Source of the DNA: Chloroflexota bacterium
GTDB lineage: Bacteria > Chloroflexota > Anaerolineae > Anaerolineales > Villigracilaceae
DNA: 64,000 nt
NCBI GenBank assembly: GCA_016866215.1
Contig: VGNE01000009.1
Span: 1 to 64,000 of the forward strand
Reading direction: 5' to 3'
Shown here: positions 1 to 64,000 of the stretch, piece by piece
Layout: each line of letters starts with the position of its first letter
How positions within the stretch are numbered: position 1 is the first letter of the stretch
Program-made: the position numbers and the translations under genes
The notes under the pieces: model-generated
Seen by the model: only the letters and a program-made list of their open reading frames with translations
Told to the model about the DNA's origin: nothing
The model's database searches: none

Positions 1-123
1 CGGCGCGATAAAAGTCTCTTCCGTTTGGGACTCGATTGGCTAAAGTACGCATTGAAGCATTCGCTAGACTTTCAACCCGTCTTCCTTTTTAGCCTGCCAG
101 AGGTACCAACTCATGTACGGTAG
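1..123 (+). CDS. C-terminal end of an unidentified protein (cut by window start)
   Basis: Frame 1 is open from the first base to TAG at 121-123 and gives 40 residues. It is rich in aromatic and basic residues (RLGLDWLKYALKH) and ends PEVPTHVR. The style loosely recalls the C-terminus of IS4/IS701-type transposases, but 40 residues are too few to decide. No other frame is open over the whole stretch. It precedes cofD by 62 bases that contain a perfect 24-base palindrome. Confidence 0.45.
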   Translation, partial: RRDKSLFRLGLDWLKYALKHSLDFQPVFLFSLPEVPTHVR

Positions 124-145
124 AGAAAAAGATATTATGGAAATC

Positions 146-169
146 TCAACGTTTAACGTTAAACGTTGA
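146..169. repeat. 24-bp perfect palindrome upstream of cofD
   Basis: The 24 bases are fully self-complementary and built from AACGTT units (core TTAACGTTAA). A related AACGTT run lies at about 17600-17616, just upstream of the molybdenum enzyme gene. It sits 16 bases before the cofD start, so it could affect cofD expression or be a member of the dispersed short repeats. Confidence 0.75.
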
Positions 170-185
170 ACATTCGAATCCACTT

Positions 186-1121
186 ATGAAAATCGTAGCC
201 CTCGCGGGCGGAGTCGGTGGCGCGAAACTTGCGCACGGGCTTGCCCAAATCCTTGCACCCGAAGAATTGACCATCATCGTCAACACCGGCGATGACTTTG
301 AACATTTCGGCATGTATATTTGTCCCGACTTGGATACAGTCTGCTATACGCTGGCGGGGTTAGCCAACCCCGAAACAGGCTGGGGACGTGTAAACGAATC
401 ATGGAATACGATCTCGAACATAGAAAAACTTGGTGGACCCGCATGGTTCCGCCTGGGCGATCAGGATATAGCCACACATCTTGAAAGAACAAGAAGATTA
501 AAGGAAGGTCAATCTCTTTCGCAAATTACAAGGGACTTTTGTAATGCTTGGGGAATTAAACATACAATCTTGCCAATGTCTGATTCACCCGTGCAGACAA
601 TCGTGGATACGGATGAAGGCGAGTTAGCCTTTCAGGAATATTTTGTTCACAGGCGCTGTGAGCCGAGAGTCAAAGGCTTTCGGTTCGACGGAATCCAAGT
701 CGCTGAGCCAGTTATCGGCGCGCGCGAAGCGATTGAATCGGCGGAAGCAATTGTCATTTGCCCGTCGAATCCCTGGGTGAGTGTGGATCCGATTCTGCGA
801 GTTATCGCCCTCATCCCTGTCCCGCGAAGCGTCCCAAGGGGAGAAGGAAAGAAGATTATCGCGGTTTCGCCCATCATCGCCGGAAAGACGGTTAAAGGGC
901 CAGCGGCGAAAATGTATGCGGAATTGGGAATTGAGCCATCGGCATTGGCGGTGGCGGAGCATTATCGAGGCTTGTTGAGCGGATTTGTGTTAGATGACCT
1001 GGATGCACATTTGTCAGATAATATTGAAACAAAAACATTAGTGACGAATACCATTATGAATTCAAATTCAGACCGCGCCCGATTGGCGAGGGTTGTGCTA
1101 CACTTCATCGGGAGTTTATAA
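186..1121 (+). CDS. cofD: 2-phospho-L-lactate transferase CofD (coenzyme F420 synthesis)
   Basis: CofD joins the activated lactyl-type phosphate donor made by CofC to the deazaflavin Fo, giving F420-0, in the cytoplasm. The 311-residue protein has the family's N-terminal loop GGVGGAK (residues 8-14), NTGDD (33-37) and DLDTV (48-52), which bind Fo and the donor, and the conserved CPSNPWVS stretch in the middle. Length is normal for the family. The gene is followed two bases later by cofC, so the two are surely co-transcribed. The Fo synthase and the CofE ligase are not in this window. Identification is confident. Confidence 0.95.
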   Translation: MKIVALAGGVGGAKLAHGLAQILAPEELTIIVNTGDDFEHFGMYICPDLDTVCYTLAGLANPETGWGRVNESWNTISNIEKLGGPAWFRLGDQDIATHLERTRRLKEGQSLSQITRDFCNAWGIKHTILPMSDSPVQTIVDTDEGELAFQEYFVHRRCEPRVKGFRFDGIQVAEPVIGAREAIESAEAIVICPSNPWVSVDPILRVIALIPVPRSVPRGEGKKIIAVSPIIAGKTVKGPAAKMYAELGIEPSALAVAEHYRGLLSGFVLDDLDAHLSDNIETKTLVTNTIMNSNSDRARLARVVLHFIGSL

Positions 1122-1123
1122 AT

Positions 1124-1738
1124 ATGACACTTTGGGCGATTGTCCCTGTTAAGCCATTGCGACGAGGAAAATCCCGTTTGGCTGGAATGTTAACTGAAGA
1201 TGAAAGAACTGTATTAAACCAAGAACTTTTGGAGCGGACATTAATAACCCTGTCCAGCTTGAAAGAGTTGGATCAAGTTTTAGTAGTGAGCCGCGACCCA
1301 CACGCGTTGACGATAGCTCGCAACCATGGCGCGAAGACTGTCCAGGAAGACGGTCAACCGCACTTGAATACGGCACTTGCGCGCGCAACGGTTGTGGCAC
1401 AAATCCATGCCACACAAGGCGTTTTGATCCTGCCGGCAGATTTACCTTTGCTTACCCAGGAAAATGTGCTTACATTAATTGACCGCGCAGGGAAACCGCC
1501 GGTGGTCGTGATCGCGCCAGACAGGCACGGCAAAGGAACAAATGCATTGCTCATGGTTCCAGCTGGGCAAATAGAATATGATTTTGGCAAGGGTTCCTTC
1601 AAACGTCATTGCGACCGCGCAATAAAATCCGGCGCAAGACTGGAGATCGTCGAATTACCGTCGCTTGGTTTGGATTTGGACCTGCCGGAAGATTTGGAAA
1701 TGATACGTAAATTGGAAATGAGGAAAGTGCAAGGATGA
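1124..1738 (+). CDS. cofC: 2-phospho-L-lactate guanylyltransferase CofC
   Basis: CofC uses GTP to activate 2-phospholactate or phosphoenolpyruvate for transfer by CofD. The 204-residue protein has the nucleotidyltransferase start WAIVPVKPLRRGKSRL (about residues 4-19), the metal-binding LPADLPLL (103-110) and DRHGKGTNAL (133-142), typical of CofC. It begins two bases after the cofD stop. Its stop codon lies in the first copy of an AAGGATGA repeat that continues downstream to about 1780. Confidence 0.94.
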   Translation: MTLWAIVPVKPLRRGKSRLAGMLTEDERTVLNQELLERTLITLSSLKELDQVLVVSRDPHALTIARNHGAKTVQEDGQPHLNTALARATVVAQIHATQGVLILPADLPLLTQENVLTLIDRAGKPPVVVIAPDRHGKGTNALLMVPAGQIEYDFGKGSFKRHCDRAIKSGARLEIVELPSLGLDLDLPEDLEMIRKLEMRKVQG

Positions 1739-1787
1739 ACGCTCCGCGTAAAGGATGAAGGCTGAATGATGAAGGATGAAAAAATCC
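1731..1787. repeat. Degenerate short tandem run (GGATGAA units) at the end of cofC
   Basis: GGATGA occurs at about 1733, 1753 and 1773 with related GAATGATGAA between. The first copy supplies the cofC stop codon TGA (1736-1738). The run fills most of the gap before the next gene and resembles other short-period runs in this window. Confidence 0.6.
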
Positions 1788-1828
1788 AGGCATCATTAAA
1801 TAAATGTTGATTCACAAGGAGAAAAACA

Positions 1829-2827
1829 ATGACCGAACGTGTTGCCCTCTACCTGCAAGATTCGCACGACCTGCGAGACGGATTGGATTACGCCAAATAC
1901 GCAGAGGAAAAAGGTTTTGAAGCCGTATGGCAAGCCGAGAGTCGTTTGGTGCGCGATGCAATCGTGCCAATGGCTGCTTATGCGGCGGTGACCAATCGAA
2001 TCAAGGTCGGTTCAGGCGTGATCAACAACTGGACGCGCAATATCGGATTGCTTGCCGCCACTTTCCTAACCCTGGATGATCTTGCCCCAAATCGCATCAT
2101 CTGCGGAATCGGTGCCTGGTGGGATCCTCTGGCGAAGAACGTCGGCATTGACCGCAAGAAACCCCTGCTTGCCATGCGCGAAACCGTTGAAGTAATGCGC
2201 CGCCTGCTTAATATGGAACGCGTCACCTTTCACGGCGAATTCCACCATGTAGACGGCATCGAACTGGATGTGGTGCATGGGCGCCGCGAACCGCGCAACG
2301 TGCCGATCATGATCGGCGCAACCGGCGACTTGATGATGGAAATGACAGGCGAGATCGCCGATGGCTGCGTGATGAATTATTGCGTTGCGCCTGAATACAA
2401 TGAAAAGGCGCTTGAACTGCTTGAAAAAGGCACCAAAAAAGCTGGACGTAAAATCGAAGACATTGATCGTCCCCAATTGATCGTCTGCTCTGTGGACGAA
2501 GACCACGACAAAGCAATTGAGTACACCAAAGAATTGCTTTGCCAATACCTTGCCCAGCAGCCGCACATTGCCAAGGCTTCGAATGTTTCGTCGGAAGTCA
2601 TCAACAATATCCAGTCCACTTTGGGTTGGCCCGCCACAAAGGAACAGATCAACAAAGCCAAACACTTCGTCCCCGATGAATTGGTTCACAAGATCACCGC
2701 CTCAGGCACACCCGCAGAAGCGCGCGCCAAAGTGGCAGAGTATACAAAGCGTGGATGCACTTGTCCCATTTTGTATCCTGTCGGCGGGAATTTCAAATTG
2801 TTGATTGATACGTTCGCGCAGGAGTAA
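1829..2827 (+). CDS. LLM-class F420-dependent oxidoreductase (luciferase-like TIM barrel)
   Basis: The 332-residue protein belongs to the bacterial luciferase-like superfamily, whose F420 branch uses reduced F420 for hydride transfer. Seen in the sequence are the N-terminal strand with [12 protein letters not shown], the [12 protein letters not shown] segment after the second strand, GIGAWWDP, and the [10 protein letters not shown] strand. The C-terminal [19 protein letters not shown] helix is typical of methylenetetrahydromethanopterin reductase-like members. A good ribosome site (AAGGAG, 1817-1822) precedes ATG. Its position after cofDC supports F420 rather than FMN as cofactor. The substrate cannot be told. 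Confidence 0.88.
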
Positions 2828-2834
2828 GTTTACT

Positions 2835-2934
2835 CGTTTGGCGCGGGTCTCCCGACCCGCGCCAAACGGGAAGAAAATCACTTTCCTAGCGATTTTCTTC
2901 CTTGCAACAGCCGCGTCACTTGACGCGGTTTTTT
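2835..2934 (+). terminator. Three successive hairpins ending in a T-tract
   Basis: First a 15-bp perfect stem (2835-2849 with 2854-2868, loop TCCC), then a 10-bp stem (2870-2879 with 2891-2900), then CCGCGTCA-CT-TGACGCGG (2911-2928) followed by six T (2929-2934). The third is a classic intrinsic terminator for the F420 gene group; the first, GC-rich one looks more like a repetitive palindrome. Confidence 0.8.
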
Positions 2935-2960
2935 GTAAGTGCTATTCTTCATGCTACTAG

Positions 2961-2974
2961 ACTGACCAGTCGGT
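2961..2974. promoter_or_regulatory. Candidate TetR operator upstream of the regulator gene
   Basis: ACTGAC-CA-GTCGGT is an imperfect inverted repeat (five of six positions paired) ending 8 bases before the ATG at 2983. TetR-family proteins usually bind such palindromes in their own promoter, so autoregulation is likely. Whether it also controls the overlapping men genes is inference. Confidence 0.55.
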
Positions 2975-2982
2975 TTATAAAT

Positions 2983-3612
2983 ATGACAGATGCCTCCCCC
3001 ATCCCCACACAAGAAACCCGCGAACGAATTCTCGAAGCGGCGGTTAAGGTTTTCGCCACCAAAGGGTATCACGATACCAAAGTGGACGATATTGTCAGCG
3101 AGTCGAGAACTTCCAAAGGTTCGTTCTATTTTTATTTTCCCAGTAAGCAGGATATTTTCCTCGCGCTGGTGGATACGTTCGCAGAACTGCTCGAAAGCAG
3201 ACTCCGCGCCCGCATCGACTCTGAGACATCCGGCATGGCGCGCCTTGATCTGGCATTGCACGTTTGCCTGGAAACCTTCGGTCAATATCGCGGGTTGGCA
3301 AAGATCGCATTCGTGCAAGCCACCGGGCTTGGACTCGCGTTCGAAGAAAAACGACGGGCAGTTAACGATAGATTCATCGAAATCATTAAAAACAATCTCG
3401 ACGAAGCCGTCGCAGAAGGAAGCATCCCCGCATTGGATACGGAAGTAGCCGCATGCGCATGGATGGGCGCGCTTAACGAGATCATCCTGCGTTGGGTGTA
3501 TACGGGGCAGCCCGACCCAATCCGCACACTGCCTGCTTTACGAAAATTATTACTGCAAAGCGTTGGCGTACCCCTCAAAACAAAATCCGCTGCAAACGGA
3601 GATGGGATTTGA
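2983..3612 (+). CDS. TetR/AcrR family transcriptional regulator
   Basis: Start set at ATG 2983; the frame runs further up, but that part overlaps the terminator. The 209-residue protein has the TetR N-terminal helix-turn-helix, with RERILEAAVKVFATKGY, then VDDIVSESRTSKGSFYFYF (recognition helix) and SKQDIFLALV. The rest is an all-helical ligand domain with no recognisable ligand. Its TGA stop overlaps the TTG start of menF by three bases, so translation is coupled and the regulator is the first gene of the men operon. A palindrome at 2961-2974 is the probable operator. The effector is unknown. Confidence 0.9.
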   Translation: MTDASPIPTQETRERILEAAVKVFATKGYHDTKVDDIVSESRTSKGSFYFYFPSKQDIFLALVDTFAELLESRLRARIDSETSGMARLDLALHVCLETFGQYRGLAKIAFVQATGLGLAFEEKRRAVNDRFIEIIKNNLDEAVAEGSIPALDTEVAACAWMGALNEIILRWVYTGQPDPIRTLPALRKLLLQSVGVPLKTKSAANGDGI

Positions 3613-4952
3613 ACCACATTGTCAATTACACGATTCCCTGTCAGCCTTACCCTTTGACAGAGTTTTTACGCTTTGGCTCTGGTTGGGAGCGTTTTTACTT
3701 TGAAAGCGATCAATCTCCGCTGGCAATTGCCGGGTTGGGGATTACCGCTCAAATTTCCCGAACTGACTTCAACCGTTTCACAAACCTCTCGCAAGATCTT
3801 CGGGAATTTTTTCAGCGCGTCACCGTGGTGAACAACTCTGACGATTCTCCGCGCGGAACGCGTCCCGTACTTCTCGGAGGCGGATCATTTTTTGCGGAAA
3901 TGGAGCCCGGCGAATGGGATTCTTTTCCGCAAGCCGCGCTGGTACTTCCACATTATGCGTTGATCCGCGCCAACGGCAGATATACCTTTTCAGTAAACCT
4001 GGAGTTGACTGAAACCGAAACCATTGCAAGCGCATCCCGGCGCGCTCGCATGGAAGCCGAAACCTTCCTTGCTCAATTGGAGTCTGCCGTGCTCCCAACT
4101 TCATCCATTCCCGATGAAATCACCACAAATGAAACATCGCGCGAGATTTGGCAAAATACCATCCGCGACTCAGTTGAAATGATCCATCAAGGCGAATTAA
4201 AAAAAGTAGTCATGGCGCGACCCGTGCAAGTCAATGGGAATCGCTCGATAGATGTCCCTGCATTATTGGAGAGTCTTGGCGAATCGTGTCCATCCTGTTT
4301 CCGCTTCCTGTTTGAATTTTCGCCCATGACAATATTTGCAGGCGCGACGCCCGAAAGACTGGTGTCTGTATCTGGCGCGAAATTCACCACCGCCGCGATT
4401 GCGGGTTCCATCCACCGCAGTGATTTTCCCGCCGAAGATGAAGCGCTAGGACAGCAGCTCATCGAAAGCCAAAAAGACCAAAGCGAACATTCCTTCGTAA
4501 AAGATGAAATTTGTGCCCGTCTTGAAAATCTTGTCGCCAGCCTGCAAGTTGACGCTGCGCCGCGGCTGCTGCGCCTGCCAAACATCCAACACCTGTGGAC
4601 TCACATCGAAGGCACACTGCACCCGAACCAAAGCGTTTTGGATTTGGTCGCTGCCCTGCATCCCACACCTGCTGTCGGCGGCGTGCCAGGCGAAGCGGCC
4701 CTGCAGCTCATCCATCAGCTTGAAGGATTCGAGCGAGGCTGGTATGCGGGTCCCGTTGGCTGGGTAGACGCAGATGGGAACGGCGATTTTGTCGTAGCGA
4801 TCCGCTCCGGGTTATTCCGCGGGGACACCGCGACCCTGTTCGGCGGCGCAGGCATCGTCGCGGACTCTGATCCAGACAAAGAGTGGGAAGAGACCGGCTT
4901 GAAAATCCAATTTTTGCTGGACGCCACGCGAAGCGAGGCAGAACTGGCATGA
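3609..4952 (+). CDS. menF: Isochorismate synthase MenF
   Basis: Converts chorismate to isochorismate, the first committed step of menaquinone synthesis. I place the start at TTG 3609, which has GGAGA (3598-3602) upstream and overlaps the tetR stop; the longer frame runs back through tetR and is unlikely. The 447-residue protein carries the chorismate-binding fold with TPERLVSVSG, AGSIHRSDFPAEDE, KDQSEHSFVKDEI, HPTPAVGGVPG and WYAGPVGWVDADGNGDF near the C-terminus. These distinguish the MenF/EntC group, and the men neighbours decide for MenF. It ends ATGA-overlapped with menD. Confidence 0.93.
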   Translation: MNHIVNYTIPCQPYPLTEFLRFGSGWERFYFESDQSPLAIAGLGITAQISRTDFNRFTNLSQDLREFFQRVTVVNNSDDSPRGTRPVLLGGGSFFAEMEPGEWDSFPQAALVLPHYALIRANGRYTFSVNLELTETETIASASRRARMEAETFLAQLESAVLPTSSIPDEITTNETSREIWQNTIRDSVEMIHQGELKKVVMARPVQVNGNRSIDVPALLESLGESCPSCFRFLFEFSPMTIFAGATPERLVSVSGAKFTTAAIAGSIHRSDFPAEDEALGQQLIESQKDQSEHSFVKDEICARLENLVASLQVDAAPRLLRLPNIQHLWTHIEGTLHPNQSVLDLVAALHPTPAVGGVPGEAALQLIHQLEGFERGWYAGPVGWVDADGNGDFVVAIRSGLFRGDTATLFGGAGIVADSDPDKEWEETGLKIQFLLDATRSEAELA

Positions 4953-6736
4953 ACACCGCCAATCGCAACACACTTTGGGCGGGAATTTTCGTCTCCGAGT
5001 TGGAAAAATCGGGGCTTGATTCGGTTTGCATCGCGCCCGGCTCGCGCTCCACGCCGCTGACAATTGCATTTTCTGAAGCGCGCGGAATTCGCATCCACAC
5101 CCACAGCGATGAACGTTCAGCGGCTTATTTTGCGCTCGGGCTTGCGCGCGCCAGCCGCAAACCTGTCGCGCTCGTCTGCACTTCCGGCACGGCGGCGGCA
5201 AATTTTTTTCCCGCAATCGTCGAAGCCAATTACGGCGAAGTGCCGCTGCTCGTTCTCACCGCTGATCGTCCCGCCGAACTGCGTGAAAGCGGCGCGAACC
5301 AAACCATTGACCAGATAAAACTCTTCGGTGATCACGTCCGCTGGTTTGTGGATGTCCCCCCTCCCGAACCAAATTTCTCCCCCCACCTTTTTCGCTACCT
5401 GCGCAGTCTCGCCGCCCGCGCCTGGGAGACATCCCAATCGCCTCTGCCCGGCGCAGTCCATTTGAATTTTCACTTTCGCAACCCGCTTGAGCCAGTTGAC
5501 ATTCCAACGGATCGCCCTTCCTGGATGAATGACTCGTTTCTTTCCGCGCTGGAAACTGCTCCCGCGCAGGTGACATTTTCTCGTCCCCAACTTTTCCCTG
5601 CCGCAGAGCAAACCGACTTCCTCGCTCAAGCCATCTCCTCCTCCCCACGCGGACTCATTGTCTGCGGCCCGCGCTGCCCTGACGGAGATTTCCCCGCCAA
5701 ACTAACAGAACTTGCCACACGTATTGGCTATCCCATTTTGGCTGATTCACTATCGGGGTTACGCTTCGGCGCGCACGTTAACGAATCCATCCTCGGCGGC
5801 TACGATACCTTTCTTCCATTCGCAGGCAAATCCCTTCGCCCGCAAATAATTCTCCGCTTCGGTGACTTGCCCACAAGCAACGCGCTCGCAGATTATCTCG
5901 ACAGCTTCGACAATGTGCCGCAAATCCACATCTCCGAAACCAAACGCTGGCGCGATGACCGTTTCCGCGTCACACATTCGATATGGGTGGATCCGCTATT
6001 ATTGTGCGAGTCATTGCTTACCCATGCTCCTGCTCCCACCGCCAAGAGCAAGCGGGACTGGCTATCAAAGTGGACAAGACTCGAAAACACAGTCTGGGAT
6101 GAAGCCAGCGCGATCCGCGCAGAATCAGATTTCGAGGGCGGCATCCTGCCAGATGTGTTCGATAAACTCCCAGCGGACAATGGGCTTTTCGTCGCCAACA
6201 GCCTGCCCGTACGTCACTTCGACCAATTCACGCGTCCCGCATCCAAGCCCCTGCGCGTCTTCGCCAATCGCGGCGCGAGCGGAATTGACGGCACGCTTTC
6301 AAGCGCGCTCGGCGCAGCCGCGCATTTACCCGGATTAGTTTTCGTCACCGGCGATTTATCTTTTTATCACGACATGAACGGACTGCTTGCGTTCTCGCGC
6401 AGCAATATCCGCGCAACGATCGTAGTCATCAACAACAACGGCGGCGGAATTTTCCAGCGCCTGCCGATTTCAAAATTCGAGCCGCCATTCAACGAGTTAT
6501 TTGTCGCACCGCACGGGCTGACCTTTGAACACGCCGCAAAACTTTACGACATTGATTACATTCAAACCAAACGCCTTTCGCTCGCATCCGCGCTTAACAC
6601 TGCACTCACATTAGGGCGCTCAACCATCATTGAAATTCCCAGCGACGCGGCAAAGTTTGAGCAATTGAGGAAAGAATTGAATCGGCGCGTGGCGGAGAGG
6701 ATAGACACGGAAACACGAAAACACGTAGACAGGTAG
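4949..6736 (+). CDS. menD: SEPHCHC synthase MenD (thiamine diphosphate enzyme)
   Basis: Adds the succinyl semialdehyde unit from 2-oxoglutarate to isochorismate, with ThDP and a divalent metal. ATG 4949 overlaps the menF stop (ATGA). The 595-residue protein shows IAPGSRSTPLTIAF, HSDERSAAYFALG (with the ThDP-activating Glu), TSGTAAANFFPA, DRPAELRESGANQTIDQ, NRGASGIDGTLSSALGAA, and the metal/ThDP site GDLSFYHDMNGLL...NNNGGGIFQRLP. The C-terminus (RIDTETRKHVDR) is encoded by a run of short CACGNAAAC/GTAGACAG repeats that continues into the gap to menB. Confidence 0.95.
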   Translation: MNTANRNTLWAGIFVSELEKSGLDSVCIAPGSRSTPLTIAFSEARGIRIHTHSDERSAAYFALGLARASRKPVALVCTSGTAAANFFPAIVEANYGEVPLLVLTADRPAELRESGANQTIDQIKLFGDHVRWFVDVPPPEPNFSPHLFRYLRSLAARAWETSQSPLPGAVHLNFHFRNPLEPVDIPTDRPSWMNDSFLSALETAPAQVTFSRPQLFPAAEQTDFLAQAISSSPRGLIVCGPRCPDGDFPAKLTELATRIGYPILADSLSGLRFGAHVNESILGGYDTFLPFAGKSLRPQIILRFGDLPTSNALADYLDSFDNVPQIHISETKRWRDDRFRVTHSIWVDPLLLCESLLTHAPAPTAKSKRDWLSKWTRLENTVWDEASAIRAESDFEGGILPDVFDKLPADNGLFVANSLPVRHFDQFTRPASKPLRVFANRGASGIDGTLSSALGAAAHLPGLVFVTGDLSFYHDMNGLLAFSRSNIRATIVVINNNGGGIFQRLPISKFEPPFNELFVAPHGLTFEHAAKLYDIDYIQTKRLSLASALNTALTLGRSTIIEIPSDAAKFEQLRKELNRRVAERIDTETRKHVDR

Positions 6737-6773
6737 ACAGGTAAACAACGGAACAGGCAACACGCAACACGAA
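6701..6773. repeat. Short tandem run spanning the menD stop
   Basis: Units such as ACACGGAA, ACACGAAA, GTAGACAG (twice) and GTAAACA follow each other from inside menD to 8 bases before the menB start. A close relative is found inside the molybdenum enzyme gene at 20041-20113, where the same words appear in both orientations. Confidence 0.65.
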
Positions 6774-6784
6774 GCAGAGGAATT

Positions 6785-7612
6785 ATGAACTGGATCAAAG
6801 TCAAAGACTATCAAGACATCACCTATCACAAAGCGAACGGCATGGCGCGCATCGCCTTCAACCGGCCCGAAGTGCGTAATGCCTTCCGCCCCGACACGAT
6901 CAACGAAATGATCGAGGCGTTTGAAAATGCATGGGAAGACACACGCGTCGGTGTGATATTGCTCACCGGCAACGGCCCCGCCAAAGATGGAAAATATTCC
7001 TTCTGCTCCGGCGGTGACCAGAAAGTACGCGGCAACGCCGGCTACGTTGGCAAGGATGGCGTGCCGCGCCTGAACGTGCTAAGACTTCAACGCATCATCC
7101 GTAGTATGCCCAAACCGGTCATCGCGCTCGTGGCAGGCTACGCCATCGGCGGCGGACATGTATTACACGTTATCGCGGATTTAACCATCGCCGCTGACAA
7201 CGCAATTTTCGGGCAAACCGGCCCCAAAGTCGGCTCGTTCGACGGCGGGTTCGGGTCATCCTATCTGGCGCGTATCGTCGGGCAGAAAAAAGCGCGCGAG
7301 ATCTGGTATCTCTGTCGCCAATACAATGCCCGGGAAGCGCTCGATATGGGACTTGTCAACACTGTTGTGCCAGTGGAGAAACTCGAAGAAGAAGGAATTG
7401 CATGGGCGCAGGAAATCCTTGAAAAAAGTCCGCTCTCCATTCGCAGCCTGAAATCCGCATTCAACGCCGAGCTCGACGGGCAGGCAGGTTTGCAGGAATT
7501 GGCAGGCAATACTACCATGCTCTTCTATATGTCTGAAGAAGGGCAGGAGGGCCGCAACGCCTACAACGAAAAACGCAAACCGAACTTCCGCAAATATCCC
7601 TGGCTGCCGTAA
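6785..7612 (+). CDS. menB: 1,4-dihydroxy-2-naphthoyl-CoA synthase MenB
   Basis: Crotonase-fold ring closure of o-succinylbenzoyl-CoA. The 275-residue protein has the oxyanion-hole motifs [12 protein letters not shown] and [12 protein letters not shown], the MenB segment [21 protein letters not shown], and the C-terminal FRKYPWLP signature typical of MenB. It starts 48 bases after menD with AGAGGA upstream of ATG and lies between menD and menE, so function is well supported. Confidence 0.96.
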
Positions 7613-7683
7613 GCCGGATTGGCAACACCGCACTGGCGTACGGCGCAAGTGTCCGACTTACATCGTGTGGAGAAATAATTTCA

Positions 7684-9168
7684 ATGAACGATTGGCTCGC
7701 CGAACGCGCCGCTCAAAAACCTGACGCCCCAGCGCTTGAATTCATGGGGCAAAAATGGAATTATGAATTCCTCAACAATTGGGTCGAGGCTCTTGTTGAT
7801 GGATTCAAAAAGCGTGAAATAAATAAAGGGGCGCGCATCGGCATTTACCTTTCCAATCAACCTGTATATGTTGCGCTCATCCATGCGCTTGCCCGCATCG
7901 GCGCAGTGGCGGTTCCGCTCAACACGCGCCTTGCGCAAGCCGAACTCGAATGGCAGATTCAACAAAGCCAATGCGAGTTCCTCGTTTGCAATCAGGATTT
8001 CTTTTTAAGTGGATCGGAACTGATCGGAAGCGAAGAGCGGATTCTTGTCTCGGATGATTTTCCTACGCCTCAGCACGCTGCGCGTCCCGCGCGGACTCGT
8101 TCCGAGCTTAGGCCTGATTCTGTTCAAGGGATATTTTTCACCTCCGGAACAACCGGCTTCCCCAAAGGCGCCATGCTCACCTTTGACAATCACCACGCCA
8201 GCGCGCTTGCCTCTGCGGAGCGACTCGGCCTTGATCCGCGTGACCGCTGGCTGTTGACCATGCCGCTTTATCACATCGGCGGCATGGCCATTGTCTTTCG
8301 CGCGGCGATCTACGGAATCACCATTGTCCTTCATTCAGGTTTTGACGTGGACGCAGTTCATCACGCGCTCATGTATGAAAATATCACACACGTCTCACTT
8401 GTCCCAACCATGCTCCATCGCCTACTGGAAAAATATCCCGATTTCAAGCCATCGCCATCTTTGCGCGCAATTTTATTGGGAGGCGCAGGCGCGCCCGCCA
8501 GCCTGCTTGAAAAAGCCATCACGCTCAATTTACCCATCGCATTAACTTATGGATTAACAGAAGCCGCCTCGCAAGCCGCAACTTCCACGCCCGAGCAGAC
8601 CCGCGCAAAACCCGGCAGTGTCGGCAAACCACTGCAAGGCACAATCATTAGCATCGTGGACGAATCTGGCAAATCGCTTCCAAATGGAGAAGTCGGAGAG
8701 ATTGTAGTTAGCGGAAAAACGGTTATGCGAGGTTATCTTGGTAAGTCACGCTTGCGAAGTCCCCGTAGGGGGAAGCGTGACCTACATACTGGCGACATTG
8801 GCTATCTTGATACCGATGGCGACTTGTGGATACTCACGCGCCGCATCGATCTGATCGTCAGCGGCGGCGAGAATGTGTATCCCGAAGAAGTGGAGCGTGC
8901 ATTGATGAAACACCCCGCAGTGAGCGAAGCCTGCGTCGTTGGCGTGCCTGATCTCGAATGGGGACAATCGGTCGCGGCGGCTGTCGTTTTGCACGGAGCA
9001 TGTGACGGGGAGACTCTGATTCGGTTTTTGCGCGAACAGGTCGCGGGTTATAAAGTTCCGAGGCAGATCGTTTTTGTCGAATCCCTGCCGCACACTGCGT
9101 CAGGTAAATTAATGCGCGCTAAATGTGCCGCGACACGCTTCGCGATGTCGCAGACCAACCCGACATAA
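7684..9168 (+). CDS. menE: o-Succinylbenzoate-CoA ligase MenE
   Basis: ANL-family AMP-forming ligase that makes o-succinylbenzoyl-CoA. The 494-residue protein has the P-loop FFTSGTTGFPKGAML, TYGLTEAASQAATS, the hinge GDIGYLDTDGDLW, RIDLIVSGGENVYPEEVE and the C-terminal catalytic lysine in LPHTASGKLMRAKC. Three parts look like inserted or substituted palindromic elements: PQHAARPARTRSELR before the P-loop (8068-8112), KSRLRSPRRGKRDLH just before the hinge (8745-8781), and the last residues TRFAMSQTNPT (9130-9168). All core motifs are intact, so the enzyme is probably active. Confidence 0.92.
   Translation: MNDWLAERAAQKPDAPALEFMGQKWNYEFLNNWVEALVDGFKKREINKGARIGIYLSNQPVYVALIHALARIGAVAVPLNTRLAQAELEWQIQQSQCEFLVCNQDFFLSGSELIGSEERILVSDDFPTPQHAARPARTRSELRPDSVQGIFFTSGTTGFPKGAMLTFDNHHASALASAERLGLDPRDRWLLTMPLYHIGGMAIVFRAAIYGITIVLHSGFDVDAVHHALMYENITHVSLVPTMLHRLLEKYPDFKPSPSLRAILLGGAGAPASLLEKAITLNLPIALTYGLTEAASQAATSTPEQTRAKPGSVGKPLQGTIISIVDESGKSLPNGEVGEIVVSGKTVMRGYLGKSRLRSPRRGKRDLHTGDIGYLDTDGDLWILTRRIDLIVSGGENVYPEEVERALMKHPAVSEACVVGVPDLEWGQSVAAAVVLHGACDGETLIRFLREQVAGYKVPRQIVFVESLPHTASGKLMRAKCAATRFAMSQTNPT
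8068..8112. repeat. In-frame palindromic element 1 in menE
   Basis: Arms CCTCAGC (8068-8074) and GCTTAGG (8106-8112) pair with one mismatch; the centre holds the self-complementary GTCCCGCGCGGAC. It encodes an Arg-rich low-complexity loop just before the ATP-binding P-loop. Confidence 0.55.
8745..8781. repeat. In-frame palindromic element 2 in menE
   Basis: Perfect 9-bp arms GTCACGCTT (8745-8753) and AAGCGTGAC (8773-8781), with an inner CCCC-GTA-GGGG hairpin (8761-8771). The translated piece KSRLRSPRRGKRD stands where ANL ligases normally have a variable loop before the LHTGD motif, and the frame is kept. Confidence 0.75.
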
Positions 9169-9176
9169 ATGTCGGG
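9130..9176. repeat. Two palindromes at the menE stop and following start codon
   Basis: GCGACA/TGTCGC (9130-9135, 9146-9151) is followed by CCCGACAT-AA-ATGTCGGG (9159-9176). The second palindrome contains the menE stop TAA (9166-9168) and the upstream candidate ATG of the next gene (9169). Confidence 0.7.
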
Positions 9177-9186
9177 CTACAAAACC

Positions 9187-9978
9187 ATGACCAAAACCAA
9201 CCCTATTTCACTATCAAACAATCTTCAGGTCGGCGGGAATGACATCCTGCTGATGATGGGACCTTGCTCCATCGAAAGTTACGAGCAGACTTACGCCGTT
9301 GCGAAATCCATGCACGCGCTTGGCTTGCGTGTGATACGCGGCGGCGCATTCAAGCCGCGCACCTCGCCGCACGCTTTTCAAGGATTTGGACTCGAGGGTT
9401 TAAAAATTCTAAGACAAGTTGCCGATGAGTTTGGTTTGCTCGTTATCTCCGAAGCGCTGGGCGTGGAGCAATTGCCGCTCGTCGCCGAATACAGCGACAT
9501 CATCCAAATTGGCAGTCGCAACATGCAGCATTTTCCATTGCTCTGGGCGGCGGGCGAACAACCAAAACCGATTCTGCTCAAACGCGGATTCATGTCCACG
9601 ATTCAGGAATGGCTGGCAGCGGCGGAACACATCACCACGCGCGGCAACCAGAATATCATCCTCTGTGAGCGCGGCATTCGCGGCTTCGATTCATCCACCC
9701 GTAACGTGCTGGATGTGAGCGCCATTGCCCATATCAAAACATCCACTCACTTTCCGATCATTGCCGACCCCAGCCACGCCACAGGCCGCGTTGACCTGGT
9801 TCCAGCGGCCGCTCGCGCCGCCATCGCGGCTGGCGCAGATGGCTTGCTTGTGGAAGTCCACCCGAACCCCGCCGCCGCGCTCTCCGACGGTGATCAGTGC
9901 CTGCCGCTTGAGTCCCTGCCTGCCTTCGTGGATGACATGCGCCGTATCGCCGACGCGATGGGACGTGGGTTAACATAA
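9187..9978 (+). CDS. aroF: 3-deoxy-7-phosphoheptulonate (DAHP) synthase
   Basis: First enzyme of the shikimate pathway, joining phosphoenolpyruvate and erythrose 4-phosphate; chorismate from this pathway feeds MenF. The protein (263 residues from ATG 9187; 269 if the ATG at 9169 in the palindrome is used) has GPCSIES, GGAFKPRTSPHAFQGFG, IGSRNMQ, LKRGFMSTIQEWL, CERGIRGF and IADPSHATGR, the type I-beta (AroA-like, KDO8P-synthase-related) set. No N-terminal ACT or C-terminal chorismate mutase domain is present. Its place between menE and menH suggests that chorismate supply is co-expressed with menaquinone synthesis. Confidence 0.93.
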   Translation: MTKTNPISLSNNLQVGGNDILLMMGPCSIESYEQTYAVAKSMHALGLRVIRGGAFKPRTSPHAFQGFGLEGLKILRQVADEFGLLVISEALGVEQLPLVAEYSDIIQIGSRNMQHFPLLWAAGEQPKPILLKRGFMSTIQEWLAAAEHITTRGNQNIILCERGIRGFDSSTRNVLDVSAIAHIKTSTHFPIIADPSHATGRVDLVPAAARAAIAAGADGLLVEVHPNPAAALSDGDQCLPLESLPAFVDDMRRIADAMGRGLT

Positions 9979-9986
9979 ACTCAATA

Positions 9987-10796
9987 ATGGCGCAATCTTT
10001 CATTTCTCTCGGCAATCCCAAAAATCCCCCGCTCGTTTTATTGCACGGATTTCTCGGAAGCGGAAAAAGCTGGCTCAACATCGCGCACTCCTTTAGTGAA
10101 AATTATTTTTGTATTATGCCCGACCTGCCCGGTCACGGCGATAATACCCAAATAGATATTACTGCCCCGCTCAATTTTGATATTTTGACTGAATGGCTGT
10201 CACACCTGCTGGATCAAATTCCCGTTTCTGAAATTCATCTCGTTGGATATTCACTCGGCGGACGCACCGCCCTTTATTTTGCCTGCCGTTACCCAAAGCG
10301 GATTCTCACGCTGACACTTGAATCAGCCAGCCCCGGCATCGTAGATAAATCTGAGCGTGCTCGCAGGCTTGCAGAAGATACAGCCCGCACCGAATCCATT
10401 ATGAAAGATGGCATGTCCGCGTTTGTTGAAAAATGGTATCGAATGCCGCTCTTTGCCAGTCTTAGTACTCACCCCCAAAAAATATCCGCAATCAAGGAAT
10501 CGGCAAAATCCAACCGCCCCGATTGGATGGCAAAAGTAATTCGCGAACTCAGCCCAGGTACACAGCAACCGCTCTGGAATTCTTTGTCAACCCTTTCTTT
10601 TCCTGTTCTATTAATCACTGGGGAGAAAGATGAAAAATATGCACACGTGGTTCGCAAAATGGCGGAACATATTTCAAACTGCAGTCATGTTATCGTTCAA
10701 GAAGCAGGGCATAATGTCCATGCGGAGCAAACCAAAGAATACATTTCTTTGGTACAAAAATTTCTTCAAATCAAAAGCAGTCCTTTGGTCGAGTAG
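9987..10796 (+). CDS. menH: MenH-like alpha/beta hydrolase (SHCHC synthase)
   Basis: Alpha/beta hydrolase of 269 residues. It shows LLHGFLGSGKSW (oxyanion region), the nucleophile elbow GYSLGGRTALYFA, an Asp in LLITGEKDEKY and the catalytic His in EAGHNVHAEQ. The context of menF, D, B and E directly upstream makes it the 2-succinyl-6-hydroxy-2,4-cyclohexadiene-1-carboxylate synthase. ATG 9987 lies 8 bases after the DAHP synthase stop. The stop codon TAG (10794-10796) is the end of the left arm of a dispersed palindrome. Confidence 0.88.
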   Translation: MAQSFISLGNPKNPPLVLLHGFLGSGKSWLNIAHSFSENYFCIMPDLPGHGDNTQIDITAPLNFDILTEWLSHLLDQIPVSEIHLVGYSLGGRTALYFACRYPKRILTLTLESASPGIVDKSERARRLAEDTARTESIMKDGMSAFVEKWYRMPLFASLSTHPQKISAIKESAKSNRPDWMAKVIRELSPGTQQPLWNSLSTLSFPVLLITGEKDEKYAHVVRKMAEHISNCSHVIVQEAGHNVHAEQTKEYISLVQKFLQIKSSPLVE

Positions 10797-10833
10797 GGTT
10801 AGGCGATCTCGATACACCCAGGGCTACTCGACC
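10787..10833. repeat. Dispersed palindrome, copy A (GGTCGAGTAG...CTACTCGACC)
   Basis: Perfect 10-bp arms (10787-10796 and 10824-10833) with TCTCGATAC between. The same words in the same order (TCTCGATACGCCC...GGGCTACTCGACCACC) recur at 31200-31248. The left arm supplies the menH stop; the element lies between convergent menH and menA. Confidence 0.8.
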
Positions 10834-10839
10834 ACCGTA

Positions 10840-11733
10840 TCATCTTGAAAAAATCATTCCCACCAAAAACAGGACGCTAAAAACAAACGCGATCTGGCCT
10901 GTCCCTGCGAGCGCGGCATTAAGCGGACGTCCATCCTGTGTGAAGACTGCGCGCAAAGTTTTCCACGCCAACGGAATAGACAGCCATGTCAACATTGAAA
11001 ACACAGGAATGATATTTGTCAGGACCAAAACAGGCACAATGAGATAAGCGCTCACGAGGCACAATACATATTCAATGCGCGCGCCGCGCGCACCCAGTTT
11101 AACGGCCAGCGTATGCTTTCCCGCTTTGCGGTCATTTTCAAGATCACGTAAATTATTCACAACCAAAATTGCAGTGACGATCAATCCCACGGGCACAGAC
11201 ATCCACCATGCGGCAGCACTGACCGAGCCGGCTTGCACATAATACGTGCCAGTCACTGCGGCGAGCCCGAAGAAGATAAAGACGAACACATCCCCAAGCC
11301 CATAATAACCGAGCGGAAACGGCCCGCCTGTGTATGCAATTGCTGAAATGATCGCGGCGATCCCAATGAGAATGATCGGCCATCCGCCCAGCCACGTGAG
11401 ATACAACCCAAGCAGAGCGGCCAACGCAAACACAACTGCCATTCCAATCTTAACTTGCGATGGCGAAAGCAAGCCGGCCTGAGTCACGCGCGTGGGGCCG
11501 AGTCGTTCGGGCGTATCTGTGCCACGCTCAAAATCAAAAACATCGTTCGCAAGATTACTGCCAATTTGCAAAAGCAGCGCGGCGAATAAACAAACCAGCG
11601 CCGCATCCACGCGGAAAAATCCATCACGCCACGCGAGCGCACTTCCTACTACCACACCTGCCGCGGCGGCAGGCAATGTCCGCGGGCGGATCGCCAATCC
11701 CCAGGCTTGCCAGTTGATCGTTTGTTCGGTCAA
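10840..11733 (-). CDS. menA: 1,4-dihydroxy-2-naphthoate polyprenyltransferase MenA
   Basis: UbiA-family membrane enzyme that prenylates DHNA to demethylmenaquinone. I place the start at TTG 11733, with GGAGA (11741-11745) upstream; the open frame to 11775 runs into a palindromic repeat. The 297-residue protein has both Asp-rich motifs, NDVFDFERGTDTPERLGPTR and NNLRDLENDRKAGKHT, which bind the prenyl diphosphate through magnesium, and about eight or nine hydrophobic helices. It is convergent with menH and divergent from menG. Confidence 0.93.
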   Translation of the reverse strand: MTEQTINWQAWGLAIRPRTLPAAAAGVVVGSALAWRDGFFRVDAALVCLFAALLLQIGSNLANDVFDFERGTDTPERLGPTRVTQAGLLSPSQVKIGMAVVFALAALLGLYLTWLGGWPIILIGIAAIISAIAYTGGPFPLGYYGLGDVFVFIFFGLAAVTGTYYVQAGSVSAAAWWMSVPVGLIVTAILVVNNLRDLENDRKAGKHTLAVKLGARGARIEYVLCLVSAYLIVPVLVLTNIIPVFSMLTWLSIPLAWKTLRAVFTQDGRPLNAALAGTGQIAFVFSVLFLVGMIFSR

Positions 11734-11755
11734 GGTTTTATCTCCAATTTTTTTT

Positions 11756-11802
11756 CGTCCTGAGCGGAGCCGCACGCTCTTTGTGCGGCGTAGTCGAAGG
11801 AC
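11756..11802. repeat. REP-like palindrome between menA and menG
   Basis: Outer arms GTCCT (11757-11761) and AGGAC (11798-11802), inner perfect stem GCCGCAC (11769-11775) with GTGCGGC (11783-11789). The words CCTGAGCG and GTCGAAGG also appear in the elements at 13090-13170 and 56707-56726. Confidence 0.75.
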
Positions 11803-11821
11803 AATGCGGCGCAGTATAACT

Positions 11822-11827
11822 TATAAT
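11822..11827 (+). promoter_or_regulatory. Candidate -10 box of menG
   Basis: TATAAT, 27 bases upstream of the menG ATG. No clear -35 is seen, because the upstream bases belong to the palindrome. Confidence 0.45.
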
Positions 11828-11854
11828 TGCGCGAGTTTTCAACAAGGAGCAATC

Positions 11855-12547
11855 ATGACACAACTCACCGGACAGGAACGCGCAACATACGTTCAAAATA
11901 TGTTCACGCGCATTGCAAAGCGCTACGATTTAATGAATCGACTCATGACAGGCGGGCAGGACATCCGCTGGAGGAAACAGGTGATTCAACTTGCGCGACT
12001 CAAGGACAACGCCTCATTACTTGACCTCGGAACGGGCACCGGCGATTTGGCACGCGAGGCCGTTTTACAGTTTCCCCAAGCCAAAGTGACCGCCGCAGAC
12101 TTCACACTCGAAATGATGCGTGTGGGTCAGAAAATCAGCCCGCTCAACTTTTCCGCCGCAGACGCACTCCGCCTGCCCTTCAACGACTCGTCTTTTGATG
12201 CAGTCATTTCCGGCTTTCTGATGCGCAACTTAATTGACTTGCAAAAGGGAATCGAGGAACAATTCCGCGTGCTAATAGAAGGCGGACGCATTGTCATTCT
12301 CGACACCACACGCCCGAAGAAAAATATCCTCTCGCCGTTTATCTGGCTCCACATGCACTTCATCATCCCCGCTCTCGGCGGATTGCTGACAGGCGTCAGT
12401 GAAGCCTATCGCTACCTGCCTGAGACCACCGAGGGATTCGTCACCGCCGAAGACATGGCAAAACGCATGACTTCTACGGGATTTAAGAAAGTAAACTTCA
12501 AACAATTAATGTTTGGCACAATCGCCATTCACTGGGGAGAAAAATAA
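11855..12547 (+). CDS. menG: Demethylmenaquinone methyltransferase MenG/UbiE
   Basis: SAM-dependent C-methylation of demethylmenaquinone, the last step of the pathway. Start set at ATG 11855, with AAGGAG at 11844-11849; the longer frame crosses menA on the other strand. The 230-residue protein has RYDLMNRLMTGGQDIRWRK, SAM motif I LLDLGTGTGDLA, DALRLPFNDSSFD and the UbiE signature GFLMRNL. The next gene begins two bases after its stop. Confidence 0.94.
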   Translation: MTQLTGQERATYVQNMFTRIAKRYDLMNRLMTGGQDIRWRKQVIQLARLKDNASLLDLGTGTGDLAREAVLQFPQAKVTAADFTLEMMRVGQKISPLNFSAADALRLPFNDSSFDAVISGFLMRNLIDLQKGIEEQFRVLIEGGRIVILDTTRPKKNILSPFIWLHMHFIIPALGGLLTGVSEAYRYLPETTEGFVTAEDMAKRMTSTGFKKVNFKQLMFGTIAIHWGEK

Positions 12548-12549
12548 AC

Positions 12550-13029
12550 ATGACACACCCGACCAAACAACCCAACTCAAAAATGTGCTTTATCTGCGGA
12601 ATGGAAAATCCAATTGGTTTGCATTTGCATATTCATGAAGTGGAACCAGGCGTTGTTGAAACGAAATACCTCGCGCCCGAACATTTTCAAGGGTATCCCG
12701 GCGTTTTGCACGGCGGTATTGTGGCAGCGATTATTGATGAAATATCCGGGCGTGCGCACATGGGCAGTGACCCGATGAATCCACGCTTTATGTTCACGGG
12801 CAAACTCGAAGTGAAATATCGGAAGAATGTGCCCATTGGCAAGATGCTGAAAATCATTGGCAAAGCTGGTAAGAGCAAACGAAATATCGCCGAAGCGTGG
12901 GCGGGAATTTATGACGCGGAGACAAACGAATTGCTCGCGGAAGGCACAGCCATGCACATTGACATTGCGCAAGACCAGTTTGATATAAGCAGGTTGGATG
13001 AATTGGGTTGGAAAGTTTATCCTGAATAA
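12550..13029 (+). CDS. PaaI/MenI-type hotdog thioesterase
   Basis: Single hotdog domain of 159 residues. It has an N-terminal CFICGMENPIGLHL motif, common in this thioesterase group, and the catalytic segment LHGGIVAAIIDEISG with the acidic residue of PaaI-like enzymes. It lies two bases after menG and is followed by a strong terminator. DHNA-CoA needs a hotdog thioesterase (MenI) for hydrolysis and none is otherwise seen in the cluster, so MenI function is a reasonable inference. Other acyl-CoA substrates cannot be excluded. Confidence 0.8.
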   Translation: MTHPTKQPNSKMCFICGMENPIGLHLHIHEVEPGVVETKYLAPEHFQGYPGVLHGGIVAAIIDEISGRAHMGSDPMNPRFMFTGKLEVKYRKNVPIGKMLKIIGKAGKSKRNIAEAWAGIYDAETNELLAEGTAMHIDIAQDQFDISRLDELGWKVYPE

Positions 13030-13062
13030 AAAAGAGGACGGGTTCTCGCCGCCCTCTTTTTT
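13027..13062 (+). terminator. Intrinsic terminator after the menG-thioesterase pair
   Basis: AAAAAAGAGG and CCTCTTTTTT form the outer stem and CGG/CCG the inner one, across a single A-C mismatch. The T-run on the plus strand ends the transcript. Confidence 0.8.
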
Positions 13063-13071
13063 ATTATTTAT

Positions 13072-13190
13072 AACTCACCTTAAGCAGTGTCGTTCTGAGC
13101 GAAGCGAAGAATCTCTAAGATTATCGTAGAGACCCTTCGCTGTCGCTCAGGGTGACACGCCTGAAGGAGTTAAAGTGCGTAAGGTGAGTT
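13072..13190. repeat. 119-bp inverted-repeat element (MITE-like)
   Basis: Outer arms AACTCACCTTA (13072-13082) and TAAGGTGAGTT (13180-13190) are perfectly complementary. Inside lies a second stem, GTCGTTCTGAGCG paired with CGCTCAGGGTGAC, and GAATCTCT with AGAGACCC. There is no open frame. The size and nested termini look like a non-autonomous element sitting between two convergent genes. Confidence 0.7.
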
Positions 13191-13204
13191 TGTAAATTTC
13201 AACC

Positions 13205-14527
13205 TCATGCAACGGTCACCTTCTCGTCGTCAAACAAAACCTCTGCTTCCTGCTCAGGCAATGGTTTGGGCAATCTCATTGCACGCACTACCAGGTCTGT
13301 GATCGCAGTGATCTTTACATTCAAGTTGTAATGTTCGTTGATGTCGCCGATCTGTAAGCGGCAATTCTCACATGCTGCCACAACCACGCGCGCACCCGTC
13401 TTTTGGATCTGATCCGCTTTGGGCTTGCCTGCCGCGATTCGACGATCTGCATATTCGGCGAGGGCAACCAGCCCACCGCCGCCGCCACAGCACAATGCTT
13501 CAGCTTTATTGGGGGTCATCTCGCGGAAGTCGCTGACCACATTCTTCAAAACATAGCGTGGCTCTTCGATCAATCCGCCGTTGCGGGCAAGGTTGCACGA
13601 GTCGTGATATGTCACGGCTTCGGGAATCGCAGTCGGGTCAACTTTGATTTTGCCATCTTGAATATACTCAGCCAGCACTTCGATCAATGAGCGCACCTTG
13701 AAATTAAATTCGCCCGCGAACCAGTTCGGCACATCCCAACGATAGGATGCGTACGCATGTCCGCACTCAGCGATGACGATCTCTTTCACACCCAAACGAT
13801 TGGCTTCATCCACGATGCGCTTTGCAACCTGTTTGGCGCGGTTCACGTCCGCGAGAAATACGCCATAGTTCGAGGCTTCAAAAATGGACAGCGTCCAATC
13901 TTCCTTTGCCGCGTTGAACACAACCGCAGGCGGCAGGATGGTATGCGCGCCCGCGAGCGGCACATACAAAATCTTTGCGCCCTGTTTTTCAACGGGAATG
14001 GTCGCGGTCGGGTCGCCTGTAATGTCGCGCAGTTGTTCTTCCATTTCCTTGATCTGCTCAAGGAACATCTCTTTATAAAACGAAGGATCTTTACCTTTTT
14101 CAATTGCCGCATCTGCAAGCATGACCAAAATTTCAGGCGCAGTCCCCGAAGCAGTCGCCATGGCGCGGATGGCGCGCATCATCAGGGGTGTATCCACGCC
14201 CAGTGGACAATTCACCGTGCAGCGTCGGCAAAGCGTGCATTGGCTGAATGCGATCTCGGTTAAATTCGCCAGCATCGGTTCATCGAGTTGTTTGGCACCG
14301 GTCCACACGGGGAACAAGCGGCTCAACATATCGTGTTCATGGCGATAAACACTACGCAGTTGCTCAGCGCGATACGCGGGGATATGTTCCACTTTCGGTT
14401 CGGCGCGATAGTAATGGCAAGCCTCGGCGCACAGCCCACAGCGCGCGCAGGCTTCGAGCGCGGTCTCCAGCGGCTGGTTGAGCTGCGCTTCCAAAGTCTT
14501 CAGGGCGATTTGAATGGTCTCAGTCAT
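13205..14527 (-). CDS. HdrD/DsrK-like iron-sulfur oxidoreductase with CCG domains
   Basis: The 440-residue protein has two ferredoxin-type 4Fe-4S sites, C27-C30-C33-C37 (CARCGLCAEACHY) and C97-C100-C103-C107 (CTLCRRCTVNCPLG). Two CCG-type cysteine regions follow, YHDSCNLARNGG...LCCGGGGGL and ACENCRLQIGD. This is the plan of HdrD, DsrK and glycolate oxidase GlpC/GlcF, which act on disulfide or similar substrates at a noncubane cluster. The adjacent NarI/DsrM-like membrane gene, TusA and DsrE point to a menaquinone-linked thiol/disulfide or sulfur-carrier reaction. That substrate is inference. Confidence 0.85.
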   Translation of the reverse strand: MTETIQIALKTLEAQLNQPLETALEACARCGLCAEACHYYRAEPKVEHIPAYRAEQLRSVYRHEHDMLSRLFPVWTGAKQLDEPMLANLTEIAFSQCTLCRRCTVNCPLGVDTPLMMRAIRAMATASGTAPEILVMLADAAIEKGKDPSFYKEMFLEQIKEMEEQLRDITGDPTATIPVEKQGAKILYVPLAGAHTILPPAVVFNAAKEDWTLSIFEASNYGVFLADVNRAKQVAKRIVDEANRLGVKEIVIAECGHAYASYRWDVPNWFAGEFNFKVRSLIEVLAEYIQDGKIKVDPTAIPEAVTYHDSCNLARNGGLIEEPRYVLKNVVSDFREMTPNKAEALCCGGGGGLVALAEYADRRIAAGKPKADQIQKTGARVVVAACENCRLQIGDINEHYNLNVKITAITDLVVRAMRLPKPLPEQEAEVLFDDEKVTVA

Positions 14528-14536
14528 GGTATACCT

Positions 14537-15172
14537 CTATTTCACAACTTCGGGATGTGGAAACACGGCGCGGCGTCCGAAGAATTTTCCGAAAAACGCG
14601 CGTGAGAAGAAGAAATACAAACAGTGACGGATCTTGCCAAGCGGAATGTAAGCGAGCGTGATCGCGGACAAAATATAAAACGGGATCAACACTCCTGCAT
14701 TCCATAACGCGAGGGCTGCTGCTGCCATCCAAATTGTCATCAACCAGACGGCGAAATGATCGTCGGGCAGGCTTAATCCGCGCAGGTTATGCTCCACAAT
14801 ACGCAGAATGCCTCCTGCTGCGCCGAGAAAAGCCCCGAGGGTCAGCACCCAGATCAACATCGAGGAAAGAAGCGAGGGTAACATCCCCCAAAATGGACTG
14901 ATAAGCAACGCGCCCAATGCGGTGAAAATCCCAACGTGGAATCCGATCCCGCGTAAATATGCAATGGCGTGAATACGAGTGGATTCTTTTGCCCAGGGCA
15001 TCATGCCTGTTGTGAAAGCATAGGCAATGCCATGCGAAATATTGCCCTTGATGGGAGATTTATCCGCAGGAAGCGCGCGGGTTTTAGTCTCAGCATAGCG
15101 AATGGTTATTCCGTAGACGCCAGCCAAAAGTCCCGCGAGAGCGAGGAGCTGGGAAAGTATGAGGAGGGTCAT
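14537..15172 (-). CDS. NarI/DsrM-like membrane cytochrome b subunit
   Basis: Start set at ATG 15172 with AAGGA upstream; the longer frame overlaps tusA. The 211-residue protein has about five membrane helices, histidines in GFHVGIFTAL and GKIRHCLYFFFSRAFFG placed as heme ligands are in NarI/DsrM proteins, and a cytoplasmic end. Only 9 bases separate it from the HdrD-like gene, so the two probably form a membrane complex that exchanges electrons with menaquinone. Heme number and direction of electron flow cannot be read from sequence. Confidence 0.78.
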   Translation of the reverse strand: MTLLILSQLLALAGLLAGVYGITIRYAETKTRALPADKSPIKGNISHGIAYAFTTGMMPWAKESTRIHAIAYLRGIGFHVGIFTALGALLISPFWGMLPSLLSSMLIWVLTLGAFLGAAGGILRIVEHNLRGLSLPDDHFAVWLMTIWMAAAALALWNAGVLIPFYILSAITLAYIPLGKIRHCLYFFFSRAFFGKFFGRRAVFPHPEVVK

Positions 15173-15237
15173 AGTCTTGTCCTTTGGTAAAAAAGTAGGC
15201 ATGTAAACAAGTGAAACGTGTGTACCTGTGTATCTTT

Positions 15238-15474
15238 CTATTTCAATCTCTTGACCACAAAGCGAAAGTCCTTCTCTCGCTTTTCGAGCGCCATGAGTTC
15301 GTGGCCTGTGGAACGCGTCCATGCGGGGATGTCGGCCATCACGCCCGCGTCGGTGGCGACGGCTTCGATCATTTCGCCAACCTGCACCCGTTTGATGGCT
15401 TGGGCGAGTTTTACGATAGGCATCGGACAGAGTAAACCTTTGAAATCCAGGGCGAGCGCAATATTTTCAGACAT
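15238..15474 (-). CDS. tusA: TusA-family sulfur carrier protein
   Basis: Start set at ATG 15474 with AAAGGAG upstream. The 78-residue protein has the TusA/SirA fold and its sulfur-carrying cysteine in GLLCPMPIVKLAQAIK, then GEMIEAVATDAGVMADIPAW, a standard pattern. Partner proteins around it (DsrE-like, HdrD-like, membrane subunit) indicate a role in sulfur transfer to or from the redox complex rather than in tRNA thiolation. Confidence 0.9.
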   Translation of the reverse strand: MSENIALALDFKGLLCPMPIVKLAQAIKRVQVGEMIEAVATDAGVMADIPAWTRSTGHELMALEKREKDFRFVVKRLK

Positions 15475-15490
15475 TTGTATCTCCTTTGGG

Positions 15491-15973
15491 TTAGATAAAG
15501 AATTGAATACTTGATTCGGATGCGTGCTCAAGCATGGTGGCAACACCGACAGGTTCGGCAGCTTCGGGGATAAAATGGTCGCGCGTAATTTCCATCACAT
15601 CCATGCTCATCTGGCACGGTAACATCTGAACGCCGAGGTCAATTGCGGCCTGGCGCAATTCAGGCAATTGCGTAACACCTTTTTGCTTCATCATCAGTTT
15701 GAACATCCAACGTCCCATGCCGCCCATATTGAGTCTGGATGGGCCAATTGCATTCAAACCGCCGCGGTTCATCACACCGAGCATCTTCCCAAACAAGCCT
15801 TTGCCCGTGAACACGCCATCTCTTTGAATGGCTTTCAATCCCCAGAACGTGAAGAACATGACAACTTCCATGCCCGCCGCAGCCGCGCCTGTGGCGATGA
15901 TGTACGAAGCCATCACTTTATCCAAATCCCCGCTGAGAACAACCAACGTAAGTTTATTCTTTCTTTCTGCCAT
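15491..15973 (-). CDS. DsrE/DsrF-like protein (DsrE2 type)
   Basis: Start set at ATG 15973 with GGAGG upstream. The 160-residue protein begins KLTLVVLSGDLDKVMASYIIATGAAAAG, the DsrE-fold start, and contains VVMFFTFWGLKAIQR and the conserved Cys in MLPCQMSMDVM. Family knowledge: DsrE2 proteins carry persulfide sulfur and are often encoded with TusA and Hdr-like genes. It is 16 bases upstream of tusA in the same operon. Confidence 0.85.
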   Translation of the reverse strand: MAERKNKLTLVVLSGDLDKVMASYIIATGAAAAGMEVVMFFTFWGLKAIQRDGVFTGKGLFGKMLGVMNRGGLNAIGPSRLNMGGMGRWMFKLMMKQKGVTQLPELRQAAIDLGVQMLPCQMSMDVMEITRDHFIPEAAEPVGVATMLEHASESSIQFFI

Positions 15974-16010
15974 TTTGGGCCTCCATGAAAAGTATTCGCG
16001 CTTTTGCGCG

Positions 16011-16343
16011 TTATGCAAATGCTTCCACCAACTCCGCACGTTTCGCCAGCATGTCTCGCATGGCAGCGCGTAAAAGATCAAGAGCCTGGACCAAGCGTTT
16101 ATCGCCGAGGCTGTAAACGATCACTGTGCCCCGTCGTTCGTTCGTCACCATGCCGCGCTCGCGCAATACCTTCAAATGACGCGAGACCAGCGGCTGTGGC
16201 ATGTTCAGCTCATTGCACAGTTCGGTCACATTGCGCGAACCCTGCGAAAGCGCGTACAGGAGCATGATTCGGTTTGGGTCTGCAAGACCCGCACAGATCT
16301 CCGCGTGTAATTGATTGATTTCAACTTCGAGCGACGTATTCAT
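16011..16343 (-). CDS. ArsR/SmtB-family regulator
   Basis: Start chosen at ATG 16343, with GGAAGG at the right distance; an in-frame ATG at 16352 directly abuts that site. The 110-residue winged-helix protein has ADPNRIMLLYALSQGSRNVTELCNELNMPQPLVSRHLKVLRERGMVTNERRG with normal ArsR spacing. It has Cys in ELCNEL and EICAGL and no clear metal-binding ELCVCDL motif, so a persulfide or redox sensor of the BigR/SqrR kind is possible. It is first in the sulfur-module operon. Confidence 0.88.
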   Translation of the reverse strand: MNTSLEVEINQLHAEICAGLADPNRIMLLYALSQGSRNVTELCNELNMPQPLVSRHLKVLRERGMVTNERRGTVIVYSLGDKRLVQALDLLRAAMRDMLAKRAELVEAFA

Positions 16344-16363
16344 ATTGCACATCCTTCCATCAA

Positions 16364-16383
16364 ATATACATATATTCGTATGA
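16364..16383 (-). promoter_or_regulatory. AT-rich inverted repeat upstream of the ArsR gene
   Basis: ATAC-ATATATTC-GTAT lies about 20-40 bases before the arsR-type start and overlaps the likely promoter. AT-rich inverted repeats are the usual ArsR-family operators. The match is short, so this is tentative. Confidence 0.35.
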
Positions 16384-16546
16384 ACTTGTGAAGATTATAA
16401 CTATCAGTCTCCCTAGCTTCCAGTATCAATTATCATTAATAAAGCATGACGTATGTAACAAGACTTAACCAACCCAATTTACAGATTATTCTTCCACACT
16501 GAGCGGAGGCACCCCTTGCACGCAGGCGTAGCATAGGTTCAACAAA

Positions 16547-16577
16547 TTGTAATCAACGGATTCAAGCCATGTATAAT
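16547..16577 (+). promoter_or_regulatory. Candidate promoter of the FAD-subunit gene
   Basis: TTGTAA (16547-16552) and TATAAT (16572-16577) with a 19-base spacer, upstream of AAGGAG and ATG 16598. Confidence 0.5.
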
Positions 16578-16597
16578 AGAAACATCAAGGAGATGAC

Positions 16598-17383
16598 ATG
16601 ATCACTGCTTATCATAGACCCCACACATTGGATGAAGCCCTTAGGCTGCTGACTCAACCCAATACAGTCCCTCTCGGAGGCGGCACGCTTCTTTCCCAGT
16701 CGACGGTTGATCCCGTTACCGTTGTGGACCTACAACACCTGAGCCTGGATACGCTCCGCGTCAATGGTATTGACCCTTCGACACGCTCACATCGTCCCGA
16801 TGTTTTTTCGGGAGGGCAGGCTCTCGAGATTGGCGCGACACTCACATTGCAGGCATTGCTTGAATCCGAACACTGCCCTCCTGCATTGAAATCCGCGCTG
16901 AAACTTGAAGCACCGTTGAACATTCGGAATTCAGCCACGGTGGCGGGAACTCTCTTTTCATGCGACGGGCGTTCACCATTTGCAACAGCCTTGCTCGCTT
17001 TGGACGCAAAAGTAACAATCGTCAATCGTCAATCGTCAATCGTCAATCTTGGCGAATTCCTCCCCCTCCGCCCGCGCGGACTCATAACGTCCATCACCAT
17101 GCCCCACAATCCCAAACTCGCCTTTGAATTCGTCTCCCGCACTCCAGCGGACAAACCCATCATCTGCGCCGCGTTGACCCAATGGAATTCAGGCCGCACG
17201 CGTCTCGCGCTCGGCGGCTATGGCAAGAGTCCTCTACTCGCAATGGACGGCACCGAATCCGACGGTCTCGAAGCCGCCGCAAGCAACGCGTATCATGAAG
17301 CCAATGACGAATGGGCATCTGCCGAATATAGAATGGATGTCGCGGCGGTGTTGGCGAAACGGTGTTTGGAAGCAACCAGGTGA
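16598..17383 (+). CDS. FAD-binding subunit of a xanthine dehydrogenase-type molybdenum enzyme
   Basis: The 261-residue protein is a CoxM/XdhB/YgfM-type flavin subunit that passes electrons from the iron-sulfur domain to FAD. It has YHRPHTLDEALRLL, the first FAD loop VPLGGGTLL, and the second loop LNIRNSATVAGTLFSCDGRSPFATALLALDA. Two low-complexity stretches are encoded by repeats: STRSHRPDVFSGGQA (palindrome 16795-16813) and IVNRQSSIVN (7-bp tandem 17017-17048). It is followed by the fused 2Fe-2S/molybdenum subunit after a 245-base gap. Confidence 0.85.
   Translation: MITAYHRPHTLDEALRLLTQPNTVPLGGGTLLSQSTVDPVTVVDLQHLSLDTLRVNGIDPSTRSHRPDVFSGGQALEIGATLTLQALLESEHCPPALKSALKLEAPLNIRNSATVAGTLFSCDGRSPFATALLALDAKVTIVNRQSSIVNLGEFLPLRPRGLITSITMPHNPKLAFEFVSRTPADKPIICAALTQWNSGRTRLALGGYGKSPLLAMDGTESDGLEAAASNAYHEANDEWASAEYRMDVAAVLAKRCLEATR
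16795..16813. repeat. Small in-frame palindrome in the FAD-subunit gene
   Basis: TCCCGA (16795-16800) pairs with TCGGGA (16808-16813) around a T-rich loop; ACATCG/CGATGT overlaps it. It codes for part of a loop absent from the usual FAD-subunit core. Confidence 0.45.
17017..17048. repeat. Perfect 7-bp tandem repeat inside a gene
   Basis: AATCGTC is repeated four times without error (17017-17044) and followed by AATC. Three units make seven codons, so the frame is preserved only for certain copy numbers. It encodes the segment VNRQSSIVN before a core beta strand. Confidence 0.9.
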
Positions 17384-17404
17384 CAGTCACTTTAAAAGTG
17401 ACTG
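17384..17404. repeat. Palindrome directly after the FAD-subunit stop
   Basis: CAGTCACTTT-A-AAAGTGACTG, a perfect 10-bp stem with one central base, starts on the base after the stop codon. It lacks a T-run, so it is more a repeat than a terminator. It also lies 35 bases downstream of the small minus-strand ORF at 17439-17531. Confidence 0.7.
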
Positions 17405-17438
17405 CCATCCATAAACTAATCTCATTACCAAGTAATAT

Positions 17439-17531
17439 TCAGCCTGCATTACCTTCGCCGCCGTCACTACCTTCATCGTCATCAGCGTCATCATCAGGTC
17501 CTGTGAAGAAAAATTTTATTGAAACATCCAT
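17439..17531 (-). CDS. Candidate 30-residue acidic microprotein
   Basis: ATG 17531 is preceded by GGAGG (17537-17541) at a 5-base spacing, one of the best ribosome sites in the window. The peptide starts MDVSIKFFFTGPDDDADDD and goes on with EGSDGGEGNAG: a short hydrophobic-aromatic head followed by an Asp/Gly-rich tail. I do not recognise it. It is antisense to the gap between the FAD and molybdenum subunit genes and divergent from the latter. It could be a real small protein, a peptide precursor or a chance frame. Confidence 0.4.
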   Translation of the reverse strand: MDVSIKFFFTGPDDDADDDEGSDGGEGNAG

Positions 17532-17628
17532 ACTGACCTCCAAAGGATGCTGTATTCACGAAATGATGGTTTGAAAGTAACGATGGTTTTGCAATAAAGT
17601 TAAACGTTGAACGTATCAAGGAGTTCAT

Positions 17629-20600
17629 ATGAACATCACACTAAAAATAAACGGCATTGAACACACGATAGATATCATCCCCTCCACCACCTTGCTGACC
17701 GCCTTGCGCGGGCTTGGTTATCACGGAGCCAAGTTTGGCGATGAGGGCGGCTTAAGCGGCGCAGATACGATTCTATTAAATGGAAAACCCGTCAACGCAG
17801 GTTCGATCCTGGCCGCGCAGTCTGAAGGTCACAACATCGCCACCATCGAAGCGCTTGGCGAGCATCCTGAACAGGGTTGGAAGAAAACCGACGGCTTGCA
17901 TCCGCTTCAAAAGGCTTTCGTTGAAACAGGCGCGATTCAATGCGGCTACTGTACGCCGGCTCAAATCCTTGCCGCGAAATCTTTGCTTGAGAAGAATCCA
18001 AACCCAAGTGAAGCGGAAGTGCGCGAGGCGATCGCGGGCGTGTTGTGCCGTTGCACGGGCTATCTCAAACCTGTGCAGGCGGTGTTGAAAGCGGCAGCGG
18101 ATTTAAGAGGGGATACGGAATATGATATTTGGGAATCGGGACTCGGAAACCCACAATTCCCGATTCCCGACTCCCGACTCCCAACTCCCAACTCCCCATT
18201 CCCGATTCCCGGTTCATCATCAAACCTTCTCACAAAAACAAAAATCATTCTCACACCCGAATCAAAATCATGGCAAACGGTCGGCAAACCTGAAATAAAA
18301 GTGGATGCGATCAAGTTGGTACAAGGCAAGCCGGCTTTCACCGGTGATTTTGAAAAACGCGGCCTGCTCCATGCCAAGGTTTTACATTCGCCTCACGCTC
18401 ACGCAAAAATAAAAAGAATTGATACCAGCAAAGCCAAAGCCCTCGATGGTGTTGAGGCTGTGCTGACCTGGCTGGATATTCCGCGCGTAGTGTATTCAAC
18501 TGCCGGTCAATCAGACCCGATCCCCGGGCCGTTGGACACATTTTCTTTGGACCATAAAGTCCGCTTCGTGGGCGACCGGGTGGCCTTCGTTGCCGCAGAG
18601 ACTTCAGAAATTGCAGAGCAGGCGTTAAGTTTGATCGATGTTGAATATGAAATCCTGCCCATGATTTTGGATTCCCGCATGGCCATGCAGCCTGATGCAA
18701 TCCGTATTCATGATGAACCTGAATATGTAAACTTTGCAGATTCAAACCCCGAAAAGAATCTCGCCGCCGAAATCCGCATTGACATTGGAGATGTGGAAAA
18801 AGGTTTTCAGGAAGCCGATGAAATCTTTGAAGCTGAGTATGAAGTGCCCAAAGTGCAACAGGCGCATATCGAACCGCATATCGCCGTCACCTACTGGGAT
18901 GAAGATGACCGCCTGGTCATCCGCACATCCACGCAAGTGCCCTTCCATGTCAGAAGAATGCTCGCACCAATTTTGGGGTTGCCAGTCAAACGGATCCGCG
19001 TCATCAAGCCGCGCATCGGCGGCGGCTTTGGCGGCAAACAGGAAGTGTTGATGGAAGACGTACCGGCTCATCTCACGATCGCCACCAAACGCCCGGTTAT
19101 CTACGAATACACCCGCGAAGAGGAATTCATCGCCGCGCGATCACGGCACTCCATGCGTGTCAGAATGAAAACCGGCGTAAAGAAAGATGGCACGATCACC
19201 GCAAATTCGATGTACGCGCTTTCTGATACAGGCGCGTATGGCTGTCATGCCTTGACCGTGACAGGCAACACAGGCCACAAGGCCATGGCATTATATGTTG
19301 GTGATGGAGATTATCGTCAGTCTCCCAACATCCGTTTTTATGCCGATGTGGTTTACACCAACACCCCGCCCGCTGGCGCGTTTAGAGGCTACGGAGTGCC
19401 TCAGGGGTATTGGCCGCTCGACCGTCACATGGAAAAAATTTCCCGCGCCATGGGCTTTGACCCAATCGACTTCCGGCTGAAGAACGCAATTCACCCGGGA
19501 GAGTATCACCCATTTTCAACGGCATGGAATGAAGGCCGTCAACCGCGTCCGGAGATCATACATACCGTAGGTCTCGAACAATGTGTAGCCCAAGGGCGCG
19601 CCGCGATTGGATGGGATGATAAATTTGGAAATGAGGAATGGCATTCTTTACAAAATACGGGTCACGCATTACGTAATACGAAATCCGTAAAACGTAAAGG
19701 AATTGGAATCGCCATGGTCATGCAAGGCACAGCCATCCCCTACCTTGATATGGGTGGCGCATCCATCAAGATGAACGATGATGGCTCATTTAATTTATTA
19801 GTCGGGGCAACAGACCTGGGAACTGGCTCGGATACCGTGCTTGCCCAAATGGCGGCGGAAGTATTGGGTGTACCGATTGAGGACATGATCTGTTATTCAT
19901 CCGACACAGATTTCACGCCTTTCGACAAGGGCGCTTATGCTTCATCCACAACTTATATTTCCGGCACAGCGGCCGTCAATGCGGCCAAGATCGTGGCGGA
20001 GAGAATCAGGATTCGGGCGGCGAAAATACTTAATGACCGTAAACAGGTAAACACGGAAACAGGTAAACAGGTCAAAGACACGAGTGTACCTGTGTACCTG
20101 TCTACGAGTATACGATTAGCGAATCGAATGGCGATTGCTCCTGACGGAAAAAGTGTTTCGCTTGCTGAAATAGCATTGGATTCACTTCATAAAAACAATC
20201 AGGAACAGATCATGGGAGTGGCAAGTTACGTCTCGCCTGTATCTCCTCCGCCTTTCGCGGCGCAATTTGCCGAAGTTACTGTGGATACTGATACGGGTCA
20301 GGTCACAGTTGACAGGCTCGTGATGGCTGTCGATTCGGGTGTAATTGTGAATCCACTGACGGCCTCGGGTCAGATCGAAGGCGGAATGACCCAGGCATTG
20401 GGCTATGCGGTCTGCGAGGAAATGCGCTACGATGACAAAGGCAATGCCATCGAAAGAGACTTCGACCGTTACCATCTCTTCCGCGCCAATGAAATGCCTG
20501 AACTCGAAACCATCTTTGTGGAAACCTTCGAGCCAAGTCATCCATTTGGTGTAAAAGCTGTGGCAGAGATACCCATGGACGGGGTTGCGCCGGCAGTTGG

Positions 20601-20688
20601 CAATGCTGTGCTGGATGCACTGGGCGTGAATGTGGATGAAATACCCCTTACACCAGAGAAAGTTTGGAGGGCGATTAAACACCAGTAA
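17629..20688 (+). CDS. XdhD-like fused 2Fe-2S/molybdopterin dehydrogenase, first cluster lost
   Basis: The 1019-residue protein joins a CoxS-type iron-sulfur domain (about 1-160) to a CoxL-type molybdopterin domain (about 215-1019). The second cluster is intact: C105, C108 (CGYC) and C140, C142 (CRC). In the first, plant-type cluster, the cysteines of KxGCxxGxCGAC are replaced (D38, S43, D46) and the fourth position is G58. The molybdenum domain has IKPRIGGGFGGKQ, GAFRGYGVPQG, LVGATDLGTGSDT, DKGAYASSTTYISG and a Glu in GVKAVAEIP as catalytic candidate. From memory, E. coli XdhD has the same cysteine-poor N-terminus. The linker (about 168-200) and the residues near 804-825 are encoded by short repeats. 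Substrate unknown. Confidence 0.88.
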   Translation: MNITLKINGIEHTIDIIPSTTLLTALRGLGYHGAKFGDEGGLSGADTILLNGKPVNAGSILAAQSEGHNIATIEALGEHPEQGWKKTDGLHPLQKAFVETGAIQCGYCTPAQILAAKSLLEKNPNPSEAEVREAIAGVLCRCTGYLKPVQAVLKAAADLRGDTEYDIWESGLGNPQFPIPDSRLPTPNSPFPIPGSSSNLLTKTKIILTPESKSWQTVGKPEIKVDAIKLVQGKPAFTGDFEKRGLLHAKVLHSPHAHAKIKRIDTSKAKALDGVEAVLTWLDIPRVVYSTAGQSDPIPGPLDTFSLDHKVRFVGDRVAFVAAETSEIAEQALSLIDVEYEILPMILDSRMAMQPDAIRIHDEPEYVNFADSNPEKNLAAEIRIDIGDVEKGFQEADEIFEAEYEVPKVQQAHIEPHIAVTYWDEDDRLVIRTSTQVPFHVRRMLAPILGLPVKRIRVIKPRIGGGFGGKQEVLMEDVPAHLTIATKRPVIYEYTREEEFIAARSRHSMRVRMKTGVKKDGTITANSMYALSDTGAYGCHALTVTGNTGHKAMALYVGDGDYRQSPNIRFYADVVYTNTPPAGAFRGYGVPQGYWPLDRHMEKISRAMGFDPIDFRLKNAIHPGEYHPFSTAWNEGRQPRPEIIHTVGLEQCVAQGRAAIGWDDKFGNEEWHSLQNTGHALRNTKSVKRKGIGIAMVMQGTAIPYLDMGGASIKMNDDGSFNLLVGATDLGTGSDTVLAQMAAEVLGVPIEDMICYSSDTDFTPFDKGAYASSTTYISGTAAVNAAKIVAERIRIRAAKILNDRKQVNTETGKQVKDTSVPVYLSTSIRLANRMAIAPDGKSVSLAEIALDSLHKNNQEQIMGVASYVSPVSPPPFAAQFAEVTVDTDTGQVTVDRLVMAVDSGVIVNPLTASGQIEGGMTQALGYAVCEEMRYDDKGNAIERDFDRYHLFRANEMPELETIFVETFEPSHPFGVKAVAEIPMDGVAPAVGNAVLDALGVNVDEIPLTPEKVWRAIKHQ
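18131..18212. repeat. Short tandem/inverted run encoding the interdomain linker
   Basis: GGGAATCGGGACTCGG on the left faces repeated CCCGATTCCCGACTCCC and ACTCCCA units on the right, so the right part is complementary to the left. It codes for a Pro/Ser-rich linker (FPIPDSRLPTPNSPFPIPGS) between the iron-sulfur and molybdenum domains. Confidence 0.8.
20041..20113. repeat. Short tandem/inverted run inside the molybdenum domain
   Basis: Units ACAGGTAAAC occur near 20043, 20059 and 20067, then the inverse GTGTACCTGTGTACCTGTCTAC follows at 20085-20104. It codes for RKQVNTETGKQVKDTSVPVYLSTS in a surface region and keeps the frame. The words match the run at the menD stop (6701-6773). Confidence 0.75.
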
Positions 20689-20707
20689 ACTGGAGCAGGT
20701 TCAAGTT

Positions 20708-20741
20708 AAAAAAAGACGCGCCTTAATTCGCGTCTTTTTTT
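20708..20741 (+). terminator. Intrinsic terminator after the molybdenum enzyme gene
   Basis: AAAAAAAGACGCG (20708-20720) and CGCGTCTTTTTTT (20729-20741) form a 13-bp stem with an 8-base loop and a T-tract. Confidence 0.88.
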
Positions 20742-20784
20742 AGAAGCAAGAAATACTGCCACAGAATGAATCAGGCAGGCGAGA

Positions 20785-20790
20785 TATAAT
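20785..20790 (+). promoter_or_regulatory. Candidate -10 box of the HD-GYP gene
   Basis: TATAAT lies 30 bases before the ATG at 20821, with AAAGGA between. No good -35 box is seen. Confidence 0.4.
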
Positions 20791-20820
20791 CCTGATCAAA
20801 GGACTGATTATTACTTCAAT

Positions 20821-22491
20821 ATGAACCGTGTTGAGATTATCTACTTAATTCCATATATTGTTTCGTTATTATTTTCCATAGCCATCCTGCTCTACGCACG
20901 GAGCAAGCGGCGCGCCCAGGGAGCGATTGCGTACAGCTGGTATATGCTGGGAGAATCACTGTGGATCAGTGGATTCATCCTGGAGATGATCAGCCCGGAT
21001 TTGGCCGGCAAAATCTTTTGGGATGGCTTCCAATGGCTGGCAAGTCATCTGTTTATTATTGCACTACCGGTTTTTGCAGTTCAATTCACAGATCACAAAC
21101 TTCGTAAACCAAGAGCCTTATTCCTGGCGTCCTTCCTTGTGCCGACTCTGTTCACATTGATCCTTGCCACAAATACCTATCACCAATGGATCTACAATAA
21201 CCCAATTTTAGCGCCGGGTCTCCCTTTCTCCTTTTTACTTTACGACGACACTCCTGTTTTTATCGGATATGCCATCTATGGCTACGCTGTTATGTTTTGG
21301 GGTCTTTACATCCTGCTGCTGCGCATCATTCGACCTCACGGCTTATATCGAACTCAAATCATCTTGATCCTTCTTGGATTTTTGATCCCGATCATCGGCG
21401 CCCTCATATCACTGTTGAACATCAACATCGCGCCACAGCGCGACATCACCCCTTTCACAATTGCTGTCGGAAATTTAATCATTGCATGGGGTTTGTTCCG
21501 TTTTCGAATATTTAAAGTTGCGCCAATTGGGCGTGATCGTGTATTCGAAGCCATGATGGAACCTGTTGTCATTTTGGACAACCAGAACCTGATCGTGGAT
21601 ATCAATTCCGCAATGCTGAAATTGCTTGAAAAAAAGGCGGACGAAGTGATAGGCGAACCCGCCAAAATCGTATTTGACAATTTTCCCATCCCAATAAAAA
21701 TGTATACGCATGTTTCATATGCGCGTGCAGAAGCCATTTTTAATACTGGAAAAAAACAAATCCATTATGAATTGACCATCTGGCCTCTTTATAATCAGCA
21801 GCGGGAAATGCTGGGACGCATCTATATCTCACACGATATTACCGCACTCAAAGATTTGGAGCATAAACTCCGTAATCTCAACACCGAGCTAGAGGATCGT
21901 GTTGTTGCCCGCACGCGGGAATTGGCGGATGCATACGACACCATGCTCGAGGGGTTCGCACGCGCGCTGGAATTACGCGACAAGGAAACTGAAGGTCATT
22001 CCCGCCGCGTGACAGAAAATACAATGAAAATCGCTCAGAAAATGGGAATATCCGGCGAAGCCCTTGAAGATATACGCAGTGGTTCCATTTTGCATGATAT
22101 CGGAAAGATAAGCATTCCTGATAAAATCCTGCACAAGCCTGCCAGACTGACCGTTGAAGAACGGGAAATTGTGGAACAACATCCGGAAACCGCCTATAAA
22201 CTTCTACTGCCGATCACCTATCTAAATAAAGCCATTGAGATCCCCTTTTCGCATCACGAGAAATGGGATGGTACAGGATACCCGCAAAAATTAAAGGGGA
22301 AACGCATTCCCGTCTCAGCCCGTATCTTTGCCATTGCAGACGTTTGGGATGCCTTAAGTAATGATCGTCCATATCATGAGGCCTGGTCGCGCGAAAAAAT
22401 AATCCGCTACTTCATAGACGAATCGGGCAAACACTTCGATCCCGAGATCTTGAACATCTTTTTAGAGCTGTTGGAAAAAGGCGAAATATAA
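20821..22491 (+). CDS. 7TM-PAS-HD-GYP sensor (cyclic-di-GMP phosphodiesterase)
   Basis: The 556-residue protein begins with seven hydrophobic helices (about 1-225) of the histidine-kinase N-terminal 7TM type, then a PAS domain (about 235-345; VVILDNQNLIVDINSAML), a short coiled coil (KLRNLNTELEDRVVARTRELADAY) and an HD-GYP domain (about 370-556). The HD pair is in ILHDIGKISIPDKIL and the GYP signature in HHEKWDGTGYPQKLKGKRIP, both complete, so it should hydrolyse cyclic-di-GMP. The signal is unknown. It stands alone between terminator and pyrophosphatase gene. Confidence 0.9.
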   Translation: MNRVEIIYLIPYIVSLLFSIAILLYARSKRRAQGAIAYSWYMLGESLWISGFILEMISPDLAGKIFWDGFQWLASHLFIIALPVFAVQFTDHKLRKPRALFLASFLVPTLFTLILATNTYHQWIYNNPILAPGLPFSFLLYDDTPVFIGYAIYGYAVMFWGLYILLLRIIRPHGLYRTQIILILLGFLIPIIGALISLLNINIAPQRDITPFTIAVGNLIIAWGLFRFRIFKVAPIGRDRVFEAMMEPVVILDNQNLIVDINSAMLKLLEKKADEVIGEPAKIVFDNFPIPIKMYTHVSYARAEAIFNTGKKQIHYELTIWPLYNQQREMLGRIYISHDITALKDLEHKLRNLNTELEDRVVARTRELADAYDTMLEGFARALELRDKETEGHSRRVTENTMKIAQKMGISGEALEDIRSGSILHDIGKISIPDKILHKPARLTVEEREIVEQHPETAYKLLLPITYLNKAIEIPFSHHEKWDGTGYPQKLKGKRIPVSARIFAIADVWDALSNDRPYHEAWSREKIIRYFIDESGKHFDPEILNIFLELLEKGEI

Positions 22492-22540
22492 TCAAAGTCA
22501 CTCCTGCATTATTCGATCATGAACAGGAAGAAAGATTTAA

Positions 22541-23884
22541 ATGTCAGACCAAATTTACGTCGTAGGACACATCAACCCAGATACCGACGCAATCGCATCC
22601 GCCATGGGTTACGCCTGGCTGTTGCGCGAACGTGACAGCGCAAACGCTGTTGCCGCCCGCGCCGGGGCACTTAACGCGCAAACCTCCTGGGTGTTAAAAA
22701 CCCTCAACATTGAGGCTCCCACTCTGCTCACCGATGCCTCGCCTCGTTTCGGTTCTGTCATGCGCCGCCTCGATACCATTCGTCCGGATTCACAACTCGG
22801 CGCGGCCTGGATCCTCGCCAGCAAAACCGGCGGACTCGCCCCTGTTGTTAGCGAAGATGGCATTCCATACGGCATGATCAACGGCTTGAGCCTTTTTAAA
22901 TATTTCACTGATACGCTCGGCCCACGTCCCGGCGATACAACCGTACGCGAAATGATGGCCGAAAAATGCAGGGATGCGGCAGATACAGCCGTCCCTCAGT
23001 ATCGGGCCAACGCGCATATTCGCGATTCGCTCAATAAATTATTACGGCTTGAATATAATGATTATTGGGTTGTGGATGAGCAGGGTGTTTACATGGGTAT
23101 TGCGCATCAGCGTGAAGTATTGAATCCGCCGCGTCTTAAGATTATTCTCGTGGATCACAATGAACCCCGGCAGGCAATCGCCGCGCTCGAAGAGGCAGAA
23201 CTACTGGAGATCCTCGATCATCACCGACTTGGCAACCCCCATACACATCAACCGATCCGTTTTACTGTGGATACCGTGGGATCAACTTCGACACTGGTGA
23301 CGGAACTAACCGCCGAGGCGGGGCTTTCCATGCCGCCAGAGCTTGCCGGCACGCTTCTAGCTGGACTGGTATCTGATACGCTCGTCCTGACATCTCCCAC
23401 CACGACACAGCGCGACAAAGACGCCGCCGAACGGCTGGGACGCTGGGCATTTGTGGGCGGAAGTCCGCTCACAGGCAAGACGATTGAATCCTACGGAAAA
23501 GAAGTGCTAATCGCCGGAGCAGGGCTCTCCCACCGTAACCCGAAAGATGTGGTCAGCACGGATATCAAACCTTTCGAAGGCGGCGGTTTCAAATTCGCAG
23601 TGGCCCAGGTTGAAGTAACAGACATCCTGCAACTCAGCGAACATATTGGCCCTCTGCAAAACGCATTGAACGACTTGCGCGACAAACGCGGACTGGATTT
23701 CAGCATGCTTTTGGTGACGGATGTTGTGCGCAGCACCAGCCGTCTGCTGGTCTCATCCAATGCACCCACTATTTTGAACGACCTGCCTTACCCGCCATTA
23801 CCAGACAGCACTCGTGATGCGCAAGGAGTGGTTTCACGGAAGAAACAGCTATTACCGGCTATCCTGGGGCTATTAGAACGTTAA
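22541..23884 (+). CDS. ppaC: Family II manganese inorganic pyrophosphatase with CBS pair
   Basis: Hydrolyses pyrophosphate in the cytoplasm. The 447-residue protein has the DHH-phosphoesterase start VVGHINPDTDAIASAMGYAW, then an inserted regulatory CBS pair (about residues 65-200, with APVVSEDGIPYGMI and YWVVDEQGVYMGI). The metal-binding IILVDHNE and EILDHHRLGN follow, and DHHA2 ends in the substrate motif SRKKQLLP. CBS-containing members are regulated by adenine nucleotides. No DRTGG domain is seen between the two CBS motifs. Confidence 0.94.
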   Translation: MSDQIYVVGHINPDTDAIASAMGYAWLLRERDSANAVAARAGALNAQTSWVLKTLNIEAPTLLTDASPRFGSVMRRLDTIRPDSQLGAAWILASKTGGLAPVVSEDGIPYGMINGLSLFKYFTDTLGPRPGDTTVREMMAEKCRDAADTAVPQYRANAHIRDSLNKLLRLEYNDYWVVDEQGVYMGIAHQREVLNPPRLKIILVDHNEPRQAIAALEEAELLEILDHHRLGNPHTHQPIRFTVDTVGSTSTLVTELTAEAGLSMPPELAGTLLAGLVSDTLVLTSPTTTQRDKDAAERLGRWAFVGGSPLTGKTIESYGKEVLIAGAGLSHRNPKDVVSTDIKPFEGGGFKFAVAQVEVTDILQLSEHIGPLQNALNDLRDKRGLDFSMLLVTDVVRSTSRLLVSSNAPTILNDLPYPPLPDSTRDAQGVVSRKKQLLPAILGLLER

Positions 23885-24029
23885 ACCATCTCAAAAGTAT
23901 GCCTGTCATAACCTATGTCCGTCGCAATGCGGTTATTACGGTAAAATGGGTATATGATTGAGTTGGCTAGAAGACTGAAAAAAACGCCCCTCCCCCGTCT
24001 CTTAAACCAAAAAGATAAGGGGGCACCCG

Positions 24030-24359
24030 ATGAGCAATAGTGATGCCATTCTGTTGCACCATATTATTATGGCAATAGAACAGGTCGAACGTTATACAAG
24101 GGGTATGTCTGAAAGCGAATTTCTCTCACGCAGTATGGTTCAGGATGCAACCGTCAGGCAGATCGAAATTATCAGCGCAGCGGCCAGCAACATTTCCCTT
24201 GAATTTCAGAACGCGCACCCAAAGTTAGCATGGTCAAAGATGATCGGCCTTCATAAAAAGATCGTCCCGGAAATTTTCAGCATCAACCCCGCCAGTCTCT
24301 GGAATACCGTACAGGATGATCTGCCTCTTCATAAACAAGCCATAAAAAAGATTATTTAG
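24030..24359 (+). CDS. Degenerate HepT-like (DUF86, HEPN) protein
   Basis: The 109-residue helical protein matches HepT/DUF86: ILLHHIIMAIEQVERYTRGMSESEFL, RQIEIISAAASNIS, and the ending LWNTVQDDLPLHKQAI. In active HepT toxins the central helix has an R-x4-6-H RNase motif (typically RNRLIHDY). Here the stretch reads GLHKKIVPEIFSIN, so the motif is lost. No MNT nucleotidyltransferase antitoxin lies beside it. It may be a non-catalytic remnant or regulatory version. Confidence 0.75.
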   Translation: MSNSDAILLHHIIMAIEQVERYTRGMSESEFLSRSMVQDATVRQIEIISAAASNISLEFQNAHPKLAWSKMIGLHKKIVPEIFSINPASLWNTVQDDLPLHKQAIKKII

Positions 24360-24446
24360 AGAGGTTAGATATTTCCCCGCACGGATAACCTTTCCGCCGT
24401 GCTTTGCGTTTACGCATTTGATGCGTGAACTGCCAGAAAGAAAATA

Positions 24447-24779
24447 ATGGACAGAATCCCCAACTCCCAATTAATTGAAAAAGATATTCCTTCCCGCCGC
24501 GCAGGCTGGAGCAAAATTGAAATTTTTGCACTGACTTATAACGGTTATACCCAGTGGGGCTCCTTCAAGAAATGCCGTGAAGTTGCCAAGCAGGGGATAA
24601 ATCTTTATAAAGGAAAAAAAGAACTTACTCAATCTCTGACCGACCTGCGTACCTGCCTGTTCTTTGAAGCCCGCCGCTGGAAGCATTATGAAGAGAACCC
24701 AACTAAAAAAGGCATGGAGTACGTTCATATTTTAGTGGAAGCGATCCGTGTGCGTGTTCTTGCAAAGGAAATTGGATAA
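24447..24779 (+). CDS. Unidentified 110-residue protein
   Basis: I do not recognise this basic, mostly helical protein (SRRAGWSKIEIFALTYNGY near the N-terminus, TCLFFEARRWKHYEENP in the centre). It has no signal peptide or membrane segment. It lies between the HepT-like gene and hicBA, on the same strand, in a small accessory patch. The frame uses codons like its neighbours, so it is probably a real gene. Confidence 0.55.
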   Translation: MDRIPNSQLIEKDIPSRRAGWSKIEIFALTYNGYTQWGSFKKCREVAKQGINLYKGKKELTQSLTDLRTCLFFEARRWKHYEENPTKKGMEYVHILVEAIRVRVLAKEIG

Positions 24780-24786
24780 AACAGTT

Positions 24787-24792
24787 TATAAT
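24787..24792 (+). promoter_or_regulatory. Candidate -10 box of hicBA
   Basis: TATAAT, followed by GCGGAGAA and ATG 24810. TTGCAA at 24760-24765 is 21 bases upstream, too far for a good -35. Confidence 0.4.
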
Positions 24793-24809
24793 ATTTAAGC
24801 GGAGAATCT

Positions 24810-25058
24810 ATGAGTCAAGTATACAAACTTCCTCTTATTTTAGAGCCACAACCCGAAGGCGGGTATGTTGTTACCTGCCCATTACTTCCCGAATTAATCA
24901 CCGAAGGCGAAACGGTTCTGGAGGCGATTCAAAATGCAAACGATGCTCTGGTAGCCCTCGTTGAAGCAATGAAAGAATTACATCGTTCCCTCCCACCCGC
25001 TCTACAACCAGAAAAAGAAAATACACCGCTTTGGATTGAGACGGTTCTTGCTGTATGA
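24810..25058 (+). CDS. hicB: HicB-family antitoxin
   Basis: Small (82 residues) partial RNase-H-like fold of the short HicB type: LPLILEPQPEGGYVVTCPLLPELITEGETVLEAIQNANDAL. This is the typical GGYVVTCP...T-EGET pattern. No C-terminal DNA-binding domain is present. It precedes hicA and overlaps its start by four bases (ATGA), so the order is antitoxin first. Confidence 0.9.
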   Translation: MSQVYKLPLILEPQPEGGYVVTCPLLPELITEGETVLEAIQNANDALVALVEAMKELHRSLPPALQPEKENTPLWIETVLAV

Positions 25059-25270
25059 AATATCGTGAGGCATTCAAAAAACTCAAAGCGCTGGGATGCG
25101 AAGAACTTCCACGTCGTGGAGCGGGATCACATCGCATCTGGCATAATCCCGCAAATAAGCATATTGCGCCTATACCAGGTTGGGGAGCAAAAGATATAAA
25201 ACTTGGCACATTACGCGCCGTCATTCGACAGTTGGGATTAGATTGGGAAGATTTTCTCAAGGCAAAGTAA
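25055..25270 (+). CDS. hicA: HicA-family mRNA interferase toxin
   Basis: Double-stranded-RNA-binding-like fold of 71 residues with the catalytic histidine in GAGSHRIWHNP, preceded by FKKLKALGCEELPRRG and followed by LGTLRAVIRQLGLDWEDFL. All hallmarks of HicA are intact, so the pair is a probable working type II toxin-antitoxin system. Confidence 0.92.
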   Translation: MKYREAFKKLKALGCEELPRRGAGSHRIWHNPANKHIAPIPGWGAKDIKLGTLRAVIRQLGLDWEDFLKAK

Positions 25271-25338
25271 TAAATGAAATCCCGCTCCGAAATTAAAAAA
25301 AACAACGAATCCGCCGTGTTGTGTAAGGAATAACAAAC

Positions 25339-25890
25339 ATGAAAGAAAATGCCTTCTCGTCAATCACCCTCAAAACCGCCATCGTCCACACTGTCACCTA
25401 TTTCATCATTGGGTTTTTCGCGTTCACCTTCTTTGATTACAGCGCGAAATATGCCGGCCCCATCGTCTCCAACTTTATGCGACAAACGGATCATCCACTC
25501 GTCGCGGCGGGACCATTATTCCAGGTCTTACGCGGATTTCTCTTTGGGATCGTCTTCTATGTATTGCGCGATCTCATTTTCCCAAAAGAGCGCGGCTGGC
25601 TAACTTTATGGTTGGTTCTTGTCATTGTTGGGATCATCTCCCCTTTTGGACCCTCGCCAAGTTCCATTGAAGGCGCACTTTACACCATCATGCCAATGTG
25701 GTTCCACATTGTTGGCTTGCCCGAAGTATTGATCCAATCCTTCCTGCTGGCGTATCTCACACATTACTGGGTCAAATATCCTGAAAAGAAATGGCTTGGT
25801 TGGATATTTGGAATCATCTTCGCTCTGGTTATATTAATGTCAAGCATGGGCATTCTCGCCGCGCTGGGAATTTTGCCCGCGCAAAACTAA
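25339..25890 (+). CDS. Unidentified integral membrane protein
   Basis: The 183-residue protein has five hydrophobic segments (about 12-32, 58-78, 85-105, 115-140, 150-178), with no signal for cleavage. I do not recognise a family. It is followed after 8 bases by the XdhC-like gene, so the two may be co-transcribed, but no functional link is evident. Confidence 0.7.
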   Translation: MKENAFSSITLKTAIVHTVTYFIIGFFAFTFFDYSAKYAGPIVSNFMRQTDHPLVAAGPLFQVLRGFLFGIVFYVLRDLIFPKERGWLTLWLVLVIVGIISPFGPSPSSIEGALYTIMPMWFHIVGLPEVLIQSFLLAYLTHYWVKYPEKKWLGWIFGIIFALVILMSSMGILAALGILPAQN

Positions 25891-25898
25891 AGCTGTTT

Positions 25899-26702
25899 AT
25901 GACAGTATCCATTTACCAAGCCCTCGCTGAACTTGAGAAGAAAAACGAATCTGCCGCGCTGTGCACAGTGACGAGCAGTGAAGGCTCCACGCCACGGCAT
26001 GTCGGCAGTAAGATGCTGGTCTATCCGGATGGGCATTTTGTTGGCACAGTCGGCGGCGGTGATCTTGAACATCGCGTACTTGATGAAGCGTGGATGGCGA
26101 TCAGTGACGGCCAGCCGCGCTATTTACATTACAACATGGCTGACCCGTCGCGCGGAGATCCCGGTGTATGCGGCGGTCAGGTGGAGGTATTCGTGGACCC
26201 AATTCTTCCAGCCCCTCTGCTCGTTGTGTGCGGCGCGGGGCATGTGGGCAAGGCCGTTGTCCATTTGGCTAAGTGGCTTGGCTATCGCGTTGCTGTCAGC
26301 GATGACCGCGCAGAATTTTGCAATCCCGAGTCCACGCCTGAAGCGGATGCGTATTATCCTGTCACCATGGATGAACTCCCCAAACATATTAAGATTGACA
26401 AGCGCACGGTTCTTATCTTAACCACAAGAGGATCAGCGATAGATGCGGCCGGACTCTCCCCTTTGCTTGATTCTCCTGCCGCCTACATTGGAGTCATTGG
26501 CTCGAAACGCAGGTGGGCAATTACCGTCAAAGCATTGAAAGAAAAAGGCGTTGATGAAGCAAAGATCGTCAAAGTCCATTCACCGATGGGACTGGAGTTG
26601 CAAGCCGAAACACCAGAGGAAATTGCGGTGAGCATCATGGCGGAGGTGATGATGATTAAAGAAAAAGGAACAGGGAAGCCGATGAAGGGCAGTGAGAAGT
26701 GA
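25899..26702 (+). CDS. XdhC/CoxI-family molybdenum-cofactor maturation protein
   Basis: Start set at ATG 25899. The 267-residue protein has the N-terminal XdhC_CoxI part, TSSEGSTPRHVGSKMLV and VGTVGGGDLEHRVL, and a Rossmann-type C-terminal half, LLVVCGAGHVGKAVVHLAKWLGYRVAVSDDR and AYIGVIGSKRR. XdhC binds the cofactor, promotes its sulfuration and inserts it into xanthine dehydrogenase-type enzymes, so the XdhD-like enzyme 5 kb upstream is a likely client. The C-terminus (GSEK) runs into a short GAGAAGTGA tandem. Confidence 0.9.
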   Translation: MTVSIYQALAELEKKNESAALCTVTSSEGSTPRHVGSKMLVYPDGHFVGTVGGGDLEHRVLDEAWMAISDGQPRYLHYNMADPSRGDPGVCGGQVEVFVDPILPAPLLVVCGAGHVGKAVVHLAKWLGYRVAVSDDRAEFCNPESTPEADAYYPVTMDELPKHIKIDKRTVLILTTRGSAIDAAGLSPLLDSPAAYIGVIGSKRRWAITVKALKEKGVDEAKIVKVHSPMGLELQAETPEEIAVSIMAEVMMIKEKGTGKPMKGSEK

Positions 26703-26725
26703 GAAGTGAACAGTAATCAGTGATC
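26691..26725. repeat. Short tandem run (AGTGAGAAGTGA) at the xdhC stop
   Basis: AGTGAGA AGTGAGA AGTGAAC AGTAATC AGTGATC: 7-base units drifting in sequence across the stop codon of the xdhC-like gene. Confidence 0.75.
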
Positions 26726-26795
26726 AGTTTTCATCCTTTATTTGGCGCGAGACGTTTCGTGGTGGAATTCGTAGAGAGAATAGGAAAAACGGTTC

Positions 26796-26824
26796 TTGTA
26801 TCAGCAAGTTCATTCGGCTATAAT
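26796..26824 (+). promoter_or_regulatory. Sigma-70-type promoter of the SPFH gene
   Basis: TTGTAT (26796-26801), a 17-base spacer, TATAAT (26819-26824), then AAGGAG and ATG 26855. This is the clearest -35/-10 pair in the window. Confidence 0.75.
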
Positions 26825-26854
26825 CTAAACAATAACCCAAAAGGAGAAAATAAC

Positions 26855-27889
26855 ATGGCTAGAATTTTTGATGTCATTGAATATGCAACCGAGATGAATG
26901 ATGAGATCGTCCACCGCTTCCCCGAGACGGGGATTGGCGATTTCCGCATCGGTTCGCAAGTGATCGTGCGTGAGAGTCAAGCTGCGGTGTTCTTCCGCGA
27001 TGGCAACGCGTTGGATGTGTTCAAGGCGGGGCGGCACACGATTGCGACGGCGAACATTCCCAAGTTAATTGATTGGATCGGCAAGGCGTTTAATGATCGC
27101 ACGCCGTTTCCTGCGGAAGTATATTTCGTTTCAATGAAGGAATTCGCGAGCAAGAAGTGGGGCACACCGCAGCCGATCATCATCCGCAACCCCAATATGG
27201 GCTTAGGCGTGGCGTTGTTGCAAGGCTTTGGCACCTATTCATTCCAGGTAAAAGACCCGCAGCAATTTGTAACTCAAATTGTCGGCACAACCGGTACATA
27301 CCGTACATCTGAAATTGAAGAACGCTTGCGTACAATGCTGCTTTCGAAATTACAGGATGTGCTCGGCGAAACAGCCGCAAGAAATTCCGTGCCTGAAATC
27401 ATCGGCTTGACTGAGGAAATTGGCGCGGCAGTTCGCGCGAAAGCCAAGGAAGATTTTGAAGCCGTTGGATTGGTGTTGAAAACATTCTATGTCGGCAACT
27501 TGAAGCCTTCAACCACGTCAGCTCAGGAACTGCGCGATATGGGTATGCTCGATATGCAAACTTACACCCAATTGCAAGCCGCAGATGCAATGCGCGACGC
27601 AGCGCAAAACGAAGGCGGCGGAGCTGGTCTCACCGCTGGTATCGGCGCTGGGATGGGTATCGGCAATATCATGGGGCAGGCTTTACAAGGCGGCTATCAA
27701 GGTGGATCGTCCGGTGGCGGCGCGGCGGCGATGCCCGACATTATGACTCCCGCCGAAGCTGCCAAATTCATGAAGGTGACCGAGGATGATATTCTCGGCG
27801 CCATCAAGGACAAGAGCCTGAAAGCCAAAAAAGTCGGCAAGGCATATCGTATCAGCAAGGATAATCTTGAAGCGTTTATGAATAGTTGA
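26855..27889 (+). CDS. SPFH-domain protein fused to an excisionase-type helix-turn-helix
   Basis: Start set at ATG 26855 (AAGGAG upstream). Residues about 15-240 form an SPFH/band-7-like domain of the virion-core/YdjI type (VIVRESQAAVFFRDGNALDVFKAGRHT, WGTPQPI, LRTMLLSKLQDVLGE). A Gly/Ala/Met-rich hinge follows (about 250-290). The last 50 residues, IMTPAEAAKFMKVTEDDILGAIKDKSLKAKKVGKAYRISKDNLEAFM, are a MerR/excisionase-like DNA-binding domain. SPFH proteins build membrane-associated scaffolds; what the DNA-binding-type tail does here is unknown. Total 344 residues. Confidence 0.85.
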   Translation: MARIFDVIEYATEMNDEIVHRFPETGIGDFRIGSQVIVRESQAAVFFRDGNALDVFKAGRHTIATANIPKLIDWIGKAFNDRTPFPAEVYFVSMKEFASKKWGTPQPIIIRNPNMGLGVALLQGFGTYSFQVKDPQQFVTQIVGTTGTYRTSEIEERLRTMLLSKLQDVLGETAARNSVPEIIGLTEEIGAAVRAKAKEDFEAVGLVLKTFYVGNLKPSTTSAQELRDMGMLDMQTYTQLQAADAMRDAAQNEGGGAGLTAGIGAGMGIGNIMGQALQGGYQGGSSGGGAAAMPDIMTPAEAAKFMKVTEDDILGAIKDKSLKAKKVGKAYRISKDNLEAFMNS

Positions 27890-27970
27890 ACAACACCCGC
27901 TTCTCGTTTGTTTGCTTCTTCCAGCCTATCAATCCTTAACCGTTACAGCGCGGCGGTGTTGTTTTTTCGC
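27889..27970 (+). terminator. Probable terminator of the SPFH gene
   Basis: AACAACACC (27889-27897, overlapping the stop) pairs with GGTGTTGTT (27955-27963), followed by TTTT. The loop is long (57 bases), so strength is uncertain. Confidence 0.5.
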
Positions 27971-28040
27971 AAAATATCCAAACACTTAACCTTGATAGGA
28001 TGTAAAGTGTTGATTACCCAAAGAAAGGAGCGTACTTCAA

Positions 28041-28112
28041 ATGATCTTGTTTAGCAAAGCCAAACGTGATCGAAAATCCATCTCTTCTCGAAGTGCGCTT
28101 GTAGACGATTAG
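28041..28112 (+). CDS. Candidate 23-residue leader peptide before rtcB
   Basis: ATG 28041 follows AAAGGAG (28024-28030) by ten bases. The peptide is MILFSKAKRDRKSISSRSA followed by LVDD, basic with several Ser and Arg codons. Its coding region spans one arm of the leader hairpin and ends before the terminator. I know no homologue; it may be a leader ORF whose translation controls rtcB, or a chance frame. Confidence 0.45.
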   Translation: MILFSKAKRDRKSISSRSALVDD

Positions 28113-28135
28113 AGGTCCAAGTCTGTGTCTTTTTT

Positions 28136-28167
28136 GCCACGGTGCACTTCTGCATCGTGGCTTTTTT
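28136..28167 (+). terminator. Intrinsic terminator in the rtcB leader
   Basis: Eleven-base-pair stem GCCACGGTGCA/TGCATCGTGGC with one G-T, loop CTTC, then six T. It lies 60 bases before the rtcB start. Confidence 0.8.
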
Positions 28168-28226
28168 ATTCGTAATCAAAAAGTACTGCAGCATTCATGT
28201 CGCCTTACAATAGGTAGAAGGAAAAA

Positions 28227-29651
28227 ATGGACGTTATCACTGGCAAGATTCTAAAGTTAAACAACTGGGCCGATGGCAAGATCATCGGCATTGCAAAAGA
28301 TGTTGCGGCTCAGCTCACAGCTCAAGGGTGGGAGCGCGAAGCGGTTCTTAGTCAACTGGATGCTGTTCGGCAAAACCCGGGCAGTTTCCTCGCCAATACG
28401 TTGATGGCAGACCTCGCACGCGAGTGCATTCGCATCACGCAAAAAGATGAACCACTCGATGATGCATTGCGAGAGTTGCCGCTTCCCTACCCGATCTGGG
28501 GACAGGAAAATATTGACGAGGGCGCGATTACACAAATGTCAAATGCCATGCGTTTACCTGTCACTGCCGCAGGCGCATTGATGCCTGATGCCCACATTGG
28601 CTATGGACTTCCCATCGGTGGCGTACTTGCAACCGACGAAAACGTCGTCATCCCCTTCGCTGTCGGTGTGGATATTGCCTGCCGCATGAGACTCTCTTTA
28701 TATGAAGTCTCGCCGATTTTGCTTGGACAAAAGAAAGGCATGTTCGAAGACGCCTTGATGGAGCAAACTGCGTTCGGCATGGGCGCAAAGTGGACAGGCA
28801 GTAAGAAGGCGCAACATGCCGTATTGGACGATGAGGCCTGGGATGCCACCCGCCAGCTTAAAGTGTTGAAAGATACTGCCGCGAATCAACTTGGCACAAG
28901 TGGAACAGGAAATCACTTTGTTGAATGGGGATCGTTCCGTTTGGATGAGCCTATGTTTGGATTGCAGCCCGGTGAATATCTTGCATTACTTTCACACAGC
29001 GGTTCACGCGGCGTTGGCGCAAAGATCGCTGACAGGTTTAGCAAACTTGCGATGGAAATGCATCCTGATCTCGATAAGTCTGTGAGATATCTCGCGTGGC
29101 TTTCACTCGACTCAGAAGCCGGTCAGGAATACTGGCTATCGATGGAACTCGCCGGTAAATTTGCTTCGGCAAATCACTATATCATCCATCGCCGCGTCGC
29201 CGCCGCGGTTGGGCTCAAGGAAGCCGCTGTGGTTGAGAACCACCACAACTTCGCCTGGAAGGAAAATCTGCCCGATGGCAGAACGGTCATTGTGCATCGC
29301 AAAGGCGCAACCCCTGCTGGTGTTGGAGTATTGGGAATTATCCCCGGCTCCATGGGCGATGCGGGTTATCTCGTGCGCGGAAAGGGCGTTGCCTCATCGC
29401 TTGAGTCTGCGTCACATGGAGCGGGCAGGTTGATGAGTCGCAGAGCCGCGTTGAATTCCATCAGCAGATCAGCGCGGGATGAGTATCTCAAAAAGAATGA
29501 TGTCACCCTGCTCGGCGGCGGCATGGACGAATCACCGCAAGCCTATAAGCCAATCGAAGAGGTTATCGCCGCGCAACATGATCTTGTGGATGTGCTCGGT
29601 AAATTCACACCGCGCATTGTCCGCATGGCGAATGAACCTGGGGATATTTAG
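28227..29651 (+). CDS. rtcB: RtcB-family RNA ligase
   Basis: GTP- and manganese-dependent ligase joining 2',3'-cyclic phosphate and 5'-OH RNA ends, used in tRNA splicing or RNA repair. The 474-residue protein has MPDAHIGYGLPIGGVLAT and PFAVGVDIACRM (metal ligands), GTGNHFVEWG, SHSGSRGVGAKIA, VENHHNFAW with the guanylated-His region, HRKGATPAGVGVLGIIPGSMG and SASHGAGRLMSR. No archease gene is adjacent. The leader carries an attenuator-like structure, suggesting regulated expression. Confidence 0.95.
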   Translation: MDVITGKILKLNNWADGKIIGIAKDVAAQLTAQGWEREAVLSQLDAVRQNPGSFLANTLMADLARECIRITQKDEPLDDALRELPLPYPIWGQENIDEGAITQMSNAMRLPVTAAGALMPDAHIGYGLPIGGVLATDENVVIPFAVGVDIACRMRLSLYEVSPILLGQKKGMFEDALMEQTAFGMGAKWTGSKKAQHAVLDDEAWDATRQLKVLKDTAANQLGTSGTGNHFVEWGSFRLDEPMFGLQPGEYLALLSHSGSRGVGAKIADRFSKLAMEMHPDLDKSVRYLAWLSLDSEAGQEYWLSMELAGKFASANHYIIHRRVAAAVGLKEAAVVENHHNFAWKENLPDGRTVIVHRKGATPAGVGVLGIIPGSMGDAGYLVRGKGVASSLESASHGAGRLMSRRAALNSISRSARDEYLKKNDVTLLGGGMDESPQAYKPIEEVIAAQHDLVDVLGKFTPRIVRMANEPGDI

Positions 29652-29655
29652 ACAG

Positions 29656-29696
29656 AAAAAGACCCTAAAGGTTTTGGAAACCTTTAGGGTCTTTTT
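29656..29696. terminator. Bidirectional terminator between rtcB and gltX
   Basis: A perfect 19-bp stem (29656-29674 with 29678-29696, loop TGG) with A-run and T-run at both ends; serves the convergent genes from either side. Confidence 0.93.
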
Positions 29697-29697
29697 A

Positions 29698-31179
29698 TTA
29701 CATCTTCTCCAATATCTCAAGCGCGTTCTTGATCCGTTTCAAACATTTTTCTTTGCCAATGATCTCCATACTTTCAAACAGCGGCGGGCTGACTTTTTGC
29801 CCCGTAGTGGCTACGCGAAGGATACCAAAAACTTGATTGGGATTCAATCCGCTCTCTTCGACATACGCCCGCAACGGCGGCTCGCATCTTTCGTGACTTA
29901 AATCTGGTAGTTCGGCGATGATTTGATACGCCCGTTGAGCGATTTGCGCTGATTGCTTTGCATCCAATCCTTTTGCGATCAAGTCCTCGGGGTTGGGCGT
30001 CACATCCTCCTGGAAGAAGAACGCGCCAAAGGCAAGGCAATCATCCAATGTCACAAGTCGCTCACGGAGGAGCGGAATAATTTTTAGCAAGACCTGATCG
30101 TTGACGTTGAGTCCATTATGGGTAAAGTAGGGCTTGAGGCGGGCTGCCAGGTCTTCGGTCGTAAAGAGGCGGATGTGTGTCGCGTTGAAATGATCCAGCT
30201 TTTGAAAGTTGATCGCGGCGGGAGATGGAGTCAAAGAATCGATAGTGAAGCGATCAATCATTTGCTCCACGGTCATCACGTCATCTTTGGAGACACCCCA
30301 CCCCATTAGCGCGATCCAATTGTTGACGCCTTCTGATGTATAACCTAATTCGTTCATATCCTTGATGAAAACAGAATATCCGTCTTTCATTGCTAAAGTG
30401 GTATCACGCTTGCTAAGTTTGCCTTTTCCACTTGGTTTCAGAAATACCGAAAGATGAACCCAAAGAGGTTCATCCCACCCAAAAGCGCGGACAATGTTCA
30501 CGTGCAGTGGAAAGGTGCCCAGCCATTCTGAACCGCGCAGAACGTGAGTGATCTCCATCTCATGATCATCCACGATGGCTGCGAGATGATAGGTAGGCAA
30601 GCCGTCCGATTTCATTAGTACATAATCGTAAAGTTGTTTGTTCTCGGTAGTGATGTCCCCGCGCAAGTGATCATGCGCGACTGTTACACCTTCCTGCGGC
30701 ATCTTGAAACGGATCGTATGGGCTTCACCATTGGTAATGCGCCTTGCGGCTTCGCTGGGGTCAAGATTGCGGCAGGTTCCATCATAATGAGGGTTTTCCT
30801 TGCGCTTCATTTGCTCCTGTCTGGCTATTTCGAGGCGGTCACGCGAGCAGAAGCAAGGATACGCATGACCATGATCCATTAATATTTTTGCATGATGCGC
30901 ATAAATCTCGCGGCGTTCCGTCTGTCGATAGGGACCAAACTTACCGCCGACATCAGGGCCCTCATCGTACTCGAGTCCAAGCCAGCGCAAACCATCCATG
31001 ATCTCCTGTTCTGTGCTGGGGACGGTTCGTTTCAGGTCAGTATCTTCAATACGCAAAATGAACTGCCCGCCTGTCTTTTTAGCGAGCAGGTAATCATAGA
31101 GAGCGACACGTGCAGTAGCAAGGTGCATATGTCCTGTGGGAGATGGCGCAACGCGAGTTCGTGCAGATTTGATGGACAA
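29698..31179 (-). CDS. gltX: Glutamyl-tRNA synthetase
   Basis: Class I synthetase of 493 residues charging tRNA-Glu. It has VAPSPTGHMHLATARVALYDYL, where the usual HxGx part of the HIGH signature reads HLAT, the zinc-type cysteines CFCSRDRLE...YDGTCR, IVDDHEMEITHVLRGSEW and the KMSKR-like GKLSKRDTTLAM. The C-terminal anticodon-binding helical region is complete. It is last in the rodA group on the minus strand, 79 bases after rodA across a dispersed palindrome. Confidence 0.95.
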   Translation of the reverse strand: MSIKSARTRVAPSPTGHMHLATARVALYDYLLAKKTGGQFILRIEDTDLKRTVPSTEQEIMDGLRWLGLEYDEGPDVGGKFGPYRQTERREIYAHHAKILMDHGHAYPCFCSRDRLEIARQEQMKRKENPHYDGTCRNLDPSEAARRITNGEAHTIRFKMPQEGVTVAHDHLRGDITTENKQLYDYVLMKSDGLPTYHLAAIVDDHEMEITHVLRGSEWLGTFPLHVNIVRAFGWDEPLWVHLSVFLKPSGKGKLSKRDTTLAMKDGYSVFIKDMNELGYTSEGVNNWIALMGWGVSKDDVMTVEQMIDRFTIDSLTPSPAAINFQKLDHFNATHIRLFTTEDLAARLKPYFTHNGLNVNDQVLLKIIPLLRERLVTLDDCLAFGAFFFQEDVTPNPEDLIAKGLDAKQSAQIAQRAYQIIAELPDLSHERCEPPLRAYVEESGLNPNQVFGILRVATTGQKVSPPLFESMEIIGKEKCLKRIKNALEILEKM

Positions 31180-31199
31180 GATGGGGGCTCCTTGAAATA

Positions 31200-31248
31200 G
31201 GTGGTCTCGATACGCCCCTCTAAGGGCATTCGGGGCTACTCGACCACC
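31200..31248. repeat. Dispersed palindrome, copy B (between rodA and gltX)
   Basis: GTGGTC (31201-31206) pairs with GACCAC (31242-31247), and inner GCCCC with GGGGC. TCTCGATACGCCC and GGGCTACTCGACCACC are shared with copy A at 10787-10833. Confidence 0.8.
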
Positions 31249-31258
31249 AGGATAGATT

Positions 31259-32359
31259 TTAAAATTCCATTTGCTTATGCCGCATTACAACAGATTCCAC
31301 CAATCCGATGCCAAGCATAAGCGCGGTAAGACCGCTGCCGCCATAACTGATGAAAGGCAGCGGCAGGCCGGAGACCGGTACGACATTCAAGTTTACGCCG
31401 ATATTGACAGCGCCTTGAAAAAATATCAATATTGCCACCCCATAGGCGATCATCGAACCAGAGACATCCCTTGACTTTTGCGCCGCGCGAATACAACGCC
31501 AGACAATGAATGCCAGCGTCAAAATAATGATCACGCCGCCGATCATGCCAAATTCCTCGGAAACAGCCGAGAAGATAAAGTCGGTATGGCGCACTTTGAG
31601 AAAGCGCAGTTGTGTTTGTGTGCCATGCCCATATCCCTGTCCGAAGAAACCGCCTGAGCCAATTGCGATCAACGCCTGTTGCACATTGTAGGTTGCGCCA
31701 TAGGTGGCATTCGGGTCCGGGAAAATAAAGGTTAGTATGCGGTCCTGCTGGTATTGTTCAAGGAAGGGAAATGCCAGCATCGCCAGTCCGATCACTGCTA
31801 ACACAAGAATGACAACCTGTCTTATCTCCAGTCCCTGAATCCAAAGCATCGCGAAGAAGATGACAGTTAATACGACCACATTACTAAGGTTGGGTTGCAG
31901 CAGGATTAAACCAATGATACCGAATGCCCAAAGGAAGCCGCCCAGCGCCCATTTCCAATCGCGCCGCTGAACTTGTGCATGTTCAAAATAGCGCGCCAGC
32001 ACAATAATGGCCACGATCTTCGCGAACTCCGTCGGTTGGAGAGACAAGACTCCAACCTGAAACCAGCGCTGCGCGCCAAAAGCAGATTGCCCAAACCCGG
32101 TTAATGTCACTAAAAAGATCAATATCCCAAAATAGATCGGACGATACAAAGCCAGCCAGTAACGATAATCAATGGATGCGACTACGAATATAAGGACAAC
32201 GCCGAGCAGGGCAAAATAGATCTGGCGAGGTATCAGCGGCTGTAATACTTCATTCCCCGCGACGGCAGAACGGATCATAACTGTGCCAAAGGAGGACGCA
32301 AGCACAACTGCACCTAATAACAGAAAATCAAAGTTTCGCCAGAAGAGATCGCGAGTCAT
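31259..32359 (-). CDS. rodA: RodA-type peptidoglycan glycosyltransferase (SEDS)
   Basis: SEDS membrane polymerase of 366 residues with about ten helices. It polymerises lipid II glycan strands in the elongasome together with PBP2. It shows RWFQVGVLSLQPTEFAKI, GSGGFFGQGYGHGTQTQLRFLKVRHTDFIFSAVSEEFG and the C-terminal GLPLPFISYGGSGLTALM, all typical. Its place downstream of minE in the mre-min cluster argues for RodA rather than FtsW. Confidence 0.93.
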   Translation of the reverse strand: MTRDLFWRNFDFLLLGAVVLASSFGTVMIRSAVAGNEVLQPLIPRQIYFALLGVVLIFVVASIDYRYWLALYRPIYFGILIFLVTLTGFGQSAFGAQRWFQVGVLSLQPTEFAKIVAIIVLARYFEHAQVQRRDWKWALGGFLWAFGIIGLILLQPNLSNVVVLTVIFFAMLWIQGLEIRQVVILVLAVIGLAMLAFPFLEQYQQDRILTFIFPDPNATYGATYNVQQALIAIGSGGFFGQGYGHGTQTQLRFLKVRHTDFIFSAVSEEFGMIGGVIIILTLAFIVWRCIRAAQKSRDVSGSMIAYGVAILIFFQGAVNIGVNLNVVPVSGLPLPFISYGGSGLTALMLGIGLVESVVMRHKQMEF

Positions 32360-32432
32360 ATTAACAAGACACGGACGCAGCCGCTGACGCTCATCAGGCT
32401 GATCCGTGCTGCCTCCAAAGTATAAAAAATGA

Positions 32433-32684
32433 TCAACCTGCGTGGCGGCGGGATACGTTCCGCAAGGGAATATCCGCTACCAGCCGCTGTGAACGGCCAT
32501 CCCGTTCCAGCCCAATTTGAACTGCTTCAGGATCGATTTCAATATATTTTGAAATGGCTATAAGCAGGTCGTCTTTCAACGATTCCAATTGCGCGGGCGT
32601 CAGGTCTGTGCGGTCGTGCACCAAAACAAGCTGCAGCCGTTCTTTTGCGTTTTCGGCGCTTCTTTTTCGCGTGAAGAAGTTCAT
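32433..32684 (-). CDS. minE: MinE topological specificity factor
   Basis: Start set at ATG 32684, with GGAGG upstream and one base after the minD stop. The 83-residue protein starts MNFFTRKRSAENAKERLQLVL, the membrane-targeting and anti-MinCD helix, then VHDRTDLTPAQLESLKDDLL and the topological domain YIEIDPEAVQIGLERDGRSQRLVADIPL. It stimulates MinD ATPase and restricts MinC to the poles. Confidence 0.93.
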   Translation of the reverse strand: MNFFTRKRSAENAKERLQLVLVHDRTDLTPAQLESLKDDLLIAISKYIEIDPEAVQIGLERDGRSQRLVADIPLRNVSRRHAG

Positions 32685-32685
32685 C

Positions 32686-33483
32686 TTACTTCCTCCCTGC
32701 AAGTTTTTGAATGGCGCCCCATAAACCGCTTTGTTGATCAAGATCTATGAAAGGCACATCCTGTCCCTGGATACGCCTGGCGATATTGCGGAAAGCCTGC
32801 CCGGCGCGACTTTTTGGGTCGTTGACTACCGGCGCGCCGCGGTTTGAAGCGATGATGACAGACTCGTCTTCTGGCACGATCCCAATTAATTGAATGCCGA
32901 GCAGATCCAATACATCTTCAGCAGAGAGCATATCATTATTTCTGACCAAGGCTTGATTTAATCGATTAAGAATAAGCGCCGGGTTCCCTTTTTCTTCTGC
33001 TTCCAAGATACCTACGACCCGATCCGCATCGCGCACGGCGCTGACCTCCGGATTGGTCACTACAATGACGCGGTCTGCGGCAGCGATCGCGTTGCGGAAG
33101 CCGCGCTCAATGCCCGCCGGCGAGTCGATGATGACGAAATCAGCATCAGAGCGCAGGTCATTGCAGATGCGGATCATGTCTGTAGGGGAAACCGCATTCT
33201 TATCACGAGTCTGCGCGGCGGGGATCAGGTACATCTCCGGGAAATGCTTGTCTCGGATCATGGCCTGCTTCAATTTGCAGCGCCCTTCGATCACATCCAC
33301 GATGTCGTATACGATCCGATTTTCAAGACCCATGACAACATCAAGATTTCGCAAACCAATATCGCCATCAATGCAAACAACTTTTTTACCGTCCGCCGCA
33401 ATGGCTGTGGCAAGGTTTGCAACGGCTGTGGTTTTTCCCACGCCGCCTTTTCCGGATGTAATCGTAATCACTTGAGCGGTCAT
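32686..33483 (-). CDS. minD: Septum-site determining ATPase MinD
   Basis: Start set at ATG 33483, which has AGGA at the right distance; another ATG at 33489 sits on that site. The 265-residue protein has the deviant Walker A SGKGGVGKTT, DGDIGLRNLDVVMGLENR, DFVIIDSPAGIERGF and the C-terminal amphipathic tail SGLWGAIQKLAGRK, which targets MinD-ATP to the membrane. It lies between minC and minE in one operon. Confidence 0.95.
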   Translation of the reverse strand: MTAQVITITSGKGGVGKTTAVANLATAIAADGKKVVCIDGDIGLRNLDVVMGLENRIVYDIVDVIEGRCKLKQAMIRDKHFPEMYLIPAAQTRDKNAVSPTDMIRICNDLRSDADFVIIDSPAGIERGFRNAIAAADRVIVVTNPEVSAVRDADRVVGILEAEEKGNPALILNRLNQALVRNNDMLSAEDVLDLLGIQLIGIVPEDESVIIASNRGAPVVNDPKSRAGQAFRNIARRIQGQDVPFIDLDQQSGLWGAIQKLAGRK

Positions 33484-33503
33484 ATTCATTCCTAAAAAAT
33501 AAT

Positions 33504-34184
33504 TTAGCCTGGATGCCAAAGGTCAGCTTGCAAACGTCCTTCGCTGTTAATGCTGGCAATCTCCGGCTTGGGGTCTTTTTGTGGTTTGAGCGTCGCAGAG
33601 ACTTCGTCTGCAATACGCAACTGGTTGGCCGAAAGATCAAGCGCACAGATAAACGCCGAGCGATCACCCTTGCAGCCCGCATGGATCATACCGCGCACCC
33701 GTCCCCACACAATAACATTGCCTTCGGCAACGATCTCAGCGCCCGGGTTAATATCACCAATAACGACGATATGCCCGGGGAATTCGATGCGCGTTCCAGA
33801 GCGAAGGGTCTTGTTAACAAATAAAGCAGTGTCGTCATTAATCGGATCTGCAAACTGCCGCTGCTCTTCAGGTCTCGGTTTTGAAATACGGGTTGCCAAA
33901 CCCAGCAATTGCGCCGTCTGTTCAGTGATGGGCGATTCGCTTACAACCGCCCAAAGGATTAAATTTCTTTCAGAAAGCTGGTCGCGCAAGTCAACCAGAT
34001 CATTCACTTTCAATATTTGTGATCCGACATCCATTGCAAGGCGGGCGCCTTGAAAAAACGAAGGACGTTCGTCAATTTGCGCAAGCAAGGCGATACGCTG
34101 ATCTTCCCAGGGCGCATCCATAAATGTCGCCAGCAACCCATCGCGTATTCCTTTGATCTGGATAAGAGAAGTAATTTGCTCCAT
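33504..34184 (-). CDS. minC: Septum-site inhibitor MinC
   Basis: FtsZ assembly inhibitor of 226 residues. The N-terminal domain is divergent (IQIKGIRDGLLATFMDAPWEDQRIALLAQI). The C-terminal beta-helix carries the conserved FVNKTLRSGTRIEFPGHIVVIGDINPGAEIVAEGNVIVWGRVRGMIHAGCKGDRSAFICALDL, the MinD-binding and dimer part. A non-conserved 30-residue tail follows. It is upstream of minD in the same operon. Confidence 0.94.
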   Translation of the reverse strand: MEQITSLIQIKGIRDGLLATFMDAPWEDQRIALLAQIDERPSFFQGARLAMDVGSQILKVNDLVDLRDQLSERNLILWAVVSESPITEQTAQLLGLATRISKPRPEEQRQFADPINDDTALFVNKTLRSGTRIEFPGHIVVIGDINPGAEIVAEGNVIVWGRVRGMIHAGCKGDRSAFICALDLSANQLRIADEVSATLKPQKDPKPEIASINSEGRLQADLWHPG

Positions 34185-34240
34185 AGGATGGCCTCAGGTA
34201 AATATATTGGTTCGAATTATACCTGATGAAAGCGCATCGT

Positions 34241-36436
34241 CTATTGCCCTGCGGCAGGGTTGCCCTGAGCGATGTCGATGGCCTTTATCTCAAAATAGGC
34301 CCTGATTACCCGCTCTACCATGGGTCCTGCCACACTTGCGCCTTCGCCGCCATTATAAGCAAAGGCAAGGACAATGATCTCAGGGTCTTCATAGGGAGCA
34401 TAGGCAAGCGTCCAGGAATGGGTGGGCCAAGCGCCAAAGTTGCAGCGATTGGCAGCCCTGGCAACATCGTCACAGTATTCTGCGGTACCGGTCTTGCCTG
34501 CCACTGCAATGGGAAAATCTTTGAAGATTTTATTCAGTGTACCAAACAGCGGAGCAGTCACTGCCAGGCGTGTTCCCTCGCGAACTGCTTGAATTGATTC
34601 GGGTTGAATAATTTTTAAGTCATCTTCATTCAGGCTGCAATACGGGCCGTCACAGGAATAGCTTTGGATCAGCGGGGTAACGGTTACATCCCATTTTAAG
34701 TTGGGAGTGAAAGGTGAGATTTGATAACTGCCGGGGGTCTCAAATTCAGTGACAGTAAAATCATCGGGGTTGAACCACATTGGGACAACATTACCGTCGC
34801 CATCCGTCACTTCACGGACAATGGTGGGCTGCATCAGCCTGCCGTTGTTTGCAACTGCCGCGCCAGACATTAAGACCTGCAAAGGTGTAGAGAGCACGTA
34901 TCCCTGCCCTACGCTGGCAATGTAGGTATCGCCAGTAGACCAGTTTTCACCGGTGTTAATACGTTTCCACTGCGGGTCTGGAATCAAACCATCCTGCTCG
35001 CCCAGCAATTGGATCCCAGATCGTTCGTCATATCCAAGCGCACGAGCATACTGTCGAAGACGTTCAATGCCAAGCCCCTGCTTGATCTCATCTTCATAAC
35101 CGCCGCCAAGTTTGTAAAAACATACATTACTTGAAAATGCGATACACCGCAAAAAATCTATTGTGCCAAAGCCTTCCGGGCGCACATCAAAGATATAGTC
35201 TACAAATGGACGGGTATTATTTTCCGTACAAATATCGTTGGGGTTAAATTTTTCACATAAAAGCAATTGTCCAGGGGCCTGAATGATATCGTCCAGTTCA
35301 ACCACATCTTCATTAATCGCGCCAGTGGCTGTGGCTAACTTAAACACTGATCCCGGAGGAAACTCAGCGGAAATGGCATTGTTCAACAATGGTTTGCGTG
35401 GATCCTGACTCAATTGCTCGTAATAATAAGCGGGAATAAAACGCACAAAACGATTATTCTCATAACTTGGATAGGACGTCATGGCAAGTATTTCGCCTGT
35501 TTTCGGATTCATGGCAATAATCACCCCGCTGGAAATGCGAACCGTGTTGAAATACGTATTCCAAAACCGGATCTCCTCCAACAGCGTAGCTTCTGCGGCG
35601 GCTTGTAAACGAGTGTCAATGGTCAAATAGGCATTATGCCCCGGAACCGCCGGGATCGGGGGCTCCAGGTTGCGAAGTTCCTGCCCAGCTACATCTATTT
35701 GGACCACCCGTAAACCGTTTCTACCGGCTAGGATATCCTCCAGAGAGGCCTCTACCCCCGAGTAACCAACCTTGTCACGATTGGGAATAAATCCCTTCGC
35801 ACGCAACTCTGCTTCCTGAGAAGCCGGGATCGGGCCCAAAAACCCGATCAAATGGGACGTGAGCGAGCCGGTTGGATAATCACGTATCGGTTCAACCTCG
35901 ACCTGCACTCCCGGCCAGTCAACGGACTTCTCTTCCACAATTCTGGCAATTTGCTCAGAGAGATTACACTTCACTTTAACAGGACTGTAGGGTGCCAGGG
36001 TATCCTGCAAAGCCACCAATTGTGCGATTCCCGGCCCTTCCACACAAGCTGCAAACAGCTTGGCTTCTTGAAGGGATGCTTCTGTCACCGGCCCACCCAC
36101 AGGTATGTCTATCAAATCCGAGAGTTCACGATAGATCCGCTGAATATCAGATTCATCTTGAGGTAAACCGGCAGGTGTGATAACGATATTATAGGATGCA
36201 AGATTACGCGCAAGAATAAATCCGTTGCGGTCATAAATAATTCCACGCGGGGCTGGCAGGCTGACTTCATATGTGTAATTATCAATCGCGCGTGCAGTCC
36301 AAATGGAACCTTCCAATATTTGCAAATTTATAAGCCTGAAAAGAAAACCGGTCAGCACCAAAAACACAACAAGATATACCGTGGTAAGCCGCCACGGCGT
36401 AAAACGGACAGGTCGTGAACCTACGCCGCTGCTCAT
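34241..36436 (-). CDS. mrdA: Penicillin-binding protein 2 (elongasome transpeptidase)
   Basis: Class B PBP of 731 residues with one N-terminal membrane helix (LTTVYLVVFLVLTGFLF), a dimerisation/pedestal domain and a C-terminal transpeptidase domain. The active-site motifs are SVFK (near residue 361), SSN (near 434) and KTGTAEY (near 648). It overlaps mreD by four bases and precedes minC, as in rod-shaped bacteria. It cross-links peptidoglycan made by RodA. Confidence 0.94.
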   Translation of the reverse strand: MSSGVGSRPVRFTPWRLTTVYLVVFLVLTGFLFRLINLQILEGSIWTARAIDNYTYEVSLPAPRGIIYDRNGFILARNLASYNIVITPAGLPQDESDIQRIYRELSDLIDIPVGGPVTEASLQEAKLFAACVEGPGIAQLVALQDTLAPYSPVKVKCNLSEQIARIVEEKSVDWPGVQVEVEPIRDYPTGSLTSHLIGFLGPIPASQEAELRAKGFIPNRDKVGYSGVEASLEDILAGRNGLRVVQIDVAGQELRNLEPPIPAVPGHNAYLTIDTRLQAAAEATLLEEIRFWNTYFNTVRISSGVIIAMNPKTGEILAMTSYPSYENNRFVRFIPAYYYEQLSQDPRKPLLNNAISAEFPPGSVFKLATATGAINEDVVELDDIIQAPGQLLLCEKFNPNDICTENNTRPFVDYIFDVRPEGFGTIDFLRCIAFSSNVCFYKLGGGYEDEIKQGLGIERLRQYARALGYDERSGIQLLGEQDGLIPDPQWKRINTGENWSTGDTYIASVGQGYVLSTPLQVLMSGAAVANNGRLMQPTIVREVTDGDGNVVPMWFNPDDFTVTEFETPGSYQISPFTPNLKWDVTVTPLIQSYSCDGPYCSLNEDDLKIIQPESIQAVREGTRLAVTAPLFGTLNKIFKDFPIAVAGKTGTAEYCDDVARAANRCNFGAWPTHSWTLAYAPYEDPEIIVLAFAYNGGEGASVAGPMVERVIRAYFEIKAIDIAQGNPAAGQ

Positions 36437-36933
36437 TCGTATTGCTCTTCAGGATAAACCCAAACTGCCAGATCGCGAATAAAGGTATAAATCGGTATCG
36501 AGAAAAGCATATTAAGCAATAAACTTGGCAAAGTGATCAACCCCATCACGTCCGAGAATAAGAAGGGCGTACCGGATATTCGCAGAACTGCAAATGACAA
36601 CAAATGCATAAATAAAGTACCGACAAATACAACACTAAACATGGCTAATAAAGGAGCCTGCCAGATTCGTTTCTGTAATAATTGCGCCACAAAAACAACA
36701 CCAAAATAACCAACCACGACAACCGGCCAAGGCATCGCGGACACAAAACCAATCATCAAACAGATTGTAGCCGTCCAATGCCATGAAGATTTGACCCGCT
36801 CCTGCAACGCCCATGCGGCCAGCAGAATCAGCGGCAGGTCTGCATAGCCGGAGATCAAGTTGATCCGACCAATGACAGAAGTCTGGAGGATAACTGCCAG
36901 TCCAAGCAATGGGAAAGCGATGATATTTCTCAT
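36433..36933 (-). CDS. mreD: Rod shape-determining membrane protein MreD
   Basis: Small, very hydrophobic protein of 166 residues with five or six helices. It is identified by pattern (LISGYADLPLILLAAWALQERV, PWPVVVVGYFGV) and by position between mreC and mrdA, with a four-base overlap to the latter. MreD sequences are poorly conserved, so context carries much weight. Confidence 0.88.
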   Translation of the reverse strand: MRNIIAFPLLGLAVILQTSVIGRINLISGYADLPLILLAAWALQERVKSSWHWTATICLMIGFVSAMPWPVVVVGYFGVVFVAQLLQKRIWQAPLLAMFSVVFVGTLFMHLLSFAVLRISGTPFLFSDVMGLITLPSLLLNMLFSIPIYTFIRDLAVWVYPEEQYE

Positions 36934-36944
36934 TTCAAAGATTA

Positions 36945-37781
36945 TTATGGGGATGGCAGGGGTTCAAGCGGAGTAATATTCACCGGACGGAAATTGGTAA
37001 TCACCAAAACGATATTAAGGCGGGAAAAATCCAACGCAAGCTGGACGGTTGCTTCCTGGAATAGTTCATATTCCAGGGTACGCAGCGTAACCACCTGTCC
37101 GATGATCAAGTCGGATGGATAACCGCCTCCCAGACCGGAGGTTAGAATGAGGTCGCCTGATTCCACAACTGTATTCTGCGAGATCATATCCAGCGAAACG
37201 TCACCAGTTACAGAACCCAATGCTACAGCATTGGTTTCAGCGTTCTGCAAATAAACATTTATTGAAGATGCAGGATCCGTAATCAATTGCACACGAGCAG
37301 CATCAGCGATGACCGCATCAATACGTCCAACCAATCCCTGATTCGTCACGACCGGCATTCCGCGCTGAATATCGTCATTCGAGCCGCGATTGATAATAAT
37401 ATAATGCAAAAACGGACTTGGGTCACGTCCTATCACTGCAGCCGCTTTATACGTACTTTCAGGATTTGACCGGGAAAAATTCACCAGCGCCGCAAGAATC
37501 TCGGTCTCATTCACTCTTTGTTGAAGTTCAATAACCTGAGTCTGTAACTGGGATACTTGCGCTTCCAATTCCGTATTACGCGTGCGCAGGGATACTATGT
37601 CACGCGGTGCGGTTATGAAATCCTGCAACCCAATAAAGCGCGAGGAAAACCATGTTTGAATCTCTATCAATACGGAACCAACCTGCCGGGAAGCCGTCCC
37701 AAAGAAACCGCCAAGGGAAAGGGCCAGAATCCCCCCGACCACAAGGAAAATAATCGTCGTTTGTAAAGAGCGGGAATTCAT
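36945..37781 (-). CDS. mreC: Cell-shape protein MreC
   Basis: Start set at ATG 37781; a TTG at 37814 would add 11 residues. The 278-residue protein has an N-terminal membrane helix (TTIIFLVVGGILALSLGGFF), a coiled coil (TRNTELEAQVSQLQTQVIELQQRV) and the MreC beta-barrel domain with AAVIGRDPSPFLHYIIINRGSNDDI and GLVGRIDAV. It bridges MreB and PBP2 on the outer side of the membrane. Confidence 0.93.
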   Translation of the reverse strand: MNSRSLQTTIIFLVVGGILALSLGGFFGTASRQVGSVLIEIQTWFSSRFIGLQDFITAPRDIVSLRTRNTELEAQVSQLQTQVIELQQRVNETEILAALVNFSRSNPESTYKAAAVIGRDPSPFLHYIIINRGSNDDIQRGMPVVTNQGLVGRIDAVIADAARVQLITDPASSINVYLQNAETNAVALGSVTGDVSLDMISQNTVVESGDLILTSGLGGGYPSDLIIGQVVTLRTLEYELFQEATVQLALDFSRLNIVLVITNFRPVNITPLEPLPSP

Positions 37782-37822
37782 TATTTCATCTGTCTCTGAT
37801 AAAGAGACTGCCAAAGTATTTA

Positions 37823-38893
37823 TTATCCAACGTGACGGGTGCTTCCACGTTCCAATCCAACCAAGTACCGCCCAAGAACATCCAAATCATCAAAAACCAT
37901 GGCCGCGCCGCGCACCACACAAGTAAGCGGGTCTTCCGCAACCCAAACACGCAACTTTAATTCATCTGTCAAGCGTTCCGCCAAGCCCTGCAATAGCGCA
38001 CCACCGCCTGCGAGACAAATGCCGATATCCATTAAGTCAGCAACAATTTCGGGGGGGATTTCATCCAAAGCATCACGCACAGTATCAATAATAACTTGTA
38101 CGGACGCGGAAAGGGCTTCACGCATTTCAACAGAAGAAATTTCCACTGTTTCAGGCAAACCTGTAACAAGATTGCGACCACGCACTTCCATTGTTCTTTC
38201 AGGTTGTAGAGAATAGGCAGACCCAATCTGCCATTTGACCTGCTCTGCAATACCTTCCCCGATCAAAATATTGTATTTGTTGCGAAGGTACTGCACAACA
38301 TCCTGGTCCATCTCATCTCCCGCGACGCGCAGGGAGCGTGATGCAATCACACCGCTCATAGACATCACTGCCACTTCGGTGGTGCCACCGCCGATGTCAA
38401 CCACCATCGAGCCGCGAACCTCTGCAATTGGCAGACCCGCCCCAAGCGCAGCAGCGATCGGTTCTTCGATCAACAAAGCTTGACGCGCGCCAGAGGCCAT
38501 CACCGCATCGTAGACGGCGCGCTTCTCCACTTCGGTCACCCCTGTTGGAAGGCCCACGATCACACGCGGACGTGGAAGGGGGACTATGCTCTGTTCATGG
38601 ACTTTTCCGATGAAATATTCAAGCATGATCTGAGTTACATCGAATTCAGAAATGACGCCATCCCGAATGGGACGCACAACGATTACATTCCCCGGGGTGC
38701 GTCCAACCATTTCTTTCGCTTCAAGGCCAATTGCCAAAGGTTGTCTTAATTTCTTATCAACGGTAACCCAGGATGGTTCGTTAATAACAATCCCTTTACC
38801 GCGAACGTGAACAAGGGTGTTCGCAGTGCCCAAGTCAATGGCAATGTCCAGAGAAAAAAGGCCTAACAGCCAGTTAATAGGGTTGAAGGCCAA
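37823..38893 (-). CDS. mreB: Actin-like cell-shape protein MreB
   Basis: Actin-fold ATPase of 356 residues. It has DIAIDLGTANTLVHVRGKG (phosphate 1), PRVIVGLPTGVTEVEKRAV, VVDIGGGTTEVAVMS (phosphate 2), VAGDEMDQDVVQYLRNKYNILIGE and CLAGGGALLQGLAE (adenosine). The start is TTG 38893 with AGGAG upstream. It is the first gene of the mreB-mreC-mreD-mrdA-minCDE-rodA run and is divergent from udk. Confidence 0.95.
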   Translation of the reverse strand: MAFNPINWLLGLFSLDIAIDLGTANTLVHVRGKGIVINEPSWVTVDKKLRQPLAIGLEAKEMVGRTPGNVIVVRPIRDGVISEFDVTQIMLEYFIGKVHEQSIVPLPRPRVIVGLPTGVTEVEKRAVYDAVMASGARQALLIEEPIAAALGAGLPIAEVRGSMVVDIGGGTTEVAVMSMSGVIASRSLRVAGDEMDQDVVQYLRNKYNILIGEGIAEQVKWQIGSAYSLQPERTMEVRGRNLVTGLPETVEISSVEMREALSASVQVIIDTVRDALDEIPPEIVADLMDIGICLAGGGALLQGLAERLTDELKLRVWVAEDPLTCVVRGAAMVFDDLDVLGRYLVGLERGSTRHVG

Positions 38894-39061
38894 AATAAGG
38901 CTCCTAAGTGAGATTTCATATCAAACAAACTATACGGCAACTATTATACCATGAGCATTAAAATTGGATTTTGCATCCGCGCGGGCTGAAGGAATGTTCA
39001 GTATAAGCAAATGCTCTTGGCTGGCAAGCGGGCTCCGGCATCAGCCAGAAGCTGTTTTGTT

Positions 39062-39070
39062 TGCTATAAT
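39062..39070 (+). promoter_or_regulatory. Extended -10 promoter of udk, leaderless mRNA likely
   Basis: TGCTATAAT (39062-39070) ends 7 bases before the udk ATG (39078), so transcription would start at or next to the start codon. No Shine-Dalgarno is present. Confidence 0.7.
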
Positions 39071-39077
39071 CGAAAAT

Positions 39078-39701
39078 ATGAGTCATAACATCCCATTGGT
39101 TATTGGTATTGCAGGCGGATCAGGTTCTGGCAAGACAACAGTTGTTCAGGAGATTCTCAATCGAGTCGGCGCAGAAAAAATTGCGTACCTTCAACACGAC
39201 TCCTATTACAAAGACCTAACTCAATTGCCGCCGACATTGCGGAAGAACGTAAACTTTGACCATCCACATTCCCTCGAAACCGAATTACTGATCAAACACA
39301 TCGAATCGTTGCGCGACCTTGAGCCTGTCGAGGTCCCGATCTATGATTTCGCCACTGACAGCCGCACCAGCCAGACATTCACAGTCGCACCGCGCAGAGT
39401 GATACTGGTTGAGGGTATCCTCATCTTTGCTGAGCCTGAACTAAGAAAACTATTTGATGTAAAAATATTTGTGGACACAGATGCGGATGTTCGATTCATC
39501 CGTCGTTTACAACGCGATATTTCTGAACGAAGCCGCACAACAGAATCTGTGATCAAGCAATACCAGTCTACTGTGCGGCCTATGCACCTTGAATTCGTTG
39601 AGCCGTCAAAACGTTATGCAGATGTGATCATTCCGGAAGGCGGATTCAACACTCCCGCGATGGATATGATCGTAGCAAGGATAGAAACTTTGTTGAAGTA
39701 A
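39078..39701 (+). CDS. udk: Uridine kinase
   Basis: Phosphorylates uridine/cytidine in pyrimidine salvage. Start at ATG 39078; upstream codons lie before the promoter. The 207-residue P-loop kinase has IGIAGGSGSGKTTVVQ, YLQHDSYYKDLTQLP, NFDHPHSLETELL, YDFATDSRT, VEGILIFAEPELR and FIRRLQRDISERSR, the standard Udk set. Next gene on the same strand is a cyclophilin after 81 bases. Confidence 0.95.
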   Translation: MSHNIPLVIGIAGGSGSGKTTVVQEILNRVGAEKIAYLQHDSYYKDLTQLPPTLRKNVNFDHPHSLETELLIKHIESLRDLEPVEVPIYDFATDSRTSQTFTVAPRRVILVEGILIFAEPELRKLFDVKIFVDTDADVRFIRRLQRDISERSRTTESVIKQYQSTVRPMHLEFVEPSKRYADVIIPEGGFNTPAMDMIVARIETLLK

Positions 39702-39782
39702 GGGCTGGGTTTATCCCTACCTCTTATGCAAATATAAACGGGCGACCATAGAATGGCCCCTACAAAAAAAGGAGATTATAGA

Positions 39783-40292
39783 ATGGCAAAACAATGGAGC
39801 ACACCACCCGCAATGCAGATCAACCCGAAGAAGCAATACAAAGCGCACATGGAAACCGACAAAGGAACAATGGTCATTCAATTATTCGGAGATAAAACCC
39901 CGATGACCGTGAACAATTTCGTTTTCCTAGCGCGCGAAGGTTATTACGATGGCGTTATCTTCCATCGTGTGATTGATAATTTCATGGTGCAAGGTGGCGA
40001 CCCCACTGGCACCGGCAGAGGCGGACCTGGCTATAAATTTGGCGATGAATTTGACCCCAGTTTGAAACATGATAAAAAGGGTATTCTCTCCATGGCTAAT
40101 GCAGGCCCTGGCACAAACGGTTCGCAGTTCTTTATTACCCACGTCCCCACACCCCACCTAAACGGGAAACACACTGTCTTTGGGCAGGTTGTGGAAGGAA
40201 TGGACATACTCATGTCCATCCCGGCGCGCGATCCGGGAAATGTCAAGGCGCCGGCAGTGAAGATCATCAGTGTCACCATCGACGAAAGTTAA
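39783..40292 (+). CDS. Cytoplasmic cyclophilin-type peptidyl-prolyl isomerase
   Basis: Start set at ATG 39783 (GGAGA upstream). The 169-residue protein has [76 protein letters not shown], all cyclophilin active-site motifs. There is no signal peptide, in contrast to the second, membrane-anchored cyclophilin at 55.4 kb. The stop overlaps the next frame by 23 bases. Confidence 0.95.
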
Positions 40293-40980
40293 AAAACCGA
40301 AGGTTGGAAAGTTGGAAAGTTCGAAAGTTAAGAAGTCAAAAGTTGAAAAGTTGGCAGGTTCAAAAGTTAAAAGACATCTAAAAAAAGACCAACCTGCAAA
40401 CCTTCAACCTGAAAACCTTCCAACCTTAAAACCTGCAACGAACCTCGGCACAAATATTTTACGCATTTTCGTGATTACCGCAGTCATTGGAATCACTGTT
40501 TATATTTACAGCGTCCGTGAGCGCGTGGACGATTTTGCTGAGTATGGCTATCCCGGCATTTTTCTGATCGCCTTGATGGCAAATGCGACGGTTCTTTTGC
40601 CTGCGCCAGGCGTAGCGGTGGTATTTGCGATGGGAAGCATCCTCAATCCCATCGGAGTGGCACTCGCCGCAGGGATAGGCGGAGCAATGGGCGAACTCTC
40701 CGGCTATCTCGCGGGTTTCAGCGGACAAGCCGTTGTTGAGCGAACTGAGGTTTACAACAAAATCAATCCATGGATCGAGAAATACGGCGGCTGGACAATT
40801 CTGGTGTTATCCGCCATTCCCAATCCATTCTTTGATATAGCAGGTATCGCGGCAGGCATCGCTAAAATGAAACTTTGGCGCTTCCTGCTCTTTTGCTGGG
40901 TCGGACAAATTATCAAAATGGCGATGTTCGCATTTGCAGGCGCATATTCAATTGATTGGATCGCAAGTTTCTATAAGTAG
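40270..40980 (+). CDS. VTT (DedA/SNARE-associated-like) membrane protein with Lys-rich repeat-coded N-terminus
   Basis: The 236-residue frame starts at GTG 40270. Residues about 65-236 form a VTT domain with four or five helices ([59 protein letters not shown]). The first 60 residues are Lys/Pro-rich ([20 protein letters not shown]...[14 protein letters not shown]) and come entirely from a run of short inverted repeats, 40301-40437. The true start may be later, but no ATG occurs before the first helix. Related proteins move lipids or are TMEM64-like; substrate unknown. Confidence 0.8.
40301..40437. repeat. 137-bp run of short direct and inverted repeats inside a gene
   Basis: The left half is a chain of GTTGGAAA/GTTCGAAA/GTTGAAAA units. 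The right half (from 40391) is the complement: CCAACCTGCAAACCTTCAACCTGAAAACC and TTCCAACC. Together they could fold into a long imperfect hairpin. It codes for the Lys-rich then Pro/Asn-rich N-terminus of the VTT protein. Confidence 0.85.
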
Positions 40981-41037
40981 GTAATTTAATGCAGGCCGCG
41001 TTTGAATCATGACCTGAAATTATATAAGGAGAAAAAA

Positions 41038-42396
41038 ATGAACAGCTACAATAAACTGGATCTTTATATAGACAGAAACCTTGATAAAAACCTTGAGGAA
41101 CTCAAGCGCTATGTAGCCCAACCTAGCATCAGCGCGCAAAATTTGGGATTAAAAGAATGTGCAGCCCTGGTTAAAGAAATGCTGGAGAAACGCGGTTTCA
41201 AGGCCGAGATCATGGCAACAGAGGGCGCGCCGGTAGTCTTCGCTGAACGTAAAGGTAAAAGCGCCAAGACCCTGTTGATCTACAATCATTATGACGTCCA
41301 ACCTCCGGAGCCATTGGAATTATGGGAAAGCCCTCCTTTTAAGCCAGAGATTCGCAATGGGAAAATGTATGGGCGCGGCGTGAGCGATGACAAGAGTCAT
41401 CTCACTTCGCGTTTGTATGCCGTTGATGCCATCCTTGAGGCTGAAGGCGAACTGCCCTGTAATATCAAATTCATCATCGAGGGCGAAGAGGAAACAGCCA
41501 GCCTTCATTTGCATGATTTCATCTCGAAGAATCTCGAAAAGCTGAAAGCGGATGCCTGCATTTGGGAATTCGGCGGCGTGGATCATCGCGACAAGCCCAT
41601 GCAGTATCTCGGCTTGCGCGGCATTTGCTATGTTGAGTTGTCGGTCACTTCTCTCAGCACGGATGTCCATTCGGGGTTGGGCGGCAGTATCCTGCCCAAC
41701 GCGGCCTGGAGACTCACCTGGGCATTGAACAGCTTGAAGGGAGTAGATGAGCGCATCTGCATCCCCGGCTTTTATGATGATGTGATTCCACCATCTGTCC
41801 GCGACCGCGAGTTTATGGACAAACTTCCAGATGTGGCTGACGAATACAAATCACGTTACGGCGCAAAGGAATTTATTAAAGGATTGAAGGGCGGCACTGA
41901 CCTGAAAATGGAAGAGGTCTTCGTGCCAACCTGTACCATCTGCGGCCTGACCAGCGGCTATCAGGGCCCTGGCTCTAAAACGGTGCAGCCCGCCTTCGCT
42001 TCTGCCAAAGTGGATTTCCGCCTGGTGCCAAATCAAAGACCTGAAGACATCTTAAAGAAACTTCGTGCCCATCTCGACGATGAAGGCTTCAGCGATGTGA
42101 AGATAGATTTTCTGGGAGGCGAACCTGCCGCGCGTACAAACCCTGATGATCCGTTTGTGAAAATCGTGGTGGATACCGCTGAGGAGGTGTATGACGCAAA
42201 AATGGAAATTGTGCCAATGATCGGCGGATCTGGGCCCAACTATCCGTTCGTACATGACCTGGGCCTGCCTGTTGTGACGATGGGACTCGGCTACCCGGAC
42301 ACCAAAGCGCATGCCCCCAACGAAAACATCCGCCTGGATTTATATTTACAGCACGCCAAACACATGGTGCGTGTGATCAAAGAATTTTCAAAGTAA
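41038..42396 (+). CDS. M20-family metallopeptidase (dipeptidase)
   Basis: Start set at ATG 41038 with AAGGAG. The 452-residue protein has the M20 metal motifs LLIYNHYDVQPPEPLELW, YGRGVSDDKSHL, FIIEGEEETAS and a late His in TKAHAPNENIRLD, plus the lid/dimer domain in the middle. Length and motifs fit the PepV/CPG2-like dipeptidase branch. Alone in its transcription unit; a dispersed palindrome follows. Confidence 0.92.
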   Translation: MNSYNKLDLYIDRNLDKNLEELKRYVAQPSISAQNLGLKECAALVKEMLEKRGFKAEIMATEGAPVVFAERKGKSAKTLLIYNHYDVQPPEPLELWESPPFKPEIRNGKMYGRGVSDDKSHLTSRLYAVDAILEAEGELPCNIKFIIEGEEETASLHLHDFISKNLEKLKADACIWEFGGVDHRDKPMQYLGLRGICYVELSVTSLSTDVHSGLGGSILPNAAWRLTWALNSLKGVDERICIPGFYDDVIPPSVRDREFMDKLPDVADEYKSRYGAKEFIKGLKGGTDLKMEEVFVPTCTICGLTSGYQGPGSKTVQPAFASAKVDFRLVPNQRPEDILKKLRAHLDDEGFSDVKIDFLGGEPAARTNPDDPFVKIVVDTAEEVYDAKMEIVPMIGGSGPNYPFVHDLGLPVVTMGLGYPDTKAHAPNENIRLDLYLQHAKHMVRVIKEFSK

Positions 42397-42407
42397 ATCA
42401 ACCTCCC

Positions 42408-42505
42408 CGTCATTGCGAGGCGGTGCTCGTCCGCCGGAGCAATCTCCTCGTAAAGGTGGGGATTGCTTCGCCGCCGAAGTGCAAGAGCGGTATCTCGCAA
42501 TGACG
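42408..42505. repeat. CGTCATTGCGAGG palindrome, intergenic copy
   Basis: Arms CGTCATTGCGAGG (42408-42420) and CTCGCAATGACG (42494-42505), with GCAATCTCCTCG and GGGGATTGCTTCGCCG inside. The same arms and inner words occur at 61518-61606 inside a coding gene. Confidence 0.9.
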
Positions 42506-42627
42506 AGGGTCTCATTAAGTGACCTATTTCACTCCGAATTAGTGACGTTCGTTTTTTCAATTCTGCTTATACTTTGCATACAACAAAATTCACGAACTAG
42601 TTTTCTCAACCAATCTGGAGGCAAAAA

Positions 42628-43269
42628 ATGTTTGTCGGTGAAAGAATGTCACACCCAGTTATTTCAGTCTCACCTGAGACTCCCATCCACGACGCGTTGG
42701 TTATGTTCAAAAAGGAACATATCCGTCGCGCGCCTGTTATTAAAAATGGAAAGTTAGTCGGCATAGTTTCCGAGCGCGATCTGCTCAATGCATCCCCTTC
42801 GCCCGTAACCAGCTTAAGTGTCTGGGAGATGAACTATCTGCTCAGTAAAGTGACCGTGAAACAGGTCATGAGCAAAAAAGTCAGAACTATTGACGTAAAC
42901 ACTCCCATCGAAGAAGCCGCGCGCATTATGGCAGATTCCAAAATTGGCGGCGTGCCAGTCATGCGATCAGGAGCCATAGCCGGTATCATCACGGAGACAG
43001 ACCTATTCAAGATCTTCCTCGAATTGATGGGCGCGCGAGAAAAGGCGATTCGTGTTACTGCGTTGGTGGAAGATAAGCCCGGTCAACTTGCAAAAGTGAC
43101 CAAAGCCATTGCGGAAGCAGGCGGTAACTTCATATCGTTTGGCATGTTTTCGGGTCCGGATACCAGCACCAAAATGCTCACATTCAAAGTGGCAGGCATG
43201 CCAAAAGACAATGTCAAAAAGGCTCTTGAGAATATAGTGAAGAAGTTCTGGGATATAAGATTTAGTTAA
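42628..43269 (+). CDS. CBS pair plus ACT domain protein (AcuB-like)
   Basis: The 213-residue protein has two CBS motifs (about 1-60 and 75-135; RRAPVIKNGKLVGIVSERDL and GGVPVMRSGAIAGIITETDL) and a C-terminal ACT domain (about 142-213; VTALVEDKPGQLAKVTKAIAEAGGNFISF). Such proteins bind adenine nucleotides and an amino acid and act as small regulatory sensors; the partner enzyme is not evident here. GGAGG precedes ATG, and a terminator follows. Confidence 0.9.
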   Translation: MFVGERMSHPVISVSPETPIHDALVMFKKEHIRRAPVIKNGKLVGIVSERDLLNASPSPVTSLSVWEMNYLLSKVTVKQVMSKKVRTIDVNTPIEEAARIMADSKIGGVPVMRSGAIAGIITETDLFKIFLELMGAREKAIRVTALVEDKPGQLAKVTKAIAEAGGNFISFGMFSGPDTSTKMLTFKVAGMPKDNVKKALENIVKKFWDIRFS

Positions 43270-43272
43270 TCA

Positions 43273-43307
43273 AAAAATCCGTTGCTTGAATTGGGCAACG
43301 GATTTTT
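43273..43307. terminator. Bidirectional terminator between the CBS-ACT gene and rluB
   Basis: AAAAATCCGTTGC (43273-43285) and GCAACGGATTTTT (43295-43307), a 13-bp perfect stem with A- and T-runs between convergent genes. Confidence 0.92.
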
Positions 43308-43317
43308 ATATCCAATA

Positions 43318-44238
43318 TCAACGACGCGGTATTCGAGGCTTCGTAGTGTTCCGAAGCGATTCATCCCGACTTCGTTCAGTACGGTCCTTTGTGCGTGGTC
43401 TCTCATTAGGGGCAAGTATGGGACGATCCGTTATGCGAACACGTCCGTTCGGAACCTGTTTGAGGCGATCAGTCGGATGACGGCGATTAACACGAAGTGG
43501 TTCACTGTGGGTTTGCCGAATCTTTCCTTTATCCCCTTTTAGTTCTAGCACTTCATTTTCTGTGAGGTATCGCCACTGACGTGGCTTGAGGTCGCCTAAT
43601 TTTAGTGTGCCAATTCGCAGGCGGATGATCTTCACAACAGGCAGTCCCAGCAGCCTGCCTACTTCGCGTATTTGACGTTTTTTCCCTTCCCCCATCACCA
43701 CGCGAATCCACGCGCCTTTGCCGGAAGTTGATAGAAAATTTACTTCTGCGGGTGCGGTCTTATCCCCATCTTCGAGAACAACACCATGGCGCCAGGCATC
43801 CATCTGTTTTTCATCGGGACGGCTGGCAACCAGCACACGGTACTCTTTTTCATGCCCATACCGCGGATGTGTTAATTTGTTGGTCAACTCACCATCGTTG
43901 GTCATCAGAATCAACCCTTCCGAGTCGAAATCCAGGCGCCCGACGGGATAAAGATGTCCCTCAACAGGAATCAAATCCCGTACTGTTTCGCGGTCATCTT
44001 GCCCTTTAGCGGCGGAAATCACATTGCGAGGTTTATACAAGGCAATGTAAGTCAAGGACTCAGCTTGAGCCAGTGTTTTTCCGTCCACCATAACTTTATC
44101 AACCGAAAGGTCGGCTTTTTGCCCCAATACAGCAACCGTGCCATTCACGCGCACGCGCCCGGCGGTGATGAATACTTCGCAGGCTCGGCGGGAACCATAT
44201 CCCGCCTGAGCGAGCAATTTTTGTAAACGTTCCTGCAT
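43318..44238 (-). CDS. rluB: RluB/RsuA-type pseudouridine synthase with basic tail
   Basis: The 306-residue protein has an S4 RNA-binding domain (QERLQKLLAQAGYGSRRACEVFITAGRVRVNG) and the RsuA/RluB catalytic domain with the nucleophilic Asp in YPVGRLDFDSEGLILMTNDGEL. It also has GEGKKRQIREVGRLLGLPVVKIIRLRIG. Residues about 240-306 form an Arg-rich disordered tail. RluB modifies 23S rRNA helix 90; RsuA/RluE cannot be excluded. It begins 6 bases after scpB. Confidence 0.92.
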   Translation of the reverse strand: MQERLQKLLAQAGYGSRRACEVFITAGRVRVNGTVAVLGQKADLSVDKVMVDGKTLAQAESLTYIALYKPRNVISAAKGQDDRETVRDLIPVEGHLYPVGRLDFDSEGLILMTNDGELTNKLTHPRYGHEKEYRVLVASRPDEKQMDAWRHGVVLEDGDKTAPAEVNFLSTSGKGAWIRVVMGEGKKRQIREVGRLLGLPVVKIIRLRIGTLKLGDLKPRQWRYLTENEVLELKGDKGKIRQTHSEPLRVNRRHPTDRLKQVPNGRVRITDRPILAPNERPRTKDRTERSRDESLRNTTKPRIPRR

Positions 44239-44244
44239 ATAAGA

Positions 44245-44814
44245 CTAGCCTTTCAATAACTCTGCATGTACGGTTTCCACTTCCACAGGCGCGGCCAGCG
44301 GCGGCAATTCAAGGATCGAACTCAAACCAAAATGCTGTAAAAATTCAGGCGTGGTCGAATATAAAATTGGACGGCCTGGTCCCTCGGTGCGCCCCGATTC
44401 CAGAATGAGTCCTTTGCTCAACAAACTTTTCAACATGCTATCACTATTCACGCCGCGAATCGAATCGACCTGCGGGCGTGTGACCGGCTGTTGATAGGCA
44501 ATAATCGCAAGGGTTTCCAGCGCGGCGCGGCTGAGATGAGTGGTCGCTTCCAAACCAAGAAATAGCTCAACGAGGGAAGCCAGCTCAGGCGCCGTGGTCA
44601 ATTGCACGCGCCCTGCATTTCGCTGCAGCGCTAGGCCGCGGGTTAGGAGCGATGCGTCAAGTTCCATCAGCCCGCGCTCGATCACCGAAGAAGTCACATC
44701 CAAAGCCGCCGCAAGTTGACCGACTGGCACAGGCTCCGCAGAAACAAACAACAGCGCCTCGATTTTCGCCGCAAGACTTAATTCAGTGTTTGAAATGGAT
44801 TGAGAGTCGCTCAT
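44245..44814 (-). CDS. scpB: Segregation and condensation protein ScpB
   Basis: Start set at ATG 44814; an upstream start would lie in the promoter of the divergent gene. The 189-residue protein has the winged-helix ScpB features: LAAKIEALLFVSAEPVPVGQLAAALD, AALETLAIIAYQQPVTRPQVDSIRGVNSDSML and GRPILYSTTPEFLQHFGL. It binds SMC-ScpA. scpA, usually directly upstream, is not here. Confidence 0.93.
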   Translation of the reverse strand: MSDSQSISNTELSLAAKIEALLFVSAEPVPVGQLAAALDVTSSVIERGLMELDASLLTRGLALQRNAGRVQLTTAPELASLVELFLGLEATTHLSRAALETLAIIAYQQPVTRPQVDSIRGVNSDSMLKSLLSKGLILESGRTEGPGRPILYSTTPEFLQHFGLSSILELPPLAAPVEVETVHAELLKG

Positions 44815-44822
44815 GCTATAAT
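44814..44822 (+). promoter_or_regulatory. Extended -10 promoter of the lipoprotein gene
   Basis: TGCTATAAT overlaps the scpB start codon on the other strand and lies 42 bases before ATG 44865. It is the same nine bases as at 39062 and 50976. Confidence 0.6.
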
Positions 44823-44864
44823 TACTCCGCTGAAAATATTCGTAAATCAAAAAGAGTTGAAATC

Positions 44865-45431
44865 ATGAATAAATCCAAATATTATCCATCCATCATAACC
44901 TTGATATTTGCCTCAATGGCATGTTCAATCTTCATTGGCGGGCCCGAATTTCCCGCTCAAACTGTGTCTTACTCGCCAGAGGAGGTTCAAACCATGCGCC
45001 AGCAGTTTGAACAAGCTTTGATCACCGGCGCGGAAACTGGAGTCGTCACACTGCAGATTACCGAAGCCCAGCTCACAGCCTACATTGCGGAAAAATTATC
45101 ACAAAACACCAACCCGCCTTTTACAGATCCGCAAATATTTCTTCGTGACGGTCAAATGCAAATGTACGGCAAAATCACAAGGAACTGGTTCAATGCAAAC
45201 ATGTTGATTACCATGAATGTCGGCGTTGACGAAACCACTGGACAGCCGAAGATCGAAATCGCATCGGCAGATTTCGGTCCCATCCTAGCCCCTGAAGGCA
45301 TCAACTCTGCAATCAGCGCGATCATTTCGGAGGCATATACCGGCACACTCGGTCCCATTGCGGTTGGCTTCCGCCTGGAATCGATTGCGATTGCGGATGG
45401 GATCATGACCATGACCGGCCGGATCAAATAG
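44865..45431 (+). CDS. Putative lipoprotein of unknown function
   Basis: Start set at ATG 44865 after the TGCTATAAT promoter. The 188-residue protein has a hydrophobic signal ending in ASMAC, a probable lipobox with Cys near residue 20. A soluble beta-rich domain follows (VTLQITEAQLTAYIAEKL, QMQMYGKITRNWFNANMLITMNV) that recalls YpmS/DUF2140-type or LptC-like binding folds. I cannot name a function. It is 19 bases upstream of another lipoprotein gene. Confidence 0.7.
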   Translation: MNKSKYYPSIITLIFASMACSIFIGGPEFPAQTVSYSPEEVQTMRQQFEQALITGAETGVVTLQITEAQLTAYIAEKLSQNTNPPFTDPQIFLRDGQMQMYGKITRNWFNANMLITMNVGVDETTGQPKIEIASADFGPILAPEGINSAISAIISEAYTGTLGPIAVGFRLESIAIADGIMTMTGRIK

Positions 45432-45450
45432 CGGCTGGATTATACCCGAC

Positions 45451-47037
45451 ATGCCACGCCTCGGACTCCGCCTGCGCCTGCTCTTCATCCTGTCAACATG
45501 CCTCTGGCTGACAGTTTCCTGCCGCTCCCCGCAGATCGGCGAGGAGATCGCCATCACCATCAAAGCGGATGGAACAACACACGAGATCAATCTTTCGGCA
45601 GGCAGCACTGTGACTCAAGCCTTGCAAAGCGCAGGTATCGTGCCAGGCAATTTAGATCGTACTGAACCTCCATTTTATGCAATCCTGAGTAACGGAGACA
45701 ATATCACATTAACTCGTGTAGTTGAACTCTTTGAAACCGAACAGGTTGTCCGGCCATTTGAACGGCAGATTGTCCGCAACGAAACCCTGCCCGAAGGCGA
45801 GACCAGACTCGTCCAAGCCGGCGTGAATGGACTGGAGGAAATCACCTTCCGCAGAATTCTCGAGGACGAAGTTGAGATCAGCAAGTCTGCGGTAAAGACC
45901 GTTGTATTAATTGATGCATTACCTGAGATCGTCATGGTCGGCGCGCAGGCGTCGTACACGCCCTTGAACATACCCGGCACATTGGCTTATCTGGCTGGAG
46001 GCAACGCCTGGATCATGGAAGATTCGACTGCAAACCGGCGCATCATTGTCAGCACGGGCGATCTGGATGGACACATCTTTAGTTTATCGCCAAACGGCGA
46101 ATATCTGATATTCACTCGAAAATCCAACAAGCCTGCGGACGAAGAAATTAATACATTATGGGCAGTGCGGACAAGAAACCTTGACCCAAAACTGATCTCA
46201 TTGGAAGCATCGAACGTGGTGCATTTCGCAGAATGGATTCCCAACACAAACTCAGTCGCGTACTCCACGGTTGAGCCGCGCAGCGCCGCACCCGGCTGGC
46301 AGGCAAATAATGATCTATATCGGGTCAGTATTACGGGAGGCACTCCGCGTAAACTATTGAGTACAAGTAGCGGCGGGGTCTATGGCTGGTGGGGAATGTC
46401 ATTTTCTTATTCACCCAATGGTAAACTTGCCTATGCCCGTCCGGATCAGATCGGTTTGGTTGACCAGGATGCCGGTTATCTCAAACCACTATTAGATATT
46501 ACCCCATTGAATACGCACAGCGACTGGGCCTGGATCCCTCCATTGGTATGGGGCGCGGACAATGAAAGTTTATTTTTCGTCAGCCACGCGCCGGCACTGG
46601 CGCCAATTACCAGCGAGGAGTCGCCTTATTTTGACCTGACAGCCACCTCGTTCAGCAGCGAAGCGACAGTTTCATTGGTCCATTCGGCTGGTATGTTCGC
46701 TTATCCCGCCATTTCACCGATCAGGTCAAACGGAAGGGAAAAAAACTTTCAAGTAGCATATCTGCAATCCATCTTCATCGAGCAGAGCGATACGAGCCGA
46801 TATCGTTTGATGGTCATGGATCGCGACGGCTCGAACAGTAAATTACTCTTCCCGCCGGTCGATTCAAACGGAATCGAACCTCAAAGACCTGCCTGGGCGC
46901 CGCGAGCGCTTGAAGGGCAAACCGGAGATTTCATTTCAGTGGTTTATCAAGGTAATCTTTGGCTGATTGACAGTGGCAGCGGCGATGCCTATCAAGTCAC
47001 TGGTGATGGTTTATTAAGTGAAATTGATTGGAAATAA
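45451..47037 (+). CDS. Lipoprotein with DUF348/G5 region and TolB-like beta propeller
   Basis: The 528-residue protein starts with a signal and lipobox-like LTVSC. Residues about 30-65 are a DUF348-type ubiquitin-like strand set (ITIKADGTTHEINLSAGSTVTQALQSAGI) and about 85-165 a G5 domain (VVRPFERQIVRNETLPEGETRLVQAGVNGLEEITFRRILEDE). The rest has TolB/propeller repeats (FSLSPNGEYLIFTRK, FSYSPNGKLAYARPD). G5 domains bind glycan, so a cell-surface role is likely. Confidence 0.8.
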   Translation: MPRLGLRLRLLFILSTCLWLTVSCRSPQIGEEIAITIKADGTTHEINLSAGSTVTQALQSAGIVPGNLDRTEPPFYAILSNGDNITLTRVVELFETEQVVRPFERQIVRNETLPEGETRLVQAGVNGLEEITFRRILEDEVEISKSAVKTVVLIDALPEIVMVGAQASYTPLNIPGTLAYLAGGNAWIMEDSTANRRIIVSTGDLDGHIFSLSPNGEYLIFTRKSNKPADEEINTLWAVRTRNLDPKLISLEASNVVHFAEWIPNTNSVAYSTVEPRSAAPGWQANNDLYRVSITGGTPRKLLSTSSGGVYGWWGMSFSYSPNGKLAYARPDQIGLVDQDAGYLKPLLDITPLNTHSDWAWIPPLVWGADNESLFFVSHAPALAPITSEESPYFDLTATSFSSEATVSLVHSAGMFAYPAISPIRSNGREKNFQVAYLQSIFIEQSDTSRYRLMVMDRDGSNSKLLFPPVDSNGIEPQRPAWAPRALEGQTGDFISVVYQGNLWLIDSGSGDAYQVTGDGLLSEIDWK

Positions 47038-47058
47038 AATCATAAAAAAGGAATATCA

Positions 47059-48018
47059 ATGCGAATCTTAATAACTGGTGCAGCCGGTTTTCTTGGATCT
47101 CACCTCAGCGACCATCTCCTTGCGGATGGACATGAAGTTATTGGAATGGATAATTTCATCACCGGCAGTCCGGATAACATCGCGCACCTTGCCATCAATG
47201 AGAAATTTACATTCTACAAGCGTGATGTTTCCAACTATATTTTTGTGCCCGGTAAGGTAGATGCGATCCTGCATTTCGCCTCGCCTGCCAGCCCAAACCC
47301 GCAATCGAAATCAGGTTATTTCAACCTGCCGATCCAAACCATGAAAGCGGGCGCCCTTGGAACGCATAACTGTCTCGGCATAGCCCGCATACAAAACGCA
47401 CGCTTCCTTCTGGCTTCCACCAGTGAGATTTACGGCGACCCTGAAGTTCACCCGCAGGCCGAAACCTATGCTGGGAATGTGGACCCCGTCGGTGCACGTG
47501 CCGTATATGATGAAGCCAAACGTTTTGCTGAATCTTTGACCATGGCCTACCATCGTTTTCACAACGTAAATACAAGCATCGCCCGCATTTTTAATACTTA
47601 CGGTCCGCGCATGGATCTTGAAGATGGACGCGCCCTGCCCAATTTTTTGAAGCAAGCCCTGCTCGGGCAACCCCTAACCGTTTATGGTAATGGAAGCCAG
47701 ACGCGTTCATTCTGTTACGTGGACGATCTGGTTGACGGAATAGTAAAACTACTTTACTCAGACGAACATTACCCTATTAATATCGGCAACCCAATTGAAA
47801 TGACCATCCTGCAATTTGCTGAAGCCATCAATAAGATCACGGGCAACAAGGCTGGAATTGTCTTTCAGGAGGATTCGCGCAGTGCGCGTGACCCGCAAAG
47901 ACGACAGCCTGATATCACTCGCGCAAGGGAAATCATAAAATGGGAACCAAAAGTTGATCTTGAGGAAGGTCTGCTCCGCACCATACCATTCTTCAAAAAT
48001 AAATTAGGTTTGGCATGA
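47059..48018 (+). CDS. NAD-dependent sugar epimerase/dehydratase, UDP-glucuronate decarboxylase-like
   Basis: Extended SDR protein of 319 residues. It has [15 protein letters not shown] (NAD site), [23 protein letters not shown], the catalytic YDEAKRFAE (YxxxK), [21 protein letters not shown] and [15 protein letters not shown]. The SEIYGDP...RAVYDEAKR wording is typical of UXS enzymes, which make UDP-xylose. It overlaps gtrA by four bases, so it belongs to a surface polysaccharide group. Confidence 0.88.
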
Positions 48019-48476
48019 TCCTGACTGACACAAAAGAACGCAATCGTTTCCTGAAATTCGCCCTGGTGGGAACGATTGGCGCGTTGATTGACTTTGGTGT
48101 CATGAACGCTCTTACGCATTGGGCCGGCATGTCATTGGTCATTGCGGGAACGATATCCTTCTTCTGCGCGGTCATCAATAATTTCACCTGGAATCGCATT
48201 TGGACATATCCCGAATCGCGCTCCCGTCCGTTGATGAGTCAATTGAGTATGTTCTTTCTTGTGAACCTGATTGGAGTTGCAATTCGCATTCCTTCTCTGC
48301 ACTATCTCGAGCCGCCTTTACTGCGTTTGGTCGAAGGAGCGCTTCAAACCACCTATATCACTGCCGAGTTTTACGCAAAGAATCTCACGCTGGCCGCGGC
48401 ATTGGGAATTGTATTGATGTGGAACTTTTTTATCAACAGGTATTGGACGTACAATGATATAGACAATATTGCATAA
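48015..48476 (+). CDS. GtrA-family membrane protein
   Basis: Four-helix membrane protein of 153 residues. It has [42 protein letters not shown] and [16 protein letters not shown], the GtrA signature. GtrA proteins help move polyprenyl-linked sugars across the membrane. The start overlaps the epimerase stop. Confidence 0.92.
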
Positions 48477-48485
48477 GGTGAGTCA

Positions 48486-48860
48486 ATGCTGCAAACAGGA
48501 CTGATACCCATTTATACAACCAAAGGCGATGCAGAGGCGTTCCTGTTAAATCCATATTTATTCAACCGTAACGGCGATTGGATCGGTTTCATCACCCCTC
48601 AGAAGGAAGTGTATTCCGTGCTTGGAAACTACGTCGGCGCCTTGACCAGCGAGCCGCGCATCGTCAGCAAAAGGACAACCTCCACCCTCAAGCCGCGCCT
48701 CAACCCGCCTCCAAGACCGCAAAAAGTCTACCCGCCCGCAATCATTCCCCTGCCCCCCATGATGGCCGAACTCAGTCATTCTGTCATTGACGTCTTACAA
48801 GATGCGCCTGAACGCCTGCATACCACGGATACGGGTGAACAAAGACAGGATCTGGATTGA
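48486..48860 (+). CDS. Hypothetical protein, beta-rich N-terminus and Pro-rich centre
   Basis: The 124-residue protein begins GLIPIYTTKGDAEAFLLNPYLFNRNGDWIGFI and has TPQKEVYSVLGNYVGALT, a pattern of short strands like the so-called 4-fold beta flower proteins. A basic, Pro-rich stretch (LNPPPRPQKVYPPAIIPLPPM) and an acidic end follow. No membrane segment. Function unknown; co-directional with gtrA and the thioesterase, ten bases after gtrA. Confidence 0.65.
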   Translation: MLQTGLIPIYTTKGDAEAFLLNPYLFNRNGDWIGFITPQKEVYSVLGNYVGALTSEPRIVSKRTTSTLKPRLNPPPRPQKVYPPAIIPLPPMMAELSHSVIDVLQDAPERLHTTDTGEQRQDLD

Positions 48861-48869
48861 GATTTTAAT

Positions 48870-49343
48870 ATGACAACCGACCTCACACCAAAAAACACTC
48901 AAGCCTCACAAATCACACTCTCACAGTTAATGCACCCTGAACACGCCAACCTGCTTGGCAATGTACATGGCGGCTGGATCATGAAGCTGGTGGACGAAGC
49001 CGGCGCGCTTGCCTGTATGCGCCATGCGCAAAAGAAAGTCGTCACCGTGGCAATTGACTCAATGACTTTTCGCCAGCCCATCCGCATTGGCGATCTGATC
49101 ATCCTCAATGCAAAAGTGACTTACACCGGCAACACATCCATGGAAGCTGAAGTTCAAGTGGTAGCAGAAAACCCAGTCACAGGCGAGCAGACAAATACCA
49201 ACACTGCCTATCTGGTTTATGTTGCGCTGGACGATAAGGGACACCCAAGCCCTGTCCCCGCCTTGATCGTTGAAACCGACGAAGAGAAAGCGCAAATGAC
49301 GCTAGCCAAAAAACGCCAGGCACATCGTATCGCGCAAAAATAA
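48870..49343 (+). CDS. Acyl-CoA thioesterase (YciA/BFIT-type hotdog)
   Basis: The 157-residue hotdog enzyme has QLMHPEHANLLGNVHGGWIMKLVDEAGALACMRHAQ, with the catalytic Asp in KLVDEAG, and VVTVAIDSMTFRQPIRIGDLI, typical of YciA/ACOT members. Cytoplasmic; substrate chain length not readable. A striking three-armed palindrome follows the stop by 12 bases. Confidence 0.9.
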   Translation: MTTDLTPKNTQASQITLSQLMHPEHANLLGNVHGGWIMKLVDEAGALACMRHAQKKVVTVAIDSMTFRQPIRIGDLIILNAKVTYTGNTSMEAEVQVVAENPVTGEQTNTNTAYLVYVALDDKGHPSPVPALIVETDEEKAQMTLAKKRQAHRIAQK

Positions 49344-49355
49344 ATTCACTCCGGA

Positions 49356-49412
49356 CTCTGGAGTCGGACAGCTTGCTGTCCGAACAAGGGAGCAAGCTCC
49401 CTGACTCCAGAG
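49356..49412. repeat. 57-bp three-way-junction palindrome
   Basis: Closing stem CTCTGGAGTC (49356-49365) with GACTCCAGAG (49403-49412), perfect 10 bp. Hairpin 1 is GGACAGC-TT-GCTGTCC (49366-49381); hairpin 2 is GGGAGC-AA-GCTCCC (49388-49401). No mismatch in any of the three stems. It lies between the thioesterase and the GT39 gene. Confidence 0.95.
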
Positions 49413-49427
49413 GAAAAATCTTCCACC

Positions 49428-50969
49428 TTGCAAAAACTCCGCCAACACCCCATCTTGATCCTGCTGATCATCAATATTACAGTCGGCTTGATGACTTTTC
49501 GTAACTACGGCTTATCCTGGGACGAGCCGCTCTTTTACGATTACGCGGATGCACTTCCCTACGCCTACTCCCCTGCTGAATGGTTCAGCGGGGATTTCAA
49601 TTTAAGCAATGCCTACGGCTCCAGCGGCACAGACCATGCCAATCGCGGACCTGCCTACATATTGCTTGCGCGTCCATTCGTTTCGCTGATCGAATCTCTC
49701 GGCATGGATCATGCATCTGCCTGGCATCTTGTCAACTTCCTGACATTCCAACTGGGTATTTATCTTTTCTACCGCTTTGCAATAAAGTGGATGGGTAAAC
49801 CCTCCGCACTTTTCTCTGCCGCTTTGTTCGCCTGGCAGCCGCTTTTATGGGGACATGCTTTCATCAACCCAAAAGACATGCCATTCCTGGTATTTTTCAT
49901 TGGGGCAATCTGCTTTGGCTTTGAAATGGTGGATGAACTCTCTCAAGATGAAAGTTCTAAATACACAAAAGCCCTTCTAGCAGCATTTTTTCTTGGAATT
50001 GCAACCTCTATTCGTGTGCTCGGTCCCCTCGCCGCTATTTTGACGGGGGTTTACGCACTCGGACAGCTCAGTAAAATTAGGCTCAGTGAATTAATAAAGC
50101 ACTTTGCTGTTTACACATTTTTGGCGATATTAATTACCTTCATCGCCTGGCCATATCTGTGGACAAATCCCCTGCAAAAATTCGTTGAAGTCTTCGGGTT
50201 CATGTCCGATAACCCAACGCAGTTAACTGTGCTCTTCAATGACGTGCAATATAAAGCGGATGGATTGCCGCGAAGATACCTGCCCACCCTTCTTGGCTAC
50301 ACGCTAACCGAACCAGTTTGGCTTTTATTCGCTGTCGGACTCATTTATGGGTTTTGGCATTCCGACAATCAAAAAAGACTTGCTCTGGTTCTCACTTTGC
50401 TGTGGTTCATCATTCCAACCGCATATGTCATTCTTAGTAAACCTCCCATGTATGACGGCTTTCGCCACTTTCTCTTCATCCTGCCGCCTATTTTCATTTT
50501 TTCAGGAATAGCGTTTGAGAAGACATCTGAATTAATAAAAAGGAATTGGTCAAAAGCAATTTTTACATTATTTATTATGATCTTTGGGATCATACCTGCG
50601 ATCCAACTACATCCTTACGAATACGCTTATTACAATACTTTTGCAGGAGGGGTCCGCGGCGCGTTCCGTCAATATGAAACAGAATATTGGCTGACCTGTT
50701 ATCGAGAAGCAGTCCTAATGTTCAATGAAGAAGCGCCATCAGGTTCGCAGCTTTTTGTCAGACGCGAGCCTTATATCGCGGACTATTACGCGAGCGAAGA
50801 TATCGTCATCCGCGATTTCCGAACAGAACAAAAAGACATCCAGCCTGGCGATTATATCCTGGCAAACTCTCGCTCAAATGAAGACCTGCGATTTTTAAGA
50901 GATCAGCCCTCCTTTTTGGAAATCTCGCGCAATGGCGCAGCCTTCTGCGTGATCAAAAAAGTCCCCTGA
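49428..50969 (+). CDS. GT39-type membrane glycosyltransferase
   Basis: The 513-residue protein has about ten to eleven hydrophobic helices and the dolichyl-phosphate-mannose/ArnT-like start YGLSWDEPLFYDYADALPYAY, with the acidic pair in WDEP typical of GT-C catalytic loops. A periplasmic domain sits at the C-terminus (after about residue 400). The start is TTG 49428 without a strong ribosome site. It probably transfers sugars from polyprenyl-phosphate carriers on the outer face; acceptor unknown. Confidence 0.82.
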   Translation: MQKLRQHPILILLIINITVGLMTFRNYGLSWDEPLFYDYADALPYAYSPAEWFSGDFNLSNAYGSSGTDHANRGPAYILLARPFVSLIESLGMDHASAWHLVNFLTFQLGIYLFYRFAIKWMGKPSALFSAALFAWQPLLWGHAFINPKDMPFLVFFIGAICFGFEMVDELSQDESSKYTKALLAAFFLGIATSIRVLGPLAAILTGVYALGQLSKIRLSELIKHFAVYTFLAILITFIAWPYLWTNPLQKFVEVFGFMSDNPTQLTVLFNDVQYKADGLPRRYLPTLLGYTLTEPVWLLFAVGLIYGFWHSDNQKRLALVLTLLWFIIPTAYVILSKPPMYDGFRHFLFILPPIFIFSGIAFEKTSELIKRNWSKAIFTLFIMIFGIIPAIQLHPYEYAYYNTFAGGVRGAFRQYETEYWLTCYREAVLMFNEEAPSGSQLFVRREPYIADYYASEDIVIRDFRTEQKDIQPGDYILANSRSNEDLRFLRDQPSFLEISRNGAAFCVIKKVP

Positions 50970-50975
50970 CAACCC

Positions 50976-50984
50976 TGCTATAAT
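50976..50984 (+). promoter_or_regulatory. Extended -10 promoter, leaderless mRNA likely
   Basis: TGCTATAAT (50976-50984) ends 9 bases before ATG 50994 of the deacetylase gene; no ribosome site lies between. Confidence 0.65.
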
Positions 50985-50993
50985 CTGCCCGCC

Positions 50994-51830
50994 ATGACAC
51001 CCTCTCCACGCTTGTTGCTGACAATTGATTACGAATCCTGGTTCGCCCCCTCACGAAGATATGATTTTCTTTCACCGGAAAAACGCCGCGCACTGGATGA
51101 TAATTTTGCGCGCGATGTGATTGACCGCATCCTTGAAGTATTAAAGGATGTAAAAGTAAGTTTCTATCTGGTCGGCGAATTGGTGGAATGGTATCCTGAT
51201 CTGCCGCAAAAAATATTTGACGCAGGGCATGAAGTCGGCTTTCATTGTCAGATCCATCGGCCATTAACCATTCTTTCTGACATAGAGCACGATCTGCAAA
51301 CCTCCATAACATGGCGGCGACAATACAAAGTACGCGGCTTCCGTGCTCCGATGATCAACACCGTTGAAGGCGTTTATCCGCTCCTGGAGCATAACGGGTT
51401 TACTTACAGTTCTTCCCTCTATGCCCCAGCTGGTACGATCTTACGAAAAGGCAATATCTGGGAATTGCCGGTTAGCACACTGCCTCTGCTTGGAAAACCA
51501 TCCTCCTTTCTCGCGCCGCGCAGGATGAACCTGCCCCTGGTGCTGGGTGGAGAATTCCCCTACGGTTCCAGCATGATGAGCGGTCTCTTTCCCAAAACCG
51601 TATTAAAAATCATCGAAAATGAATTCAAAGCGGGTCTCAGCCCTGTAATCTTTTTGCATCCCTATGAAATTGTCTCCCCTGCAGGCTGGCCGAAGCGCTT
51701 CGCGCGCGATATGATTGCCAACCCGCTGCTTTATCCATTCACAATTAACAAATTATCATTCCTAAACGACCTCTTGAAATCCTTCCCGATCTCAACTCTG
51801 GAAAATTATATAAACGGGATAGCCCAATGA
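50994..51830 (+). CDS. Polysaccharide deacetylase (NodB-like)
   Basis: The 278-residue protein has the NodB-fold features LLTIDYESWF (Asp-Tyr-Glu in place of the usual TFDD), VSFYLVGELVEWYPDLPQKIFDAGHEVGFHCQIHRPL (metal His pair), GFRAPM and FLHPYEI. DUF3473-type endings are not obvious. It overlaps the FemAB-like gene by four bases, a pair known from exopolysaccharide/exosortase loci. Confidence 0.85.
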   Translation: MTPSPRLLLTIDYESWFAPSRRYDFLSPEKRRALDDNFARDVIDRILEVLKDVKVSFYLVGELVEWYPDLPQKIFDAGHEVGFHCQIHRPLTILSDIEHDLQTSITWRRQYKVRGFRAPMINTVEGVYPLLEHNGFTYSSSLYAPAGTILRKGNIWELPVSTLPLLGKPSSFLAPRRMNLPLVLGGEFPYGSSMMSGLFPKTVLKIIENEFKAGLSPVIFLHPYEIVSPAGWPKRFARDMIANPLLYPFTINKLSFLNDLLKSFPISTLENYINGIAQ

Positions 51831-52849
51831 AAATCCAGCGCGTCCACTCACTCGATTTTCCAGCGCTTGAAAGAAAATTAAGTTTTAGCGGACTGGATAG
51901 CTGGATGAATTTTGTTTCTGACATCTATCATTACAAAATTCATCGCTATGCCGTGAGCGAAGATTCCCATCCGCTGGCCGCGCTTGCTCTTGTTGAAATC
52001 GAACATCCGATCTTTGGTCACTACCTGACAACAGCGCCCTTCGGCAGTTACGGCGGGTTTGCTTTTGAGACCGCCGCCGCGCGCGGTCTTTTATTAGATG
52101 AAGCCCGCCGTCTTGCCGAGGACATCAAAGCCGAATATATTTCCATCAGATTTGATGAAGGCGCTTCCTCCCCACCCGATCACTGGTCGCAAGACCCTGC
52201 ATATTTTACCTACCGGATAGATTTACCATCCAACTCAGACGAATTGCTAAAAACATTTTCATCAGATCACCGCAATCACATCCGCAAATCCATCAGGAAG
52301 GGATTTGAAATCCGCTTTGGTCATCTTGAACTTTTGGATGATATTTACGAAGTCCTTGCACAAAGCATGCACGAACTCGGCTCGCCATACCATTCAAAAA
52401 CCTATCTGCGCAAAATGGCGGAACATTTAGGCGGCACGCTTGAATTCGCCGTGTTATACACTGCCGAAGGAAAAATAGCAGGCGGCGGTGTCTTCATCTA
52501 TCAAGGCGACACCGTATTTAATTTACATGCAAATATTCTATGGCATACCCGCTCAGCATACGCGGGCGAATTTCTATATTGGTCAGTCATCGAACGCGCA
52601 ATCCAAAAAGGATTAAAAACTTTCGACCTCGGCCGCAGTCTGATCGGCTCTGGCAACGAGGTCTTCAAAATGAAATGGGCGCCGCGCAGACAAAACCTCG
52701 CGTACTGGCACTGGCTGGCGCCCGGGCAAGAACTACCAGCCCTCAATCAGAAGAATCCAAAATTCCAACTTGCCATTGCAATTTGGAAGCGACTGCCCGC
52801 CTTCATCGTCCGCCCGCTTGGACCTTTCCTCATTCGCGGCCTGGCATAA
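51827..52849 (+). CDS. FemAB-like GNAT-fold protein
   Basis: The 340-residue protein has the FemAB/XrtA-associated layout of two GNAT folds: AEYISIRFDEGASSPPDHWSQDP, SSDHRNHIRKSIRKGFEIRFG, LGSPYHSKTYLRKMAEHLGG, GGGVFIYQGDTVFNLHANILW and FDLGRSLIGSGNEVFKMKWAP. Such enzymes use aminoacyl-tRNA or acyl donors to modify cell-envelope polymers. Co-translated with the deacetylase; no exosortase or PEP-CTERM protein is visible. Confidence 0.85.
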   Translation: MKIQRVHSLDFPALERKLSFSGLDSWMNFVSDIYHYKIHRYAVSEDSHPLAALALVEIEHPIFGHYLTTAPFGSYGGFAFETAAARGLLLDEARRLAEDIKAEYISIRFDEGASSPPDHWSQDPAYFTYRIDLPSNSDELLKTFSSDHRNHIRKSIRKGFEIRFGHLELLDDIYEVLAQSMHELGSPYHSKTYLRKMAEHLGGTLEFAVLYTAEGKIAGGGVFIYQGDTVFNLHANILWHTRSAYAGEFLYWSVIERAIQKGLKTFDLGRSLIGSGNEVFKMKWAPRRQNLAYWHWLAPGQELPALNQKNPKFQLAIAIWKRLPAFIVRPLGPFLIRGLA

Positions 52850-52909
52850 TCTCTGGACTTCCTCAGCTTGCTGATGGGATTTTACAAAATTCAACATAAA
52901 CACTAAACC

Positions 52910-53512
52910 ATGAACTACACACTTCACCCATTAAAAACAATTGACCCCAGCCTGCTCCCAAAAATCGCCGAAATCCAATTGGGAGATGCGGGGCTGCTCT
53001 CCAGGCTCGGTTATCCCTTTGTATTAAGATATTTTGAGATTGCCATCCAAGACAAGCGAGCCTTCGGTTTTTATGCACAAGACAATAAAACAGGCGAGAT
53101 CATGGGACTTAGTCTTGCATCGCCCGAACCGTCATCACTCACATCCCAACTCACCCATGACCGCAAATGGTTCATCGCACAAATCTTGAAAGTCTTATTT
53201 TCCCGTCCGCTGATCTTCCTGCAAATGATCATTTCAAGTATCACCATCAAAAGCCAGATGGAAAATGAAACGGATGCAGTCGAGTGCGTGTACTTCACAG
53301 TAGACCCAAAATTTCGCGGACATCATCTGGGGCGCACACTTCAAAAAGCATTGATGGACGAAGGCCGTAAACTGGGGTATAAAAAAATACTCGCAAGCAT
53401 CGAAACCTGGAACAAAGCCAGCCTTGCCGCGACTTTATCAAACGGATTTACAATTGTGAAAACATACCGTGAAGGAATTTATCACCGTCATCGCCTGGAA
53501 AACAGACTCTAA
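52910..53512 (+). CDS. GNAT-family N-acetyltransferase
   Basis: The 200-residue protein has IQLGDAGLLSRLGYPFVLRYFE near the start and the acetyl-CoA loop CVYFTVDPKFRGHHLGRTLQKALMDEGRKLGYKKI, then ASIETWNKASLAATLSNGFTIV. Substrate unknown. Its stop directly abuts the ATG of the URO-D-like gene. Confidence 0.85.
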   Translation: MNYTLHPLKTIDPSLLPKIAEIQLGDAGLLSRLGYPFVLRYFEIAIQDKRAFGFYAQDNKTGEIMGLSLASPEPSSLTSQLTHDRKWFIAQILKVLFSRPLIFLQMIISSITIKSQMENETDAVECVYFTVDPKFRGHHLGRTLQKALMDEGRKLGYKKILASIETWNKASLAATLSNGFTIVKTYREGIYHRHRLENRL

Positions 53513-54535
53513 ATGACTACACACCGTGAACGCATTCAAGCCTGCCTGACGGGCGAAACGACCGACCGCACACCCATCGCCCTCTGGCGCCACTTCCCTG
53601 AGGCTGACCAAACCCCCGAGGCGCTGGCCGCATCCACACTGGGATATCAAAGCGCCTATGATTTCGATATTGTCAAAGTCACCCCTGCCTCCTCGTTTGC
53701 AGTAAAAGATTGGGGCGTCCAAGACCAATGGATGGGCGACGCAGAAGGTTCAAGAAGATACACCAAACGTGTCATCCATAAACCCGAGGATTGGGAAAAA
53801 CTCCCCGCGCTTGACCCTGCTTCCCCGCATCTGGCCGGACAGTTAGCCTGCCTCCGTTTAATCAAACAGAATCTCAACCCGGAGACGCCCCTCATCCAAA
53901 CCATATTCAATCCGCTTTCCCAGGCAAAAAACCTGGCAGGTAACGACCTGCTGTTGGAACACATCAGAAAATACCCGGAGGCCGTACTGAAGGGGTTGGA
54001 CACCATCACCAAAACCACGGTGAAGTTTGTCGAGGCAGTCCGCGAAACTGGCGTGGACGGCATCTTCTACGCCATACAGCACGCGCAAGAAAGCCTGCTG
54101 GACCTTATGGAGTACAAAACCATCGGCTTGCCGTATGACCAGAAAGCGCTTGAGCCTGTCAAAGACCTGTGGTGCAACATGCTCCACCTGCACGGCAAAG
54201 ATGTTTATTTTTCATTACTGCCTTTCATGGATTTTCAAATCGTCAACTGGCATGACCGTGAAACCTACCCATCTCTTTCTGAGGCGCAGAGTCTCTTCAA
54301 AGGTGCGGTTTGCGGAGGCTTGAGACAGGATACTCTAACTATGGAAAATCCAGATCAGGTCAGGAATGAAGCGCAAGACGCGATCAAGCAAACAAACGGC
54401 AGGCGTTTCATGCTCGGCACGGGATGTGTTGTCCCCATTACCGCATCACATGAAAATTATTTAGAGGCCAGAAAGAGCGTAGACTCCCCTCTCCTTTCAG
54501 GAGCCCCCTTTGGGGGTGATAAGGGGCAGGGGTGA
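53513..54535 (+). CDS. Uroporphyrinogen decarboxylase-family protein (likely methyltransferase type), altered C-terminus
   Basis: TIM-barrel URO-D family member of 340 residues, with RIQACLTGETTDRTPIALWRHFP, IQTIFNPLSQAKNLAG, GVDGIFYAIQHAQ and MLGTGCVVPITASHENYLEARKSV. The N-terminal Arg motif of true HemE is absent, so it is more likely one of the MtaA/corrinoid or aromatic-demethylation relatives. The last 16 residues (SPLLSGAPFGGDKGQG) are encoded by a three-armed palindrome and probably replaced the native end. Confidence 0.8.
   Translation: MTTHRERIQACLTGETTDRTPIALWRHFPEADQTPEALAASTLGYQSAYDFDIVKVTPASSFAVKDWGVQDQWMGDAEGSRRYTKRVIHKPEDWEKLPALDPASPHLAGQLACLRLIKQNLNPETPLIQTIFNPLSQAKNLAGNDLLLEHIRKYPEAVLKGLDTITKTTVKFVEAVRETGVDGIFYAIQHAQESLLDLMEYKTIGLPYDQKALEPVKDLWCNMLHLHGKDVYFSLLPFMDFQIVNWHDRETYPSLSEAQSLFKGAVCGGLRQDTLTMENPDQVRNEAQDAIKQTNGRRFMLGTGCVVPITASHENYLEARKSVDSPLLSGAPFGGDKGQG
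54486..54526. repeat. Three-way-junction palindrome at the URO-D gene end
   Basis: Closing stem CCCCT (54486-54490) with AGGGG (54522-54526) around CTCCT-TTC-AGGAG (54491-54503) and CCCCC-TTT-GGGGG (54504-54516). Same plan as the elements at 49356 and 58411. It codes for the C-terminus of the upstream protein and nearly reaches the rsmD ribosome site. Confidence 0.85.
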
Positions 54536-54539
54536 GGTC

Positions 54540-55094
54540 ATGAGTTTGCGGATAATTGCGGGAATCGCAAGAGGCAGGAAGTTAAAATCCGTGCCGGGCG
54601 ATACGACCCGCCCCGTGATGGACCGCGTGAAAGAGGCGCTGTTCAATATTCTCGCTGATGATGTGATCGATTCAAATTGGTGGGATTTGTTCGGCGGCAC
54701 GGGCGCAATCGGGATCGAAGCATTAAGCCGGGGTGCAGCATTTGTTCGATTTTCAGATTTAAACCGCGCGCCGATTGAAACCATAAAAGAAAATGTTGAA
54801 CATTGCAGGTTTGAAAAACAAACTGAAATTCGGCGCGGTGATGCTTTCAGCATGTTGGCAGCGCAGGCGGATAGACAATTCGAGTACATTTATATCGCGC
54901 CGCCGCAATACAAACAAATGTGGTCTACCGCCTTGAAATTGATAGATGACAATATGAAATGGCTGACAGACGACGGAACGGTCATCGTGCAAATTGACCC
55001 GACGGAATATGAAAATATTGAATTACAAAATCTTATCGAAGGCGATCAAAGAAAGTATGGAAGCACCTTGCTAATATTTTACGACCGTATATAA
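54540..55094 (+). CDS. rsmD: 16S rRNA (guanine-966-N2)-methyltransferase RsmD
   Basis: Start set at ATG 54540 (GAGGT upstream). The 184-residue protein has SLRIIAGIARGRKLKSVPGDTTRPVMDRVKEALFNIL and the SAM loop WWDLFGGTGAIGIEALSRGA. Motif IV, usually D/NPPY, reads YIYIAPPQYKQMW, so the acidic residue is Ala. The remaining sequence is typical RsmD. Confidence 0.9.
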   Translation: MSLRIIAGIARGRKLKSVPGDTTRPVMDRVKEALFNILADDVIDSNWWDLFGGTGAIGIEALSRGAAFVRFSDLNRAPIETIKENVEHCRFEKQTEIRRGDAFSMLAAQADRQFEYIYIAPPQYKQMWSTALKLIDDNMKWLTDDGTVIVQIDPTEYENIELQNLIEGDQRKYGSTLLIFYDRI

Positions 55095-55095
55095 A

Positions 55096-55338
55096 CTACG
55101 ATTGATCATCGTCTTTTTGAGGACCGTAAGCCCGAATCACTGCCGCTTCCACCTCTTTATCTGTGTGTTTTTCGCAGGCCACTAAGGGGCGGTGCGGATC
55201 CGGCACACACCTTCCACCGGCTGTCATGACCTTACAATCTATAAATTTTCCCTGCGCATCGCTGACAACGTAAAGTTGATACAATTTTCCACAGACAATA
55301 CAGCCGTGCATTTCACCTTTTGTATGTTTCTCGCTCAT
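55096..55338 (-). CDS. Small cysteine-rich hypothetical protein
   Basis: The 80-residue protein has MHGCIVCGKLYQLY, with a CxxC, and later single Cys residues (DCKVM, GGRCVP, VACEKH). Four or five Cys plus His residues suggest a small zinc-binding fold. I do not recognise the family. It lies between rsmD (convergent) and the membrane cyclophilin gene, in the same direction as the latter. Confidence 0.65.
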   Translation of the reverse strand: MSEKHTKGEMHGCIVCGKLYQLYVVSDAQGKFIDCKVMTAGGRCVPDPHRPLVACEKHTDKEVEAAVIRAYGPQKDDDQS

Positions 55339-55367
55339 GATTGTGCCTCTGGGGTTTTATTTATTTC

Positions 55368-56057
55368 CTACTCTTCTGTAACAGTAATAGTCTTGATCAC
55401 ATCACCCGTAAAGTTTGGATTTGCATCCGGGTCGCGGCGCGTGATGCCGTTGACCACATCCATACCTTCGATCACCTGCCCAAAAATGGTGTAACCGCCG
55501 TTCAAAAATTCAGCAGGGCCGAATGTGATGAAGAACTGGCTTCCATTTGTATCGCGCCCCGCATTTGCCATGGCGACCACGCCTTCCTTGTCAAAAGTCA
55601 AGTCGCTGTCTTCGTTCACAAATTGATAACCGGGCCCGCCTGAGCCTGTGCCCGTCGGGTCGCCGCCTTGAGCCATGAAACCGTCCAGCACGCGATGGAA
55701 TGTGACCCCATTGAAAAATCCTTCGCGCGCCAAAAACACGAAACTATTGACAGTAATGGGCGCTTTATCCACATATAACTCGATCACAAACTCGCCGCCT
55801 TTTTCCATTTCAACGGTTGCAAAATATTTCTTGTTTGCGTCAATCGTCATGGGCGGCGCGGCGTCATATTGTTTGGGTTGACCTGCAACGCCCTCACTGG
55901 ACGAAGCCGGCTCAGTAATGGAGGCAATCGACTCCCACGGCACAAATTTCCACAAAAACACCCCAACCACGATCAACACAATTGCAGCGCCGACATATTG
56001 GATCGTCTTATCCGTCTGCCGGGCTTGCGCCTTCCTCACACGTTTTTTTGCTGACAT
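55368..56057 (-). CDS. Membrane-anchored cyclophilin peptidyl-prolyl isomerase
   Basis: Start set at ATG 56057 with GGAGAG upstream. The 229-residue protein has a basic N-terminus (KKRVRKAQARQ), one membrane helix (YVGAAIVLIVVGVFLWKF), a Ser-rich linker and a cyclophilin domain with [25 protein letters not shown] and [19 protein letters not shown]. It should act on the outer side of the membrane, complementing the cytoplasmic paralogue at 39.8 kb. Confidence 0.93.
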   Translation of the reverse strand: MSAKKRVRKAQARQTDKTIQYVGAAIVLIVVGVFLWKFVPWESIASITEPASSSEGVAGQPKQYDAAPPMTIDANKKYFATVEMEKGGEFVIELYVDKAPITVNSFVFLAREGFFNGVTFHRVLDGFMAQGGDPTGTGSGGPGYQFVNEDSDLTFDKEGVVAMANAGRDTNGSQFFITFGPAEFLNGGYTIFGQVIEGMDVVNGITRRDPDANPNFTGDVIKTITVTEE

Positions 56058-56100
56058 ACAATTTCTCTCCTTGAAATGATTTGCGCTTATTATATCAACC

Positions 56101-56129
56101 TTGCGCGCGGGCTGTTTTTCTTGTATGCT
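56101..56129 (+). promoter_or_regulatory. Promoter of the YwiC-like gene, leaderless or nearly so
   Basis: TTGCGC (56101-56106), 17-base spacer, TATGCT (56124-56129), then 8 bases to ATG 56138 with no ribosome site. Confidence 0.55.
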
Positions 56130-56137
56130 TGCACTGG

Positions 56138-56989
56138 ATGAAACCATACTTCAAAAAGCAGATCGCCCTGCCGCAGGACCACGGTTCGTGGGTGTTTATC
56201 CTAAGTCCTCTACTCGTTGGCATCTTCGCGGGGGGTGATTTCACCTGCGCAACATTCAATCTCATTGTCGCGGCAATGTCTGCATTTATGATCCGCCAAC
56301 CGCTGACAGTTGCCGTCAAAGCATACTCTGGCAGACGCCCAAAAACGGATCTGGACTCCGCCCGCTTCTGGGTACTGGTCTATGGCAGTATCTCCGCCTT
56401 GGCCTTACTCGGGCTGATCCTCGAAGGATTTGGCTATATTTTATTCCTGGCAGTTCCGGGCGTTCCGGTCTTTGCGTGGCATTTGTGGCTGGTCAGCCGG
56501 CGCGCAGAGAGAAGGCAGGCTGGCATCGAAGTCATTGCCACGGGCGTTTTATCGTTGACTGCGCCTGCCGCGTATTGGATCGGCATCCGCGAATATGATT
56601 CATTTGGCTGGTGGCTCTGGGGGTTCACGTGGCTGCAGTCTGCGGCCAGCATTGTGTACGCATATCTCAGGCTAAGTCAACGCGAATTGGAACAGAGTCA
56701 GGTTTACCCTGAGCAAGGTCGAAGGGCCTCGGTTAAGAGTCGCAGCGAGCGGTGGCAGATGGGACAACGCGCCTTGTTGTACACGTCATTTAATTTAGTA
56801 GTATCCATCGGGCTGGGTTGGTCAAATCTGGTTCCGCGTTTTATTTTCATTCCGTTTTTGGTGCAATGGTTGGAGACGATTTGGGGAATCACACATCCCG
56901 CCGTTGGATGGAAACCCACGCGGATTGGAATCCGCCAGTTGATTGTTAGTATCGCATGGACGATCCTGTTCATTGCGTTTTGGAGATAA
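56138..56989 (+). CDS. YwiC-like integral membrane protein
   Basis: Start set at ATG 56138. The 283-residue protein starts KKQIALPQDHGSWVFILSPLLVG, the YwiC family signature, and has about eight helices. A cytosolic stretch (SQVYPEQGRRASVKSRSERWQ) holds a small REP-like palindrome at DNA level (56707-56726). Function of the family is unknown. A DUF2007 gene follows two bases later. Confidence 0.87.
   Translation: MKPYFKKQIALPQDHGSWVFILSPLLVGIFAGGDFTCATFNLIVAAMSAFMIRQPLTVAVKAYSGRRPKTDLDSARFWVLVYGSISALALLGLILEGFGYILFLAVPGVPVFAWHLWLVSRRAERRQAGIEVIATGVLSLTAPAAYWIGIREYDSFGWWLWGFTWLQSAASIVYAYLRLSQRELEQSQVYPEQGRRASVKSRSERWQMGQRALLYTSFNLVVSIGLGWSNLVPRFIFIPFLVQWLETIWGITHPAVGWKPTRIGIRQLIVSIAWTILFIAFWR
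56707..56726. repeat. REP-like palindrome in frame in the YwiC-like gene
   Basis: CCCT-GAGCAAGGTCGA-AGGG; the words CCTGAGC and GTCGAAGG are shared with 11756-11802. It codes for residues in a loop between helices. Confidence 0.5.
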
Positions 56990-56991
56990 AC

Positions 56992-57225
56992 ATGGACGAT
57001 ATGAAATATGAATTGCTGGTTGAGTTGAACAGCCGCATGGAAGCAGACCTGCTCAAGAGCTACCTTGAATCGCAGGATATCCCTGTTGAGTTATTTCAGG
57101 AATCTGTGGGTCAGAACATCTATCCGGTTGCAGTAACGGGATTGGGAAGCGTGCAGGTCTTTGTGCCGAAAGAAAAATTCAAACAAGCAAAGAAAGCGCT
57201 CGAATTATTTTTGAATGAGGATTAA
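56992..57225 (+). CDS. DUF2007-family protein
   Basis: The 77-residue protein reads MKYELLVELNSRMEADLLKSYLESQDIPVELFQE, then GLGSVQVFVPKEKFKQAKKALE, a ferredoxin-like DUF2007 (putative signal-transducing) fold. Start chosen at ATG 56992; ATG 57001 is also possible. It is co-transcribed with the YwiC-like gene. Biochemical role unknown. Confidence 0.82.
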   Translation: MDDMKYELLVELNSRMEADLLKSYLESQDIPVELFQESVGQNIYPVAVTGLGSVQVFVPKEKFKQAKKALELFLNED

Positions 57226-57255
57226 TTTCAATCCAATAAAAAAGCGGAGTAAAGC

Positions 57256-58410
57256 ATGATGAATTTCGATCTAAGCAATGAACAGAAGACATGGAAGAAG
57301 ATCGTCCACGATTTTGTGGCGAAGGAGATAAAACCCAAAGCCCGCGAAGTGGACGAGAAGGAGGAATTCAACTGGGAGGCTGTTCGCAAAGGCGGACCGA
57401 TCGGCTTGCTCGGTATGAGCATTCCCGAAGCCTACGGCGGCTCGAACGTGGATGCAGTATCGGATGCGATTGCGACGGAGGAATTAGGCTGGGGCTGTGG
57501 TTCCACTGCATTGGCCTTCACCGCCCACAACGGACTTGGCGCAGCTCCGATTGCATTGTATGGCAGTGAAGAATTGAAAAAGAAGTGGCTTTCCCTGATA
57601 TCCGAGGGCAAAAATAAACTTGGCGCACTGGCGCTCACAGAACCCGGCGCCGGCTCGGATCTTCAAGGCGGTGTGATCACCAAAGCCGAAAAACAGGGGA
57701 ACGAATGGGTTATCAACGGCGCGAAGATGTGGTGCACAAATGCGGGCATTTCAGAATACATCATCACACTCGTCCGCACGGACCCGAAGGGCGGCTCCAA
57801 ATCATTGAGTATGATTCTTGTGCCAACTGATTCAAAGGGATTAAAGATCGGTCCGGCTGAAAAGAAGATGGGCTTGCGCGGCTCGCCCGCTTCCGCTGTG
57901 ACTTATGACAACGTGCGTGTTCCGCTGGATAACTTGATCGGACCCGAAGGACGCGGCCTGCAACAAACATTCGCCACACTGGATGCTGGCCGCATCAGCA
58001 TCGGCGCAATTTCAGTGGGACTGGCGCAAGCCGCCATGGAAGCGGCGGTCAACTATGCGCGCGAGCGCCAGGCCTTTGGTCAGGCCATTTCAGAATTCCA
58101 GGCAATTCAATTTAAGTTATCAAATATGGCAACGGAAATCGAACTGGCGCGCACCATGATCCATAAAGCGGCCTGGCTCAAAGACCAGGGACGCCCGTAT
58201 AACAAGGAAGCCGCCATGGCAAAACTTTTTGCCACAGAAATGGCGGAACGTGTTTGTTATGAAGCCATCCAAATCCATGGCGGGTATGGATACAGCCGTG
58301 AATACAACGTGGAAAGAATGTATCGCGATGCGCGTTTGATGACCATCGGCGAAGGGACGAGTGAAATACAAAGGCTGGTGATTGCCAGGCATGTATTGGC
58401 AAGTGAGTAA
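57256..58410 (+). CDS. Acyl-CoA dehydrogenase
   Basis: FAD-dependent dehydrogenase of 384 residues. It has LGALALTEPGAGSDLQGG, GAKMWCTNAGISEYIITLVRT, MGLRGSPASAVTYDNVRVP, ERQAFGQAISEFQAIQFKLSNMATEIE and the catalytic-base region AIQIHGGYGYSREYNVERMYRDARLMTIGEGTSEIQRLVIARHVL. Here the Glu in GEGTSEIQ fits short- and medium-chain enzymes. No etfAB or thiolase genes are adjacent. Confidence 0.94.
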   Translation: MMNFDLSNEQKTWKKIVHDFVAKEIKPKAREVDEKEEFNWEAVRKGGPIGLLGMSIPEAYGGSNVDAVSDAIATEELGWGCGSTALAFTAHNGLGAAPIALYGSEELKKKWLSLISEGKNKLGALALTEPGAGSDLQGGVITKAEKQGNEWVINGAKMWCTNAGISEYIITLVRTDPKGGSKSLSMILVPTDSKGLKIGPAEKKMGLRGSPASAVTYDNVRVPLDNLIGPEGRGLQQTFATLDAGRISIGAISVGLAQAAMEAAVNYARERQAFGQAISEFQAIQFKLSNMATEIELARTMIHKAAWLKDQGRPYNKEAAMAKLFATEMAERVCYEAIQIHGGYGYSREYNVERMYRDARLMTIGEGTSEIQRLVIARHVLASE

Positions 58411-58510
58411 AATCCCCTCACCACTCCGACAGGCTCAGTGCGCCGCCTGCCCTCTCCCAAAGGGAGAGGGGACTCCCTTCCCCTTCGGGGGAAGGGTCGG
58501 GGATGAGGGG
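58411..58510. repeat. Three-way-junction palindromic element after the acyl-CoA dehydrogenase
   Basis: Closing stem CCCCTCA (58414-58420) with TGAGGGG (58504-58510); hairpin 1 CCCTCTCCC-AAA-GGGAGAGGG (58450-58470); hairpin 2 CCCTTCCCC and GGGGAAGGG (58475-58496). It fills the gap between two convergent genes and has a T-run after it. Confidence 0.85.
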
Positions 58511-58511
58511 T

Positions 58512-59072
58512 TTATTTTTCTATGATCACCCAAACCGTTCCATCTGCAATCTTTATGCTTGATTTCCCCACTCGTAAACTCGCAAACAATTTTACAATTT
58601 GATCCGGTGCGAGGAAGTGACTGCGCATCCATAACAACTTCTCTGCAATGGCGATCAACTTCACGCCGAATGTGCGGATATCCGGTTCTTCGATGATGAG
58701 CAGACCGCCGGGCTTCAACACGCGAAACATCTCACGGGCAGTGTGAGCCTGGTCAATGACATGGTGGAGCGCATCCACCATGATGACGCGCTCGAAGGTA
58801 TTGTCCGCGAAGGGTAATGATTCTGAACCGCTGCATAAAGGTGTCAACGCGGCGTGGGGCGAGGCTTTTAACATCCCAAAAGAAACATCGGTAACGATAA
58901 TCTCATCCACCAAATCACGGATTGCAGAAGCGACCCGTCCTGTGCCACCACCCACATCCAGCAAACATCCACGCACAGGCAGGGATGCAGCCTCGCGCAT
59001 CACTTCCGTTTTGGAATAGGGCACGCGCGCATACAAAGGGGCGATAACGGCAAAGTGATCAAAGGCTGGCAT
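58512..59072 (-). CDS. Class I SAM-dependent methyltransferase
   Basis: The 186-residue protein is UbiE/COQ5-like: CLLDVGGGTGRVASAI (SAM motif I), VTDVSFGMLK, SLPFADNTFERVIMVDALHHV and LKPGGLLIIEEPDI. Substrate unknown. It is 6 bases downstream of the ComEA-like gene in the same direction. Confidence 0.88.
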   Translation of the reverse strand: MPAFDHFAVIAPLYARVPYSKTEVMREAASLPVRGCLLDVGGGTGRVASAIRDLVDEIIVTDVSFGMLKASPHAALTPLCSGSESLPFADNTFERVIMVDALHHVIDQAHTAREMFRVLKPGGLLIIEEPDIRTFGVKLIAIAEKLLWMRSHFLAPDQIVKLFASLRVGKSSIKIADGTVWVIIEK

Positions 59073-59078
59073 GGAGCA

Positions 59079-59678
59079 TCAAACCGTGATCATATTTTCG
59101 ATCTCATCAAAAGTGGCGGGGCCGACACCTGAAACATCCATGATCTCTTCAATGGTGGAAAAAGGGCCATTCTCATTTCGATAGTCAATGATGCGCTGCG
59201 CGATGGTGGGACCAATCCCCGGCAGAGAGTCCAATTCTTCAAGCGTGGCAGTATTGATGTTGATCAGTTCACCATCGGTGGATGAGGACGATTCTGGTGT
59301 TGATATTTCATTATTAGCGGATGACCCGGGCAATTCAAGCGATGTGGACTCCTCTGCGGGCGCTTGTCCTTCCAGATACGGAATGTTCAACTGTTGACCG
59401 TCGGTTAGTAACGCGGCCAGATTAATGGCATCCACATTCGCGGATGAAAGCAAACCGCCCGCCGCATCAATTGCGTCCTGATTGCGCGCGCCTTCGGCAA
59501 ATTCATACAACCCCGGGCGCGGCACAGCGCCAATCACATGCACTGCAAGGGGCGCTTTGGTTGGGGCAGGCTGTAAAACAATCGCCTGACCTGCTGGCGC
59601 GCGTGCAACAAATATCAACACGCCCGCAAGCACAAATCCTGCCATGACACCCAGTAATACGTACAAAGCGTTTCTCAT
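59079..59678 (-). CDS. comEA: ComEA-like DNA-binding protein (SLBB plus helix-hairpin-helix)
   Basis: Start at ATG 59678. The 199-residue protein has an N-terminal membrane helix (ALYVLLGVMAGFVLAGVLIFV), an SLBB domain (VHVIGAVPRPGLYEFAEGARNQDAIDAAGGL), a Ser/Glu-rich linker and two C-terminal helix-hairpin-helix motifs (ININTATLEELDSLPGIGPTIAQRIIDYR...IMDVSGVGPATFDEIENMI). This is the ComEA plan for binding incoming DNA at the cell surface. comEC/comFA are not visible here. Confidence 0.9.
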   Translation of the reverse strand: MRNALYVLLGVMAGFVLAGVLIFVARAPAGQAIVLQPAPTKAPLAVHVIGAVPRPGLYEFAEGARNQDAIDAAGGLLSSANVDAINLAALLTDGQQLNIPYLEGQAPAEESTSLELPGSSANNEISTPESSSSTDGELININTATLEELDSLPGIGPTIAQRIIDYRNENGPFSTIEEIMDVSGVGPATFDEIENMITV

Positions 59679-59688
59679 CAATGCAATT

Positions 59689-60132
59689 CTACTCCAACAT
59701 CATCACCAGCAGATCTTCGCCCGTTTTCCTGAACACATCGGCAATATTAAATATCTTTTTTATGCGTTGAAAATAGCGCGGCATCTGTTCATACGGGATG
59801 GATCTGAATTCAAGTTTTTCATACATCGGCCCGTTATGTCCCATGCACATCAAGTACACAGGCCTTGAAGTTTTACTCAGCAACTCTTCGATAATCTTCC
59901 GCGCAATTCCCTGCCCGCGATATATAGGGGAGACTGCGATCGAAGCTATTTCCTGGAGGTCTGCCCCGTGAGGTTTGACCTGCCCGCAGGCGATCACCTG
60001 CCCGTCATCATTTACGGCGACGGTAAAACGCTTCCAATCCAAACCCGTGGGGTTGATCCCGACCAGGTGAATCAGATCCTTAATTTGAGCGGACTCTGAT
60101 TCCAACGCCGGGCGAATCTCATATTTGATCAT
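59689..60132 (-). CDS. GNAT-family acetyltransferase
   Basis: Start set at ATG 60132. The 147-residue GNAT has IASIAVSPIYRGQGIARKIIEELL (acetyl-CoA loop) and VYLMCMGHNGPMYEKLEFRSIPYEQMPRYF, an ending common in ArgA-like amino-group acetyltransferases. Four bases separate it from the upstream CPBP gene; function otherwise unknown. Confidence 0.83.
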   Translation of the reverse strand: MIKYEIRPALESESAQIKDLIHLVGINPTGLDWKRFTVAVNDDGQVIACGQVKPHGADLQEIASIAVSPIYRGQGIARKIIEELLSKTSRPVYLMCMGHNGPMYEKLEFRSIPYEQMPRYFQRIKKIFNIADVFRKTGEDLLVMMLE

Positions 60133-60136
60133 GAAT

Positions 60137-60751
60137 TTATACGGCCCCCGCTGCCACGATAATGATAAACGTGGCAATGAACCAATGGATCAAAAATGGC
60201 CAGACAAAGGATTTTGTGCGATAAGCCACCCAGCCAAAGGCAAATCCGCCAAAAATAGTGGAAAGCGTTTCGATCTCCGGCTTGGAAATATGCGCCAATG
60301 CAAATGGGACAGCCTGTAACCACAAGGCTTCGTGACCAAACTTACGCGCATATGCAAACAGGATCCAGCCGCGAAAAAAGAATTCCCAGCCGACCAAGTC
60401 GAGAAATGTTGTCCATGGCAGGCCGGGTAAAAACTCCTCATAGTACGCTTTCACGGATGCGTCGCCGTGTCCCAGATAATAAATGATAGGAGCCATGAAG
60501 AGAATCCCAAACGCGGTGATTGTCAGCCCCAATTTCCAATCGCCAAATGAAAACCCATATTCCCGCGGATACTCACGGAAGAGAATCAGGATAATCAAGA
60601 GCGGGATCACAAGGTATAAAATGACGCGATCCCAATATTTATACGCCGTCAGTTTATGATAATGGTCCACCATCAACAGCAAGGTGCTGACAATGGTGAC
60701 GGTGACGACCTTCCAGTCAAAATTCAGTTTTTCGCCGAGCAAATATTTCAT
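60137..60751 (-). CDS. CPBP-family intramembrane protease-like protein
   Basis: Start at ATG 60751 (GAGA upstream). The 204-residue protein has six or seven helices and a CPBP core: VGWEFFFRGWILFAY (in place of EExxFRG), VPFALAHISKPEIETLSTIFGGFAFGWVAYRT and LIHWFIATF. The first Glu of the EE pair is Trp. Family members are Rce1-like proteases or bacteriocin-immunity proteins. It overlaps nothing but follows the GT39 gene closely. Confidence 0.78.
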   Translation of the reverse strand: MKYLLGEKLNFDWKVVTVTIVSTLLLMVDHYHKLTAYKYWDRVILYLVIPLLIILILFREYPREYGFSFGDWKLGLTITAFGILFMAPIIYYLGHGDASVKAYYEEFLPGLPWTTFLDLVGWEFFFRGWILFAYARKFGHEALWLQAVPFALAHISKPEIETLSTIFGGFAFGWVAYRTKSFVWPFLIHWFIATFIIIVAAGAV

Positions 60752-60759
60752 GGCTTCTC

Positions 60760-62307
60760 TCAATAAGGGAAGTAGGTTTTATTTCCATCCGGACCAAGCA
60801 ATGCGGTAATTTTATCCGCGTCACGTGATAACTCAAATCCCCAATTCAGGAAGAGCAGGAAAACGCCAAGAACTGCCAGGGCAACCATCCACTTCCCTGC
60901 ATTTGACTCATGCCAGCGCGCGGAAACAGCCTGAAATCCCACCGCCCAAAACTGCGCGGCGAGGATGGCAAAAAATGGAATCAGCGCCAAATGAAACCTG
61001 TCTTCTGCGAGGATGAAGACATGAGGTAAAAGGTAAAAAGTGAGCAGTAATAACAATAGAGCCGTTTCCGAATTCCATTTCAAAAGGGATAAACCCAAAC
61101 AGGCAGAAACGGATACAAACACAAATGGCAAAAGTAAAATCGCAGAAATGATAAGGAACAACGGCTTCGAAATATATCCGATCAGGTTATTTGAGTAGAA
61201 ATACATCAACACGCGTTTCTCCAGCCCAAAGAAGAATCCAAGGCGGTTGATGGCGAGCGGAACAAATCGCTCAGGCTGTTCCACCAGAAAACCAATGGCT
61301 TTTTGCGTCCCAACTTCATCACGCTCGGCATCGTCCATGATCGTGAGCAAATCAAGCGAGGGACCAAACATAAAGGATCCATTTCCATTCGGATGATAGC
61401 CGAGATACAGGTTATATCCCATGGAGGTTTCAATGCCCGTCAACTTGTCGTGCAATAACGAGTTACGGAAGACCCAGGGTGCAATGACCAAAACAAATGC
61501 AATCCCTATAATAATTCCGTCATTGCGAGGAGGGTGATTTCCCCGACGAAGCAATCCCTGGTTCCATGAGGGAGATCGCTTCGTCGCTCCGCTCCTCGCA
61601 ATGACGATGAGGAAGAGAATCGCCAACCCTGCAAATGGCAGGATGACGGAACGGGTGAGGGCGGTTAATCCGAGGAAAAGCCCGGAAAGCAGAAGGTTGA
61701 AGGCAGATGGGTTTTCAATGGATTTGAGAAGAAAAAGGAAGGAAGAAAGAAGGAGAAAGAAGAAAAGATTTTCCGTTCCCAGCCCTAATGGGTAAACAAT
61801 AAACATGGGATAGCAGGCGGCAATCCAGGCGGCGGTTCGTGCAACTATCTCGCTCTTCTTTCTTCTTTCGTCTTTCATTTCAAAAGAAGTAATAGGAAAA
61901 TGGGAAAGCTGCTTTGCGACCCAATATGTCAACGGAGCAAGCGGCGCGCCAAGAAAGACGGCTTGCGCCAAGCGCGCGGCAAAGAAACGCGAGAAATCCA
62001 ATCCATTGAAAAAATAAATAACCGCTAAAAATGCCGGGTACAGCGGCGCACGAAAGGAGGTATAAAGTCCGTATTGCGGGTCGTAGCCCTTTGCGGTTGA
62101 AAGATCGAAATTAACATACGGTTCAAGCAGTTTCAAATCTTCCTGCGCATACCAGCGAAAGCCATTTCCAGAAGCGAGGCTGCGCGCCAGCATGTCATAT
62201 TGGAACATGTCGTCGAGTCCGATGCCCAGTCCGCGCGTGAGCAAAACGGGGATCAAGCGTAGAATCAAAGCAACCAGATAAATCTGAACTGGAAAGGAAA
62301 CTTTCAT
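60760..62307 (-). CDS. GT39-type membrane glycosyltransferase with in-frame palindrome
   Basis: The 515-residue protein has ten or more helices and GT-C features: LGIGLDDMFQYDMLARSLASGNGFRW near the N-terminus and a soluble loop in front of the last helices. Between two helices lies a 30-residue basic insert (IARSGATKRSPSWNQGLLRRGNHPPRND) encoded by the palindrome at 61518-61606. A nearby charged stretch is encoded by a purine-rich run at about 61715-61785. It overlaps the SET gene by four bases. Sugar and acceptor unknown. Confidence 0.82.
   Translation of the reverse strand: MKVSFPVQIYLVALILRLIPVLLTRGLGIGLDDMFQYDMLARSLASGNGFRWYAQEDLKLLEPYVNFDLSTAKGYDPQYGLYTSFRAPLYPAFLAVIYFFNGLDFSRFFAARLAQAVFLGAPLAPLTYWVAKQLSHFPITSFEMKDERRKKSEIVARTAAWIAACYPMFIVYPLGLGTENLFFFLLLSSFLFLLKSIENPSAFNLLLSGLFLGLTALTRSVILPFAGLAILFLIVIARSGATKRSPSWNQGLLRRGNHPPRNDGIIIGIAFVLVIAPWVFRNSLLHDKLTGIETSMGYNLYLGYHPNGNGSFMFGPSLDLLTIMDDAERDEVGTQKAIGFLVEQPERFVPLAINRLGFFFGLEKRVLMYFYSNNLIGYISKPLFLIISAILLLPFVFVSVSACLGLSLLKWNSETALLLLLLTFYLLPHVFILAEDRFHLALIPFFAILAAQFWAVGFQAVSARWHESNAGKWMVALAVLGVFLLFLNWGFELSRDADKITALLGPDGNKTYFPY
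61518..61606. repeat. CGTCATTGCGAGG palindrome, copy inside a gene
   Basis: Perfect 13-bp arms CGTCATTGCGAGG (61518-61530) and CCTCGCAATGACG (61594-61606). An inner stem pairs GACGAAGCAATCCC with GGGAGATCGCTTCGTC with one bulge region. The arms are identical to those of the intergenic copy at 42408-42505. The host frame is open throughout. Confidence 0.93.
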
Positions 62308-62813
62308 TTCGGGAACTTCTCAATTCGCCTGGTAAGATAAGGCGAGAAATAACTGTAATAGCGCGTCCACAATTCAGGGAGCTTCCAGTCGTCTCCAGTC
62401 ACTTTTTTTCGGCAATTCGATGAGCCGCAATGACATTCAAATTCGTCATACGGTTCGCCGTCGGACATGGCGTAATCGAAAGTCAATTCTTCACCTGTAT
62501 CAATATCGCGCATGGCGACCAGGCCGATCTGACCCAAGAAGCCGAGGTTTGGCTCACATGAATGGTTGAAACAATCGTTCGGCTCTTTTGGTCCGACGGT
62601 GAGCAGGTACAAGCCTTCGTCAATTTGAATCACGCGCTGCGTGAAGCGCGGCATGGATGGGGCAAGCTCGTCCTTGCGAATAATCTTACCGCCCCACAAA
62701 GAGACCAGTTCACCCTGGTTGATTCTTTGCAGGGCGAATACGCCGCAACCGCCTTCTTTGAGTTCACGCGCTTCGCATTTCGAGTTGAGATAAGAAAAGG
62801 TTTGTTGTGTCAT
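62304..62813 (-). CDS. SET-domain protein
   Basis: Start set at ATG 62813, seven bases after a TATAAT. The 169-residue protein has CEARELKEGGCGVFALQRINQGELVSLWGG, the SAM/lysine-channel motifs NDCFNHSCEPNLGF and GEELTFDYAMS, and a post-SET-like CHCGSSNCR. The whole catalytic core is present, so it could methylate protein lysine. The protein target is unknown. It shares an operon with the GT39 and CPBP genes. Confidence 0.88.
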   Translation of the reverse strand: MTQQTFSYLNSKCEARELKEGGCGVFALQRINQGELVSLWGGKIIRKDELAPSMPRFTQRVIQIDEGLYLLTVGPKEPNDCFNHSCEPNLGFLGQIGLVAMRDIDTGEELTFDYAMSDGEPYDEFECHCGSSNCRKKVTGDDWKLPELWTRYYSYFSPYLTRRIEKFPK

Positions 62814-62820
62814 ACAGCGG

Positions 62821-62826
62821 ATTATA
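62821..62826 (-). promoter_or_regulatory. -10 box of the SET gene, leaderless mRNA likely
   Basis: On the minus strand TATAAT is followed by seven bases and the ATG at 62813, with no ribosome site. Confidence 0.6.
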
Positions 62827-62980
62827 CTGAATCCAGCTCGGGGTGAGATAAATGCCCTTTGCCGCGGAGCAGGCCCAAGTCCACGCAGGAGGCGGCCAGC
62901 ATGTTCCAGCGCAGGAAGCGGCTTATTGATTTGAGTCAAATTGCAGTTGAGAATAGGTTGTTGAGGCATTCAACCCAAAA

Positions 62981-63014
62981 AATCGTGCGACAAGACATAC
63001 CCTGTCGCACGATT
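62981..63014 (-). terminator. Terminator of the ABC permease genes
   Basis: AATCGTGCGACA (62981-62992) and TGTCGCACGATT (63003-63014) form a perfect 12-bp stem; on the minus strand it is followed by a six-T run. Confidence 0.88.
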
Positions 63015-63046
63015 CAGAGCGCCGAGGACGCAAGTTTGATAAAAAT

Positions 63047-63871
63047 CTATTTCGTTTCGCCTTCTGTCTCCGATGAACCCGCGGAAATTTTTTGAGCAAT
63101 GAAGATCGGCAGAAAGGTGATCAGGATGACGATAGTTGCAACCACATTCGTCACGGGGCGATCACGCGGGCGGGAAAGCTGGCTGAAGATCCAAATCGGA
63201 AGCGTGGTTTGCTGCCCTGCTGTAAATGTCGTAACAATAACTTCATCGAAGGAAAGCGCAAAAGCCAGCATGCCGCCTGCAAGCAGCGCGGTGGCAATAT
63301 TGGGCAGCACAACATAGCGAAAGGTTTGAAATGAGTTTGCGCCCAGATCCATGGAGGCTTCGATCATCGTTGCGTTGGTACGGCGGAAGCGCGCCAGCAC
63401 ATTGTTGTAAACGACGACAACGCAAAAAGTTGCATGACCGATAACGATGGTCCAAAAGGAGAAGGGAATATCCAGCCCGCCGATGGCAGTCCGTAAAGCA
63501 ATACCAGTGACAATGCCAGGCAAGGCGATCGGTAATAACAACAGAAAAGAAATGGATTCGCGCCCAAAGAAATTACTGCGATATACCGCCGCCGCGGCGA
63601 ATGTGCCTAAAATCAGGGCGGCGATCGTTGCAACGGTTGCGACCTGCAACGACAATGTAAGGGAACGCCAAAGGTCTGCGCGTTGTAATGCCACCCCAAA
63701 CCATTTGGTTGTAAAACCAGGTAATGGGAAGGTGTATGTAGTTTCATCTGGAGTAAAAGTATAAAGAAAAATGATCCACATCGGAAAATGCAAAAAGAGC
63801 AATGTTCCAAATGCGGCGAGCTTTAATCCCCAGGATGCTCCTGGGCGAGTATCGGATGATTTAGATGGCAT
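63047..63871 (-). CDS. potC: PotC-type ABC transporter permease (polyamine/Fe-like importer)
   Basis: Start set at ATG 63871, which overlaps the upstream permease by 11 bases. The 274-residue protein has six helices and the permease EAA loop [22 protein letters not shown], then [23 protein letters not shown], very typical of spermidine/putrescine PotC. The binding protein and ATPase should lie beyond the window end. Confidence 0.88.
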
Positions 63872-64000
63872 CGAACGCACCAAGTCTGCGGGCAATCAGG
63901 AGATAAAGGACCATGATGACAACAGGACCCATCGTCATTGCGGCTGCGAGAGGGACATTTCCGCCGGTTCCCTGATAAGAGTAGACCGCCTGCCCAATAA
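63861..64000 (-). CDS. PotB-type ABC permease, C-terminal end (cut by window end)
   Basis: An open minus-strand frame runs from the window edge to TAA (63861-63863). It ends with [31 protein letters not shown], a final helix and tail like PotB-type permeases. It is directly upstream of and overlapping the PotC-like gene, the standard pair. Only about 46 residues are visible. Confidence 0.75.

Follow-up and report, generated by a model that had tools for sequence, protein, structure and literature searches.

The 57-base element at positions 49356-49412 (plus strand) of the window, by which we mean the whole 64,000-nucleotide stretch of Chloroflexota DNA analysed here, is very probably a REPIN: a non-autonomous pair of inverted REP hairpins that is mobilised by a RAYT, a transposase of the HUH/Y1 type. 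Its sequence places it in a family of small, apparently mobile DNA repeats with about forty members in its own genome (G000). We infer that it is cleaved and transposed, most likely as folded single-stranded DNA, by the RAYT encoded at G000:C48:15413-15955. In each hairpin, the parts read by this RAYT are probably the apex and the foot TGGAGT; the stem would serve as a perfect, largely sequence-free spacer, which would be why stems diverge in pairs while foot and apex stay. After insertion, copies decay by substitution and their loops appear to be inverted repeatedly, and unexpectedly often, in place, and the simplest cause of inversion would be template switching across the hairpin during replication.

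Structure and location of the element

Read from left to right, the element consists of CTCTGGAGT, CGGACAG-CTTG-CTGTCCG, AACA, AGGGAG-CAAG-CTCCCT, G and ACTCCAGAG. The left closing arm (49356-49364) carries the foot TGGAGT of hairpin A (49365-49382), and the spacer AACA (49383-49386) separates hairpin A from hairpin B (49387-49402), which is the second REP in inverted orientation; both hairpins are also seen in an alignment of 19 copies. The right closing arm (49404-49412) reads CTCTGGAGT on the minus strand and is the foot of hairpin B. Each of the two REP hairpins has the foot TGGAGT and the apex GC-TT-GC. The initial annotation had described a three-way junction without mismatch, and the sequence bears this out: the closing arms CTCTGGAGTC/GACTCCAGAG and the two hairpins, with apexes GCTTGC and GCAAGC, pair with zero mismatches, while the exact stem lengths (10+6+6 bp or 9+7+6 bp) depend on the assignment of C49365 and G49403. 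The RNA fold of 49356-49412 reaches -38.1 kcal/mol (z -6.48), a value matched by none of 200 shuffles; the DNA folds of the two strands have z -4.81 and -5.29, again with 0/200 shuffles each. At minimum energy this copy folds as a rod whose inverted apexes pair together, not as the three-way junction (junction against rod: RNA -34.4 and -38.1, DNA -17.5 and -18.8 kcal/mol). Separate hairpins are the best fold in 13 of 19 copies with DNA parameters and in 9 of 19 with RNA parameters, as read by eye from free folds only.

The element is intergenic, and both neighbouring open reading frames lie on the plus strand. Upstream is a 157-aa, acyl-CoA thioesterase-like product (48870-49343), and downstream a 513-aa, glycosyltransferase-like membrane protein (49428-50969); both resemblances were judged by eye.

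Two further elements in the window had been credited by the initial annotation with the same plan of one closing stem and two hairpins. The plan holds for 58411-58510, which has one closing stem and several hairpins (DNA fold z -5.3 and -5.5); the hairpins within 58414-58510 are CCTCTCCC...GGGAGAGG and CTTCCCC...GGGGAAG, enclosed by CCCTC/GAGGG-like arms. The element at 54486-54526 exists too, with a weak fold little better than chance (DNA z -1.7 and -2.0; on each strand, 11 of 200 shuffles match it). 58411-58510 belongs to a different and abundant palindrome family, CCCTCTCCC...GGGAGAGGG, to which 54486-54526 is partly similar. A joined query returned 44 matches at E<=10, 18 of them with E<1e-7 besides two self-matches. 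A single family for all three elements was rejected: the covariance model R1, described below, gives 49356-49412 a score of 76.2 bits (own-genome E 9e-15) and nothing else in the window more than 13.5 bits.

The repeat family

R1 was built on 19 aligned full copies picked by the pattern TGGAGT...ACTCCA, which leaves apex and stems unselected. Of its 22 hits, a chance match and a nested duplicate were discarded, and the alignment of 19 rows leaves out L043, a copy with a single hairpin. A covariance-model search had been proposed by the initial annotation as a check, and with 150 of 1615 candidates scored in the own genome it returned 40 distinct places at E<=0.01, of which 19 are the training copies and 21 lie outside the training set. 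At E<=10, the same 150 of 1615 candidates yield at least 85 strand-wise matches, most copies being matched by R1 on both strands. In the 3.74-Mb genome, two exact apex patterns were found 6 and 16 times and the reversed controls not at all, and blastn finds 45 matches at E<=10, some of which are the two strands of one place. Across 150 genomes of the family, searched with stricter filters and at most 36 candidates scored per genome, 69 contain matches at E<=0.01 and the other 81 contain none.

Dispersal of short palindromes in many copies, here over 40 places, is a mark of REPs and REPINs. The GT[AG]G head (GTAG or GTGG) at the 5' foot of REPs is absent, and the foot is TGGAGT in its place. 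Among the 19 copies the invariance of the foot proves nothing because TGGAGT/ACTCCA was required at picking; likewise, the 19 aligned full copies show two inverted REPs as a unit under a pattern that itself demands inverted feet. The stems vary across these copies and pairing is kept, with 94.1% of 437 cells paired; control structures slid along the alignment pair in at most 43.2%. Cells in which both partners have changed number 52, compared with 17.8 in shuffles (0/500 as high). The elements are depleted from long reading frames: 27 of 43 elements were tested, and 14 of these lie more than 80% inside an any-frame open reading frame of at least 150 aa, compared with 99 of 108 control windows, a comparison of extragenic placement that spurious reading frames blur.

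The RAYT and its association with the repeat

A TnpA-REP gene had also been suggested as something to look for, and one is present: the gene for a 181-aa RAYT (P0001) lies between elements at C48:15342-15399 and 15959-16026, so that it is bounded by its cognate REPs as RAYT genes are. With the 40 genomic places, this arrangement upholds the REP/Y1-transposase type that the initial annotation had put forward. The protein scores 93.4 bits against the NCBIfam model for REP-associated tyrosine transposases, NF047646 (cut-off 80), and 23.2 against PF01797 (cut-off 23), and matches E. coli TnpA-REP (4er8) with E 4.7e-7. The HUH and Y---NP signatures are present as NHYH and YVHLNP; in an alignment of 24 rows, H68, H70, Y129 and N133 are invariant and P134 is kept in at least 90%. 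The genome holds seven PF01797 matches, two of which are fragments of one gene.

At E<=1e-10, relatives of the RAYT are present in 46 of the 150 family genomes. The five closest relatives, at L071-L075, are 72-86% identical and each have at least one complete copy of the repeat alongside; in three of these loci the strict pattern finds elements on both sides of the gene. All 17 genomes with a close RAYT (at least 58% identity, three partial hits included) have eight or more R1 matches, against 28 of the 133 other genomes (p 1e-10; matches counted per strand among at most 36 scored per genome). Those 28 genomes count against the reading, though RAYT genes that were lost or left unassembled could explain them.

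Several related genes stand elsewhere in the own genome. A second RAYT (L160, G000:C5:29600-31600), a paralogue with 52% identity, is bounded by its own GGAGT-footed hairpins with another apex, AAGT-TCT-ACTT. Two RAYT-like genes, at L061 (G000:C36:30500-33800) and L063 (G000:C7:44200-47700), fall below the NCBIfam cut-off; the palindromes that flank them are TCGGAATTAATTCCGA and GTGACAGTCAC...GTGACTGTCAC. PF01797-like domains are found in proteins of 551 aa and 170 aa, at L065 (G000:C3:52000-55600) and L064 (G000:C4:1-4500); these may be domesticated, non-catalytic Y1 domains, since the usual HUH motif is missing by eye. An IS200-type transposase gene (L062, G000:C7:37019-37359) is interrupted: its first matched piece contains one TAG, and a change of frame separates this piece from the second.

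Foot and apex across RAYT lineages

The foot is independently supported by its enrichment at RAYT loci in a scan of named genomes, whose titles come from several phyla; from the 441 RAYT relatives that the scan found, the 80 best loci were retained. Of 240 hairpins with a stem of at least 7 and a loop of 2-5 that lie no more than 220 bp from the RAYT, 131 have GGAGT at the foot, and these come from 52 of the 80 loci; the other 28 loci have no GGAGT-footed hairpin. Control windows 1-1.44 kb from the RAYT, where hairpins are far rarer, have the foot at one of 30 hairpins. TGGAG precedes hairpins in 48 of 73 loci (seven of the 80, including L200 and L233, were omitted by hand), and the guide tetranucleotide could therefore be GGAG or NTGG, the latter one base off GTGG.

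The apex varies by lineage, with GC-TT-GC, AAG[CT]-TCT-[AG]CTT, GTC-TCC[CT]-GAC, GAC-AT-GTC and others among hairpins surveyed with the foot GGA[GAC][TC]. On a RAYT tree the apex label needs 32 changes, compared with 61.1 for shuffled labels (0/200 as low); the tree has 97 rows, 86 of them different, and near-copies inflate the clustering, while the apex classes were merged by hand and 18 rows with no detected foot form a separate class. The TCTCC class is a single branch with support 96. The GC-TT class is not one clade, because it needs 8 changes, and the CC-TC class, of two rows, is not clustered. Judged from these sequences, the apex tends to follow the RAYT lineage.

Five residues, W94, Q95, E100, H101 and R104, are named for recognition of GTAG in the E. 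coli protein in the account given in PMC6006769. They align here with W109, H110, D114, T115 and T118, differences that would fit a changed foot and prove nothing.

In-place loop inversion

The apex is asymmetric, reading TT from the foot, and inversion of the loop is therefore detectable. Copies of the own genome were compared with orthologs in the nearest relative, G097, among the matches listed; the flanks of the two genomes differ by roughly a tenth, and part of the listed places in a third genome, G115, was compared as well. Of 20 G000-G097 pairs, four (L041, L043, L186, L321) were set aside as not alignable, and the remaining 16 gave 27 comparable arms. By eye, six arms read TT in one of the two genomes and AA in its counterpart. 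They belong to five elements (L026/L282, L183/L161, L187/L276 in both arms, L312/L358 and L314/L360), and spacer and peculiar stem letters otherwise agree. Two independent substitutions would be expected to yield about 0.04 such arms at 11% divergence, a figure read by eye from flank identities.

A census of loops in arms with three intact inner pairs counted TT 169, AA 14, TC 6, CT 2, GA 2, AG 1, TA 1 and AT 0. The half-changed loops TA and AT thus occur once against 14 AA, and TC and CT become GA and AG when inverted. The near-absence of half-changed loops suggests template switching over stepwise change as the source of the inversions. Flipped arms come mostly from G000, G097 and G115; in other genomes, where the loci are mostly top-scoring or RAYT-side copies, there are 75 TT and one AA. 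At one orthologous position, in the right arm of L183, a pair has changed as a pair, being C-G in G000 and A-T in G097 and G115, and template switching could produce compensatory pairs of this kind in the absence of selection. In the left arm of L187 and in L026, the inverted arm has no mismatch and its counterpart in the other genome has two. The idea that flipped arms are generally more perfect was nevertheless rejected (12 of 19 perfect against 112 of 196 unflipped, p 0.81; in the own genome alone 6 of 9 against 12 of 37, p 0.12), so that stem repair by template switching is not established.

A mobile REPIN could have acquired its covariation and inversions by another route, through selection for transposition or through arm exchange driven by the RAYT, and we regard this as possible, if clearly on the doubtful side of even. 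Cleavage in the systems of S. maltophilia and Marinomonas needs perfect stems and the loop sequence, as described in PMC8266576, and the failure of flipped arms to be more perfect also speaks for this route. Arm replacement does happen, since shared sites differ in the kind or orientation of arms or of whole elements (L182, L186, L180 with G115, L318 with G115). Against this route, the six inverted arms otherwise keep their spacer and peculiar stem letters. In addition, a reverse-complemented loop severely reduces cleavage and binding in S. maltophilia (PMC8266576), and selection for transposition should therefore not favour flipped loops. By the same S. maltophilia result, and by analogy, a flipped arm probably marks a copy that is dead and preserves a record of the event. 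Template switching remains our preferred origin of the inversions.

At three shared sites the whole element is apparently oppositely oriented between genomes (L180/G115 L289; L318+L345/G115 L332; L186/L169), as would result if the part inside the closing stem had been inverted or if elements had inserted there more than once. Longer changes at hairpin tips were also seen. The genome has three instances of the 14-mer GGCGCTAAAGCGCC, all of them in apexes of family-1 hairpins (L313, L317 and L318, at G000:C62:5911, C63:8078 and C10:4824), and the orthologs of these copies, two in G097 and one in G115, have an ordinary apex. Apex inserts resembling ACCCACAGGGCAAG recur in G097 hairpin tips (L354, L356, L357, L358), and inserts resembling ATCCACAGGACGGTGA in those of G115 (L372, L378, L379, L380, L382).

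Fate of resident copies

The site of the window copy was sought in 57 genomes of the genus. DNA matches were found in 50; at least 30 loci were listed, of which 22 were readable and eight were not parsed. Among the 22 readable orthologous sites, those of the own genome and G097 carry the element and 20 do not. The G097 copy has four substitutions, each of which breaks a separate pair, and pair-breaking changes are also seen in the shared copies L172, L179, L180, L181 and L315. On these comparisons there is no evident constraint on a copy after insertion, and it decays by substitution.

These observations bear on the alternative of a structured RNA, a regulator or an mRNA 3' end element with selection on RNA pairing at each locus, which the initial annotation had also raised. 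It would account for the strong fold and the covariation, and the element could be transcribed, as its two flanking genes lie on the same strand. It is spoken against by the decay of the window copy and the 20 of 22 sites that lack the element, and also by the spread of copies over 40 places, some beside transposase genes, and by the fact that R1 matches most copies on either strand. In the window no Rfam family scores as high as its gathering threshold, and identity with a known Rfam RNA was rejected on this ground. Decay, missing elements and depletion from reading frames are the behaviour of a mobile element and not of a kept RNA, and we consider a structured RNA very improbable. A classical MITE of a DDE transposase deserves hardly any credence: its terminal inverted repeats of 9-10 bp would resemble the closing arms, but the gene between copies is a RAYT, and the foot occurs elsewhere with single hairpins beside RAYTs. 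The initial annotation had taken a shared fold with divergent sequence to imply selection on structure; this can stand at most for the lineage that spreads and fails for the resident copy, given the four broken pairs and the sites without the element.

Two relatives hold unrelated, perfect-looking palindromes (L136 in G114, L157 in G120) at the site orthologous to 49344-49427, which may for this reason be a preferred landing place for hairpin repeats.

A possible mutational origin of the covariation

Covariation is the usual proof of a selected RNA structure. The hairpins described here are strongly covarying DNA, yet resident copies decay and loops are inverted in roughly one fifth of the arms compared, and the mutation process itself may be the source of part of the covariation. 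The idea that copying errors can build compensatory pairs becomes directly testable in a cell, and hairpin tips may serve as a natural record of DNA-copying errors. A REP/RAYT class with an unusual foot also extends beyond the proteobacterial models, and a constant foot with an apex that changes with the transposase lineage lends itself to the study of hairpin choice by HUH enzymes.

We put forward a wider proposal tentatively, giving it a little less than even credence: TGGAGT-footed REPs would form a class spread over several phyla, in which the RAYT reads foot and apex alone, recurrent template switching rewrites the stem, the asymmetric CTTG apex records the switches and much of the covariation is mutational. 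If true, this apex would act as a natural tape recorder of switching events, and mutation, not selection for pairing, would account for much of the 'compensatory' covariation that such repeats show.

Comparison with known systems

The closest resemblance is to the REPs of Pseudomonas, as far as the sources describe them, which have GGAG in the head and often the apex GCTTGC. The REPINs and group 3 REPs of P. fluorescens share the inverted doublet and a RAYT bounded by its REPs, and several of these REPs have the apex GCTTGC (PMC3116915, PMC3686654, PMC2817692). GGAG sits inside the GT[AG]GGAG heads of REPs in Pseudomonas and Xanthomonas (PMC3686654, PMC2817692), and compensatory changes are described as common in the REPIN hairpin (PMC3116915). 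In contrast to the P. fluorescens REPs, the foot here is TGGAGT with no GT[AG]G head, and the stem varies widely among copies. The TnpA-REP/REP systems of S. maltophilia and Marinomonas are alike in their perfect palindromes, critical loop, tolerance of stem letters and harmful mismatches, but have a GTAG foot, and the recognition rule that was measured there is inferred here (PMC8266576).

The RAYT shares with TnpA-Y1 class 2 an HUH motif of the form NHYH and the Y---NP signature (PMC6006769). It fits subclass 2.1 in Y[IV]HLNP and NH[YF]H and subclass 2.8 in NHYH and a proline-rich start, and has WD where the two subclasses are listed with W[EQ] or W[YH], all by motif assignment (PMC6006769). 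In the same account, subclass 2.1 is reported without REPs and subclass 2.8 with GT[AG]G feet, and RAYTs each have their own REP family. GTAG repeats of Chloroflexi have paired stem variants in most families (PMC3733652); GGAG is absent from the text of PMC3733652 and PMC6006769.

Template switching in hairpins is described as producing loop inversion and paired changes from one copying event, with CTTG loops enriched among instantaneous compensations (2.43% against 0.01%) and inversion with compensation 'extremely rare' in rRNA (PMC8794818). Here, by comparison, the hairpins belong to mobile DNA, and 6 of the 27 comparable arms show loop inversion. A literature search of mostly open text returned no report of loop inversion in REPs. 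The present system differs from those known in its foot TGGAGT, its tight doublet, the mix of motifs in its RAYT, the occurrence of the foot at the side of RAYT genes across phyla and the frequent inversion of loops in place.
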